From: Antedon mediterranea
Taxonomy: Eukaryota > Echinodermata > Crinoidea > Comatulida > Antedonidae
Reading direction: 5' to 3'
Length of the DNA: 64,000 bases
Assembly: GCF_964355755.1 (NCBI RefSeq)
Contig: NC_092677.1
Location: 10,996,601 to 11,060,600, forward strand
Positions 1 to 64,000 of this stretch are shown piece after piece. Under the pieces are notes generated by a model that worked only from the letters and a program-made list of their open reading frames with translations, made no database searches and was not told the origin of the DNA. Numbering within the stretch: position 1 is the stretch's first letter; every line of letters starts with the position of its first letter. Position numbers and translations under genes: made by a program.

Positions 1-1190
1 TGTGGACGTATTTCACAGTTATCAAGAGCTCATCATATGCAATTTATTTCCAGTTAATGCCATAAATCAAAATCCGTGCAATTACTCCCACTATGATCCA
101 TTAGGCTATTATTAACCTCTAACTTGGCCTAAGTGTAATAGGCTACTACTATAGTTAATATTAAGAAACATTCATTATCGAATTGTAAAAACAGTAGGCC
201 TTATAAACCAGGCTACCAATATCTAACAAAAACTGATTAAATCGGAAATATACCGTAAATACGCAACAACCAGACATCATTCTACATCAAACTTTAGTCG
301 GATATTATAGTACAGTCTGACAGAGGACAAAGCTTGCCTATAGGATCTAGCTAACCACCATTCAAACACATTGATCAATTTATATGTGCATTCAAATACT
401 ATTAAACTTACATAAATAAACATGTAACCTCAAGATAGTGAATAAACTCAATTATCCGTATTTTCCGCACCTGTATTAACTATGCAAATACAAACAAAAT
501 GGAGTAGCGCCCTCTCTCTGTATCATTCACCCCGTTAAGCTTATTCTTTATCATCCGTTTTTTAATTGTTCCTTGCTAACCCGTCCTCTCTTTATTGAGA
601 ACATCGCAACATCATGCCATGTGTGTATTCTCTACACACCAAAACTTACATTTTCAACCAACTTTTTATTACTTTAAAAGACGTGTTGTGCAATTTGTGT
701 AACAAATCTAGTCGTAATAAATAGCCATGAAGTATAGGCCTAATTGGCTTAAATTCGATTTAATTTTTTGTTTGGTTGCCTACTGAACATCGTTCGTTGA
801 TACGCTTTTTGGTAATTTATGCGAAAGAAAAAAGTCTCTGTCTATAAAGAGTATTGAAAATGTTTTTTCGAGAATGTTATTTTTTTCGGTAAATTTCCGT
901 AACGTTTAAAAAACATACGTATTTCCACCTACATAGTATTTCATACAAACCATAGTTACGAGGTAAATACCATGGACAAATAATTATAATATTATTAATA
1001 TACTTATTTCTCCATGTTCAAAGATTACTAATTCGAATTGTTCACTCAAAAACGCAATCAAACTCCACGAGATATTGCCCATTCTTCATTCGTTCGTTCG
1101 AAAATGTAATATAAAACACACAATTGAAAATAGTTTAATTTATTTCTGCAACAATACATGACTTAAATATTTAACATACAACAAAAATAA
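1..1190. other. AT-rich noncoding DNA
   Basis: No open frame with protein-like composition, no RNA gene and no clear repeat structure is visible here. Short TAGGCCTA-type words appear, as they do elsewhere in the window. It is probably downstream intergenic DNA of the minus-strand gene ending near 9.5 kb. Confidence 0.5.
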
Positions 1191-1194
1191 TGAA

Positions 1195-1400
1195 AAGTAT
1201 AACTAATGTTTCCATTCCAGACAAAACACAAGGACGTAGACGCAAGGCAGGCAACCAATGACAAGCGACTGTTTGAATAATCCATCGCTTGTGATTGGTC
1301 GACTCGCTTAAGCGTGGTTCCCACTAGCGACGCAACACAAGGACGTAACGCAACGCAAGTGAATTGACCAATCACAAGCGATGGCTTATTCGCTTGTGAT
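1195..1400. repeat. Foldback/MITE family, left arm before the LTR element
   Basis: This stretch is rich in CGCAACGCAAGGACGTAACG-type words and the terminus GGTTCCCACTAG. From about 1310 to 1400 it reads as the inverted copy of about 7625-7715. Together with 7342-7440 it forms the left arm of a long inverted repeat that was split by the retrotransposon inserted at 1401. Other family copies lie near 7.7, 8.3, 10.95 and 14.3 kb. Confidence 0.7.
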
Positions 1401-1847
1401 TGTAATAAATTACCATTCCCTAACATATAGAGTAACATAGTATTTACATGAACATTCTAGAATAAGATGTTTTGATTTAATAAACCATGTATAATTAATA
1501 AGAACAATCAAGAACATTCCAGAAGTGCTATTAATAGAAACTGTAATCATGTAATAATGAGAAGTATAAAGAATGATCTAGAAGGATAGGAGCATCTTGT
1601 ATATAAAGGGATGTAAACTATTGTAAGGTTGTTGGATTAGAGGTTGGATGTTATATTGTAAAGTCATTGTGAAGCTGTTGTTTAAAGTGCTTACTGGATT
1701 GTTGAAAGTTGAAGTTGATTGAAATTAAAGCTTTGTTTTTGAGTTATTTTACAACTTTGTGGATTTTGTGTGTATACTTTTATGTCACAAGGGAGTTCCT
1801 AAAGTATTTCAACCGCTCGGAAACATACGTGAGAGGAGTTCGTGACA
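1401..1847 (+). repeat. 5' LTR
   Basis: It starts TGTAATAAATTACC and ends GAGTTCGTGACA, and matches 6890-7336 base for base by eye over 447 bp. It holds a TATA-like box near 1600 and an ATTAAA hexamer near 1723 that could serve polyadenylation in R. Identical LTRs imply a recent insertion or recent gene conversion. Confidence 0.95.
1600..1610 (+). promoter_or_regulatory. LTR TATA box
   Basis: The word TATATAAAGGG lies about 200 bp into the LTR, where a U3 core promoter would sit. The same word recurs in the 3' LTR near 7089-7099. Position and sequence support a promoter role; the start site itself is not visible. Confidence 0.6.
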
Positions 1848-1852
1848 TAATT

Positions 1853-1872
1853 TGGTGGCAGCGGTTATTTCG
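1853..1872 (+). other. Primer-binding-like site
   Basis: A TGG trinucleotide, complementary to a tRNA CCA end, begins 5 bp after the 5' LTR and continues GTGGCAGCGG. The place is right for minus-strand primer binding. I could not assign the tRNA from the sequence alone. Confidence 0.6.
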
Positions 1873-2179
1873 ATCTACTGTTCGACTTAACTGTGTATTT
1901 ATCTACGGTTGTGATATTTTGTGGTAGCAGTTTGATCTACTGTATTTTGCCATAGATTGGTGGCTGTTTTAGGATCAACTGTACTTTATTGATATTTTGT
2001 GAAAGCGGTACTTACGACACTGTGATATTTTACGGAAGCCGCAGTGCTACGTTTTGTTTAATCGTAAGTACACAAACATTGTTTTAAGAACAGTACATTA
2101 TTTATTTGGAACAGTAGACTTGTGAACGTCTCGGTAACTACGATTAACTAGTAACAAGACCCTCATCCAGATTTAAAAT

Positions 2180-3037
2180 ATGGCTGATAAACAATCAACA
2201 ACAAGATCCGGTAGAGAATACAGCGGTGGCGATGAAGAAACTGATTCGGATGTAGAATCAGTTCAATCAGTACAACCTGAACAACAGGCAGAAGAGTCTG
2301 GACCAACCAGTGGACCGTACCCTACAGGGGCTGACTCATCTTCAAAAGATGTTTTGTTGTTGATGCAGCAGCAAATGCAGCAGCAAATGCAGCAGCAAAT
2401 GCAACAACAGAATCTTATGATGCAGCAGATGATGGAACAACAAGAACGTTTACGCAAAGAAGATATGGAAAAACAAGAACGTTTACGCAAAGAAGATATG
2501 GAAAGACAAGAACGTTTACGTAGGGAAGATATGGAGAAACAGCAAGCGTTAGTAATGGCGTTAATGGATAAGCAAAAGGACAGTGAGGAGAAACGATTAA
2601 AAGACATGATGAGATTGAAGGAAGTTCAGATTGCAAAACTTTCTGATAGTGATGATATTGAAAATTATCTCACTACGTTTGAACGAATTGCTAACACCTA
2701 TGAGTGGCGAAAAGAACACTGGGTAGTAAAACTAATACCTCATTTGACAGGCAAAGCAAGAGCGGCCTATGCATCACTACCAGTGACAGAAAGTAACCAG
2801 TACGACATAGTGAAGAAAGCAATATTACAAAGGTATGACATAACTGAAAAGACATATAGGCAAAGGTTTAGGTCAATTAAAAAGAAAAGTGAAGAAAGTT
2901 ATAGAGAAATGTATGTTAGGTTAAAAGATTTATTTACTAAGTGGGCTAGGCCTGCTGATAAAAGCAAAGATGATTTAGCTGAAATTGTTATTTTAGAGCA
3001 ATTAATAGATATTATGCCCTGCAGAATTAGCAGATAA
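2180..3037 (+). pseudogene. gag: Gag (matrix-capsid part), frame broken near its end
   Basis: The frame gives 285 residues. Residues 1-50 are acidic and Ser/Gln-rich. Residues 60-80 are a Gln/Met tract (QMQQ repeats), and residues 85-115 hold three repeats of the form QERLRKEDME, predicting a long coiled coil. A capsid-like helical region follows (about residues 145-275, including YREMYVRLKDLF and ILEQLIDIMP). The frame ends at 3037 because of an apparent extra C in the CCC run at 3016-3018; the protein-like sequence continues in the next frame from about 3021. Gag would assemble the cytoplasmic particle. Start choice: first ATG after the leader, with a plausible N-terminus. Confidence 0.85.
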
Positions 3038-3512
3038 TTATTTTCAAGCTAGAAAAGGTATCGATTTTGAGAAAAAGTTTCAAAATAGAAAACACGAAAA
3101 TAGAAACCACCAGGAGAAAACAGTGAAAGGCACTCCTGAAGTTGACAGTAAGGGTAATAATAATCCCCCTGATAACTTTCATAAATCACAATCTGACGCT
3201 AGACAACCTCTCGTTTGTAGACGGTGCAAAAAAGTAGGCCACATAGAACGATTTTGTCGAAGTAAGGATGGCTTTTTGTCGACTTAGACAGATACTGTTT
3301 CAAAACCATGTACACCTTACATTTGTAGAGGCCTAGTTGAAGGATGTGATTGTGAAATTTTGATAGACTCTGGATGTGATATGACACTTGTTCATTCTGA
3401 TTTAGTAGCGGCTAAGAAAATTAATCGCGCGGAGCAAGCTAAAATTACATGCAGGTGCGTCCATGACCATGTCAAAGCCTATCCTACTGCATTCGTCAAT
3501 ATTAAGATTTAA
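3021..3512 (+). pseudogene. Gag nucleocapsid and protease N-terminal half, interrupted
   Basis: This is the continuation of gag in another frame. It encodes a basic linker and then a CCHC zinc knuckle at 3216-3257 (C-X2-C-X4-H-X4-C, CRRCKKVGHIERFC). A stop codon follows at 3285-3287. The same frame then continues into the aspartic protease active site, LIDSG, at 3360-3374, and ends at a stop at 3510-3512. The rest of the protease (VILGRDF) lies in the pol frame, so a second one-base shift separates the two halves, at a TTT run near 3507-3510. The stop at 3285 could be the natural gag terminator with readthrough, or damage. Confidence 0.8.
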
Positions 3513-6500
3513 TAACGAAGACCATAATTTGTTGGTTGGCGTTTGCAGCGATTTACCAAGAGATGTAATTCTTGGTAGGGACTTTCCTAAATTTGGAGAC
3601 TTATTAGGGAAGAGGGATAAGAATCATGATAGGCATAGTTTTGTTGCCACTAGAGATCATGCTAGAAAAGAAAAACTAAGAGAGGAAAACGAATTAAAGT
3701 CGGAAAAAGCTTCTGGGGTTATTTCACATCAGTTAGATGATGTGGTTAATTTTCAAGAAGAATTTGGACATTTAGATGGCCAACTACTCAGTAACAACCC
3801 TCCCAAGGAAAAAGTTCATAAAACCAGAAGTGAGAAACGAAAAGTTAGGAAAGAGTTTGCAAAAACAAAGGAAGCTCAATCTAGCCAAGATAGTGAATTA
3901 GACATTTTAGATATTGGCAGAGATAAAATTAAGGATTATCAGGTTAAGGATAGAACTTTAATTTCACTTCGAGAACAGATGTTAGTACAGAAGGATGATG
4001 ACACTATAAAGATAGTCTGTAAGGATGGAATTTTATTTAGGCAGGTTTTCACTAAACACCAGACAGAACCAATAGAGCAATTAGTAGTTCCATACCCTTG
4101 CCGTAATAGTGTATTGAAAGTCTCACATGATATTCCTTTGGCAGGTCATTTAGGTAGGAAAAAGACATTAGATAGGATAAAGCAGAGATTCTTTTGGCCT
4201 GGTATTAGAAAGGATGTGACCGAATATTGTAACACTTGTGAAAATTGTCAGAAAACTTCAAAGTATAAAACTAAATTGAAGGCCCCGATGATTCCTATGC
4301 CAATAATCAGTGAACCATTCCGCCGAATCGCTATGGACATTGTTGGTCCACTAGCACGGAGTAAGACAGGAAATAAATATGTCTTGGTTATATGTGATTA
4401 TGCAACTCGATATCCGGAGGCTATCCCACTGAGAAGTATTGAAGCTCCAAAGATAGCGGATGAGTTGATTAAATTATTTTCCAGGGTAGGGGTACCAACA
4501 GAAATTTTAACCGATCAAGGCTCTAACTTTACCTCTAAGTTGTTGAGTCAAATTTATAAGTTACTTTCAATTAAGGGCTTGACTACTTCTCCCTACCATC
4601 CACAAACCGATGGATTAGTGGAAAGATTTAATGGCACCCTCAAGGCTATGATTAGAAAATTTGTTCAGGATGATCCCCGAGAATGGGATAAATTGCTTCC
4701 GTACCTATTATTTGCTTATAGGGAGGTACCGCAGGAGTCAACTGGGTTCTCTCCATTTGAATTATTGTATGGTTGGAAGGTACGAGGTCCACTTGATATA
4801 ATGAAAGAAATGTGGACAGGCACGGTGACAGGTCCTCAAAGTGTGGTTTCACACGTTGTTAAAATGAGAGATAGGTTAACTTCAATGAAAGATCTAGTCC
4901 AGGAAAACATTGAACTATCCCAAACAAGGCAAAAACAAAAATATGATCAGAAATCTGTTTGTAGAGAATTTAGTCCAGGTGATGAAGTCCTATTACTCTT
5001 ACCATCTAGTAACGATGCATTAGAGGCAAAATGGCAAGGTCCTTACAAGGTTTTAAGGAAACTAGGTCCAGTAAACTATGAGGTGGAAACTAATGATAAA
5101 CGGAAAAAGTCAAAAGTCTACCACATAAATCTTTTAAAACAATTTCATCGTAGAACTATTGAGGTTATGCTGGCTATAAATGATGTAACTGGACAAGACG
5201 AGGGTCAGGATAAGGACATTTCTTGGTCAAATATTTCTAGTTCCAATTTAACCTTAGATTCTGGTGAAGGATTAGATGAATCTCAGCTTTCAGATTTAGC
5301 GGAGGTGTTTTCTGAATTTGACTCAGTGTTACAGGACAAGCCAGGGAAAACTACTGTAATAAAGCATGATATTGAAATGAACCTAGGGGTACACCCAGTT
5401 AGATTAAGAGCTTATCCAATTCCTCAGGCTAAGTTAGGCAAAGTAAAAGAAGAGATAGAATCTATGTTGGAACTTGGGGTAATAGAAGAGTCTCACAGTC
5501 CCTGGTCCTCTCCTTATATCATGGTACCAAAGCCGGACGGTACAGCTCGCTTTTGCGTAAATTACAAAAAAGTGAATAGCTTGAGCAAGTTTGATGCATA
5601 TCCAATGCCTCGAATAGATGAAATAATAGGCAGGGTTGGTCCTGCTAAATTTATAACGAAGTTAGATTTATGTAAAGGTTACTGGCAGGTTCCATTAACT
5701 GAACGGTCAAAACCATATACAGCTTTTTCAACACCAATGGGTTTGTACCAATTTAAGTATTTACCATTTGGCTTGCATGGGGCTCCTGCAACGTTTCAAA
5801 GAATGATGGATCAACTGTTGCGCAAGAAAGAATCTTATGCAGCAGCTTATATGGATGATCTGGTAATATTTAGTCCAGACTGGGAAAGTCATATCCATCA
5901 TCTTAGGGACATTTTTCAGACCCTCAAGCAAGCTAATCTGACAGTCAAACCTGCAAAATGTAGTTTCGCACATAGTAAAGTGCATTATTTAGGGTATGTA
6001 GTTGGAGAGGGAATGATACGTCCTCAAAAGACTAAGGTAGAAGCGGTAGTACAATGGGAAAAACCTAAAACTAAGAAGGATGTTAAATCTTTTCTTGGCC
6101 TGACAGGATACTACCGAAAGTTTATTCCTAATTATGCTGACATTGCAGCACCTCTAACTGATCTGACGGGGAAAAAACATCCAGATAAAATCAAATGGAC
6201 GCCTGAGTGCGAAGATGCACTTGTAAAGTTAAAACAGGCGTTATGTTCAGACCCTGTGTTACGAAACCCAGATTTTAATGCAGAGTTTATACTGCAAACA
6301 GATGCGTCAGATCGAGGGTTAGGTGCAGTACTTAGTCAACTAGGTCCTGATGGTACTAACCATCCAGTATTGTATCTTAGTCGTAAGATGTTCCCAAGGG
6401 AACAGAATTATGCAACTATAGAGAAAGAGTGTTTAGCTATAAAATGGGCTGTCGAAAGTCTGCGATATTATCTACTAGGCAGAAAATTTAAGATAGTTAC

Positions 6501-6660
6501 TGACCATCAACCACTCAAATGGTTGGTTGAAATGAAAGAGACAAACAAAAGACTAACTAGATGGAGTCTTGATTTACAACCTTATTGCTTTACTGTTGTA
6601 CATAGAAGGGGTATTTCTAATGGTAATGCTGACGGATTGTCCCGAAAACCATTAACTTAA
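3463..6660 (+). CDS. pol: Pol polyprotein: protease C-terminus, integrase, RT, RNase H
   Basis: An uninterrupted frame of 1,065 codons. Residues about 25-41 are the end of the protease (VILGRDF). Integrase comes next: a zinc finger with H222/H229 and C259/C262 (CNTCENC), a catalytic triad D292, D351 and E387 (D-X58-D-X35-E), and a GPY/F module around G526-Y528. Reverse transcriptase follows from about residue 630, with LPFGL and the YMDD active site at 796-799. RNase H ends the protein with D947, E989, D1014 and D1057. The first ATG is arbitrary, since pol is expected to be made as a fusion with gag-protease. No chromodomain was recognised. Integrase preceding RT is the odd feature for a Ty3/Gypsy element. 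Confidence 0.95.
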   Translation: MTMSKPILLHSSILRFNNEDHNLLVGVCSDLPRDVILGRDFPKFGDLLGKRDKNHDRHSFVATRDHARKEKLREENELKSEKASGVISHQLDDVVNFQEEFGHLDGQLLSNNPPKEKVHKTRSEKRKVRKEFAKTKEAQSSQDSELDILDIGRDKIKDYQVKDRTLISLREQMLVQKDDDTIKIVCKDGILFRQVFTKHQTEPIEQLVVPYPCRNSVLKVSHDIPLAGHLGRKKTLDRIKQRFFWPGIRKDVTEYCNTCENCQKTSKYKTKLKAPMIPMPIISEPFRRIAMDIVGPLARSKTGNKYVLVICDYATRYPEAIPLRSIEAPKIADELIKLFSRVGVPTEILTDQGSNFTSKLLSQIYKLLSIKGLTTSPYHPQTDGLVERFNGTLKAMIRKFVQDDPREWDKLLPYLLFAYREVPQESTGFSPFELLYGWKVRGPLDIMKEMWTGTVTGPQSVVSHVVKMRDRLTSMKDLVQENIELSQTRQKQKYDQKSVCREFSPGDEVLLLLPSSNDALEAKWQGPYKVLRKLGPVNYEVETNDKRKKSKVYHINLLKQFHRRTIEVMLAINDVTGQDEGQDKDISWSNISSSNLTLDSGEGLDESQLSDLAEVFSEFDSVLQDKPGKTTVIKHDIEMNLGVHPVRLRAYPIPQAKLGKVKEEIESMLELGVIEESHSPWSSPYIMVPKPDGTARFCVNYKKVNSLSKFDAYPMPRIDEIIGRVGPAKFITKLDLCKGYWQVPLTERSKPYTAFSTPMGLYQFKYLPFGLHGAPATFQRMMDQLLRKKESYAAAYMDDLVIFSPDWESHIHHLRDIFQTLKQANLTVKPAKCSFAHSKVHYLGYVVGEGMIRPQKTKVEAVVQWEKPKTKKDVKSFLGLTGYYRKFIPNYADIAAPLTDLTGKKHPDKIKWTPECEDALVKLKQALCSDPVLRNPDFNAEFILQTDASDRGLGAVLSQLGPDGTNHPVLYLSRKMFPREQNYATIEKECLAIKWAVESLRYYLLGRKFKIVTDHQPLKWLVEMKETNKRLTRWSLDLQPYCFTVVHRRGISNGNADGLSRKPLT

Positions 6661-6874
6661 AGCAAGGGTTACTTTATAAAATAGACAAAATAGGTTTTAA
6701 TGTTTATAAGTTACTTGTTTCTTACATTTTGTTTGTAATGAGAATTTGGTTTTCACGTAATGTAGTTTGAATTTATATTCATATATTAAACAGGGTTTCT
6801 AGGTCGAAAATGTTATATTTTGCCACGTCCGTGTATACTTGCCCTTCAAAACTCCAAGAAAGAGTTTTGAGCTC

Positions 6875-6889
6875 AGAAAGAGGGGGGAG
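6875..6889 (+). other. Polypurine tract
   Basis: The purine run AGAAAGAGGGGGGAG abuts the 3' LTR. This is the expected primer for plus-strand synthesis and it fixes the LTR start at 6890. Confidence 0.9.
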
Positions 6890-7336
6890 TGTAATAAATT
6901 ACCATTCCCTAACATATAGAGTAACATAGTATTTACATGAACATTCTAGAATAAGATGTTTTGATTTAATAAACCATGTATAATTAATAAGAACAATCAA
7001 GAACATTCCAGAAGTGCTATTAATAGAAACTGTAATCATGTAATAATGAGAAGTATAAAGAATGATCTAGAAGGATAGGAGCATCTTGTATATAAAGGGA
7101 TGTAAACTATTGTAAGGTTGTTGGATTAGAGGTTGGATGTTATATTGTAAAGTCATTGTGAAGCTGTTGTTTAAAGTGCTTACTGGATTGTTGAAAGTTG
7201 AAGTTGATTGAAATTAAAGCTTTGTTTTTGAGTTATTTTACAACTTTGTGGATTTTGTGTGTATACTTTTATGTCACAAGGGAGTTCCTAAAGTATTTCA
7301 ACCGCTCGGAAACATACGTGAGAGGAGTTCGTGACA
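6890..7336 (+). repeat. 3' LTR
   Basis: A 447-bp copy of 1401-1847 with no difference seen by eye. It is followed directly by the second GTGAT of the target duplication. Confidence 0.95.
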
Positions 7337-7860
7337 GTGATTGCTAACCGTCTATAACTTCGCTTGTCATTGGTTAAAACGCTTGCGTTGCGTTTACGTC
7401 CCTGCGTTACGTTCTAGTGGGAACCAAGCTTTACGTTGCGTTACGTCCTTGCGTTGCTGTAGTGGGAATTAGGCTAGGACGCAACGTAACGCAATGACGT
7501 ATAGACGCAAAGTGCTGTATTACGTAATTACGTAAAGCTTGGTTCCCACTAGAACGTAACGCAAGGACGTAAACGCAACGCAAGTGTTTTAACCAATGAC
7601 AAGCGAAGTTATAGACAGTTAGCAATCACAAGCGAATAAGCCATCGCTTGTGATTAGTCAATTCACTTGCATTGCGTTACGTCCTTGCGTTGCGACGCTA
7701 GTGGGAACCACGCTTTAGTGAGAACCGACGACGCAATAGTGCTGCAAACATCGCAGGTTTGATTTCACGCAGGCGGGGGCAAATACAATTATTAGGAGGG
7801 CATTTGATATTACGTTGCCTAGATTGCGTTACGTTGCGTATCTAGTGGGAAATAGGAGTC
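7337..7860. repeat. Foldback repeat: rest of left arm, loop and right arm
   Basis: About 7342-7440 and 7535-7635 are near-perfect inverted copies (GCTAACCGTCTATAACTTCG against its complement). The right arm then runs on to about 7715 and pairs with 1310-1400 across the inserted retrotransposon. Arm ends carry GGTTCCCACTAG. From about 7715 to 7850 lies a further copy of the short family member also seen near 8.3 and 14.3 kb (shared words CAAACATCGCAG and ACACAATTATT-like). Confidence 0.8.
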
Positions 7861-9197
7861 AATTAAATAATGTGGTTTTTCGGAAAAAAAGGTTTTTTTA
7901 TGCATGTTAAATGGAAAGCCTTTCTCTGTATTCTCTGTTCTGTTTTGTTATACCATAGAGATATTATCTCTATGGTTATACTCATTTAGAGTATATTATT
8001 TGCTGTGGGTCTATTGTTTTATTTTAAAGACCTATGTTTTCTTGCTCCTCTTTTTCTTATTTTTTAGTCATTCCTGTTCCATAAGATTTAATTCAAACAA
8101 TATGTATTTATTATAGGGTTTTTCTTAAGGTACTCATTATATATATAATAAATATAATTAAATTGCAATAACTGCAATAGGTTAAACATAAAACATTTGG
8201 GTACATTAGGTACATAAAGAAAGTAATACTTAAAATGAACATATTGGTTGCCACTAGAACGCAATGCAGCGACGCATCGACGCAAATAGATGTATTGCGT
8301 AATCACAAGTGGTGCAAACATCATAGGTTTGATTTCACGAAGGCAGAGGAAAACACAATTATTGAAAGGGCATTTTCTTAGGTTGCGTTATAATATATAT
8401 ATAATTAAATTGTAATAACAGCAACAGGTTAGACATAAATCATTTGGGTACATAGCACATTAGGTACTAGTTAAAAAAAAGAAAAAAAAGAAAGTCGTAG
8501 TTAAAATATTGTTTGAGTGTAAGTAATAATATAACAATAAGTCATGGGTGGAGGTGGGTTATACCCTTTATTTTATACCCTTATCATTTGGGCACTGTAA
8601 CATTTAAAATAAATCTGGCACTATTGTTAGTTTACTATAGAATATTATAAAAGAAAAAACATGCATTTCATATCCATAAAACTAAACAAAAAACAAAAAC
8701 AAAATTTATCCTTTTTCGTTGCAAATATTTTTTTAACAATAAAAAATATTTGAAATCTACTTGGTGCTTTTAATCATAACGTTGGTTGGGTCATGTTTCT
8801 GCAACATGAACTACTGTGTACTTAGCGCATATTTACAATAACCTGGAATATACAGAAAGACTATCTGTAGAAAATCATCAATACAAATTTAAAATGAATA
8901 AAAGTATTTATATAATATAATATATATACGACATTAATTAAGAAACCTTTATATATACTGTATAAAATATTTTGTTTTAAAAAACTGTACAGTAACTTAA
9001 TAATAAAAATATTTATTAAAATAAAAGAATATTTATAGAGACATCATAGCACCTAAAATCTATATTGTTTAATAATCGATAATGCCCGTGCAAAGTTTTG
9101 TTCCCGTGGGTGAAAAAAGCAGCATGCATACTGCTACGTAAGCACCGTGCGAAAACCTTAATTTAACATTTATTAAAGATTAAAAAGAAAAATGTTA
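7861..9197. other. AT-rich noncoding DNA with one MITE fragment
   Basis: No gene was recognised. Near 8245-8395 there is a degraded copy of the GGTTCCCACTAG-ended family (TTGGTTGCCACTAGAACGCA at its left end). The rest is low-complexity AT-rich sequence. Confidence 0.5.
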
Positions 9198-9575
9198 AAT
9201 GAACTGATTAAACTTTAAAATGAATTTTAAATGTTTTTCATTTAAGCTTAATTTATCTTACATATAATTATACTAATGTATCGTATATTATATTACATAG
9301 CAGATAAAACTACACATGTTATTTTAAATTGCATGAACTGTTTAAACTTTAAAATGAATTTTAAATGTTTTTCATTTAAGCTTAATTTATCTTACATATA
9401 CAGTACTGTATCGTATATTCTATTATATAGCAGTTAAAACTACACATATTTTATGTTAAAACTGTTTAAACTTTGTTAAAAAATCAAATGAACTGATTAT
9501 ACTTTAAATGAATTTTAAATGTTTTTCATTTTGAGCTCAATTTATTTAGTCAGTTAAAACTACACATTTGTTATT
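9198..9575. repeat. About 140-bp tandem repeat, three units
   Basis: Units begin near 9198, 9334 and 9486, the last one shortened. They share AACTTTAAAATGAATTTTAA, a CATTTAAGCTTAATTTATC-like core and a TTAAAACTACACAT end. The array overlaps the presumed 3' UTR and downstream flank of the minus-strand glucosyltransferase gene. Confidence 0.75.
9541..9546 (-). terminator. Candidate polyadenylation signal of the POGLUT gene
   Basis: On the minus strand this reads AATAAA, 140 bp downstream of the stop codon at 9686-9688. AT-rich sequence makes chance hexamers common, so this is a candidate only. Confidence 0.35.
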
Positions 9576-9685
9576 TTATAATACTATAAAACTGTTTAAA
9601 ATGTTTGTTTCTTAAACTACAAAAAGTATTTATAAATTGTGGAAGACAAACTATATATTTGGTGATACAATGATAGTTCTTATTT

Positions 9686-9703
9686 CTATAACTCATCTCG
9701 GTT
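9686..9703 (-). CDS. Terminal micro-exon encoding NRDEL-stop
   Basis: The minus strand shows a strong pyrimidine-rich acceptor (TTTTTTTTGTTCTTTCAG) followed by 15 coding bases and TAG. Exon 9 ends in phase 0 at 11120 with donor GTAAGC, so the join is in frame and gives a C-terminal RDEL, a KDEL-type retrieval signal. Without this splice, exon 9 would read into repeat DNA and lose the signal. Confidence 0.85.
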   Translation of the reverse strand, partial: NRDEL

Positions 9704-12700
9704 CTGAAAGAACAAAAAAAAGTAAAATCAATTGTGAATATGCAAATTAATTTTGGGATAAATGCAACTGATCGCAATTGAATGCAACTGATCGCAATTG
9801 AATGCAACTGATCGCAATTGAATGCAACTGATCGCAATTGAATGCAACTGATCGCAATTGAATGCAACTGATCGCAATTGAATGCAACTGATCGCAATTG
9901 AATGCAACTGATCGCAATTGAATGCAACTGATCGCAATTGAATGCAACTGATCGCAATTGAATGCAACTGATCGCAATTGAATGCAACTGATCGCAATTG
10001 AATGCAACTGATCGCAATTGAATGCAACTGATCGCAATTGAATGCAACTGATCGCAATTGAATGCAACTGATCGCAATTGAATGCAACTGATCGCAATTG
10101 AATGCAACTGATCGCAATTGAATGCAACTGATCGCAATTGAATGCAACTGATCGCAATTGAATGCAACTGATCGCAATTGAATGCAACTGATCGCAATTA
10201 AATGCAACTGATCGCAATTTAATGCAACTGATCGCAATTGAATGCAACTGATCGCAATTGAATGCAACTGATCGCAATTGAATGCAAATGATCGCAATTG
10301 AATGCAACTGATCGCAATTGAATGCAACTGATCACAATAGAACATATGTACAGTTGAGTTGAATTTTCTAATGAAACAACACAAAATATGGATAATTTAT
10401 TTATTTATTTAAAAACAATTTATTTATTCACTTAGATGTACATTAGAGAAGAATAGACCAACAACTCTAAAACGGTCAAGTCTTAATTTAACAGTGGCTG
10501 TGTGTGTGGACTAGTACACCGGGATAAGGCCCTACTCGTCTCGAAAGATGTTCTTTAAAAGGCACATGATCAGCTAGATATATACACTGGACCTATGGTT
10601 TATAGTCCTTATCCAAGAAGACTCGTTCTACCACCAGAACTAGGAGCTAGTAAGCCTTGACCCCTTGCCAATGTTATGTTATGTAATTAACCGCTTGGCC
10701 ACTCACGCTCCCAAATAAGCTTAGAGAGTGTGCTTATATCTGGGGTGTCTACTCATACTCTGCTCCAAAAGGGTGGATTCAGTGTAGTAATAATGTAATA
10801 TGGATTTTTGGAATATTGCTTTTTATCATTGTGCACATGCGGGAAAGTCTCCCTTTCTTGACACAGTTGGCGAATTCTATAAAGATCGAGACACACCAAT
10901 GTGTAGGTTGTCGGACGAAAATGAAAACTCCCTATTGCTGCCACAAAGCTTGGTTCCCACTAGGATGCAACGCAAGGATGTAAGTTGTGACCAATCAAAA
11001 GTGATGAATTATTCAAACTGTCATTTGTCAACTCACTTGCATCCTTTCGCTGCGTCCGAATGGGTACAGAGCTTTAGAAACATTTTATTTTCTGGTCTAA
11101 CTAAATTTGAATAGCTTACCGACATCTTCCTGTCACACTGACACTTGCTCTCATCTGGCTGTAAAACTTCTTCCATACCTTCATGGATCCTTGGGTTAGA
11201 TTTAAATCTTTTAGAATATTCCTAATAAGTTTAAATGAAAAAGCAAATCAAATCATATTGATATTGAATCATATTTTATTATTTGTTTTTTATACTGATT
11301 TTGGTTATCATCATTGCATTGATACAAAGTCAGGTTGATTTTTTTGCTATGCAAATTTGATAAATATGACCACTGATGACAACTGAAGCTCTGTTTACAC
11401 AAGCAAACTTTATGTGACAAAAAATGTGATGTGCTCATGGACATGATAATGTCATATCACTACCATATTTGGCCACATCAACAACATATTTGGGCACATC
11501 ACACTTTTTTTTTGTTAAACTTAGTTTGATAGTGTAGACAGAGCTTTATAACACATATTTAAGTCTCATCATGTGAATTAGAGAGCGCCATTGTTGTGTT
11601 TAAAAAAATCCTCATACTTTGACAGAGCTTGGACTTAAACTTAGGACTCTCAAAATGGAAGGCAAGCATGTTAACCACCCAGTCACAGTGGCTTTTAGTA
11701 CGCTAATATTAGGGACGTTTAGATTCCACATCATGACGAGGACATACAGGTTGACAAACCAAAGCCAAACCTTATAGCTCTGTCTACACTATCAATTTAG
11801 TGACAAAAAAGTGTGATGTGACCAAATATAGTAGTGCTATGACATTATCATGTCCATATAAGGACACATCACATTGTCAAACTGGTTTGATAGTGTTACA
11901 GAAGTTTTTGTATTCAGTATTTTTAATATGGGCTTTACTTGAAACGACAGTTTTTTTATCTGGATAGATTACTGAACTTAACATTTTTTCCCCAAAAACA
12001 TTCAGTTTATTTACAAAAAGGAAAAGATTTTATGAGACACTTTGGGAAAATAATTTATAATTCAAAATGTGAAAACCCTCCAAAAATGTAACTTACCGTA
12101 AGAGCTTGGTAGTAATAACAATATATTTGATTTGATAACAAGTTCTTTTTCACATAAGCCTGTGCATTTTGACCAATTTGTTCTGCCTAAAAATAAAATT
12201 GTAAAATAACTAATTATTAATGGTTCAACATAAGCTGAAAGTTTACCAGTTCAAAATATAAAAAAATACATGGTATGTCTGGTACAATGTTTGTTGTGTT
12301 AATATTATTCAGAACTCTCAAGGTAATGGTGAAATTTTGTCACGTTTCTATTGAGAAATACAATAAAAAACAAAATATCTGTATGTGCATAAATGCACAA
12401 CTAGGCATTACTAGGCTCCTCTAGTCTTGGTTATGATAAGGCAAACAAGGCCATATACATGGCTGCAGTCGCGTGCTCAAGTTAGTATTTACCGACCAAC
12501 CAACTGACCGATCGACCAACCAACTGACTGACCGACCAACCGACAGACATAGTGAGCTGTAGAGTAGCATTGCACGCGACTAAAAATATACCATGACAGA
12601 TTTTATTGTGAATAGTGGTCTCTATGGTTTGACTACACTTAATATCAAATCTTCACATACAGTATTTAATTTGTCCAAGATTTTGATTATATATTTTTTA

Positions 12701-15700
12701 TTAAACCAACAATTTGATTGACAGCTTTTATATAGCGTGTTACATCTACTCATGCATAGCATGAGCCAGGTTAAATCAAGGTAATAATATTAATTGAAGG
12801 TAAGCTTTTTTCTATTAGTATTATAGAATTTAATTTTATTATTGACGAAACATAAATCAAAACTTATTGAACAAACAATATCAAAGAAATCTTTTGAATG
12901 CATTTGTAATACTTTTTGTATTCTTTCTTTTGATGAAATAAAATGGGTCAACTCGCAGCATGGGATCCATCTAGGTCAAATTTCATAGTTCATTGAATAC
13001 ATTATATTATAATCTTTAAAAAAAGTCGGACTACTACACTGTATCATTTTGGCTTGCGTTCTATTCTTTGATGTCATCACAGTATAAACAGGGATACGCC
13101 TTTTGAGCAAACTTCCGGCTATTGTCAAACAACAATGGTATACAATTGTGTTTGACTTTCCAATAGACATACACAATAAGAATAAGTTCCAATTTCAAAT
13201 TGTTCGGTTTATTTTATGCCACTGTCTACAGTTTCTGTTTACTTTCAATCTTGCTGAAAAGTAATTTGATTACTAGTATATTTAAAAGTTTTTTGTTCAT
13301 TCACAACGTAGCAATGAGATAAGAAATTAAACTAGTTATTGTATAAATGCAGGCATACTCTATATTATTCACATTGTGTTTGTTTGTTTGTTTTGGTTAT
13401 ATGCAGTTAAAATATCAAAACATAATTATAGATCTTCATCTATGGCTATGGACATTATCCAAAAATAAGTTGATAGCACTGTAACATGATTCTGGTAGGT
13501 AGCCTAACTAGTGTAGACCTCAAGTGTTTTGTGATACCGGAGAGTTTCTCAAAAAGTCATCTCCCGTTTTCCACGAAAGGTGCAATTTCTTCCGATTGTT
13601 TAGAGACAGGTTTATATTCGAGTTATTAAAATATTTTCATTGTACATTTGATTTTTATTGTAATCTGATTGGGCTTTAGCTTTTTCTCATTCCTGGTTCT
13701 AAATAAATGTTATTATTATTGTTGTTTGAAAAAACAATAGGCTATCGACACAAAACAGTAAATGTAAGTGGATGGAGTCCAGTTCAGTTGTGGCCCCCCT
13801 GCTTATAAGTACTTTAGATTAGAACCACTATTAAGAGGACACCTTTGTGTATCTTCTTAATACTGTCCTCTGAATAAGGATTGACCGTAATTTAAAAAAG
13901 AAGTCCTCTCTTGGGACACTCCTATTCAGGGGGAATTCCAATTAAGGGGATACTGTCTGATGAAACGAAAAATATATGTTTTAACACTAAAACCAACCCC
14001 TATTCAGGAAAACTTTGTTCTATGTTTCCTTACCTCTTCATCGTGTTCTTGTGCCCACTTTATCTTGTCTAATAAATCTGACAGATTTTGATTAAAAGGG
14101 ATGTAGTGGACCCAAGGCTGTAACTCATCGTAGAAGTGTTCGTAATAAATTGAATCGTGCTTCAACACAACGCTGTTTCCACAGAGTAGATATGGTAGTC
14201 TGTAGGCTGCAACTGTACCATCGATGTTTACTTGATATTTGTACTAAAAAAGACAATAGAAATTTAAAAAAAAATCTATTTTAGAGTTAAGCTTGGTTCC
14301 CACTAGCGAAATGCAACGTAAGAAAATTCCATTCTAAATAATTGTGTTTGCCCCGCCTGCGTGAAATCTGCGATGTTTGAAGCACTGTTGAGTCATCTGT
14401 TCCCACTTGTGATCATAGTGAGAACCACGATTCAGATTAACTGGAAATAATTTGCTATTGAATCAACTGGTATGTAAACTACAGAATTTATAAAATACAG
14501 TAACATTTCCACTGCTATGTCGTCAGTAATAGCATTTAAGGAAAAAAAAAGATTTATAGAATCTATATGTTTAGGTATACGTTGGGTGAATTTCTTCTTT
14601 CTTCTTCTCTATCTAAATCATTAAATTCTATTCTACTCTGAATCATTTTACATTGTCATAGCTGGGTAGTTTAGAATTTCCATTCTTTCTATTAATATCT
14701 ATATATACATTGTAAAACATTAAAAACTATGTGTGTGGCATTTGAAAAAAGTCTATATTTAGATTTATTGACTACTAAACAAACATATCCTTGACGGAAG
14801 TACTAGCAAGATGGTCACATACAGATAGTTGAAAGGAACTGATAAATAAGCTACTTCCACCATGCAACAAGAACATTCAACTGCCATCCATGTTGCCAAA
14901 TTGAAAAAGGAATAACTTATTCAAACACAACTAACCAGTGATGACATTACATGACTTTACAGAAAAACCCCTATTAACCTTTGTGCCCCATTACCATTTT
15001 TCCTCAATATGAGTGCCCCTCAATAGCAACTTTTGACTTTTATTAAAATTTGTATTTACTAACGCCTGTGGGTTCGTGTGTAGCAGGCATTGGAATATCT
15101 GGACTTGGCAAACAGTTAAATTCAAGCAAATGCAACATAATGCAGTATTTAAACACTTTCAAATGACTTTAAGGGTAATCAGTCAATTTAACAAAGGTGT
15201 ATTTTGCTTTCAATTTTCAAATAAATTCTCTTCTTGACATATAACTCAGATAGAGCCAAGGGTTGCATGTCTTGGTAGTACAGTAGTAGCAAAATGTTTC
15301 GTCTGCAAAAAGATTTATAGCTAATTCTCTAAATTTCTATCAGGCTTACTAAACACCAATACAAAGGCCACACAATGAATAATTACCAATACCACACACA
15401 CATCTACGTTGAGGGTGGTGTTTAGTTCATGAGACTGAGGGGAGGATTTAGAGGGTTAGGAGTGAGGTTGATTATTTAGGAGTTATGTTGATAGGAGTAC
15501 TGTAAAAAAGATGTGGTACAGTCAGGAGTGCATCCAGGATTTATTATACAGGGAAGCGCTAACATAATATTACTGTAATAGTCTTATAGATATCTGCTAG
15601 CCTCACCCCGGGATCTGCCTCTGACTTTCAATGAGGCTTTTTTTAGAAAATTAAACAACTGTCTGACTTTGAATGAGGTTTTTAAAAACATTAAACAACT

Positions 15701-18700
15701 GTCTTCGTCTTAAAATCAACTAAAAATTAGCATGTAAAATCCTTTTCAAATGTTTTAAATACTGTACAGTATTTTTATAAATTGCTGATGATTTTGCAGC
15801 CCTTGAGTTTTCAGGGTTTTGTTTTGTAAACAAATGCTTCAACTATTTCTCACTGTAATTAAGCTACTCAAGTATTTTCAAGAAGGGCAAATTAAAAATT
15901 ATGCCATATATACAGTGACTACTTTTCATGAAATAACCAATTTATAGGCTTTTACTCAAGATGGTACTTGTGACTGAATTAAGCTGCTTAGTGAATTCAA
16001 GCAAGTTCTTGACACAAAGTTCATTTTCCACTTTCACAGGTATTATTATTATTAAGCAAAGTTGCTTGAGGGTTAAAAGCCGTCATCTGAGACTTCAACC
16101 ATCAATTGTTCGATGTTTTTCTGTTATTGATTCATCAATCATGTAGATTTTAAACTACAATAGGACATATTTTGAATTTTTTGGGGGGCCACTTCCAAGA
16201 TCCATCAAAGTGTCCGATTAATAAAGGTGTCCCAAAGGAGGTGTTAATTCTCTATATTTACTTGTTCTTAAAAATGCGGGAGTTGAGGTAAAGCATTATC
16301 TTGAATATGACCATTATTCCCTCCCCAACCCTTCTTTATTATATTCATTGTATGTCTTCAGGCACATGTGGCCAAGGATTACCAACAGTAAATTAATCAC
16401 TGTCCTATCAGATAGGTGATAATCCTTCTGATACAGGGGCTATTTTGTTGGCCAGTTCACCGGGCTAACCCCTACTTAAATGATATGATGAACTTCGCTT
16501 GTGCACACGGATTATTACTGTGTACACTGGACCTACCTTTTATAGTCCATAGAAGACTTGTTCCACCACCAGAACTAGGAGCATTCAATATTTTTCGCTT
16601 TCCACAATTTATTTTAAATCCCTGCAATGTTTAGTGTAAACTGAAAGTGACCTGGATTTAAAAAAAGATTTTATATACACTGTAGGCCTACTATGAATAG
16701 GCCTATATACTGTAGGAAATCAATTAGGTTGGAATCGCTCACAGGGAGGAAGTTCTCCTCTAGGAATAAGGAAATCAAAAAGTTCCTGCAAACTTTATTA
16801 ATACATTAAATCATATCCTGAAAGGTACTAGTAGGCCTACAAAATAAACATCCTTAATAAACTCTAATGAGTTGAAGTCAGCAGAATTCAGAGAAATTAC
16901 TCTTTTTGGTGAGAATTTGTTTTAAAAAAAATGTCTGCCCAGGTCTATTTTACCATGTCACTACCATATTTGGGCACATCACACTTTTTCCTTTTTTTTT
17001 TGTCAAACAAGTTTGATAGTGTGGACAGAGCTTTACTGCTCCAACTATATCTAGATAAGTTTTGTTTTGAGTGCATCCCTATTTAAAATCATCTCTTTTA
17101 TTTTAACAAGTAATACCCAACTATGTAAAGACTTTTTAAAATAATTATAATATAATAACAACCAGAGAACAATGCTTAATTTTAATTTTTAAACACAGAA
17201 GCCTCCTCATTTTGCCACCCACTCTTTTCCTTTATGTGGTTTAATCTTTGTTTATTATTGGTGCAGAACGCTTTCAAAGTCTTTGAAGATTGGCCACAAT
17301 TAAATGAATATTGCGTGCATTATAGGTATTACCACGGTTTAATGCACATCGTGCTACCACACCTACTGTACAAACAAACATATGTTTTGATAATTCAATT
17401 AGTAGGTTTTGCTGTGTAACTTCACATCAAATATCATATCATAACAAATAATAGCATACTATGTTGGGAAGGGGATAGGGGTAGGTTTTTTAATTCTATG
17501 ACACAATTCTAGCACAACACTATCCTATTATGTATTCTAGACACACATTACAAACATGTTTTGTATGTGATGTAATATTGATGTCATGAGTGACATTGTC
17601 GTTCACAATGCATCTAGGAAACTATGGTTGGTCGATTTATTTAACAATCGCATTATTTATGTGCACGTGTGGATGAATAATAAATACTATTAATAAAAAT
17701 AATTCAAAGTTACAAATATGAATGCGAGGTAGAATCCACAATGACTTGGATAGTATTCCCATAATAAAATTATTGTGGGTGTTTTTTTCCCAGCAGTGTT
17801 TTTTTTTCTTCTTCATACGCATCCAACATACGCATCCAATTGCGGGATGGATACATTTTTTTAGAATTTATCATGCTTATAAATTAAGACTCACTTAAGG
17901 CCTAGGGAGTACAGTTGAATGTGAGTCGTGAGTTATAACCCTGGCACTAGGTCAGGATTGAACCCTAGCACTAGGTCAGAATTGAACCCTGGACCTTAGG
18001 ATTGGAAGGTAAGCACATTAATCACCAAGCCAGAGCTCCGTTACAAAAATTCAGATTTTATTACATATGGGTTGGTTACTCATGACAAAGACTAGATCTC
18101 TTTCAGCTCTCTTGAGCCGATCGCGTGAACACGATATAAACCTGTACTTACCTTGAAAAAATCGAAGAAGGAGACATGTTTATGTTTGGGCCCATACAGC
18201 TCCTCTTTATACTCGAAGAAGAAGAAGTTTGTTAAACCTGCATCTATCAAGTCTGTGTGGTTCCTGGCTAACTTCACAAGCTCCAGACGTTCTTTGCGAC
18301 TATCACGTCCACGCCAGAAGCCTTTGCCAACTTTTTCTTCCCATTTTGGTTGCGTGTTAGCTTGGACAGACAACAAATCTAAAGAAACTCTACAAAAAAA
18401 CAAACCAAATGTTTGAGACTAAAGCTCTGTCTACACTATCAAACTAGTTTGACAAAAAAAGTTTGATGTGCCCAAATATGATATTTAAAAATAGTGTAGT
18501 GATATGACATCATCATGTCCATGGGCTCGTCTTATTTTTTGTTCACATAATATTTGATAGTGTAGACAGAGCTTAAAGTAAGACCATGTTTTTATGCCAA
18601 AAGAAATCATATTTATATTTATGATATGACAGTATCAACTTTCAAATCACAAATATCAAAACTTAAATTTTAATTCAAAACTAAATCTAATTAATGCTCA

Positions 18701-21700
18701 ATGATTAAAACTTCTTTTATCTTGTTTAAAAATCTCAATTATTTCTGTTTTTATATCTTTAAATGTGCTTACTTTAAATGTGCTTACTTTAATTGTGTTA
18801 ATTTGATTTTGACAATTTTAGGTTTAATTTCATATTTTCTTTGTCCATTTTATATACTATATTTTGTTTTACATTTATGTAGTTAAGAACTGAACCACTT
18901 TGGAAATCAGTACATTGTATTGAAAGTGTATTTCAGAATAAAGAAAGATTAAATAAATAAATTATGCCATAAGGTGCAACATACCTTCCCATTGTTTCTA
19001 GAGTTGATTCTGTGACATCGTATGTCGGAAGTACTATGTCGTAAGTTTCATTTGACCCGCACCATGAGAAGATCGGCAATACATTCTTTTTATTTGTCTT
19101 TTTTACTAAAGGCCAGTCACCTAGGTTTATGAAAAACTCCATATCGGGTAATCTAACCTGTTTTAAAAAAACATAAAATATTAGAAAGTTAAAAATTGCG
19201 CGATAAGTATATGTTTTCATTCTATTATGAAAGTTGATCCAAGCTGCACAAAATTCTATCAAAAGCTGCCGTATAATATAACCATCAAATAGAACGTATA
19301 CGATGCAATAGAACTATTACTGAACACATATGAAATTAACCAATCAAATTTCAAATTTGGTTTAGGAAGATGTGAAATAAATCTCCCAGGTGTGTTATAA
19401 TTGACCCATTTTTAGTAAATGAAAGGCTGCTGTGTAATAGAACCAGTAAATAGAACGTATACCGTGCAATAGAACTATTACTGAACACATGATATGAAAT
19501 TAACCAATCAAATGGTCAAAATCGGTTTAGGTAGGTGTGAAATAAATCTCCCAGGTGTGTTATAATTGACCCATTTTTAATGAATGAAAGGCTGCTGTGT
19601 AATAGAACCATTAAATAGAACGTATACCATGCAATAGAACTATTACTGAACACATGATATGAAATTAACCAATCAAATGGTCAAAATCGGTTTAGGGAGG
19701 TGTGAAATAAATCTCCCAGGTGTGTTATAATTGACCCATGTTTAGTGAATGAAAGGCTGCTGTGTAATAGAACCATTAAATAGAACATATACCGTGCAAT
19801 AGAACTATTACTGAACACATGATATGAAATTAACCAATCAAATGGCAAAGACATTCGGTTCAAGGAGGTGTGAAATAAATCTCCCAGGTGTGTTATAATT
19901 GACCCATTTTTTAGTGAATGAAAGGTTTACTACTAACTTCTTGCGGTAGTAAACATTTCATAACAAAAACAGTTTTTAATCTTTTAACACTTAAATCAAA
20001 TCCTTTCTTTGCTAGACATTAAAAAATCAATAGGTAAATACTATAAACAACTTATTTCACTTTGTATAATACACTTTAAATCTCTTACGGCTGATTGAAC
20101 ACAAAATGTACATTAACGGATTACACAGTTTTAAAGCCTTTTGTTTCACACTCAAATAAAACGCAAACACTGTGGGTAGTTACGATGCACCGGATATGTC
20201 TATACCATTTTATAAAACGTTTATTATACACCACGACAAATTTTGGGAAAAACTGATGTCTATGTTGTTCATGGTATATTGTAGTGGTGTGACCGTCTGA
20301 TTAAGGTGACACTTTTGGTACTAAACAAAGTGTGCTTACTATGGGGTATCCCCTGAATAGAAGGGAGGGGATTGTCCCCTGAAAAGGGGGTGGGGATGTC
20401 TCCTCAATCGGCGAAATGCCTGAATAGGAGGAGTCCCTTGAATATCTGCATAGTGTCGAAAAATATCCTCATCCGTTTAATAATAGCAAAGGAAGTATCC
20501 CCCGAATACTGGTACTGGTTCAAATAACCGTCTCACAGAGACATTGGTAGCCATTGACTTAAAGTTGGCATTTGGATGTGTTACTTTAAATGTACAGTAT
20601 GAGAGTGACTACTACCAAATTGCACAGTCACAAAACAACTAGGGGTGTCCGAAAGTTCTAAAGCACTTGAAAGTGAAATGTATTTGTAAACTTTGCAACA
20701 ACATAGACTTTACAATTAAGAAAAAAAGGGTATATTTTATTATTTTATATTATTGCAGCACCCCCTTCATTACTTATTATATCCATACACAATAATGTTT
20801 ATTTTTACTAGTTTAAATAAATTTAGTGACCCAGTTTCTGTAATTGTACTTTGACATTTCATGATCAGAAAAAGGACAAATTTCATTTGCAAGAGTTACT
20901 TGGTTATTTTGATTGACCACTTGACTATCAGTCACTACTATTGCAGCTTCAACGTTTGACCGTGCATTGTGTTTTGGGTAATGTTAACCGTTATAAAAAA
21001 TATTGAAACAATATTTTGGGAGTACAAATTTAGCAGATAAATGGTTATTTGATGTTGTGCAGCAGAAATAGGCTACCAACATTTTCTGTTATTATGATTA
21101 AATCAATTGCACTAATTTTTTTCCATATTGAAATTTATGCGATGGTATACAAATAATGAATATTTATGAGTGCAATGGTACAAATAATATCAAGAGGTGA
21201 AAGAAGAAAGGTTATATTTTCACCGAAAAATATAAGTCAATATCTAAATGATATAACCATTGAACATGTCTGAGCTTTACAAATTCTTGGTAGTTTGTGT
21301 ATGTCTAATTTAAACAGCTGTAGTACATGTTGTCTGTTACTGATCCCAATGGGATTAAGATGGACTTAAGGGGATATTCTTAGCTGATTCATCATGTGAA
21401 TCTGCTGGAAGTTGCCTTTAATCTCAAAGACAGTTTGAAAGTAAACTTAAACAATGAACAAATTCAGTAAATGTTTTAGTTTTGAAACTGTTTTAGTATT
21501 TACAAACCATTTCACCAATTTTTTAATTCAATACGGTACATTTTTTACACTGTTCAATACATAAATACTTAATTAATAATCATATGTCATATGTACTCAT
21601 TTATGACCATCATTTTGTTAAATGTTTTTGGTCATAGACAATAATACATTTACTGTGCTAAATCTAGATGCCGGCATTATAAGCAGTCTACCTAGGTTAT

Positions 21701-24700
21701 GTTAGGGTAATCTGGCTAACCAGTTTATACTAGGAAAAATATGGCAATTTAGATTTTAAAAAATCCATTATTCCTATTGTATATTCACAAAACTACATAC
21801 TCATAAGGTTACCTACCTAAAGGATAAATAGATAAACTTGTATGTAACAATGTGCATTGAGAACACTATTTTAAGATGGAAACACTAGATTTAAAGTAAT
21901 GTATTGTATAATTTTGAATGCAAAATATAAATTGAAATATGATATTGTTTCTATTATTAATACTTTTGTGTGAAAGTCATATTATTTAGGTGAAAAAATG
22001 GGATAAAATTGAGTATAAGAATAGATAGTATACTGTACTGTATCCGAGTACATTGAAGGTGGTCTGGGAGTGAAATTTGGCAACAATTACTGTAGGGTGT
22101 GGAAATAGTATAATGCCACTCTGTAATTTACAGTAGGCTAAATATGATACAATTAATGATAAATTCTACACAATCTAAGGTCGTGTTCGTACGGTGGTTA
22201 AAATAAGCGCTTAATTTCACCCATGCCTCGGGTTATAAATTGAGCGTTGTTCGTACTTGAAATATTTAACCGCTTAAATGCTTAATCGACGAATCACAAA
22301 CCGGAAATTACGTTTTAAGGTCAGTTGTCTTTACAACCTACGACCCCATTTTCGCACGCTAGTTTCGTGTTGTATATTTTTTACTTGCGATCTTTCTTTA
22401 CAATAACAATTACTTGCTACCTTTTACACTGCTTATCCTTGCGACAAACCTTATGCCTCTTAACGCCGATAATCCTGCCGAAATATGCCTTCTCCTGACG
22501 ACCATTATTTTACTCATTGACGAAGAATTTGAGCCCAATGTTACACGACGGAAACACCACCGACCAGCTAGGCCTACTACTAAACGGGGTGTATTCCTAA
22601 ACGGTCTACACCAACAAGGACAGCACCAGCTGACGATCGCTCTCGAAGCGTGTATGGAAGAGCTTCGTAGGAGAAATGACGGGCCTAGGCAGCGAACGTT
22701 TGTCAAAATTTGACACATTGCCTCTATCGGAGATTTATTATCCTCGAAGGCCGAGTATAATTGGATTATCGCTGAAATAACCTGCAAATTTGGTGAACAT
22801 TTTACCTCGAATTTTTTGTAGCCTGAGGCAAAAGTTAATTGGGCCACGCGAACGGAAATCGGGAATAAGCTGGTATTTTCAACCCCTACGAACAGGCCCT
22901 AAGTATAATAATCCCTGGTAAGCATGAGATAATCTTGGATTATACTCAGCCGCTACTGTACTAAGTAGTTACTAGAATGTAAAGTAGTCTACACTACCAA
23001 ACTTTTATGTGACAAATAAATGCGACGTGCCCATATATGGGCAAGATGATGTCATATCACTACCATATTTGGGCATATTACTACCATATTTGGGCATATT
23101 ACTACCATATTTGGGCACATCACACTTTTTTTTGTCGTCAAACAAGTTTGATAGTGTAGACTGAGCTTTAGTCTAGGTTGGGAATCTTGACCAATTGCAA
23201 ATTGCATCCAAATGTAAATTACTAAGAAAATATCATTTGTTTAAATACAATTTTATATCTGAATGCACATTAATACATTCCTACTGTGATTGCAATTCTG
23301 AAGGTGCTTGAAATGAATTCTAGAAAGCGTTGGAGAGATAAACTCCAACAATACTGAATCAGTAACAATTGGTATAGCAAGGCAAAAAGACAGATGGTTT
23401 TAGAGACTGGATGCTGAGACCTTCATCCAGCAGTGGATTTATAATGGCTGATGATGAAATGAATCCTAGGCTCTCAATAATACAATTCTTCTTTAATTGT
23501 GTATTGTGTATCACTACTTTCTTTTATCTCATAGTAATAGTATATCATTTATTCAACATATCATTTTTAATACAGTAAAAACTATACAGAGAAAAACAAA
23601 TCAATTTGTTACCTTTCGAGTCAAAGAAAGTAAGAAGGCATCTGAAAACATCTTAAAGCCAGTGTGAAGTCCATGTGTTTTCCTATAAATCTATAAAACA
23701 TATTTTCAAATTTCACTAACTGATTTGATCTGACAAAAAATGTCCATATATGGATATGATGATGTCATATCACTACCATATTTGGGCATATCACTACCAT
23801 ATTTGGGCATATCACTACCATATTTGGGCACATGACACTTTTTTTTGTCAAACTAGTTTGATAGTGTAGACAGGGATTACCGAGTAGGCACTGAGGGGGC
23901 TGGGGCGGTGCACCACTTATAATTCAAAACCTGTACAAAATTGGCAAATTTGGCATACAGTACAGAAATACCAGGGAATTTCTCTCTTCTCTCAAAGTAA
24001 AAACCAATATTCATTATGAATATTCATATTTAAACTCAGTGATAAAATATGGTAAAGTAATAGTAATAATTATAGAAATCTTACTTTATTATTAATAATT
24101 GTATAATGTGATAAACTATGGTGAGCTGAATATTTTGCGATGACTTTTTCTGCTAAGTTGTCAAGATTTACAGAAGGAAAGTTGAGCAAGTCTTTCTCAA
24201 TTTGCGGATGCAAATCTTGGCGGCATTGCATGCTATCCAACCAATCATCAACATGACCATTAGGACAGTAACATTTCTCATCATATACAGGACCTAGATA
24301 AACAATCAAAAATATTGAAAAACAATAATTGACATACAGTAGAACTCCTTCTTTAGGACACCTCTATTCAGGAGACATCCCTATTAAATAGAGAAACTTT
24401 CCCATTATTCAAATGACTAGTATCCTATACATTATAAACATTTCAAATTAAAATTATCTTCTATCATAAAGAACACTAATTGTTGAATTACAGAGCTTAA
24501 TGTTTACTGTATATAATGGATGTTTTTTTATTCATATTTTCATGCTATTTTAAAAGTTTAAAAAAAAATACTAATGCAATCAACACAGTACAGTATTTAC
24601 AGTGTTTGTAATTCTGAAATTCCAGTGTAAAGGAGACATTCTAGTGTGACTCTTCTAATACATATAGTATAATCTATAATCTCAGTGCCTAACACCTGAA

Positions 24701-26744
24701 ATATTAACCTGAGTGTTTTCATTTTATAGTATACAATATGTATATTTTTGTCTATTTTTCAATTTCTAAAGAGCAGGGATTAGCTAACCCACCTCCACCT
24801 TGTTTCCGTTATTTTATTAATTCACATGTTATTTTGAAAGTTAGTTCTTAACACAATATTATCAGTGATTGTGAAATGCCAGTGCAAGCTACTATTCATT
24901 TTTCTTTTGTAAACAGTGGTAGACGAGGCAGTAAAAATGTAATTGTAATGTACAGTATGTTACAGTATAAATTCCATAAAATACTGCTGTGTAGTTTAAG
25001 TACCAAATTGAAATAGGTCACATAACCAATGACTTGTAATGGAACGCCTTTCAACACACTTGCACAATTGATCCTGCACAATAGTTAAGTGTATTGATTT
25101 TCATTGGGAGGGCTGCAATAAATGTTTTTATACTCAAAGTGCCAGTCCAACTTAAATTTATAGTTTTAAAATTAGAATTTTACAATGTTAATTGTTATGT
25201 AACAAATTGGGATTTTATCAATTATATTTGAAGCATCTTTGCCTCATCTGTTTTTAACCTCTCTCTACTGCCTTGTTTGCAACCAAGCAGAACATTCCAA
25301 ATTTGAATCTTGGTTTGGATACATAGGCTTTTTCTCATTCTTACAGTATCCTTATCTTCATTGTATAATAATTTTGAGTCATTCACTAGACTAGTCAGTT
25401 CTAATAACTATGATAAATTTCACATTTTTATTTTAAATTATTATTTTAAATATATTTACATAGATAACTTGAAGTTAAATAATGGCGTTTTTTTGTTCAA
25501 CTATTATATTTTATTTGTTTAGGGGTCCGATTGAGTTTTTTTAAATTCTAACACAGATCCTAACCAAAACAAAAATAAGAACAAATAAAAGAAACAAAAT
25601 TGTTAATGTTATGTTAAAATATTCTATTAAACTTGTTTATTTTCTTTTTTGGTTGAATAAATATTATGAAAACCAAAAATGCATACTGACCTTTTAGAGT
25701 ATATGGAGATTTGGCCACATGTTTCTCACCAATTTTAACATCAACTTGCATATTTTGATAACTTTCAAACATTCGATATCGTACAAGGAATGACCCATCA
25801 TGTCTGTCGAGCACCTGTAACCAAATACGCCCTCTTCGGTCTTTGGGACCAACTTTTACTGTATACGTATTTTCTCCAGGTGAATCAGTAAAACTTAAAA
25901 AGATTTTTATTAAACAAAAAATTACTACTACTACTGTATCTCCAGTAAGAAGTTATTCTTGTTCTTTCTTTGGATGAAACATGGAAATTGGAAGGCAGTG
26001 ATAGATCTGTCCCAGTAATAACTTAAACTATCTTTTGGACTGTATTTTAAAAAAATGTAGAGGGGCTGGGTGTTTCTGCCACCACTTTAATAATATATAG
26101 ATCTGCCTGTCTACCGAGTGGCATGCTTTTACACAAGTTGACATAAATATACAACTAAACTTACAAATAAAGAGACAAAAAGTAAAGGCAATGTAAGGAT
26201 TTATAATTAATTGTATTGTCCCCCCAAATCATGAAATTAAATTAATAAAATCAGACGTTGAATAGCTCACGTTTTAATTTAACAAAGTAAATAACTTCCG
26301 TAGGAAAAAAAACACAAAAATAATGTTTTCACTTATATTATAAAATGACAAAATAAACATTTAAATTCAACCAAACACACATTAGCTGGCAGCCAATTTG
26401 ACTATTTTTTGTTTTAAAATACAGTGAATAACTATTATGTGACATTAAAATGGCTTATTATAAAAAAATTGAACAAATTATTTTTTCAGGGGGACATTAC
26501 ATTTTAAAATATTTATGAACACTTACTTTTGACCATTTAAATCCACCGCTTGTATAAAGAAATATCGCGCAGGTACAGTAAAATCTGCCTTTAATCCTGG
26601 CCCCCATACAATAGTTTGTTTCGGACAAACAACTCTTTTCTGTTTGTCTTTTACCGATTCTGTTAATGTCACAAGACTGAAAAACATAACACTTGCAAAC
26701 ACTGTCTGAATAAACATTTGTAAACTTGGAATCCTCTGCATCAT
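9686..26744 (-). CDS. POGLUT2/3-like: Protein O-glucosyltransferase 2/3 (KDEL motif-containing), ten exons
   Basis: Spliced product of about 512 residues, a usual length for the family. Coding exons, 5' to 3': 26744-26527, 25893-25691, 24293-24085, 23690-23613, 19157-18985, 18389-18152, 14243-14034, 12186-12097, 11221-11120 and 9703-9686. All have GT-AG borders and matching phases. Residues 1-30 are a signal peptide (hydrophobic [18 protein letters not shown]). Exons 1-2 encode the filamin-like domain ([34 protein letters not shown]). Exons 3-9 are the GT90/CAP10 glycosyltransferase ([42 protein letters not shown]). The last five residues are NRDEL, an ER retrieval signal. Family members transfer glucose to serine in EGF-like repeats of Notch and similar proteins in the ER. 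An upstream in-frame ATG at 26786 is possible, but the one at 26744 gives a better signal peptide. POGLUT2 and POGLUT3 cannot be told apart here. Confidence 0.95.
9761..10340. repeat. 20-bp satellite, 29 units
   Basis: The unit AATGCAACTGATCGCAATTG repeats exactly 29 times over 580 bp. The first 21 units are identical. Variants cluster at the high-coordinate end (near 10200, 10220, 10287 and 10334-10339). It lies in the last intron of the minus-strand POGLUT gene, about 58 bp before the terminal acceptor. The unit has no stop in three frames of the minus strand, which creates long spurious open frames. Confidence 0.97.
10510..10725 (-). mobile_element. tRNA-derived SINE (family A)
   Basis: On the minus strand it starts GTGAGTGGCCAAGCGGTTAA (A-box-like) and has GGTTCTGGTGGTAGAACGAG downstream. 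It ends in a segment with AGGTCCAGTGTA and AGACGAGTAGGGCCTTATCC. Related copies lie at 16.4-16.6 (minus), 46.55-46.80 (plus) and 58.08-58.20 kb (plus). Confidence 0.7.
10945..11085. repeat. MITE with GGTTCCCACTAG terminus
   Basis: It begins AAGCTTGGTTCCCACTAG and ends in the imperfect complement (GAATGGGTACAGAGCTTT). It carries the CAACGCAAGGATG word in both orientations. Same family as the foldback around the LTR element. It sits in the last POGLUT intron. Confidence 0.7.
11386..11547. repeat. MITE-1 copy
   Basis: The right terminus is AGTTTGATAGTGTAGACAGA plus GCTT; the left terminus AAGCTCTGTTTACAC is its approximate complement. Internal words GTGATGTGC, GTCATATCACTACCATATTT and GGGCACATCACA are shared by all copies. 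Confidence 0.8.
11620..11705 (-). repeat. Decayed tRNA-like SINE head
   Basis: The minus strand reads CTGGGTGGTTAACATGCTTG, then about 30 bp later AGTCCTAAGTTTAAGTCC, resembling A- and B-box spacing. It is too short and worn to assign to a family. Confidence 0.35.
11776..11906. repeat. MITE-1 copy
   Basis: The left terminus AGCTCTGTCTACACTATCAA pairs with GGTTTGATAGTGTTACAGAA at the right. The core has GTGATGTGACCAAATATAG and GTCCATATAAGGACAC. Confidence 0.8.
12190..14030. other. POGLUT intron 7 with inverted GGGGTGTCC-type repeats
   Basis: Intron between exons 7 and 8. A short run of CCAACCAACTGACCGA-like words lies at 12490-12545. At 13815-14015 there is a copy of the dispersed TAATAGGGGTGTCC family in both orientations. 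Nothing else is recognisable. Confidence 0.6.
14287..14425. repeat. MITE with GGTTCCCACTAG terminus
   Basis: It starts AAGCTTGGTTCCCACTAG and ends AGTGAGAACCACGATT. The interior matches the copies near 7.75 and 8.3 kb in inverse orientation (GCCTGCGTGAAATCTGCGAT). It lies in POGLUT intron 6. Confidence 0.7.
14430..16410. other. POGLUT intron 6, no recognised element
   Basis: AT-rich intronic sequence. A short GTGTCCGATTAATAAAGGTG stretch near 16210 belongs to the dispersed GTGTCC family. No coding or RNA feature was found. Confidence 0.5.
16420..16590 (-). mobile_element. Partial SINE (family A)
   Basis: It shares TACACTGGACCTAC, TTTTATAGTCCATAGAAGAC and CCACCACCAGAACTAGGAGC with the copy at 10.6 kb, in the same minus orientation. 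The tRNA-like head is not preserved. Confidence 0.6.
16957..17035. repeat. MITE-1 fragment
   Basis: The right half only: CACTACCATATTTGGGCACA through AAGTTTGATAGTGTGGACAG and AGCTTTA. Confidence 0.75.
17930..18045 (-). mobile_element. tRNA-like SINE head with duplicated B-box unit
   Basis: On the minus strand an A-box-like GGCTTGGTGATTAATGTGC is followed by AGGGTTCAATTCTGACC and AGGGTTCAATCCTGACCTAG, so a 23-bp B-box unit is present about 2.5 times, and then GTTATAACTCACGACTCAC. The unit and the following sequence match the large array at 49.15-49.63 kb. It lies in POGLUT intron 6. Confidence 0.65.
18422..18574. repeat. MITE-1 copy, well preserved
   Basis: AAGCTCTGTCTACACTATCA at the left and its complement at 18555-18574 form near-perfect terminal inverted repeats. 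It lies about 30 bp upstream (on the minus strand) of POGLUT exon 6. Confidence 0.85.
18885..18962 (+). mobile_element. LINE 3' end fragment
   Basis: It carries ACTGAACCACTTTGGAAATC, then AAAGTGTATTTCAGAATAAA, ending in AAAT repeats. The same 3' end recurs at 42.64-42.75 kb, so both are probably 5'-truncated copies of one non-LTR element. Confidence 0.55.
19264..19925. repeat. About 163-bp minisatellite, four units
   Basis: Units start near 19266, 19429, 19591 and 19755, each with CTGCTGTGTAATAGAACCAT, GAACACATGATATGAAATTA, and TCTCCCAGGTGTGTTATAAT. It lies in POGLUT intron 4, about 110 bp before exon 5 in genomic order. Confidence 0.9.
19930..22170. other. POGLUT intron 4, mostly unique AT-rich DNA
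   Basis: At 20300-20520 there is a diverged inverted cluster of the CCTGAATAGGGG family. At 21140-21240 there is a fragment of the foldback element also seen at 37.7 and 45.5 kb (ATACAAATAATGAATATTTA, AATGGTACAAATAAT). No exon was seen. Confidence 0.5.
22179..22899. mobile_element. Harbinger-like nonautonomous element
   Basis: A 721-bp block of higher GC than its surroundings. It starts GGTCGTGTTCGTACGG and ends CCTACGAACAGGCCC, imperfect terminal inverted repeats, and is flanked by TAA at 22176-22178 and 22900-22902. A 3-bp TAA duplication is typical of PIF/Harbinger transposons. It has open frames of 99 codons (plus, 22414-22713) and 145 codons (minus, 22410-22847) that I do not recognise; they may be remnants or chance frames. 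It lies in POGLUT intron 4. Confidence 0.6.
22983..23169. repeat. MITE-1 copy with expanded core
   Basis: TAGTCTACACTACCAAAC at the left, AAGTTTGATAGTGTAGACTG at the right. The core word CTACCATATTTGGGCATATT is present three times. Confidence 0.8.
23721..23875. repeat. MITE-1 copy, left end worn
   Basis: The right terminus is TAGTTTGATAGTGTAGACAG; the core CACTACCATATTTGGGCATA is present three times. The left terminus is reduced to TTTGATCTGACAAAAAATG. It lies just upstream (minus strand) of POGLUT exon 4. Confidence 0.75.
24335..25680. other. POGLUT intron 2
   Basis: A worn copy of the ACAGTAGAACTCC-ended family lies at 24337-24400 (GGACACCTCTATTCAGGAGA). The rest is AT-rich with no exon or RNA gene seen. 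Confidence 0.5.
26208..26500. repeat. MITE-2 copy (GTATTGTCCCC family)
   Basis: It begins TTGTATTGTCCCCCCAAATC and ends TCAGGGGGACATTACATTTT, imperfect inverted termini. The interior ACTTCCGTAGGAAAAA and TATGTGACATTAAAATGGC are shared with the copy at 47.16-47.48 kb. It lies in POGLUT intron 1, directly downstream of exon 1. Confidence 0.7.
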
Positions 26745-27120
26745 GAATGAGGTTGTTGTTGAGTGAGAACACAAAAATGTAAACAAATAAATTTAAAGAC
26801 GATAGTCGACGACGGTGTTTGATATCTCGTTATCAAACATTTAAAGAAAAATATCCTAGGGGGCTAGTATTAAATACCGAAAGAGAAAAACAAATTATTA
26901 CTTCTCTATCTAAGTAATGAACAAAAAATGTGACATTCGATTCATCGCCTGCTGACTTTGGACCCTTGATTGGTGTCTCACGATTGAGAGATTTCCGCCT
27001 CCGCACACTCTACGACTTTGTCCGGTCCATCCTCCGATAAGTAGCGCGAGCCAGCCTGACACACACCAACCACACACAGCAAGCAGAGTAGTAGAGGTCA
27101 CGCACGATGACAGCAATTAC
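26745..27120 (-). promoter_or_regulatory. Presumed POGLUT 5' UTR and promoter region
   Basis: This is the sequence upstream of the initiator ATG. GC content rises around 26950-27100 compared with the introns. No TATA box or start site could be placed. An open frame on the minus strand at 26910-27116 has no protein-like features and is not called a gene. Confidence 0.35.
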
Positions 27121-28092
27121 GATTTGTAAACATGATGACGGAACTTCAAATTCACCGCTGAAGTTTACATACAGTAAACAAGGATTGACAGCTAACTTTA
27201 CAACTATATTATTAATTCACAATGGGCTTGTAATACAAATAAATCATCAGAGCGTGAAAGTTAAAAGGATGGTTGATGTTTAGTAGGTCGAATCACCACC
27301 AAGGTCAGTTTATTTCCGCTGTCATATTCCACACAATAGAGGGCGCAATACAAGGAAAATTCCTTTTTTGGTTATAAGAACGAACAAAATAAAGATAATA
27401 CTGTATATCATTATCTTATCCTACTAATTAACATAAAAGTATTCATTTTTTTTCAAATTTTCGTTATCTCAGTATTCATAAATACATTAAATTACTTATT
27501 TAAATGTAGGCCTATATATTCTCAGTTTAAAACAAGATAAACTGTACTTAATTTAATTTATTTGGAAATTATTTCAAACAAAATAAAACATTCTCTGTAA
27601 GAAAAATAGTATCTAGGCCTAGGCCTAAAAGGTTACATGTTTTTTAACAATTTATATTCCAGCTAATCCGTGCTACAATAAAATAGCTAAATAAATCAAT
27701 TTGATGTTGGGAAACATAGTTAAAAAGATGTAGTGCACCCTCTATATCACAATTTATTGTGAGTGAAGAAAGTATCCTCAAAACTACAGTTAAATAACAG
27801 ACATTTTGTTTTCACCTGTTTATTCAAACAACTATTACTAATATTATGTACAAGTAGTTTCAATAGCACATTTGCAAAAAACACTGCTTTATTTAGCTAT
27901 TATTATTTAATGTTATATAAACTGGAGTCATATTTTAAAACAAATGTTCACACATATTTTCCATTAACTCTCTAGTGAATCCAGTAAGTTACCGTATATA
28001 ATTGTTGTTTTGTAAACTACCTCTGTTTTTCAACACTCTACTATTTTCACTGTAATTCCTCAAATGATCTGAACATACTTTGTTAGAGGATT
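27121..28092. other. Intergenic DNA between POGLUT and NDUFS6
   Basis: About 1.4 kb separate the stop codon of NDUFS6 from the POGLUT start codon, both on the minus strand. AT-rich, with short AGGCCTAGGCCT words near 27615. No other gene was recognised. Confidence 0.5.
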
Positions 28093-28098
28093 TTTATT
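28093..28098 (-). terminator. Candidate NDUFS6 polyadenylation signal
   Basis: AATAAA on the minus strand, 37 bp past the stop codon at 28135-28137. A candidate only, as AT content is high. Confidence 0.35.
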
Positions 28099-28134
28099 AA
28101 GTTCTTATTCAACATTAGTCAGTATTCCTTTAGT

Positions 28135-30678
28135 TTAATGAGGCTTCTGTACAAATCGCAAACCACAATAACCACATGAATGAGGTCCTTCAGGGTCCTG
28201 TAAAAGAAAGAGAAAAATTTGTCTTCAATACAAACATAATCATTCAGATTTAGTATGGGAGTAATTTCCATGTAGTTTACCATGAAGATTTGTATACAAG
28301 TTGCAATTTTTCAAATTATTTTATTTGTATTGTTTTATTCTACACTCAGAAGTTGCAGTGACACCTGTTTTTGGTTCCAGAGCGGTGGCTGGAACCAGCG
28401 GTGCATGCAGGCCCAAACGGTTGACTGCAGGCAGTTCTTACTGTAGGTCGTGTTTTCAGCCCCAAGTAGTCCATGCAGCTCTTGAGTGTTTTCTGCCCCT
28501 GGATAATGCATGCAGCCACTGACCTGGTGTTGCCTACGATTATTGCCTGTCCTGCTGATATGACTTATCCCTTTCAATGCCTGCAGCACCTGATATTTCA
28601 TCTGCCACCCTGACCCAATAAATAGAACCCTTAAGTTGCCTAGTATACTTACCAGGTTAATGAATACTTTAGATGGAACCCTTAAGTTACCTAGTATACT
28701 TACCAGGTTAATGAATACTTTAGATGGAACCCTTAAGTTACCTAGTATACTTACCAGGTTAATGAATACTTTAGATGGAACCCTTAAGTTACCTAGTATA
28801 CTTACCAGGTTAATGAATACTTTAGATGGAACACTTAAGTTACCTAGTATACTTACCAGGTTAATGAATACTTTAGATGGAACCCTTAAGTTACCTAGTA
28901 TACTTACCAGGTTAATGAATACTTTAGATGGAACCCTTAAGTTACCTAGTATACTTACCAGGTTAATGAATACTTTAGATGGAACCCTTAAGTTACCTAG
29001 TATACTTACCAGGTTAATGAATACTTTAGGATGCCCTAGTGGTCCTCCACCGCCATTACAGTAAACGTTTCTGCCATCTATCTCAGTCGGTTCAACTTCA
29101 GCTATCATGTCTATTGCAAAATTTTCGTTCACCTATGTATAAAAGAGTCCTTAGCTATTGAAAAGTGATAATTAAAATAAGACAAATAAACTTTAAATAA
29201 ACATATTTAATTTTGTATTTAATATTATATTATTAATTTTAAATAATTAAAAAAAAATGTTAAATGTTATTTTACCATTTTTTCTCTGCCAACAAATCTT
29301 GCTCGTCTAACATCAGATTCTTCAAATGACTGAAAAACGAATGATTTAATAATATTAATAAATTAAATTATTAAAATAATAATTAGGCTCTATATAGGCC
29401 TATGTTTATTGTTTTAACTTTTATTATATAAATTAAAATTAAATTCCTGATCTCCTCACTCAATTAATTAACGATTTTCACATTCGTGTGAGGACCAATC
29501 ACAACAAACAAAGTGGACATCTGTTTTCTAATCCCTCCCCTCCCTAATCCCTCCTCTACTACCTAGGCCTAGGCTAGACTACTCTAGGCCTAACTAGGTT
29601 AGTTAGGCCGAGACTAGCTAGGCCAGACAGAGAGAGTAGTCTAGACCTAGCCGGTTGCAGGTCAAGTCGGCCCCAAACCGTCTCGGCCAAAGTCAAGTCG
29701 GCCCCACGTCAAGTCGGCCCCAAGTCAACTCGGCCTCAAGTCAACTCGGCCTCACGTCAACTCGGCCAAAAACTAATCGGTCAACTCGGCCACAATAAAG
29801 TATGGAACGCAAAAAGTGCTTAATATTATTACGATTCTTACTATCCACGTTTTAAAAAAAATGAAGAAATAAAAAATATAATATCATATAAAAAAATGAA
29901 CTCATTGCCGATATGAATAGATTAGAAGTACCCGCGTGTTACAAAAAACACGTGCAGGTACCGTATTTTAGGAAATCGAAGACGGAGGCCTACGTTCCAC
30001 ATTTACTCCATGGTTCCACCATTTGGCCATAGAAAAAATGATCGTACATCGTTTTTGTGCATGATTTGCGTTTAAAAAAAAGGGGAATCCCCCGGTCAGC
30101 GAAAACACGTAGCAGTTGTAGATATCGAAAAAGCTGGCAAACGCATAGCTACGAAATTTTATTAAACGTAAATAAAGGAAAGTTGGTGAAATCATTCCTA
30201 TTTTTTTTGCTAAATATATTATTGTCTAAATAATAATATTCATTAAAAGTCAGAATTATTCATAGTTAAAAAATTGTGAAGAAATATTATTTTATCAATC
30301 CCCTTTATTTGCACTTTTTGCGTTCCATACTTTAATGGGCCGAGTTGACCGATTATTTTTTGGCCGAGTTGACGTGAGGCCGAGTTGACTTGAGGCCGAG
30401 TTGACTTGCGGCCGAGTTGACTTGGGGCCGACTTGACTTTGGCCGAGACGGTTTAGGGCCGACTTGGATCGAAACCGACCTAGCCCTAGCCTAGGCCTAG
30501 ACTTAAGTTTAAATTCTATATTAAGGTTATTTCATACCTGACCGGTGTGTGTAACTTTTTCTTCAGTAGCATATTGTCTTATACCACAGCTCAGCTTTGG
30601 TAATTGCTGAAAACGAGCAAGATTCCATTCAATTCCTGCTCGCGAAAGTAAAAGATTTGTTCTACGAAGAGCTGCCAT
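28135..30678 (-). CDS. NDUFS6: NADH dehydrogenase iron-sulfur protein 6, mitochondrial (complex I)
   Basis: Four coding exons on the minus strand: 30678-30538, 29329-29276, 29132-29010 and 28197-28135, all joining in phase 0 with GT-AG borders. The product is 126 residues, close to the usual size. Residues 1-40 form a basic, hydroxyl-rich mitochondrial presequence ([15 protein letters not shown]). The conserved core follows: [45 protein letters not shown], then [10 protein letters not shown]. Zinc ligands expected from the family are C90, H99, C114 and C117. It is a peripheral-arm subunit of complex I needed for late assembly. Oddly, the exon 3 donor is repeated eight times downstream in a 51-bp in-frame array, so extra 17-residue blocks could be added between residues 106 and 107. 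The gene is head to head with MRPL36. Confidence 0.95.
28625..29029 (-). repeat. 51-bp tandem array duplicating the NDUFS6 exon 3 donor
   Basis: Eight copies of a 51-bp unit span the exon 3/intron 3 border. Each has the last six codons of exon 3 (KVFINL) followed by GTAAGTATACTAGG. The eight possible last exon bases are 29010, 28959, 28908, 28857, 28806, 28755, 28704 and 28653. The unit is 17 codons long and has no stop, so each donor joins exon 4 in the same phase. Units are nearly identical; one base differs near 28831, and the copy most distant from the exon differs near 28638. Confidence 0.95.
29640..30490. mobile_element. Foldback element in NDUFS6 intron 1
   Basis: Inverted arms of about 170 bp face each other at 29655-29820 and 30318-30475. 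Each arm is itself a run of AAGTCAACTCGGCC-type words and ends inward at CATACTTTA/TAAAGTATG and GCGTTCC. The interior of about 500 bp is AT-rich with no recognised gene. The exact ends and target duplication are unclear; outer similarity continues to CTAGCCGGTT and its complement. Confidence 0.8.
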
Positions 30679-31632
30679 TTTTAATAGGGGTCAATCAAGG
30701 GTCAAATCATATACAAATCTTATTTTTCGTAGTCAATATAATGTTTAAAATACCAAAACATACATTTGTAATTATAAATTTAATATAAATATCATGTTTT
30801 ATTATTTTAGTTTGGCTCTGCTAATTTATTGGGCAATTCAAAATATCATATTTTGGTCTCATTTTTATTCGACTTTACAACATGTCGTACATTCTGATTT
30901 TTTGATAGCAGACGAAAATTATTTCAAAATTTCGATTACCTATTTTTATATTTAATAATTAGTCTTTTTGTAGGCTCTCTAGTGAAAAGGTAGGTACATG
31001 TCATACCAGAAATGCGCAATTGTGTGGAACTTTTAGTGTGCTTAAAATGAACTATACATAAGCACAAATAGCCTAGGCCTAGGCCCTAGCTAGGCCATGC
31101 AGCAGCTAACACTGGCAGCCCACACTGTGTGGGCCACACACACGACGATGAGCACGAGGTATGGTGGTGTCTTGATGGATTTGTAGCCGGACAGACAGGC
31201 TTGGAATTAAAATGTCCCAGCAATATATAGAACCATTACATACTTTATCGTTTTTTACACTTAGTAGCCTAGTTGGTCTTGTATTAAGTATAATAATATA
31301 ACAATTAGTTTTTTGAATGAATACAACAATCAACACAGTATTAATTTATTGCCAATAAATGGATAAAATATTACGGTATATTTATTAATTAATATTATTT
31401 ATCAACAAGGCCAACTATGCATGTAAATTAGAATGTGATATACTGTATATAATATATATATTGTTTCCTTGACCGATTCTGCTAATAGAAAACTATTTAA
31501 AATAATAACTTACATGGTTGACCGTGCCGTTAATCACATTTATTTACTCATTTCTATATTTTCCCCCAGAAACGTACATGCAATTGAAAGCAAGAACTTC
31601 ATAAACATAGGATTTACATAACATTTAAAAAA
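30679..31632. promoter_or_regulatory. Shared NDUFS6/MRPL36 upstream region
   Basis: About 950 bp lie between the two divergent start codons. No TATA box could be placed. At 31550-31573 the plus strand has a pyrimidine-rich TTTTCCCCCAG, a possible acceptor of a 5' UTR intron for MRPL36. AGGCCTAGGCCCTAGC words occur near 31075. A bidirectional promoter is inferred from the gene arrangement. Confidence 0.45.
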
Positions 31633-31983
31633 ATGTTATCGATTTTCCGAGGATTATCAAGAATGACCGTCTTCCAGCAGACGACAATTGCGCCATCACT
31701 TTCAACGAGAATTCATCGAACATTTTTAACTTTACTAAAACCTATGATTATACAGAATCCAGTCATATCAAACCTACCTTCAAAAAGTTTGCTTGAGACG
31801 AGTTCACCAATGACAGCCCATCAGAGTGTTGCCGCATTTAAAGTAAAATCTGCCTTAAAAAGACGATGTAAAGATTGCTATTTTGTCGTACGGAAAAAAA
31901 GGTTGTATGTGATTTGCAAAACGTATCCTCGTCACAAACAAAGGCAAGGAATTCCGAAGAGAAGATTTGCTAACCCGTGGTAA
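31633..31983 (+). CDS. MRPL36: Mitochondrial ribosomal protein bL36m
   Basis: A single coding exon of 116 codons. Residues 1-70 are a long basic, hydroxyl-rich mitochondrial presequence (MLSIFRGLSRMTVFQQ). Residues 71-106 are the bL36 zinc ribbon: VKSALKRRCKDCYFVVRKK, then YVICKTYPRHKQRQG, with C79, C82, C95 and H101 as the expected ligands. A ten-residue basic tail follows (IPKRRFANPW). The protein is a small component of the large mitoribosomal subunit. The ATG at 31633 gives the full presequence; a second Met at codon 11 is possible. It is divergent from NDUFS6. An AATAAA hexamer lies at 32166. Confidence 0.95.
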   Translation: MLSIFRGLSRMTVFQQTTIAPSLSTRIHRTFLTLLKPMIIQNPVISNLPSKSLLETSSPMTAHQSVAAFKVKSALKRRCKDCYFVVRKKRLYVICKTYPRHKQRQGIPKRRFANPW

Positions 31984-32165
31984 CAACTTATAAACCCTAA
32001 AAGAACTGGAATTTGTTAGAGAGGTTTTTAATAACTTTTTGGACAGAAAGGCAAACTGATACACAACTGGATTGACATCTAGAACTGGGTGTAGAAAAAT
32101 GATAATTTGAGCGAGATTGATTTGGTTAATCCAGAATCAAATTAATATTGTATAAATACTTCAGT

Positions 32166-32171
32166 AATAAA
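32166..32171 (+). terminator. Candidate MRPL36 polyadenylation signal
   Basis: AATAAA 183 bp downstream of the MRPL36 stop codon. A TTGTGTTTTTACTTTGTTTT stretch follows and could be the GT-rich downstream element. Confidence 0.5.
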
Positions 32172-32574
32172 ACCATTATCATACAACTTGTGTTTTTACT
32201 TTGTTTTCTTTAAATAATTTGATACCATGTCAATTAGTGTGAAAGGACCCTCTATGTAATGCATCAGGGACGGGTCAAGCATTGTTAAAAAAAAGTAACA
32301 TAATATTAATGGTCTATCAAAAATAGATAGTTAATATGAAACTACTTTTTATAAACAACAATTTAAACTAAATACAAAACCAGAATAAAGATATACTGTA
32401 GTATGATTTGTGGATTTTTTTGCACAATTTATTTACACACAATTACTTCTAAATCCCTATTGCATTTATGCCTAGTGTGCATAGTATTCCTTAAAAAGCA
32501 CATTACTGTATAATACAAGATAAATAATAACACATTTATTGTCAATAGTTAAATAAGCAGACCTGCTTCTACAT

Positions 32575-32815
32575 TATTACCCCAGTAATAAATTGAATCA
32601 AACGCGTCTGGAAACATACTCCCATAATGTCGCAGCCGTAATCAGGGTAGTTGCGTTTTGACCTATACCAGGTACCTATTTGAACACCTGGGTTGAGAGA
32701 GGCAAACGTAAGTAAATTGTCTTGCCTAAGGATACAAGCAATGTAACTTTGAATTCTAAATCATGATCAGTAGTTCAACGGCCAACACTGCGCCACACGC
32801 CCTTACTACTACTAC
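32575..32815 (-). mobile_element. tRNA-derived SINE (family B)
   Basis: The minus strand starts GGGCGTGTGGCGCAGTGTTG (A-box region), passes TTGCTTGTATCCTTAGGCAA and CCAGGTGTTCAAATAGGTAC, and ends CATTATGGGAGTATGTTTCC. It is a close relative of the plus-strand copy at 61.96-62.25 kb. Confidence 0.8.
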
Positions 32816-34290
32816 TAATGTATACAGTATATAATGTAAATGTGAAGGAATAACCTGCGACTTGCAGCCTACTGGGCTGAATTGCACACAGGTGTAGACA
32901 ACGTATACGCTCTTTTCTAAGTGTCCTTGTTGAGTGCCAGCAAACGGTGCTCATTCCTCTTCCTCCCTACTGTACCTGATCTGTACACTGGACCTTTAGT
33001 TTTAATTTTTTTGGCCATTTCAGCACTATACCTTGTTGTGCTAATGGCTGTTTGGCATGTACAAATTTGGTCTATTATTACAATAACATTTTTATTTTTG
33101 TATTTAATTTTAATTCAGTCACCATGTAATAACATATACAAATACATACTTTTAAGTAATACATTTTAAAATAAATTGCTTTAAATAAAAATAGAACTAA
33201 AAATCTGTCTCAATTTTTTATAAACCAAATAAAGGCTTTCATATTTATATAATAAAACATTCTTTTAAAGTAAAATCACACATTTTAGCAAATAATACAC
33301 AGTAGACCACCTAGCAAATAAACAACGCTGGAAGACCTGTTTTTTTAATGAGATACTTAATGAACAGTAGACTTGCCCCAAGTCTGTATTATCTTTTTTT
33401 TTTATTTATTTGTTTTTATTTCGACCGCGATTTTTGTCTGAAAATACAAAATCAAGTAGTATACGTATGAAACGCCATATGTGCCAAATTATTTATCTTT
33501 TAACTAATATTAAGACAAAACTCCGTCTGGAACCCAGACTAAATGAACAGAGCACCCACAAGCGTTGGTTTATCTTTTATAATAATTTGTGCATGTTTAC
33601 TATTTAACAAAAACAACACTAACAACATTTGATGTACATACAACACATATATATATATTATAAATTAATAAAAGTATTGAACCTTATACAAACTTGTTAT
33701 ATAATGTTGAAAGATTTATTTATTTCTTATACAGAATAATTTATATGTAATAATGAATAGAGATTATTTTTTTTATTATCATATTACTTGGATTAATTTC
33801 TACCAAATTTGGTATTTACACCAGAGAGTACTATATATCTCCCTAAACCGAGACATTTTAGGGTTAATTGTTATTCAAAACATTGGAATAATCCCAGAAA
33901 GTTTGGCAGTGACAAGAACTCAACAAACTTTACCATAATAAAAAAAAAAAGCATTCCAACAAATTTAACCAATCTTTATATAGTGTCATAATAAATTGTC
34001 CAATCAGAACAGTGAGAAACAAAAGCTCCATGGTCTCGCAAATGTTTTAGGAGAGAAGAAAGAAGTCACCCACCTTTAACAAGCAGGAAAAAAGCATACA
34101 AAATATTACAACTTTATTTAATATTTACAGTGTGTAAGTATGCAATATTGTGCGTAAATATCATTTTAAACAATCATAATTAATGCACATAAATACAATA
34201 TTATATATACATCTTGTATACTATATATAGACAAAACATCTGTGTAGAATGAAACCAATACCTAAAAAAAGAAAAGATAAAATTAATTTT
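32816..34290. other. AT-rich intergenic DNA
   Basis: It contains a weak SINE family A trace near 32980-33000 (TGTACACTGGACC). No gene is visible; open frames here are short and of AT-rich composition. Confidence 0.5.
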
Positions 34291-34338
34291 AAGCTCTGTC
34301 TACATCACTGTGTCCATATATGGGCATTTTTTTGTCAA
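34291..34338. repeat. MITE-1 remnant
   Basis: AAGCTCTGTCTACATCACTG joins directly to GTCCATATATGGGCAT, so the interior and the right end are lost. Confidence 0.6.
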
Positions 34339-34359
34339 TCCTCGATACTGTATCTATAA

Positions 34360-34515
34360 ATTGTCCAGTATCATAGGTAAATTCTCTAAAACAGTATCAC
34401 ATATGTATCACATGTATGTATCAGGCCATAGACAAATCTAGCATTGATATATATGCCACATGTGATACATATGTGACACTGTTTTATAGAATTTGCCTAT
34501 GACACAGGACAATTA
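34360..34515. repeat. Palindromic foldback sequence
   Basis: Two arms of about 65-70 bp pair: ATCATAGGTAAATTCTCTAA and ATCACATATGTATCACATG on the left are complemented on the right by CATGTGATACATATGTGACA and AGAATTTGCCTATGACAC. A transcript through it would form a long hairpin. Confidence 0.75.
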
Positions 34516-34734
34516 TGCAATTATGTAGGGATACAGTACACAGAATCGGGTGTAATACAGTATGCAAGATAATGGAGGTTCTTCGGCCCCATAAAATATA
34601 CTGGAAATGAAATAGCAAAAACATCCTACAGTTTGGACTATATAGGAATTTATTAACAGAGAGTCTTATTTTACAACTTCCTGTTATAATGGTATAGGTA
34701 GGAAACTATTCTGGTTTTGAGAGTTTACAGTGTA

Positions 34735-34865
34735 TGTCTACACTATCAAACTTTATGTGATGTGCCCATATATGGACTTGATGATGTCATATCACTACCA
34801 TATTTGGGCACATCACACTTTTTTGTCAAACTAGTTTGATATATAGTGCCAGTGTAGACAGAGCT
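34735..34865. repeat. MITE-1 copy
   Basis: TGTCTACACTATCAAACTTT at the left, GTTTGATATATAGTGCCAGT and GTAGACAGAGCT at the right. The right terminus carries a small insertion. Confidence 0.8.
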
Positions 34866-35335
34866 GTACAAAGTAAATTTGAAGCCATAGATTTAGATGC
34901 TATCCAGGACTAATTACCAGTAGACATCTGCCTCCTTAGCCTTGGGTAAATATTGTCTGTGGGTTTTTCAATTTTGCAGATACAAAACAATTATTAATAA
35001 TTATTTCAACTTATTTATTAAAGAATAAATAAAGGAAATAAAAATCTGAATAGGCCACATTTTTATCAAGCAAATTATTCATGGGTAGTTTATTTTTACT
35101 ATTTGTTTGCTAATAGAGGAAGTGATCTTTGTGGACCATTTCCTAAATTTAATTGAAAAAGCATATCATTTAAAACAAAATGTAATATGGCCGTCCAACA
35201 ATAAAATTTAATACACTGGAATAAAAATTATCTTGGTCAAAATTATCTTATCTTACAATTTTTATGTAAATTGTATAAAGCCGCATGTCTTTCAGGATAA
35301 ATGCACATATGCATATAAAATTATGCCGAGAATTG

Positions 35336-35590
35336 TTGTTGAAGATGTATTGTCCTCCAAAAACATGAAAATGAAGAATAATTAAAAAAGACTTTGAATA
35401 GGCCCTTTCGCAGTTAATAATTCGTAGAAAAAAAAAAAAAATGATTTCAAGACAAAATAAACGGTTAAATTCAAACAAAAAACCTGACTATTTTTTCTTT
35501 AATTTACAGTTGTTTCAGGTATATAAATTTTTTTTTTTTTCAATCCAATTTTTATGTGACATTAAAATTACATCTTTAAAGGTACATGTA
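35336..35590. repeat. MITE-2 copy, partial
   Basis: The left end GAAGATGTATTGTCCTCC matches the 47.16-kb copy; the right end TATGTGACATTAAAATTACATCTTTAA is related but lacks the GGGGGACAAT part. Confidence 0.55.
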
Positions 35591-35807
35591 CAGTATTATA
35601 AAATGTTAAGTCTACCACATATACTGTATTTGTGACACCTTCTGAGATATAGATTGGATATTCATAATTTGATATGTGGTCTACAGAAGAGGTCAAGGTT
35701 CATGAAAAGCTCTGTGACTGTGAGGCATTTCAACGTATCTGTCCTGAATAAGTTTCCCATTGCTGGAGAGGTTCTGGATAATTTAGAAGTCCCTGATTGA
35801 TTAAGTT

Positions 35808-36475
35808 CCCCTTACTGGAGAAGTCCCCGATAAGTTCCCTGCTCCTGGAGAGGTTCCAGATAAGTTTCCTGTTACTGGAGAGGTTCCGGATAAGTTGCCT
35901 GTTCCTGGAGAGGTTCCGGATAAGTTCCCTGTTCCTGAAGAGGTTCCGGATAAGTTCCCTGTTCCTGGAGAGGTTCCGGATAATTTCCTTGTTCCTGGAG
36001 AGGTTCCGGATATTTCCCTGTTTCTGGAAAGGTTCCGGAGAAGTTCCCCTTCCAGGAAAGTTTCTGGATAAGTTCCCCCTTCCAGGAAAGTTTCTGGACA
36101 AGTTCCCTCTTCCTGGAAAGGTCCCAGATAAGTTCCCTCTTCCTGGAGAGGTCCCAGATAAGTTCCCCTTCCTGGAGAGGTCCCAGATAAGTTCCCCCTT
36201 CCTGGAGAGATCCCAGATAAGTCCCCCTTCCTGTAGAGGTCCCAGATAGGTTCCCCTTCCTGGAGAGGTCCCAGATAGGTTCCCCTTCCTGGAGAGGTCC
36301 CAGATAGGTTCCCCTTCCTGGAGAGGTCCCAGATATGTTCCCCCTTCATGGAGAGGTCCCAGATAAGTTCTCTCTTCATGGAGAGGTCCCAGATAAGTTC
36401 TCTCTTCCTGGAGAGATCCCGGATAAGCTCCCCTTCCTGGAGAGGTCCTAGATAAATTCCCCTTCCTGGAGAGGT
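35808..36475. repeat. 30-bp minisatellite, about 22 units
   Basis: Units carry GTTCCGGATAAGTTCC and CCTGGAGAGG. Two sub-types are visible: CTGTTCCTGGAGAGGTTCCG to about 36000, then TTCCTGGAGAGGTCCCAG. The unit is a multiple of three with few stops, giving long open frames on both strands. It ends about 50 bp past the stop codon of the MARVEL gene, so it probably lies in its 3' UTR. Confidence 0.92.
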
Positions 36476-36527
36476 CAAAGTTTCATACCACAACCTTTGA
36501 GAATTACCGGATTCGTACGTACCCTAA

Positions 36528-39500
36528 TTATGAAATGACACTTCCAGTTCTCTCCAACTGAAGCGACTGATGTCGAAATAGACCATGTTTACGTCGCCGG
36601 CGAAGTAGAGTAGTAACATGCAACCCATACAAACCGAAACAGATAAATCCAATGATCTGTAAAGGAAATTTATTTTAGTTGATTAATTAATGCAAGCTTC
36701 ATAGTAATTATTATAAAACATTGACTTACTGAGTAATATTAGACAGATTATAATAAAGTTATGGCATAAAATGTAGATGTCACTATTAGTCAAGTCAAGT
36801 ATCATTTATTATCCTTTGTTTTAAGAAAAAAATTCTGTTTGCTCTGTTGGCGGAGCACAATATCCAACAGACACAACACAAACTCAAAAACAAAAACATT
36901 ACAAAAAAGTGTCTACATTATGTTTAAGGCTCTAATAGCTCCTGGAAAGAAACTATTTGTAAATCGTGCCTTATTGGCCTTAATAGAATGAAATCGCCGA
37001 CCGCTGCGCATCAACTGGAACATACTAGAGGCCGGATGAAATTGATCATCTTTGATAGCCACTGCCTTTCTCAGAAGACGATCCGAAAATATGTTCTCCA
37101 AAGGCAATTGTGCAGATCCAATTATACGCGATGCGGTCTTGACTATTCTATTTAGGTCACGCTTTTCATTTTCGGTAGTGCTACCGAACAATACCGTTAA
37201 AGAATACGTTATGACACTCTCTAAAACTACTCTTAATCAGCCATGTCTTTTATGTCAATTTTTTATATATTATATATTTTTATTGTTTTAACACATTTGT
37301 GACAGCTCTCCGATCTTATATCATATTTTTGTCAAACCATTTTATCTGTAGATAATATACAGTATATATTTTACTGCAATATTTTATTTGATAGTGCTTA
37401 GCATTCATGGCAATCCCCAGTGTGCTGCACAGTTGTCATGTATTTTTGTTTGTGCCTGCAAATTGAATAAAATAAAAGTAGAACTATAAGGGGAAACCTT
37501 CAGGACCTAATATGGTGTCCTTAAATAGGACTGAATAGGGGTTGGCTTAATATAGGTGTGCCAAAGGGATTCTATTGTTTTATCATTTTATTGTCAACTA
37601 TTAAAAGCAAGTCCCAATGAAGAATGGCAGTTTTCCATAGCATTTTAAACATAAAATTATACTTATGCATAATATTATACAAATAATGAATGTTTTATAT
37701 TCGCGTAATGGTACAAATAACGGCATGAGGTGAATGACAAATAGTTATATTTCAACGAGGGGAAGATGAACTAATATCATTTTTTGTTTTATCTAAATAG
37801 ATTCCTGTCATTTAAATCAGATTAAATAAAAGGAGGGTTAGGTCTTTGATTCACATTGAAATAGTAACGTTTATTTGGTTTTTTAATAAATATATATTTT
37901 TTGGGGATTTCATAAACACACCTACTGTAATGTTAATTATGTCAACAAACAACAAAACAGAAAAAAAAAATTTACATAGTTACTTGCCAATAAAGATACT
38001 AATGATTTCTACAAATATTGAAAACATCATGGAGGTGCAACATGAGTTAGCAGATTTTGCTTGTGGGAAGTCTAGACAAAACCTGCCACTCCTACTTTGA
38101 ACATTACAACATTACAATTAAATAAAATAGGCCAACCTCGGGCACAAGCACAATGACATTACCATGGTATTATATAACTCCATTTAAATTAATTCCCTGC
38201 CACATTCTTATACACATACAATACTCTATTATAATGCATTTCTTTAGTAGAATATTGAATGTAAATGATCTACAATTTAGAAAGCACTTTTATTACTTTT
38301 TGATATTGTGTTGTAGTTTTTCTAAATCGAGGGGAAGTTAGCATTTTAACACAAAATATATATATATAAATGAATAGACACTTCCATCGAATAAATGCCG
38401 ACTAAAGGCATTTTTTCACACCTTTGGAAATCAACATGTGTCCTCTTAGTAGGAGTGTCCATTAAATAGGGGTGTCCATTAAATAGGGATGTCCATTAAA
38501 TAGGGGTGTCCATTAAAGAGCAGTGTCCATTAAATAAGGGTGTCCATTAAATAGGGGTGTCCATTAAATAGGGTGTCCATTAAATAGGGTGTCCATTAAA
38601 TAGGGGTGTCCATTAAATAGGGGTGTCCATTAAATAGAGGTGTGCATTAAAATAGAGGTGTGCATTAAATAGGGGTGTGCATTAAACAGGGTTGTCCATT
38701 AAATAGGTGTGTCCATTAAATAGGGGTTTCCATTAAACAGGGGTGTCCATTAAATAGGGGTGTCCATTAAACAGGGGTTTCATAGGAAAGTGTCCACTGT
38801 ATTAGTAATGTCCCAAATGAAGTACCAATATTACAATATTATTTATCATTATGACTGGTCTGATATCAATCTTTTTTCTAATTTGGCATAAATTTTTCAT
38901 CATCTATCTAAACAAACCAACCATGCACCATTATAACCAATAGTCACTGAAAATTCCAACCAAATATTTTACCTAGTAAATAATGTAAAAATAATCTTTC
39001 TATAACAGTTATATTTAATCCAGATGCCCAATCACATTGTTTCTATGGCAACGTTAATTGATAAGCTCACCATTCCAGCAAGTAAAATACTGCGATCAGT
39101 CCACACTTTGTTTTTTCCAGAAAATTCTCGATAAGCAGAGCCCACCATTGCAGTAGAAATAAGGTACAATAAGGTCATGACTCCACTGATTACAATTTCC
39201 TGCAAAATTATATAATAAAATTCAAATTATTATTTATCTTTTTCATTCAAATGATCAAAAAGGGTCTTAAACACGGAATGAGACTTTAACTCTGTCTACA
39301 CTATCAAAACTAGTTTGACAAATAATATGTTACTGTTAGTGATATGATATATGGATCATGTCCATATATGGGCACATCACATTTATTGTCACATAAAGTT
39401 TGATAGTGTAAACAGACCTTTAAAAATCCCAGACCACTTATTAAATTATTCAAATTCTTCTTTTTACTATAAACTATAAGTATAAATAATTTTATTTTTA

Positions 39501-42500
39501 TATCTAATGTCACAAACAATTTATAATCTGAAAATACAAAAGGACTATTAAAACACACTACTTTGATTTTTTTTACCGACTACTGAAATGCTTTATTTGT
39601 CCATTGTCATAATAAAATAACAATAGATTAAATTCATCTTAAAGATTGGAAAATATTACTACTATATTAGTACGAAAAAGACAGATAAATTAAAAATATA
39701 TAACAAAAATCCATATACAGAGTACACACGTGATATTGCACAAAAGATAAGTTTTAAAATGGAGTAACAATTTTGAAGTTTAAACTAATAAAAAAGCATT
39801 AAAACGCTTAAAAAGTTCAAAATGTATTCTATTTATATATACTGTAGAGATTAAAGCAAATAACATCTGAATTAATCAACAACAAAAAAAGAGAGAAACA
39901 TATCTGCATATTTGCCTCTGGTCAAAACACATTTCAACATTAAAGCAAATTCAAAAACAAATATCACAATCACATGGAGCGAGTGTTGATAACTGCAATC
40001 ATGGTGCAATAATTAGACCAAACCTCATGCAAGGAGCAGAAAATCAACTGTACTGTATGTTAAAACTTTATGTGGACATGATGTCATATCACTACCTACC
40101 ATATTTAGGCATATTACTACCACATTTAGGCATATTACTACCATATTTAGGCATATTACTACCATATTTAGGCATATTACTACCATATTTGGTCACATCA
40201 CACTTTTTTGTTAAACTAGTTTGATAGTGTAGATAGAGCTTTAGAATAGAGATTGTCTCTATCACCTTAATAGGTGTTCCCCAAACAGTGGTTTGCTGTA
40301 TACTTCTATATGTCATATTGTCCTCTTCATAGAGATGACCCTGAATAGGGATGTCCAAAAGGAGGAATTATATTGTACTAAAATATCAACTAGAGAAAAT
40401 CAGAGACTGCAAAAGATTTCCAATTGTCATTTTCTGTGACCAATAACCCCAGGTCAAAGGTTACAACAAAACATTGACTTTAAAACATACAGTCCTAAAG
40501 TGCAAGTGTGAAGCATATAAAGATAAATTTCCACTGTGTAAACTATATGGCCAAAGGCATTCATTTAAAATCACTGCTTTTCTCATTCAAATGGTCAGTA
40601 AATGTCTGGTCATCCAATAAACAGTACACCTATGCCAACCCCTGGTTGGGTAACTGGTTTTTTTCAGTCTTTGGTCAGCGAAGGTTGGCCAGGGGCTTGG
40701 CCATCTTTTATTTTTGACTAGACTGACTTATGACCTCACTGATTCAATAAACTGAAAAGATTATTTTCACATAAACTTTGACATGGCACCCTTAAAAGTT
40801 TAAACCACTTGTGTTTTTTAAAACATTTAAACAGGTCACTATAAAGATACACTTATGGTATGCAGTAGAAATATTAAGGTGACATCTTCAACATTTTGAA
40901 TAAGAAGGTTTGTCCCCTAAACAAGGATTTCTCCTCAATAGGTGTATCTACTCAATATGGGTGTCCTTTCAACAGGGGTGTCACCTCAACAGGGGTGTCT
41001 ACTCAATAGGGGTGTTCCATTAACAGGGATGTCCCTTCAACACAATAGTGGTTTCCCCCTCTGTATATTTTTCACTGTCTGAAGAAGTTGACTTGTTCCC
41101 CACATCGGTCAGGAATTGTCTTTCCGGTTAGATTTACAACGATTTACTAGAGCGAATGATGTATTATATATTTATGTAGTCTTATTGAAACCGTGAATTC
41201 TCATAGATCATTCAGACCAATGACGCAGTCTCCATACTGCTATTTCAACATTGTCAAATGTAACGACTGAACACACAAGATGTAGTCTCACAATGTTCAA
41301 TGTAGACATAGTGCCGTAGGTGCATTTAAAATGACATAAGGTCACCAAAATTGTTATACAAGGTCAACAAACTAACTAAAAATGCTGTAAAATTTGAACT
41401 ACAGGTGAATGCTTCACTTTGGCCAATCAGGAACAACTTTTCTAAAGGATATCTTGAGCATGCCTACCAACACATGTGCAATTGGCAGAGCGGTAGGGTC
41501 TATAACTAATGATTGCAGAGTGCGCAATTTTCCAATAAATAAACCTTTTGTTTTTACACAAAATTTTACAAGTAATGCCAAGCTTAATGTCTCATCCAAA
41601 CGACAATGCTTTGGGTTTAAAATATCATGCCTAATGACTCCATGCACATTTTAAACTCGCAGCCACATACACAAACGCCAGATAAATTCTGAAAAATTGT
41701 GCATCCTATGTTCACAATATGGATTATAGAAATATTTAGAAATAATGTTATGGATTTTAACTATCTTTTGCAATAAATAAAATGTTCTTAATATAAATAA
41801 GAATATTCAAAAGCATGGTGAAAATTCATAAAGCTAATTAAATTAGTTTAGCAACCCTTAAGAAAAATGAATCCACCTTGATTGCCTAACATAACACACA
41901 ATATGAGTAGGTTCACAGATTGCGATAATGTCAAACCCAGGCCGTTCCTAACCTACCTACACACCCCAAGGCATCAAGACACTACCCTAGTTGATAGCTG
42001 ATTTCTACAGGTCACTTCCTACGCAATATCCCAGAGTGCACACGTGTTACGTCAATGGCAACCGTCATCAGTAGCTGATGATGATCTGGTTTAGTGTGGT
42101 CACCCAGCTGGGAACCTGTTGCTGCACTTGGTCTATCTATCTTTGGTAAGTTGTTTTTTTTCTTCCAATTCTATACATATTTGTACTACTTAATATAAAA
42201 TAATAAATAAACTTATATCTATACTAAACTTGTCTAAATCTTGTAAATTCACTGCTGCAGTTATAGCCCATCGTCATATAGTACTCATTCTTAGCATACG
42301 ACATATTTTAATATGTCGTATGCTTTAAAAAGCAGTTGGTAGAAAAGAGTCGGGATGGTCTCTTAGTTTGATAACATGGTACTGTACTGGACCCTCTAGA
42401 AGAAAGATCTTGTACTGAAGGGATCACCCAGTATAAAAAAGAAATACATTTTTTTTAAACAACTTTTAAAAATTCAATCCAAAATATTACTGATTAAGTA

Positions 42501-43258
42501 CTGTAATGGTATCTTTTACCTTTAATTCCTTTAAATTGTTTTATATATACTGTATGTTTTGTAGATAGTTACCTTTTTGTAAATGTGTGTGTAATAATGT
42601 AAATTACCTTGTTAGTTGTCTTTGAATTATTTTTATTATATTGTTAATGTTTCTCTACTGAACCACTTTGGAAATCAATGCTTTAGCACTGAAAGTGTCA
42701 TTCAGTACAAAGACAGAATAAATAAATAAATAAATAAAAAGACACAAAATATTACAAAATACAGTACTATCATCCATCAACCAAGTTCATTTAGAACTAG
42801 ATAAAATCATTTATAAGATGATAGTTTAGTTTAGCAGGTTAGGAAAATTTTGCTGTTGGGGAATAACAAATTATGAACTATACCCTGAAAACACATTACA
42901 ATCGTCAACTATATATTGTCACCGAGTAGGACAGTGCATATATTTGGTATTGGTAAACTTTGACAGTTCACCTAAAAAAAAAAATTAAATTAGACAAACA
43001 CCTGTCACCACAGAAAAAAAACAAAACAAAAAACAAACAATAATAATAATTGGATTATCATACCAAGGATAGCCAGTCAATTGCCATCATACGAGAAATC
43101 GTTGACGCGTGTATAACAAGTAAAAGGAACGCTATTAGGATCGATACGACAGATGTGAAGACGAACACTCTGAAGCGCCAAGCCGCTGGTAGCAACAAGT
43201 AGCTGTCTCCGTTGAACGATGTTGACGTAACACAGATCAGGGCTCCGACTGACATTAA
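36528..43258 (-). CDS. MARVEL-domain four-pass membrane protein, last three coding exons
   Basis: Minus-strand exons 43258-43064 (65 codons), 39199-39071 (43 codons) and 36656-36528 (42 codons plus stop) join in phase 0 with GT-AG borders. They encode four hydrophobic segments: LMSVGALICVTS (TM1, its start missing), VFVFTSVVSILIAFLLLVIH, EIVISGVMTLLYLISTAMV and ILLAGMIIGFICFGLYGLHV. A basic cytoplasmic tail follows (LLRRRRKHGLFR). Order, spacing and the W-x-D-R-S turn before TM4 resemble MARVEL proteins of the plasmolipin/MAL/CMTM group, which act in membrane apposition and vesicle transport. Which family member it is cannot be decided. The exon with the N-terminus lies upstream (above 43.3 kb) and was not found; it may be beyond the window. 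Confidence 0.8.
36790..37230 (-). mobile_element. 5'-truncated LINE: RT C-terminal end and 3' UTR
   Basis: The minus strand encodes ESVITYSLTVLFGSTTENEK and continues for about 90 residues, including NRIVKTASRIIG and FHSIKANKARFTNSFFPGAI, to a stop at 36913-36915. This is the conserved C-terminal tail of L2/CR1-type non-LTR retrotransposons. The 3' end has AATAAATGATACTTGACTTG. It lies in the last intron of the MARVEL gene. Confidence 0.75.
37670..37890. repeat. Foldback family copy, partial
   Basis: ATACAAATAATGAATGTTTT, CGTAATGGTACAAATAACGG, and GATTCCTGTCATTTAAATC are shared in order with 45.60-45.78 kb. It lies in the MARVEL gene's last intron. Confidence 0.65.
38443..38790. repeat. 17-bp minisatellite, about 20 units
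   Basis: The unit GGGGTGTCCATTAAATA repeats with small changes (GTGTGC, AAACAG and one-base length variants). The unit matches the core of the dispersed TAATAGGGGTGTCC repeats elsewhere in the window, from which it probably grew. Confidence 0.92.
39288..39421. repeat. MITE-1 copy
   Basis: ACTCTGTCTACACTATCAAA at the left and AAAGTTTGATAGTGTAAACA at the right. It lies about 90 bp upstream (minus strand) of the MARVEL exon at 39199. Confidence 0.8.
40060..40242. repeat. MITE-1 copy with internal 21-bp expansion
   Basis: The right terminus is TAGTTTGATAGTGTAGATAG. The core word CATATTTAGGCATATTACTA is tandemly present about five times at 40098-40190. The left terminus is lost. Confidence 0.8.
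40255..41065. repeat. Dispersed GGGGTGTCC-family blocks
   Basis: Two blocks, 40255-40370 and 40870-41060, contain runs such as CTCAATAGGTGTATC, CAACAGGGGTGTCAC and CTCAATAGGGGTGTTCC. Between them is unremarkable AT-rich intron. Confidence 0.55.
41066..42590. other. MARVEL gene intron, no recognised element
   Basis: Overlapping open frames of about 80 codons lie on both strands at 41409-41654 but look like chance. A slightly GC-richer stretch at 41920-42150 ends in a donor-like TTTGGTAAGTT on the plus strand. No coding exon could be supported. Confidence 0.4.
42640..42745 (+). mobile_element. LINE 3' end fragment
   Basis: CTACTGAACCACTTTGGAAA, GAAAGTGTCATTCAGTACAA, then a tail of AAAT repeats. 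It matches the copy at 18.9 kb. Confidence 0.55.
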
Positions 43259-43929
43259 CTGAAAAAATAATTTAAATAATACAATTAGATAGTCATTTAA
43301 TGCTGTACTAAAATTAAGAATAGAATTTTTCAAAGTTAAAACTTTCTGGAGTTTAGAACTTTCCTAGTTAAGAACTTCCGGATTTGGCTATAGAACTTTA
43401 TAATCTGTAACTATGTTAGGATTAAATTGAATAAAATTATCTCCCTTCAACAATATTATTTGAAACCAAATTTTTGTTTATAGTGAAGGAAAAGGTTACG
43501 TTGATGTTTCATGCGTTATCATCGCACTTTTTTAAGGTAGCAAGGTAGTCAGCTTGGTTTGCCGACACTGATCATGGCAGTCACGTGTTGTTGCTACATA
43601 TATTAGGATTAAGCATTGTTTTTTTTGGGGGGGGGGGGGGGGTGATTAATAAAACACTAATTAATAACATATTCAATCTATAATTGATAATTTTTATCAA
43701 CTGAAATGCCATATACTGCTGTAGGAAAGGTAACAAAGCACAAGTTGATATTTACATTAACAACACAAAAATATATGTAGTGTCTCATAGTATATTACAT
43801 TATTGAGTAAGACACTTCTGTTCTAAATATAATTAATACAGTGTTTTTAATTTTTTGTGGACAAAAAAATAGATATTGAGTATACCAAAGTGGTATGTGT
43901 GTAGGGGAACTGTTAATGTATACCACTGT
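43259..43929. other. Upstream of the MARVEL exon, with a T6-G16 homopolymer
   Basis: No exon was found. A run of Ts followed by about 16 Gs lies at 43620-43642, a likely source of assembly error. Confidence 0.5.
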
Positions 43930-44040
43930 ATACAGTAGAATCCATTCTTTGGACACACCTATTTAAGGCGAACTAGTGGGATAGTTAATTAGGATGGTTC
44001 TTAACACCTCTATGTCCTTTATTGGAGTTCTACTGTATGC
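43930..44040. repeat. MITE-3 copy (ACAGTAGAA terminus)
   Basis: ATACAGTAGAATCCATTCTT at the left pairs with TTGGAGTTCTACTGTA at the right. Internal GGACACACCTATTTAAGGC links it to the GTGTCC-type dispersed repeats. Confidence 0.65.
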
Positions 44041-45464
44041 TGTGGGTATATCTACAAAACGGTACACAAAGCAAATTCAATCTATTAACTACCATAATTA
44101 CAAATAGTAATTGGTAATAGCATCATAACTGGATATCAGCTGATTAGATATAACATGATAAATCAATTAAATTTCTTTGAGCAGCAATAGTGTCATTGAC
44201 AACCACAAGGTGGTGGGTAACCTTGGCATTGTAGCCTATAGGTAGATCCATTAACCCCTGACCTTTGCATAACCTATCACTAGGAGTCAAGGTACCTCCT
44301 CTAAGGTGGCCATGTACAGTTTATTCAGTTGAATGTATTGACAAAATGAAAAAGTAACAATTTAATATAATTAATGATTAACACTGAAAAAAAATATTTT
44401 ATGAAACATGTTGAGTAGGTGACCTAGCTGGGGTAATCAATTTTTTTTTTCAATTCAAAGAACATTTATTAATCTGGGGAGATCCGTTCGTAAAATTTTT
44501 TAACTGAACAATCTACTGTATATAGTTTTCCCTTCTATTAAAACTTTTCTTTAGACATACTATTTTGTTACTTGAATTATAAAAACATCATAAAAGAATA
44601 ATATGGATACACTAACAAATATATTCTTCATAATCATTAGCAAGGAAGTATGTATCCTTTTATGTAGAAATAAATAACGAATATCCCCACTTTAAAATTA
44701 CTGTATTAAATTTCTTAAAGTGCAATCTAGTTTATTCTAATCTATCTGCTTATTTCGTATGCAAATTAAGGTAAATTATACATGGGAAAATTGTCCCATA
44801 ATGTCTCAAGGTGATAAATAGTGACAATTTATTACAGATCTGATGAATTACTAATACCTTGTGGATTTAAAGGATAGAGACAAAAAAAAACTACAATAAT
44901 CAGTTTTTTTAAAGGATAGTATTTCATGCATGCATTGGGAAATTAAACACATGGATGTGTTTCAGATATAAGTTACTGGAAATGGACATGAATTCCATCA
45001 GCCACCCACGTGCCAAATTTGGTTCCGCATCAAAGAAGATCATCTGTGTTTTTTCAAGAAAATAAATTTATACATTTTTTTTCTATCAAATCAACTAATT
45101 GCTCTTCTTCTACCAGTGGGTTATTTGGCTGCACTTAACATAAACACATCATGTTCCCTATAGGAGCACTATTAGCGAGAAGAATCATTCTAAAATAGTA
45201 ATTTCAATTGCCAAAATTATGATTTTAAGGTGATCTTACAATCATCTTATACGTATTATTAATTGCTGATGTATTATTATTTTTTGGAAATCACAGGAAT
45301 ACCGTTTTGTATTCAAATAAATAACAAATCACGAAAATACAAACAATATCAGATAGGGCTTTACTGTTCATTGCCGTACAGAAATTAAAACAAAAAGTTT
45401 CAGGATATAGAGGGCAGTAGACCAACAATATATATAACCACATCACATTTTAAAAAGAGATATC
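44041..45464. other. AT-rich DNA, nothing recognised
   Basis: No open frame, RNA gene or repeat structure stands out on either strand. Confidence 0.5.
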
Positions 45465-45927
45465 TATTATACAAATAAGGAATGTTTATGAGTGTAACAC
45501 TGTAATGGTACAAATAATGGCATGAGGTGAATTATGAAAGGTTATATATAAACGAGGCAACGTCGAGTTGATATTTAACCTTTTATCATTCACCAAATGC
45601 CATTATTTGTACCATTACACGAATATAAAACATTCATTATTTGTTTTATATAACATCTAAATAGATTCCTGTCATTTGAATCATTTAAATAAAATGTAGC
45701 CCTAGCCAAGGTCTACATTTCATTCACATTGATTAAAACCGTAACATTTGGTTTTTAATAATAATAATATTATATTATAAATGTTATATGTATAAAGATT
45801 TTTTTTTTCGTCCACGAAAAAAAGTACTATAAAACAATCATTTAATAGTGCATACTATTACACGCCATGTGACCCACATTCGTTCAATCAAATGACAGGA
45901 ATTTATTTAGGTGTTATATAAAGTATT
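45465..45927. mobile_element. Two overlapping foldback segments
   Basis: At 45470-45655 the arms AATGGTACAAATAATGGCAT and ATGCCATTATTTGTACCATT face each other around a short centre. At 45648-45927 the ends TTATATAACATCTAAATAGA and TTTAGGTGTTATATAA with CAAATGACAGGAATTTA form 36-bp inverted termini. Parts recur at 21.15 and 37.67-37.89 kb. Confidence 0.7.
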
Positions 45928-46519
45928 ATATATCTTGGCAGTAGCTAGTACATGCTGGATGTAATCCATTAGGTCAGAATGTTAAACACAAAGTATGTTA
46001 AGTGCCTACTAGTGCATCACATGTCTCAACCATAGTTATTATGTCTATTTATATTTTACTATATTCTTTTATACTAAAAATGTGCAATAAAATCTAGTAG
46101 TAGTTGATTTTCTGATTTCTGGGGTACTAGGCACCAGAATGAATACAATTGATTGGTCAATTCAAAATTGCTCATGCATGCAAATTTTATTAACCTATGT
46201 ACAAAGTTATTATGTCTGTTGTATTACCCTTTTACACTAAAAATGTACAATAAAATCTCGTAGTTGATTTTCTGTTTTGATATTACACTGTGGAAAAGTA
46301 GCAATTCAAATTTTACATTTTACATACATACATATTTTCTATCTTTATATTTTAAAAATAAATGTAAAAACTATTATTTAAATATTCTGACATTTAAAAT
46401 TAAGTGGCAGGCGATACAGTAACTAAACCAGTCACTTAAAATATATTACTCATCAGTTTATTAAATTAGACTTGCATAAGTAAGTATATTTTTATCGACT
46501 TTTAAAGTAGCCGGTAATA

Positions 46520-47105
46520 TATAGTAACCAGTCAATTTGAATATATCAAACCCATGCTTTAAGTCGAGACACCAAGCGGTTAAGGCAAGGGCGTCGCTGC
46601 AAACTGTAGCTATACAATTAGCACAGGTTCTAGTAACTCCGCCACCATTGAATAGAGACTTAAAACTGGAGGTCCAGTGTACACATCCAGCTCGTGTGCA
46701 CTTTAAAAGAACCCAGTACATCTTTCTTCAAACGGGCACCATTTGGTGGCAGCACTCGACACGAAAGGACTCTTTGGGAGTAAAAAGTTGTGGCATGCGT
46801 CATCCTCATTTGTGCGTAATTCAGCCCAAAAGGCTGCAAGTTGCAGGTTATTCCAATTTAATACTAATTTGGAGTTTTTTAGGTGAGCAAAAATTCTGTA
46901 AATAGTAACTATAACCATTCATTTTGAAAAAATATCAAACCCATGCTTTAATATCTCAGATTTTGACTTTTTAAAGTGGAACGGAATACTGAATACTAAA
47001 TATTGTAATAACTAAATATAGTAATAACTAAACCAGTCATTTTGAATATATATCAAACCCATGCTTTAATATCTCAGATTTTGACTTTTAAAATAAGCTG
47101 ACAAT
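46520..47105. repeat. Direct repeats around a SINE
   Basis: ATATCAAACCCATGCTTTAA with flanking TTGAATATA-like words occurs near 46540, 46930 and 47045. The second and third are followed by TATCTCAGATTTTGACTTTT. The SINE at 46549 sits after the first. Confidence 0.7.
46549..46800 (+). mobile_element. tRNA-derived SINE (family A), longest copy
   Basis: A-box-like ACCAAGCGGTTAAGGC, B-box-like GGTTCTAGTAACTCC, then GAGGTCCAGTGTACACATCC and TTTAAAAGAACCCAGTACAT. It matches the complement of 10510-10725 over most of its length. Open frames on both strands here are by-products. Confidence 0.65.
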
Positions 47106-47157
47106 ATAGAAACCAAACCTATCTATCAAAACCTAACAATTTTAAATCAGATGTTTC

Positions 47158-47482
47158 AAGATGTATTGTCCCCAAAAAAACATGAAAATGAAGATTGATT
47201 AAATCAGACTTTGAAAGTTATTTTGTAGTTTTAATTAAGTTAATCACTTCCGTAGAAAAAGAACCAAAAAAAATAATGTTTTCACTTATAAAATAACATA
47301 ATGGTTAATTCAACCAAAAATCCATTGGCTGGCAGTCACTTTGACCATTTTTTGCTTTAAATTACATTTTTTTCAGGTAAATACATTTTTTTTAGATTCA
47401 ATTTTAAGTGGATAACTAATATGTGACATTAAAATGGCATGTTCAACAAAAAATATTTTTCCGGGAGACAATACATCTTCAA
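47158..47482. repeat. MITE-2 copy, full length
   Basis: AAGATGTATTGTCCCC at the left and GGGAGACAATACATCTT at the right are inverted termini. The interior shares ACTTCCGTAGAAAAAG, ATTGGCTGGCAGTCAC and ATGTGACATTAAAATGGC with the 26.2-kb copy. Length is about 325 bp. Confidence 0.8.
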
Positions 47483-47884
47483 AAGAACAGTATTAGTACT
47501 TGTATTTCACTAGATCAAACTTGGCATTTTTTCAGTACATAACACATTGTTTATGTAATAATATTACCACATTCATATATCAAGCTTTACACTTAATCCT
47601 TTAGGATGATGGATAAGAACAGTGAGCGAGTTATCAGCAGCAGCAAATGAGCATTGCATTTTAATTAGTAGATGAGATAATAATCCTTTTGTTTTCCACA
47701 AACCGCTTCTATATTCACATCATCCAATATTTCTTATCATTAATTAGATAAATTTAAGTTTACTTAAGCTTTGATTAAAAACAATACAACCTTTCCCCTA
47801 CATTTCTGTAAATGAACGCCAAAATGGTTTAACACTACGGCCAACATCTATTCAGGGGACACTGGCTCTACTGTGTTGTCAAAA

Positions 47885-48115
47885 TTTTCTTACACCATAT
47901 TTAATGATGGTGATCCATCCAGCAATTGCTGATCATTAGGGGCCCTCAGTAGTTCACAAGACAAACATACACAAGACGCTCTACATAAACAAAGTCTTAT
48001 TACAAGTCTTTGGGAGTGGAGTTGTAATTTTGTCTTAGAAAAAATCCTGACATGTGACGGGACTTCAACCCTTGGAGTGGTAGCCAAGCATCATAACCAC
48101 CAGAATGTTAAACCC
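47885..48115 (-). mobile_element. SINE with tRNA-like head
   Basis: The minus strand reads GGTGGTTATGATGCTTGGCT and then AGGGTTGAAGTCCCGTC, an A/B-box-like pair. It ends near ATTGCTGGATGGATCACCAT. Only one clear copy is in this window. Confidence 0.5.
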
Positions 48116-48140
48116 ATGTACAAAGGTTAACACCAATTTT

Positions 48141-48335
48141 TCAACTGGTTGGTTGGCTTAGTGGTGTGGTACTGCGGCTAGGGGTCTAGAGGTTTTTTAG
48201 GTTCAATTCTCAATCAATTTTTGTTAAAATTCACTATTGCCTTTTACAAACAATCGTCTTTGCCCATCATCGTCTTTACCCACCATTGTCTAGGGATGTC
48301 TCAACGTTAGCGTATGTGCAGTTGAGTTCCGGTGC
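48141..48335 (+). mobile_element. SINE with tRNA-like head
   Basis: GTTGGCTTAGTGGTGTGGTA (A-box) and TAGGTTCAATTCTCAATC (B-box) start the element. The tail contains the repeated words ATCGTCTTTGCCCA and ATCGTCTTTACCCA. Confidence 0.55.
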
Positions 48336-49148
48336 CGAACTCTAACCACATTTTTGTTCAGCTTTCAAAAGAGCTCTGGCAAGGTTTCTATCTTAGTCTG
48401 TCTACAGTATGCCTCCTTCACTACAGAATTACAAAAATATCTACAGTATAAAATATATTTTTCAGAAGAAAATGTACTGTTTAAATATATTCATGTTTTT
48501 TTGATATGTGTACAGTACCAGGAAAGTGATTCAATTTATTGAAACGTTTGCTTAACTACTTTTCTACATTTAAGAGACTATACATTTGAGATTTTAAATT
48601 TTAGCTTTTAATGTTAAAAATACAGCCTCTAAAGTACTATAATGCTTGGTTCTACAACATCATTATGCCCTAAAGTCATGCATTGAATCACCGTTAATAT
48701 ACATAAATTAAATTTGTATTGATTGTATACACTTTTCCTATTCTGTTTCAATATTAAATTGGATAATTTAATTAATTATTTTACTTTGTGTTTTCAATAC
48801 TATAACAACACAATTGCAGATATATTTGTTCAAAAATAGCTAATAATAGAGCAAGTAGTCTTCAAATTATGATGGATTTCGAAATTCTCATTATCAAAAA
48901 GAATCTTCTAATTTCTAATCTTTAAAAGACAAACTTTAATAATACGGTAAGTGGTGCATTTTGAAACATAAATTCTCTTGTGGATATTCTGGTCTAATGC
49001 ATATATTGACAATTCAAAGTGAAACATGATCAAAAAGCAAGAAGATGAATGCAACCAAGCATACTATAAAGTTTCAGTTAATCCCACAAATGTATTTACT
49101 ACGATAATTATAGCATTTTAAACTACATTCCTTATAACTCAATTTTCA
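48336..49148. other. AT-rich DNA, nothing recognised
   Basis: No gene or structured repeat was seen on either strand. Confidence 0.5.
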
Positions 49149-49650
49149 ATCGTGACCTAGTGACACGGTTCAATCGTGACCTAGTGACACGGTTCAATCG
49201 TGACCTAGAGACAGGGTTCAATCGTGACCTAGAGACAGGCTTCAATCGTGACCTAGTGCCAGGGTTCAATCATGACCTATGGCCAGGGTTCAATCGTGAC
49301 CTATGGCCAGGGTTCAATCGTGACCTAGTGCCAGGGTTCAATCGTGACCTGTGCCAGGGTTCAATCGTGACCTAGTGCCAGGGTTCAATCGTGACCTATT
49401 GCCAGGGTTCAATCGTGACCTATTGCCAGGGTTCAATCGTGACCTATTGTCAGGGTTCAATCGTGACCTAGTGCCAGGGTTCAATCGTGACCTAGTGCCA
49501 GGGTTCAATCGTGACCTAGTGCCAGGGTTCAATCGTGACCTAGTGCCAGGGTTCAATCGTGACCTATTGCCAGGGTTCAATCGTGACCCAGTGCCAGTGT
49601 TCAATCGTGACCTAGTGCCAGGTTTGTAACTCACAACTCTTTCAACTCCA
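49149..49650 (+). repeat. 23-bp minisatellite of B-box-like units, about 21 copies
   Basis: The unit contains GGTTCAATCGTGACCTAGTG plus CCA; changes include GTGACA, TATGGC and TATTGC types. The array is followed by GTTTGTAACTCACAACTC, which resembles the sequence after the 2.5-unit version in the SINE at 17.93-18.05 kb. The satellite is therefore best read as an expanded SINE segment. Confidence 0.93.
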
Positions 49651-51885
49651 CTCACTAAGCTTAGTTTGTAAGCATGATAAATTATACACAATATCCATCC
49701 TCTAATATAGATCTGTGGAAAAATACATATTTTAAATTTGCTTTCTTGAATGCCACTTTAACTTCACAATACTTATTCACCTATACTATGGGTAAACAAT
49801 TTGATAACAAAACAAAATTATTTACTGAGAAAAAAAAGGAATGTAAGTTAAATAAGAAAAATAATAGCCAAATTGGAGCCCGGCTAAAATTTACTTATTA
49901 TAATGCATATAACCTCTTGATTCTGTCAAAATCTTTATTTATTTATTTATTTATTCTTTCCTTAGCACTATTTTGTCCGTGAATTATCTTGGCATCAGTT
50001 TCATCTAGCTAGGTCAAGTTTTCAGAGTATATTCCCTATGGCCAGGAATCGATGTGGTTATATTTTCACGATGCGCAATCAAAAATTATGCGGTCTACGC
50101 GCGATTTTACGAAATCACGTTTGTAATCATATCTTCACAAGCATGAATCACAATTAAACAAAATTTGGTACTCATAAATTTCAGGTCATATTTCATCATA
50201 TGGCAATAAAATTACGTGCGTAGCCTATATAACGCTTGCGTACGCGCGCTTAAAATGTTCAAAATTGTCAAAATTTATTTTTTCGATGAAATTAGAGTAC
50301 GTTTCAGACAATTTTAAGCGTTTAAAAAATTGCCATGAGTGCGCAGATTTTTGCACGCGCACTGCGCGTTAAACGTTAATGCGCACTCTTTTTGCCCGAT
50401 TTCTGTTTTACAATCTTTCTTTAATAATATCATTGCGTTATACGAGCACGTCAAAATTAACTTTCTTCCTTCAAAAGTTCATATATTAAAGTTAAAAGTA
50501 TATAGTTTGACAGTGCATCATTTGTTTACATTTTAAAGATGTCATCATAGTAAAAAATTATAATTCATTGCGGTATGTAATAATCTATTTGCACCAAAGT
50601 GGTTACTGCATAGTAAATACACAGAGGAATTTTTCTACAACTTTTAGTCAGTTGTGTATGGCTCGATGGCCTGTGCTCGTGTCTATGGCATTCAAGGTAC
50701 CGAGATCGAGTCTCACCTTGGGAAACAAAATAAGATTTTTTTTTATTATCCGTATTGTTTAAATTTATTTCTTAGTGTATAGATCATACACATGATTTAT
50801 AATGAAATCTAGATAAAAATTAACTTATGTCTTTATTATTATGTAACAACAAATGTGGTTTATGACATTATACGCATATGGATCTTTGATTGGATTGTGA
50901 TACCGGCTATGGTGTTCACGTTAAGGTCCTATCATATATTATAAATAATTAAAGATTCTGAGAAAATCAATCAATCAATATATCTTTTAAAAATCAATTA
51001 TCTTTATTTAAATCAATGCATATAACCTATAATTCGTCATAGTGACGAATCAAATCTAGTATATTTTGTCTTTTTTTATAAATCATTTTTGGTGGAAGTA
51101 ATTTTATTCATTTTTTTCCAATTCTTTTTAATACATTTTTAAAAATGATACTATTTATGACCATTGTTGATGAGTTTAAATGAACTTTAACATATTGAAT
51201 GATTGCTCCCACATAAACTTTAATATAACCTTAATTAATTAACCACACGTTACCATCTTTCTATTTATGAATTAATAATGAAAGCCTTCAGTATTTTGAT
51301 TTAAAAAACGTTTTTTACCTCGGTATTTTGATTTTAAAAAGTTTTTTCTTTAAAAGAGATAATGTTAAATTATTCTACTGAAGTTACTGCAGTAACATGT
51401 TTTTACTGCAATAATGTGTGAATTTGTTGGGTCAATGTAGTTTATGAGCCAGTCACTGCAATAAATGATTACTCAAAAAAGCTTGCTAAAGAATTGCATA
51501 ATTAGCTTAAACAAATGTAGTTATTGATGCAATAACTGCAGTAAAATAATTTGGAAATTGTTCTTCCTATCTTGTCTGACATTCAACACCTGGGCTTTTA
51601 AAATGAAGGGCGCAATACAATAGCATTACCAAAGCTGAAACAAAATGGCTGTCTAAATCGGTGTCTGAAATATGTCTTTACTGTAACTTATGTTTCAATA
51701 TGTATATCTTTCTACTGCAGCCCAAGCAGCAAAACATTAATTAGAATAGATTGATGCTAATACTGTACCAAGGCTAACATTACAATAAAAAAAATATATA
51801 AAAACTTGCATTCATAAAAGTACATCCAGAGTCACGCCTAAAGCAGTCAATTTATTATCCAAAGACATAAAACAAAATTCAATCT
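49651..51885. other. AT-rich DNA with one tRNA-like fragment
   Basis: Near 50657-50722 TATGGCTCGATGGCCTGTGC and CCGAGATCGAGTCTCACC resemble A and B boxes. The cloverleaf is not convincing. Nothing else was recognised. Confidence 0.4.
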
Positions 51886-52085
51886 TAAAAATAACCAATC
51901 TCTAGAAAAAAATATTTATGTTCTGTACATTTATAAACATTGTCAATATTATTATATTCAGGTACATTTATTCATAAAAATGACCAATGTCTTGTTTAGA
52001 CCTAGAAACAAATGTACTGTACATTTATAAACATTGTCAATATTATATACTATATATTCAGGTATATTTATTCATATAAAAAAAA
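51886..52085. repeat. About 100-bp direct repeat, two units
   Basis: GTACATTTATAAACATTGTC, AATATTAT, TATTCAGGTA and ATTTATTCATA occur in the same order twice, about 91 bp apart. Confidence 0.75.
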
Positions 52086-52990
52086 GACATTAAAAAAATA
52101 CAACGGCAGCCAAAAGGCTGAAAAGTAGAATTTTACAAAATTTGATAAAACCATATAAATATGTATAAATAGTAAAACTAGGATTAAAAAAATGAACACA
52201 TTAAAATTTGTCCACCAGTAAGTTAAATAGTGCCAGCCTTTTCAATATTCATAGAAACATCAGCGTTAATGATTCGGACTAAGAAAGGGACTGGTGAAGA
52301 TCTGTACAAGATGTTTTTTATAATCAGTGCTTTTAATTATTATTTTTTTATTTAATCGATCTTGAGAATGGTTCAATGATGCTTCTGAAACATAACTCTT
52401 GATATTTTAGAATTTGTCAGATTAAAGTTTAAACTCCAATTAATATGTGTCAGTTTGCAACCGCTAATATGTTATACATATTCTATTTTATGCTATTTTT
52501 AGCTTGAATGGTACATTGGTATTCTTACTAGCAACCCCTGTAATTTGGCTGATCTATCATACATATTTAACTTGAATTATTTATTGCAATTATACACCTT
52601 TTTTTTCAGTTCTTTCTCATGCCTGTATTAGTTCTTCTAAAGTAAACTATGTACTTTTGAATTTTTGAAGAAAAGACATTATTATTAATAAAATAAATTA
52701 CGATGAAATTCAAACAAATAAACACCTACAGTAATCATTATAAATGTAACAAATCATTACGTGCATAATGAATATAATGTTGTATGGTACATTGTATCAT
52801 TAATATTTATCCATAAATAGCAAACAGTCACAAATTCACAACTTGTGGAAACTTTCCAACGGCAAACATAAATCTATATATATCAATTTGATCTCTGGCG
52901 CGCACAATTAAGGGACTAGTGCTGTTCCGCCGTACCCTGCTGAGAGTGTTAAAGAATCGCTATCCAATCAAGTTTGAACAATACCATGAA
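52086..52990. other. AT-rich DNA, nothing recognised
   Basis: No exon or repeat structure was identified. Confidence 0.5.
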
Positions 52991-52992
52991 AG

Positions 52993-53066
52993 CCCTAGTG
53001 GTATAATGGTTAGGACATCTGCATATCAAGCAGAAGGTTCCAGGTTCAAATCTTAGTTGGGCGACT
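52993..53066 (+). pseudogene. tRNA-like sequence, probably a tRNA pseudogene
   Basis: TAGTGGTATAATGGTTAGG resembles an A box and AGGTTCAAATC a B box. A perfect 5-bp anticodon stem (TCTGC/GCAGA) encloses the loop ATATCAA, which would give the anticodon ATC (Asp codon GAT, where GTC is normal). The acceptor and T stems have mismatches (GCCCTAG against TTGGGCG; CCAGG against CTTAG), so it is probably a decayed gene or a SINE head. A CTTTTTC run downstream could end Pol III transcription. Confidence 0.5.
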
Positions 53067-53615
53067 TTTTCTTATTCTCGGATTTCATTTCAAATTAAAT
53101 TTTAGTATATCACCGGGCGGTTTAGAATTAATGTTCTGTGCCTGACGTATTTATATATAAAGAAAATTTAAACTTAATTAATACAGTACTATGTAACTAA
53201 TAGACCTTTCACATTGTTATCTCTTTCACATTGTTAGTCTCTTCCTTGTCAATGGTTACTTCCCCCCCCCCCTTTTTTTTAGATGTTATACTTCTGTTAA
53301 TGTTTATTCAAATATATATTTATATTTTTCTATTTATTTGTAGTTTGAGATGTTTTTTGTAGTACCACTTTTTTGCAGTTTTATTGTATGCATAAAAAAC
53401 TTGAAACATTAATTAGAATAGTCATACAATAATGTGTACATCACATCTTTAGTATCGAATGCGACATGTCATGGGAATAATAAGCTGCCAGCAAGTTATG
53501 GTTTAACAGCCTGTAAATAAGTTGCCTTCATTTTTTTTGCCAGTAAAAATGGTACATAATTATTTCAAATAACCAATTACATGTTGTTATGAAATTAATT
53601 TCTAAAATTATGTGT
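53067..53615. other. AT-rich DNA, nothing recognised
   Basis: It contains a C8-10/T8 homopolymer near 53262-53279. No gene was seen. Confidence 0.5.
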
Positions 53616-53619
53616 GTAT

Positions 53620-53910
53620 GTGTGAATACAACAAAGCAATACTCTGATTGGGTGCAGGTGAAGCATCAAAACCAAAAGGCGCAAAAACGTACACAATTTA
53701 AAGGAAAACTGAGGTTTTACTGTATTATTGAACAGGACACTTTGTTGGGCCCCAAACATGTCTTCTTCATATGTTGATCCATTAGCAGCTCATTCAACGA
53801 AGCAATAGTCTGATTGCGTGCCGGTGAAGCAACTAAAGCAAAATGCGCAAAAACGTACACAATTTAAAGGAAAACTGAGGAAAAACAAAGGGCTCTACTG
53901 TATTATAGAG
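53620..53910. repeat. About 170-bp direct duplication
   Basis: AAGCAATACTCTGATTGGGT and GCGCAAAAACGTACACAATT with TTAAAGGAAAACTGAGG recur as AAGCAATAGTCTGATTGCGT and the identical second block. The units begin near 53632 and 53800. Confidence 0.8.
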
Positions 53911-55005
53911 TAAAATTTAGGAATTAAGTAAATTTTAATTTAAACGTTTTTTTTTATTGTTGACCATTTATTCAGTATTCTTAATCATAGTATACATTCC
54001 AAAAGAAATAATACATAGCATGAGATTCAATATCAACATCAATTTCTTTTGACTTTAATATAAAATTCTTATGTATGTTTTTATATCCTTTTCTTTTTTA
54101 AAACATTTTTATTAAATAATAATAATAATGATACAGTAGTACAATTATTTTTCAACCATTATCTTGAATTTTTTACTTATAATAATGCAACTTGTTTTTT
54201 GTTTGTTTTATGTAATCCATTCTAAAAAAATACTTTTGGTTCATATAAATATTTTAAAGCTCATGCATATATTATTCATGAGAACCTGTGGCTTCCCATC
54301 GTGTTTTGTAAAGTCCCTAATGATACAGTAAACAGTAAAGGAAACGTGTGAATCATTATCAAGTTTCAAAAGAACCAGGTAAAGGTTAGCTAGGCTTTGA
54401 GGCAGGAACTATGGACATGTTTACCCAACATAAATTCTCAGCATAACATGCGTTGTACATACAAGCCTCTCGACTGCATTACCTAAGGGCACTACACCAC
54501 AGTACTAAAAACCTTTGATAAACTTCTACATTTAGATGTCCAACTCAGTATATCGATTCATACAATGTTATTTTTTGTATCCGTTTTAATAAATTAAGCA
54601 TTAGAAATTTAAATGTCTCCTCTAATTATCAGAGATAGTGCCTATTAGATGTTCTAAACCGACTTAACGAACTACTGTATATTTAAGAGCCTATTGCAAT
54701 TTGTAGGTGCGTGTGAGCGGCGATATTAATAAATTATGAAGAAAACATGAGATACTTCTTAATTTCTGTGAATATTGTAATATAGTTTGTACTGTAATAA
54801 ATCAGCTTAAACAATTTGTTGTCTTTCCGCAATCAGATGAGTAGGATACTGTTTGTTACATTTAGTATTTAGAGAATAACCTATGAATATTCATTAATAA
54901 CCTATTAATAACCTATGAATATTCATTAATGGCCATATGACACATGTTTACTATGAATAGGGAGGTTATACCATATGTGTATTAATACAGTAAATTTTCA
55001 ACAAA
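53911..55005. other. AT-rich DNA, nothing recognised
   Basis: A short repeat of AACCTATGAATATTCATTAA lies near 54880-54940. No gene was seen. Confidence 0.5.
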
Positions 55006-55007
55006 TA

Positions 55008-55865
55008 TTTCTATTACAGACAGTCTAATCTAAGTAATATTAATTAAAAAGCAAAGACGCTCTCCATAGTATGAGATTGCCTCAAATATTTCTATTACAG
55101 TCTAAAGGCCAATTTACACAGACGAGCGGTAACGGTAAGCGGTAATTGTAAGCGAAAAACCGCGTGGCCTTTCCCATTTACACAGCGCGCGGAGTTCGCG
55201 AACGTAGTGGTGGAAAGTAGGTGCGTGTAGGCCTCGAGGCTAATGCAGTCACTGCTGGCCTGGATGTGACTGACTGTCAGTAGGCCTAGCACACACAGAC
55301 CTAAGTTTTATAGGGAATTGCTGCCTAATAACGTACTAAAATGTATATTTTCTTTTCACTATCCTTATACGAACATTAGTCACGTCGTAGGTGTTTGTAT
55401 TTCTGAATAAAAAGAAGTTGCAAACTAGGCTAGGCCTACTACGGCACTCGTATATATTGTCGTCTTTCACTCGACGGACGCAAAAAAAAGTTGTTGATAG
55501 ATGACGTCATATCAATCATGTCGTTGGTTGGCCAGAATCCATAAATACCGCGCGGTATTTTCACAAAATCGAATCTGTTTCGATCCTGAGCGGATTTCCG
55601 CTCAACCGCTCGTTCGCTCCGCGTTCTGTGTAAATGGTCACAAGAAATAACATAGATTCTATTTTTGCGTTTTCCGCTCAACTTTACCGCTTACGGTTAC
55701 CGCTCGTCTGTGTAAATTGGCCTTAAGTAATATTACTTAAAAAGCAAAGACTCTCTTCACAGTACGAAATTGCCTCAAATATTTCCATTACAGACAGTCT
55801 AAGTAATATTACTTAAAAAGCAAAGACTCTTCTTCACAGTACAAAATTGCCTCAAATATTTCTAA
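55008..55865. repeat. About 77-bp tandem repeat interrupted by a transposon
   Basis: Units carry TAATATTACTTAAAAAGCAA and TTGCCTCAAATATTTC, TATTACAGACAGTCTAA. Three units are visible (near 55010, 55727 and 55795) with a 618-bp element inserted after CAGTCTAA of the first/second junction. Confidence 0.8.
55106..55723. mobile_element. Harbinger-like MITE with TAA duplication
   Basis: The terminal inverted repeats are AGGCCAATTTACACAGACGA and its complement at 55704-55723; similarity extends to about 55 bp through GCGGTAACGGTAAGCGGTAA. TAA flanks both sides (55103-55105, 55724-55726). The interior is more GC-rich than the surroundings and contains no recognisable transposase. TAA duplication and GGCC-type ends suggest mobilisation by PIF/Harbinger enzymes. 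Confidence 0.85.
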
Positions 55866-56535
55866 ATTAAAATTTTAATTCTGTTAACATAATGAAGCAT
55901 AAATACCCTTCAACGGGCGCCAGAAATAGAAATGAAATTGATATTTTAAAGGGAAAATTTAGATAATACAATAAAGTAGAGTATGCATTCCTACTGAATG
56001 AAAATAACCATACATTTTCTTTTATTTTGAAAATGGTACATTTAAAGGAATGGGCAAATTACCATAAAATATGCAATTAAAAAATGAAAAGGAAAATTTC
56101 TGCAGTAAAAAAGAAGTGTATACTTGCAGTATTTAAAATGATTAATATTCCAACTATCTTCAACCTAAATATTTCTACTTTTGTAAACGAATGATTAATT
56201 ATTCCTTAGCTCTTTAGATTGAGATTACAATACAATCACAGGGAAAAGCTATTGATGTCAAAACTATGTACGCCAAGATGAAATATGCGTATAAGTGGAA
56301 ATCCGAAAATAATAACTAAACCAAATGAAGGACAGTTCTAATTTGTTCTTATAGATCTAGAAAAGAAAAATGAGACAACTGAGAATGCTATGATGGATCT
56401 ATTATTAGTAAATTTAAATGAGCCACAAATTGTAAGAGCAGAAAAAGATGAGAACAAAAATGAGATTAGCTTAGAAAAGACATAAAAATGTTGTACCAAA
56501 ATAAACTTTATCATAATGAACAAAAAATAATTGAA
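55866..56535. other. AT-rich DNA, nothing recognised
   Basis: No gene or structured repeat was seen. Confidence 0.5.
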
Positions 56536-56539
56536 TAAC

Positions 56540-56704
56540 GCTCTGTCTACACTATCAAACTTTATGTGACAAAAAATGTGATGTGCCCATATATGGACAT
56601 GATGATGTCATATCACTACCATATTTCAAAATATCACTACCATACAGTATTTGGGCACATCACACTTTTTGTTGTCAAATTATTTGATAGTGTAAACAGA
56701 GCTT
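56540..56704. repeat. MITE-1 copy, well preserved
   Basis: CGCTCTGTCTACACTATCAA at the left and TATTTGATAGTGTAAACAGA plus GCTT at the right, with the full shared core (ATGTGACAAAAAATGTGATG). Confidence 0.85.
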
Positions 56705-56764
56705 GAGAATCACAATGTATGATTTGCATTTGTTTTCAATAACTAAAAATGATAATCAGAGTAG

Positions 56765-57130
56765 AACCATCTATTAAGGAACCCAAAAGTGTCCCCTTTT
56801 AAATAGAGGCAGGCTATGTTAAAATATACATTGGCCACTCATTCAGTTCACAGGAAAGTGTTCCCTTTACGGTATACGCTGAATACGGATGTCTCAACAG
56901 GGGGTAATGATCATAATATTGTTATCAATAATTGTGTTGACTAAAATGAATAACATAATGACAATAAGCTAATGTTGTTGATATGAATAAAATGAAAATA
57001 TTTAAAAAATGACAATTAAGATTACTACAGTTGAAACCCAACAAAGTGTTAAAATGTACATTGCCTCTCAATTGTTTAATGGGAAAGTGTCCCCTTATAG
57101 GTGTCTCAACATACAGGTTCATTCAACTGG
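56765..57130. repeat. MITE-3-like blocks
   Basis: GTAGAACCATCTATTAAGGA, AAAGTGTCCCCTTTTAAATA and, further on, AAAGTGTCCCCTTATAGG belong to the dispersed GTGTCC family. Two diverged copies appear to lie in tandem, about 235 bp apart (ATTGGCCACTCATTCAG and ATTGCCTCTCAATTGTT). Confidence 0.45.
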
Positions 57131-57544
57131 AATGATAATTATCATATTGTTATCAGTAACTGTGTTGATAATGAGATTAAAATTAATAACAATACGTTGT
57201 TGATATGAATAAAATGAAAATATTTCAATTAATAATAATAATTAAGATGTTTACTGTACCTCTCAGTGACATACTTTTCAAATATCATTCTAATAAAGAG
57301 GAAACAAACGATTAATATTAAATACCTCATGTATTGTAATTTTTTTTAAATATTTGACCTAGTTTTGAAACAGCTTTGCAAACTAGAATCGCATAAACGG
57401 TGACGGTAGTTATCGTAAGATAATAAATTGAACATGTAGCAGAGATGTAGGTTATGAATTCTGTTTGTGTTGAACTGTTAAGCACATGACAAATGTACAT
57501 TCACAGGATGTTGGCTTTGTATATTTACCTACAATATAAACTCA

Positions 57545-57975
57545 TTCAATAATAATATCAAGTTTTCCTTTTGAGAAGGTGGTGATAATACAGATATTAA
57601 TATGTATTGTGCAGCCCTTTGGAGTAACTATCGTATGAAGACTATTAGATCTCTTAATGTATGCTGCAATAATGCTCTGCGCCAGATACTTAATGTCTCT
57701 AGAGGTAGTAGTGCCAGTGCATTGTTTATTTATTGAACATGGTGTCCCTTCCTTTAATGAGTACATGTGAAAATCTACCTATGGTTTTATGCAACGTATG
57801 TTGAATAGTGGTAACATCCTTGTTGCTTGTGTTTGCAAACATATGCTCCATAACTCCAAAATGTATTGTACATGGAGAAGCATTCTAATACTTAAGTTTA
57901 GATTTTACGATTTCTCTTTTTCTGTTTATTAACATGGATGATATTTCCGAAATAAAAAGAAATTGAATTGAATGG
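57545..57975 (+). mobile_element. Decayed non-LTR retrotransposon tail
   Basis: Two frames together show a reverse-transcriptase C-terminal tail: NMYCAALWSNYRMKTIRSLN, NNALRQILNVSRGSSASALF, then in the next frame PSFNE, TYGFMQRMLNSGNIL and CVCKHMLHNSKMYCTW. In-frame stops at about 57736 and 57770 and a frame change show it is dead. The 3' end has AAATTGAATTGAATGG, a LINE-like tail. Confidence 0.7.
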
Positions 57976-58079
57976 AAATAAGCTTTTTTGGGATATCCTG
58001 GAAAATTGTTTATAAAATGTATTATTTACAATGAATGAATATAATGTATCAAAATGCTTCATTGTCGTTAGTTGTTGTG

Positions 58080-58205
58080 AGTGGCCGAGCGGTTAAGACA
58101 GTGGAACCGTAATTACGCTCACTTGCTCTATGGTTCTGGTGGCAGAACAAGTCTTCTCGGATAAGGACTAGGGGGTTACCCTGGTGTACTTATTTATATT
58201 TTGGA
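58080..58205 (+). mobile_element. SINE (family A), internally deleted
   Basis: GTGAGTGGCCGAGCGGTTAA (A-box), then ATGGTTCTGGTGGCAGAACA, AGTCTTCTCGGATAAGGACT, jumping to GGGTTACCCTGGTGTACTT, the far end of the 10.6-kb copy. Confidence 0.7.
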
Positions 58206-58570
58206 GGAAAATAAATATAATATGATATTATGACCTAATTGCAATTTTCTCTTTCTATTTATGATTAAATTATTTATGTACAATACTGTACATAATCATC
58301 ACATGTTTGTCAACAAGTTATCATATCACCTTAGGAATGCAATTCCGTGTTAAACACCTGTCCTGACTTGGTAGATTAACCTGCTATACATTCTAGCTCA
58401 CTCACTCATAAAACTTAAAATAAATGAATAAAATATGAATAAATAATTATTTTCTGATTGGCATGTCATTCCTTTGCAATCTCTCTACAAATTGCTCAAA
58501 TAAAATAACCAAGTCACAAAATCTTTAAAAATTATAAGTGATATGGTTTGTGGCAATTAATTGATCCTTA
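58206..58570. other. AT-rich DNA, nothing recognised
   Basis: No gene or structured repeat was seen. Confidence 0.45.
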
Positions 58571-58571
58571 T

Positions 58572-58731
58572 AGGACAACTTGACCGAGGACCATATTTTA
58601 ACAATGTATTAGGGATGTACATATGATTTCAGAATCAAGGATATCGCCGCACGCGCTCGCCGTACAGTCGTCGCCGTAAATTGCTGTGACGTCACAGGTG
58701 CATCCCTAATACGTTGTCAAGTTGTTCTTTA
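58572..58731. repeat. Short foldback element
   Basis: ACAACTTGAC and AACAATGTATTAGGGATG at the left face CATCCCTAATACGTTGTCAA and GTTGTT at the right. The centre is GC-rich (ATCGCCGCACGCGCTCGCCG) and unlike the flanks. Confidence 0.65.
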
Positions 58732-58739
58732 ATGTATTT

Positions 58740-60580
58740 TAGGACAAATAATTTAAGTCCATTAAAAAAAAAGTAATACTTCATCTACTATGCATTTATT
58801 GTAGGTTAATTTTTGTATGGCAGAGTAAGAAAGGTCAACATTAGTTGTCCTATGCTACGATTCTAATGCTTATTTCAGACAGGTATTAAAAGTAATTGAT
58901 AATGAAGTTTTATTCTCAAATAAATCTAGTTGGAACTCTATGGTTATTTTAAGGGATTTCCCACAGGTAAAGTAACAAACACTGATATATAAGACTAAGC
59001 TAGGATTCTATTTTCAGATTTTAAGTAAAATGCAGCCATAAATTTTACAGGTTAAATGTGCTTTCAGCACAGTATCATATAATATACACACTAAAAAAAT
59101 ATGTATTCAACTGTCACCATCAATCAGGTAGAGTTTATGCTGTCAAGAAACTCTAACTACATCACTGCTAAAAATACTAAGTATGTGAGGATGAGAAAAT
59201 CTGAGAGAAAAATCAATAACTCCTCAAAGCATGTTATTATAACTGATTTATCCTGTGTGAAATGCAGAGAAATTTTTTGCCGGTGTAGCATTGCCAAATG
59301 CCATACCAACTTTATTGATACGCATTTATCAAATGGTACAGCCAAAAAATTGAAATTGATCAGCTAATCAAATTGTTTGTTAGTAATGTCATGGTTGTAG
59401 TTTTGTAGCTAAACCAAATTTCAAGATTATAAAAAAACAAAGTTTAAAAAACTATATGCCTTGGTGTTATTTTGTAGATGTTTACCTCCACCAAGGAGGT
59501 ATATGTAATCAGTCGCGTGTGTCTGTTTGTTAGCAGGATTAATCAAAAAGTTATTGCAAGATCTTTACCAAAATGAAAATAATAGATACATATGTGGTCA
59601 AAGAACACTCCATTACATTTTGGAGGCAATCCAGACCACGGTTCCAATTCTGGACCACTTTTTAGTATTATTTTCAGACCTGCTAGTGTTAAAAGATAGG
59701 AAAGAATTTTCCAAAGCCGGTGAGCAGTCTTAAAGGCCAGGTGCGGGCAAAAAATTTCTATTGATCATACATTCCAATAATTATCGATCTATAGTTTCCC
59801 CTATGTTTCATAATTTTTAGGATTTTATTTGTGTTACACGAGCTTGTTAAAAATAAGCACTTTCTTATCAGTGATAGTTCAAATTACACAGTTAAATTTC
59901 TATTCTTTTGTACACAAATTTTGTAAATAGAGAGGCATTTTAAAAAGCTATGAAAACTAAATGGTGTGGTAAAAAATGTTATCAGATGACTAAATATAGG
60001 TAATATAACTTGAATTTTACATTTCTGGTATTGTTATTCAATTTCAGATTTTTATTTTCATGCTATAGCAAAAATTATCCACCGTATATCCACCATCTTT
60101 TTTCACCTTCTAGGGAGTCACCAGACATGTTATTACATTAGGTTAACTACCTAACTACTGAAAAAAAGTCTTCTTGGTTTTTATGGCAGAATATTGCCAA
60201 ATTTTTTATTTTACCATATTTAAGGAAATTCATGTTTCTTTGTCTTGATTTCTGTTACAAATATTTGATTTATGTACAATTAACCAGATATTATATTTAA
60301 AATTCATGCCTGTACCTGGGCAATTAACAATTAAACTGAAATTACATTTTCTTGAGAACTACTTGGCCAAAAATATAAATAATTCATATTATGAACCACT
60401 ATGTTAAAACCATAGTATGTAAACTTATTGAGCAAAGCGTCATCAGCAGAGTGCGCTGTACTGCCTAGTTTGTTGAAAACTTCAGAGTTTCGCAATGGGC
60501 TAAACTATAATAACTGCTGAAAATATTTTGTGAATTAACTGCACAAGATAGTCCTGTATTTTTGTCAGCGCTAAAACCTA
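58740..60580. other. AT-rich DNA with a worn repeat near 59.5 kb
   Basis: CCACCAAGGAGGTATATGTA followed by GTGTGTCTGTTTGTTAGCAG at 59490-59535 resembles a dispersed repeat common in invertebrate genomes. An 88-codon open frame at 59101-59367 has several Cys residues (CVKCREIFCRCSIAKC) but no family I recognise; a chance frame is likely. Confidence 0.4.
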
Positions 60581-60584
60581 GCCT

Positions 60585-60739
60585 TAAGCTCTGTCTACAC
60601 TATCAAAACTAGTTTGACAAAAAAAGTGTGATGTGCCCAAATATGGTAGTGACATGCTCAAATATGGTAGTAGTGATATGTCTATATATGGGCATATAAC
60701 ATTGTTTTGTTACATAAAGTTTGATAGATACTGTAGCTT
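60585..60739. repeat. MITE-1 copy
   Basis: TTAAGCTCTGTCTACACTAT at the left and AAAGTTTGATAGATACTGTA plus GCTTA at the right. The core word CAAATATGGTAGTGA occurs twice. Confidence 0.8.
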
Positions 60740-61084
60740 ACACAAAACTTTTGAAAGCATGATTTTATTCCCCATCCTGTAATTGCCAGGGAATGTGCTT
60801 GCTTTAGATGGGTTTGAATTTTGTAAAATTTAAATTTGATAATTAACAACTCAAAAGCTAGTATGTTGTAAATTACGTGACTGCTAAGGATTGCCAAGAC
60901 ATGTTTTTGTGAATTATGAATGAATACTCCATTAAGAAACATTGATGTCAGTTTGATTGATGTGTTGTGTCTATGGCTAACTAGTTATGTACGAATAAAA
61001 ACATTTTAAAATGTCACGCTCCCATGTGTCAATGTTTTAAAAATAGTGAATGAGGAACACGGTACTGTGTTCTTAAACACTATA

Positions 61085-61215
61085 AAGTTTTTCAAACACT
61101 GTACTACACTCGGTACCGCACTCGCAAACACGGTACCGCACTCGCAAGCACGGTACCGCACTCGTAAACACTGTACCGCACTCACAAACACTGTACCGCA
61201 CTCGTTAACACTGCA
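61085..61215. repeat. 20-bp minisatellite, about six units
   Basis: The unit CACGGTACCGCACTCGCAAA repeats with changes (CACTGTACC, GTAAA, TTAA) to about 61211. Not related by sequence to the 20-bp array at 9.8 kb. Confidence 0.85.
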
Positions 61216-61470
61216 CCATAAAAAAAACCATCGAAAAGACGGATCAACAATCAGGAAGACTATACACAAGAATAGTTCTATGTTTGAAATTAAATTCATA
61301 TAACTTTGAGCAATCAACTGAATCTTTTGAAAAGAGACTAACTAAGAAAAAAAAATTAAATTTTGCAAATCGCAACACATCCCATGCACTATGTTCGGTC
61401 CACCCCCCTCATACAATAAGATTGCGTAATAAATTTTACCCATCTTCTATTTGATCACTGGATGTAAATC

Positions 61471-61765
61471 ATCATGATGTCCATATATGGGCACATTTTT
61501 TTTGTAACATAAAGTTTGATAGTGTAAACAGAGCTTTAAGAGAATTATTTCTGTTTTGTATAGTGTACAGTCTCAGAGTAACAAACACAATTGTCTATGT
61601 ATTTTGCAAATGATATATGAAAATAATTAAATTATAATAATGCTTTACATAAACTGGCTTGAACATTTTGAGACTACTTTTCATAATTGGTTATACAGCA
61701 AATATTGCATTTTTCTAATGATGAAAGAATACATGTTTTTACCCAAGCCACGAATCTGTACATGG
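61471..61765 (+). repeat. Local duplication, first copy (starts in MITE-1 fragment)
   Basis: 61471-61537 is a right-half MITE-1 (GTCCATATATGGGCACAT, AAAGTTTGATAGTGTAAACA). It continues into TTATTTCTGTTTTGTATAGT and TGGCTTGAACATTTTGAGAC, AATGATGAAAGAATACATG, which recur in order at 62.87-63.10 kb. Confidence 0.85.
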
Positions 61766-61954
61766 GGGAACATAAATTTAACCTTTAACCTTTGGCGGAA
61801 AGAAGGTTCTATTTATTTTGTTGTATTAATTGTATTGGACATAATTGACTCTTTTTTAATAATTTTTTCTTATCAATATCTGTAATTACCTTTTATATAT
61901 TTGAAAATATAACATTTTAGATTTGTCAATGCCTGTGTCAGATACAGTTAAATG

Positions 61955-62255
61955 AGGGTGTGTGGCGCAGGGTGTTGGACTACTGATCGTGAGATCGAGG
62001 TTCGAATCTAACTCTCGCCGGATTGCTTGTATCCTTAGGCAAGATACTTTACTTATGTTTGCCTCGCTCCACCCAGGTGTATAAATGGGTACCCGGTTAG
62101 ATCAAGACACAACTTTGTGCTGATTACTAGCTGCATTATGGGAGTATGTTTCCATAAAAAATTAATGGGGTTATAATGTTCAGCGCTTAGAGAAGCTTGC
62201 TTGTAGAGCGCTATGTAAGAATGAACTATTATTATTATTATTATTATTATGTCTT
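61955..62255 (+). mobile_element. tRNA-derived SINE (family B), full length
   Basis: A-box region TGTGGCGCAGGGTGTTGGAC, B box GAGGTTCGAATCTAACTC, then TATCCTTAGGCAAGATACTT, GTATAAATGGGTACCCGG, ATTATGGGAGTATGTTTCC and TAGAGCGCTATGTAAGAATG, closing in an ATT microsatellite of about eight repeats. The minus-strand copy at 32.6 kb confirms the family. Confidence 0.85.
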
Positions 62256-62715
62256 TAAATTCTAACATTTATAACCATAATTCGTTTCATTATAATTAAA
62301 ACCTAAGTCATTTTTTCTTATTCAATATTATATATCATTGATATTTAATATCCTGTCAATCAGTTTGGTATTCTACATACATTTTTATTCTTCTTTTATT
62401 ACTTATATGTACAATAAATTATTGTATACTTTTCAATAGTATTATTTTATATCCTATTCATATTTCAATAAATATTTAATGAGAATTTGAATTTAAGCAT
62501 TTTAAATTGTTGTTTTTAAACTCTATGTTATTGAAAAAGTTTATTCAACTTGTATCGCTTTTACAAGTAATCAATTAATATTATAGTCAATTATAAACAT
62601 GTCTGTTTTGATTTAGTGTTAAAATCCATTGTATCTTTCACCTGCTGTAACTGGTTAATTAACTAACAACAATTTATTTTTGTGCAATGACTGTTGTTAC
62701 TCTTAATCTTAACTC
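62256..62715. other. AT-rich DNA, nothing recognised
   Basis: No gene or structured repeat was seen. Confidence 0.5.
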
Positions 62716-62717
62716 TT

Positions 62718-63105
62718 GATGTGCCCATATAAGGACATGATGATGTCATATCACTATTATATTTATGCATATCACTACCATATTTGGGTAGTATGATAGC
62801 GATATGACATCATGTCCTTATTTTGGTACATCACAATTTTTGTCACAAAGTTTGATAGTGTAAACAAAGCTTTAGAAAATGATTTCTGTTTTGTATTGTG
62901 TACTGTCTCAGAGAAAGTAAGACAATTTTAAATTTTGCAAATGAAAAATAGAAATAAAAAAAATGAAATAAATTATAATGCTTTACACTGGCTTGAACAT
63001 TTTGAGACTACTTTCATAATTTGTTATTTACGGCAAATATAGCATTTTTCTAATGATGAAAGAGTACATGTTTTCTACCCAAGCCACTAATCTGTAGAAT
63101 TTAGA
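62718..63105 (+). repeat. Local duplication, second copy (with MITE-1)
   Basis: 62718-62873 is a MITE-1 (GATGTGCCCATATAAGGACA, AAGTTTGATAGTGTAAACAA). The sequence to 63105 repeats the unique flank seen at 61.54-61.76 kb (TTTCTGTTTTGTATTGTGTA, GGCTTGAACATTTTGAGACT). The shared flank shows a segmental copy rather than two insertions. Confidence 0.85.
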
Positions 63106-64000
63106 TTTTGTCCAAATGGTAAATAAATTCGATAAATTACTTCTAATTACTGTACATACATTATTAGGATAACCACACAAATCACATGCCATCATTTATA
63201 TTTTTTTTAAATTATTCATTTAGTACATCTTATTGTAATCTTTGGAATATTTGTTATAAACACAAAGCATAAAAACTCAATTAAATGTCAGGAAAGGTGT
63301 ATGCACTTTATATAAACCTTGTTAATGATCATTTCCCTGGAAAGATTAATTAGCATTAGGTTCAAATTAAATGAGGATCATTGAAAATTATGAAGTTTGA
63401 TTTAGCAACAATTATTAGTTACTGTACGTGTTATATGTACTTGGAAGGTTATGTAAGGATTCAGTCTAATCCTGAACGTTAATTGTTCTTCTGATTTCAA
63501 ACAATCTCAATTTACTGTAAGGTACTAAACTGTAAGATTTTCAATATTGTGCACTGGATGCAAAAACACAACTGTACCAAAAAAAGTAAAAATGCATTTC
63601 TGTCTGTCAACCTGATTGACTAAACATCATTACCATTTAATCCGAGTTGAATTGTGGTTTAGGTTGTTCTGTGTTTGTATGGAAAAAAATATACCGGTTG
63701 AACACCCGATATACCCTGATAAAAAGTGAGTTGGATCGTGGTAAACATCACAGGGGTATAAGTAGGGTTGAGCAAGACCAGTTAACCAAGAAGCAGATTA
63801 ACTGTTCTTGGAGCAAAAAGCAGAGTTAAATCTGTACAGGTCTATGCTTATTATAAGGTTAACCATGGAGAATTTAACTATCACGCAAGCGCTTACAGTA
63901 CCGCTGATGTAACTCGATAGAATGCAGTTAACTTTAACACGTGTCAACAAAGCTATAGACATGATGTAACTGTAAATTTTAAATAGATACTGTAATTACT
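63106..64000. other. AT-rich DNA, nothing recognised
   Basis: Short open frames only. No exon, RNA gene or structured repeat was seen. Confidence 0.5.

Follow-up and report, generated by a model that had tools for sequence, protein, structure and literature searches.

The minisatellite of the human gene IFI6 (6-16, G1P3) is built of 12-bp units that keep the reading frame. Turri, Cuin and Porter reportedly found in 1995 that this minisatellite gives multiple splice donor sites. As excerpted, PMC4526556 states that two downstream repeat units of IFI6 serve as donors, leading to three mRNAs, and that the 130-aa form is predominant. Minisatellite expansion at exon-intron boundaries, altering exon and intron extent, is also described for human paralogues in a passage of PMC2812944. 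In mammalian systems, according to the relevant section of PMC5585400, when two donors compete SRSF1 promotes use of the intron-proximal (downstream) one, and hnRNP A1 use of the distal one.

Here we describe an array of splice donors at the end of exon 3 of NDUFS6 in the feather star Antedon mediterranea. The gene lies in the window (the whole stretch of 64,000 nucleotides that was analysed), and its features are as follows.

30538..30678, minus strand: NDUFS6 exon 1, coding part, 47 codons
29276..29329, minus strand: NDUFS6 exon 2, 18 codons
29010..29132, minus strand: NDUFS6 exon 3 up to the first donor, 41 codons, phase 0, with zinc ligands C90 and H99
28620..29027, minus strand: array of eight 51-bp units, straddling the NDUFS6 exon 3/intron 3 border
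28653, minus strand: last base ahead of the eighth (final) array donor
28198..28619, minus strand: rest of NDUFS6 intron 3, holding an in-frame donor-like site after 28524
28135..28197, minus strand: NDUFS6 exon 4, with C114, C117 and the stop, phase 0

The four coding exons, all of phase 0, give a protein of 126 aa when the first donor is used, and in the protein search this spliced product was identical at 126/126 residues to P0001, which is annotated as NADH dehydrogenase iron-sulfur protein 6, mitochondrial-like, of Antedon mediterranea. The first-donor form matches zf-CHCC (PF10276) with 65.6 bits (cut-off 27 bits), can be aligned to solved NDUFS6 chains and contains the zinc site C-x8-H-x14/15-C-x2-C (C90, H99, C114 and C117). 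The sequence-only reading, made earlier from the letters of this DNA, had named the gene correctly. NDUFS6 is single-copy, with four genome matches at E<=0.001 (354,431,138 bases, 18 contigs) that correspond to its four exons; because the genome has one set of these exons, the NDUFS6 product must derive from this locus. A processed NDUFS6 retrocopy, which might have revealed the donor used, was sought, and none was present in the genome at E<=0.001. The stretch 28300-28620, in the rest of intron 3, had no genome match except itself. One homologue fragment (P0119) ends in GHPKVYINLVK, as though translated into an intron at the same L/D position (slashes mark exon borders here and below), hinting that the intron at this position may be old.

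For the array itself, TRF gave a period of 51 with 7.9 copies and 99% match (28625-29029), and the unit-by-unit register runs from 29027-28977 in 51-bp steps to 28670-28620. Each unit is composed of the 18 nt of the exon 3 end (KVFINL codons) and 33 nt of the intron start, and the donor CTG/GTAAGT is found in 8/8 units. Units 1, 2, 3, 5, 6 and 7 are identical, unit 4 carries a single change, which turns R into S in the open frame, and unit 8 carries three; that seven of the eight units differ by one base in total suggests a young array or homogenisation. Within the window, CTGGTAAGT is confined to the array, with eight minus-strand occurrences and none on the plus strand, and the 32-base core of the array has eight exact genome matches, all in the NDUFS6 array. 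The sequence-only reading had put forward the eightfold 51-bp unit over the exon border, the KVFINL codons and GTAAGT donor in every unit, and donors whose last exon bases are 29010, 28959, 28908, 28857, 28806, 28755, 28704 and 28653, all of which hold. It had overlooked a second, weaker donor TAG/GTAACT 13 nt downstream in each of units 1-7, whose use leads to a frameshift, the additional in-frame donor-like site CAG/GTCAGT after 28524, and the arrays elsewhere in the genome.

At the array junctions, the units join TTCCATCT to AAAGTATT; the outer edge is TTCTATTTATTGG and the inner edge CATCCTAAAG, and such edges would suit a simple tandem duplication that used very short homology, with the copy number changing afterwards. 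Minisatellites are common in the Antedon mediterranea genome. A 200-kb sample, made up of 20 stretches of 10 kb taken at round positions of C1-C8, contains 18 arrays with a period >=15, >=3 copies and >=80% match, and the 64-kb window contains 13; for a period of 30-150, >=5 copies and >=90% match, the numbers are two and one, respectively. Chance is far from accounting for the NDUFS6 repeat. Read on its opposite strand, the array (window 28594-29064, plus strand) is open too, with 156 codons and a 17-residue repeat, which shows how easily a 51-bp repeat comes to hold an open frame.

The likeness to IFI6, as far as the excerpted account goes, lies in the donor being carried within minisatellite units. 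The NDUFS6 array has a consensus donor in 8/8 units, its first unit at a real coding-exon end and its later donors in frame in 7/7 cases; anatomically it appears to be an IFI6-type splice-donor minisatellite, and IFI6 is the closest precedent. However, the NDUFS6 units are 51 bp long and cross the border, taking in 18 nt of exon, whereas those of IFI6 are 12 bp, and multi-donor use is reported for IFI6 in that excerpt, whereas NDUFS6 is known here from genomic sequence alone. The human paralogues share with NDUFS6 a tandem repeat at an exon-intron boundary, but they lie in segmental duplications and have transcript support, unlike this single-copy gene read from genomic DNA (PMC2812944). Competing adjacent donors of one intron, as in NDUFS6, are also described for DOK7 intron 4 in the section cited above, where there are two unequal sites 11 nt apart rather than eight identical ones 51 nt apart (PMC5585400). 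No report of donor arrays in crinoids was found in the titles and abstracts of the literature searched, which left most subscription papers outside. What is new here is the recurrence of donor arrays at coding-exon ends in this genome.

These other arrays were picked up through exact donor patterns and are therefore no random draw. With three GGTAAGT spaced 30-60 bp apart there were 1409 matches vs 2518 in the reversed control, with six arrays on C1 among the matches listed (about the first 100). Three CAGGTAAGT gave 82 matches vs 19 and seven arrays, two of them already among the six on C1, three AAGGTAAGT gave 82 matches vs 1381 and five arrays, four of which were examined, and three TGGTAAGT gave 802 matches vs 505, of which about the first 100 places were listed. 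The counts are of overlapping matches, mostly from long arrays, and with two patterns above and two below the reversed control no conclusion is drawn on a genome-wide excess of donor arrays. Besides NDUFS6, 15 arrays were examined (four judged from at most 0.65 kb), and three arrays, C4:30494187, C2:40850135 (57 bp) and C3:1667842, lie outside the 15. Exons were picked by eye from open frames and then put to homology tests, a procedure that untranslated or unfamiliar exons would escape. Four of the 15 arrays, a fraction that gives no general rate, start at a coding-exon end.

G000:C1:17773800-17780000: DHX8 array, unit 37 bp with 28-29 nt of exon, 22 donor-like sites
G000:C1:18593400-18597600: eIF3L array, unit 29 bp, only 3 nt common to the exon
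G000:C9:47100-50600: ABCC-type transporter array, unit 58 bp, spacings of 72 and 116 too, straddling the exon end
G000:C4:35200100-35203600: array of a C4 gene, unit 55 bp, at the end of the probable coding exon MDSFDVAVEYWENAIDSAPNPPQ

In DHX8, 42/42 residues of the exon ahead of the array align with a solved DHX8 chain (query cut at the donor), the first donor joined to the exon right behind the array gives LTEPPG-DILMFLTGQEEID, and only the first donor reaches the next exon stop-free, the later ones leading to a stop in 21/21 cases. In eIF3L, solved eIF3L chains can be aligned to 20/20 of the residues ahead of the donor (query cut at the donor), Paf67 is matched in the exons before the array (profile 251-310) and, below cut-off, after it (336-372), and later donors in the portion of the array covered lead to a shift or stop (3/3). 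The ABCC-type transporter was identified with E 1.6e-5 over 54 residues, the last of them intron-coded, and later donors lead to a stop in 5/5. The exon of the C4 gene was judged by acceptor, open frame and donor alone, and a Pfam profile search of this gene gave no match; its later donors lead to a stop in 5/5 as well, and we presume it to be mitoguardin-like. In these four genes together, 34/34 later donors tested lead to a stop or frameshift. Of the five arrays, NDUFS6 alone has an open in-frame unit, against about 0.19 expected per array; the other four units are all non-multiples of three, which has a chance of 0.2 at random, five arrays being a small sample. NDUFS6, DHX8 and eIF3L are expected to be essential, and DHX8 encodes a splicing helicase. 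Directly upstream of the array in the C4 gene lies another, separate repeat, with a period of about 70 bp and open frames every 70 nt.

The eight NDUFS6 array donors are identical in their pairing with the U1 5' end (-11.0 kcal/mol) and stronger than the donors of exon 1 (-7.2 kcal/mol) and exon 2 (-5.3 kcal/mol), and the weaker donor that units 1-7 have 13 nt further downstream reaches -6.4. Since U1 pairing is the same across all eight, donor strength gives no edge to the first donor. Each donor is also enclosed in a short hairpin.

28995..29014, minus strand: first of eight 20-nt hairpins enclosing the donor, ACCUGGUA-AGUA-UACUAGGU

The hairpin has a stem of 8 bp in units 1-7 and 7 bp in unit 8, with -8.4 kcal/mol (unit 8, -7.8), and -8.4 kcal/mol was attained in 10/20000 random-flank controls. 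Folding in wider context is ordinary: z is -0.78 for 51 nt, -0.14 for 101 nt and 0.12 for the 86 nt surrounding unit 8, whose best fold is a different one. In accessibility, donors 1 and 2 are most open at window/span 150/100 and 200/150, donor 5 at 80/60 and donors 2-5 at 400/300, and donor 1 no longer leads in a transcript starting at exon 3. The hairpin and accessibility were set aside as donor selectors, because wider folding is ordinary and the accessibility ranking varies with the window.

The best explanation, to which we assign a probability of roughly 0.7 as a whole, is that a 51-bp stretch, with 18 nt from the end of exon 3 and 33 nt from the start of intron 3, underwent tandem duplication in this feather-star lineage and then expanded to eight copies. 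The spliceosome would mainly take the exon-defining first donor at 29010, so that the usual complex I subunit of 126 aa is made. The other seven donors would mostly be ignored, as later donors must be at the other exon-end arrays, provided those genes are functional. Since the unit happens to be open and its length divisible by three, a transcript spliced now and then at donor 2 or beyond would keep its reading frame unharmed. The anatomy of the array, the single copy of the gene and the presence of further arrays, with frames that would disrupt the product, at other exon ends are direct observations. In the DHX8, eIF3L, ABCC-type and C4 genes, the first donor must supply the mRNA if these genes work, since later donors lead to stops or shifts; later-donor transcripts could be made there and then degraded. 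We infer the dominance of donor 1 in NDUFS6, a recent origin of the array and low leakage. The extra copies in NDUFS6 are probably silent, with the first donor dominant, and the array is probably a recurrent feature whose open frame in NDUFS6 is an accident, as one in five arrays is in frame, at the chance rate of about 0.19. However, the SRSF1 preference for the downstream site, beside that of hnRNP A1 for the distal one, and the identical U1 pairing count against first-donor dominance. The sequence-only reading had offered three options, of which a duplication tolerated because the first donor wins and a neutral expansion both fit the destructive frames of the other arrays, and an isoform generator has gained no positive evidence. 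A wider proposal, that the 5'-most donor beats up to about 20 near-identical donors 29-58 nt downstream and that straddling minisatellites are near neutral and recur at housekeeping exon ends, is put forward tentatively, and we are somewhat doubtful of it.

An isoform generator would use the donors to a comparable extent and produce an NDUFS6 ladder with 0 to 7 blocks of 17 residues, copy-number polymorphic, which we consider unlikely. The eight donors are identical and strong, as such a generator would have them, and every later donor is in frame: donors 2 to 8 lead to 143, 160 ... 245 aa with no stop and 17 more residues per unit (7/7 later donors), as had been expected from 17 stop-free codons per unit and the phase 0 of exon 4. 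The 245-aa form still matches zf-CHCC in two stretches with 58.3 bits, above the 27-bit cut-off, and human IFI6, as excerpted, uses several donors of a comparable minisatellite (PMC4526556). However, the open in-frame property is not beyond chance, unlike the repeat itself: a phase-0 GTAAGT unit composed like this one has a chance of 0.556 x 1/3 = 0.185 of being open and a multiple of three.

The homologues also speak against such a ladder. The inserted blocks would follow L106, inside the zinc site between H99 and C114 where they had been placed before, and directly after strand 102-105 of the predicted 126-aa model (pLDDT 78.8). Among 158 NDUFS6 homologues, H-to-C spacing is 14 in 137, 15 in 16 and, anchored by eye, 14 in three more, giving 14 or 15 in 156/158, and the remaining two end before the cysteines; longer forms would fail this usual spacing, with 31 to 133 vs 14-15. 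L/D stands at the junction in 152/158 homologues, and none of the 156 comparable ones (of 158) has an insertion at this point. In two protein searches, the only Antedon NDUFS6 among the 120 matches listed of 130 and the 120 listed of 257 was the 126-aa form, and no longer Antedon form was among the 120 listed of 257 (160-aa query, length window 88 to 280 residues). This 126-aa-only record is a weak pointer, its gene model being possibly homology-guided. A repeat-protein fold for the array-coded blocks was also considered, and the low-confidence single-sequence model of exon 3 with the array folded alone (mean pLDDT 45.8) says neither yes nor no.

Preference for the last, intron-proximal donor, with a main product of 245 aa carrying seven blocks, would accord with the action of SRSF1 on such sites, as given in the section already cited (PMC5585400), and with a frame open all through the array. 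Against it, H-C spacing is conserved, and reading into the DHX8, ABCC-type, C4-gene and eIF3L arrays leads to stops or shifts; because these four arrays do so, an intron-proximal rule is not general in this genome, if those genes work, and we regard this preference as improbable for NDUFS6. It is just as improbable that the extra donors are uncut downstream U1-binding sites that strengthen exon 3 definition with mild benefit. Strong U1 complementarity every 51 nt would suit such a role, as would the two donor-triplet patterns that exceed their reversed controls (CAGGTAAGT and TGGTAAGT), but the other two (GGTAAGT and AAGGTAAGT) fall below theirs, and all four counts, being of overlapping matches from long arrays, are weak evidence. 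An assembly artefact, with the copy number or the entire array wrong, is the least probable, as distinct changes in units 4 and 8 speak against blind copying and similar arrays stand at several other loci of the assembly.

Choice among identical competing donors has usually been studied with engineered minigenes. The arrays described here lie at real exon ends with varied units and frames, so that donor choice could be read directly by RNA-seq in a normal animal. Exclusive use of donor 1 in NDUFS6 would mean that an exon border can undergo many duplications without visible cost, and any leakage would yield a length-polymorphic complex I subunit. If the 5'-most donor does prevail in general, the genome offers a set of natural experiments on competition among many donors, with NDUFS6 as the only array found whose leakage would be visible as an in-frame ladder of proteins.

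Several further arrays and neighbouring features were observed. A 20-bp GGTAAGT array (G000:C1:7684600-7687400) begins 48 nt into an intron, downstream of an exon-like stretch, picked by eye, that has its own donor GTAAGA. A 31-bp array (G000:C1:40902567-40903660) contains at least 36 GGTAAGT, with CAG/GTAAGTAT in its units; no coding exon is recognisable upstream of it, and the upstream exon is possibly untranslated. The same 53-bp CAGGTAAGT array is found twice, 22 kb apart and with similar upstream flanks (G000:C6:30480007-30481557 and 30503553-30504409), and the 57-bp donor array at G000:C2:40850135-40850655 (ATG/GTAAGT) has a unit that is a multiple of three.

Within the window, NDUFS6 intron 1 contains an inverted repeat (29652-30477) with 140-nt arms that are 93% complementary and 546 nt apart; the arms consist of a 16-bp minisatellite, and the whole looks like a foldback element. 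The downstream same-strand neighbour of NDUFS6 (about 24070-26740, minus strand) presumably encodes a POGLUT2/3-type (KDEL-containing) protein. At 2177-6660 on the plus strand, LTR-retroelement-like open reading frames have integrase domains before reverse transcriptase and RNase H, which we take to be the reverse of the usual Ty3 order, as in Gmr1-type elements.
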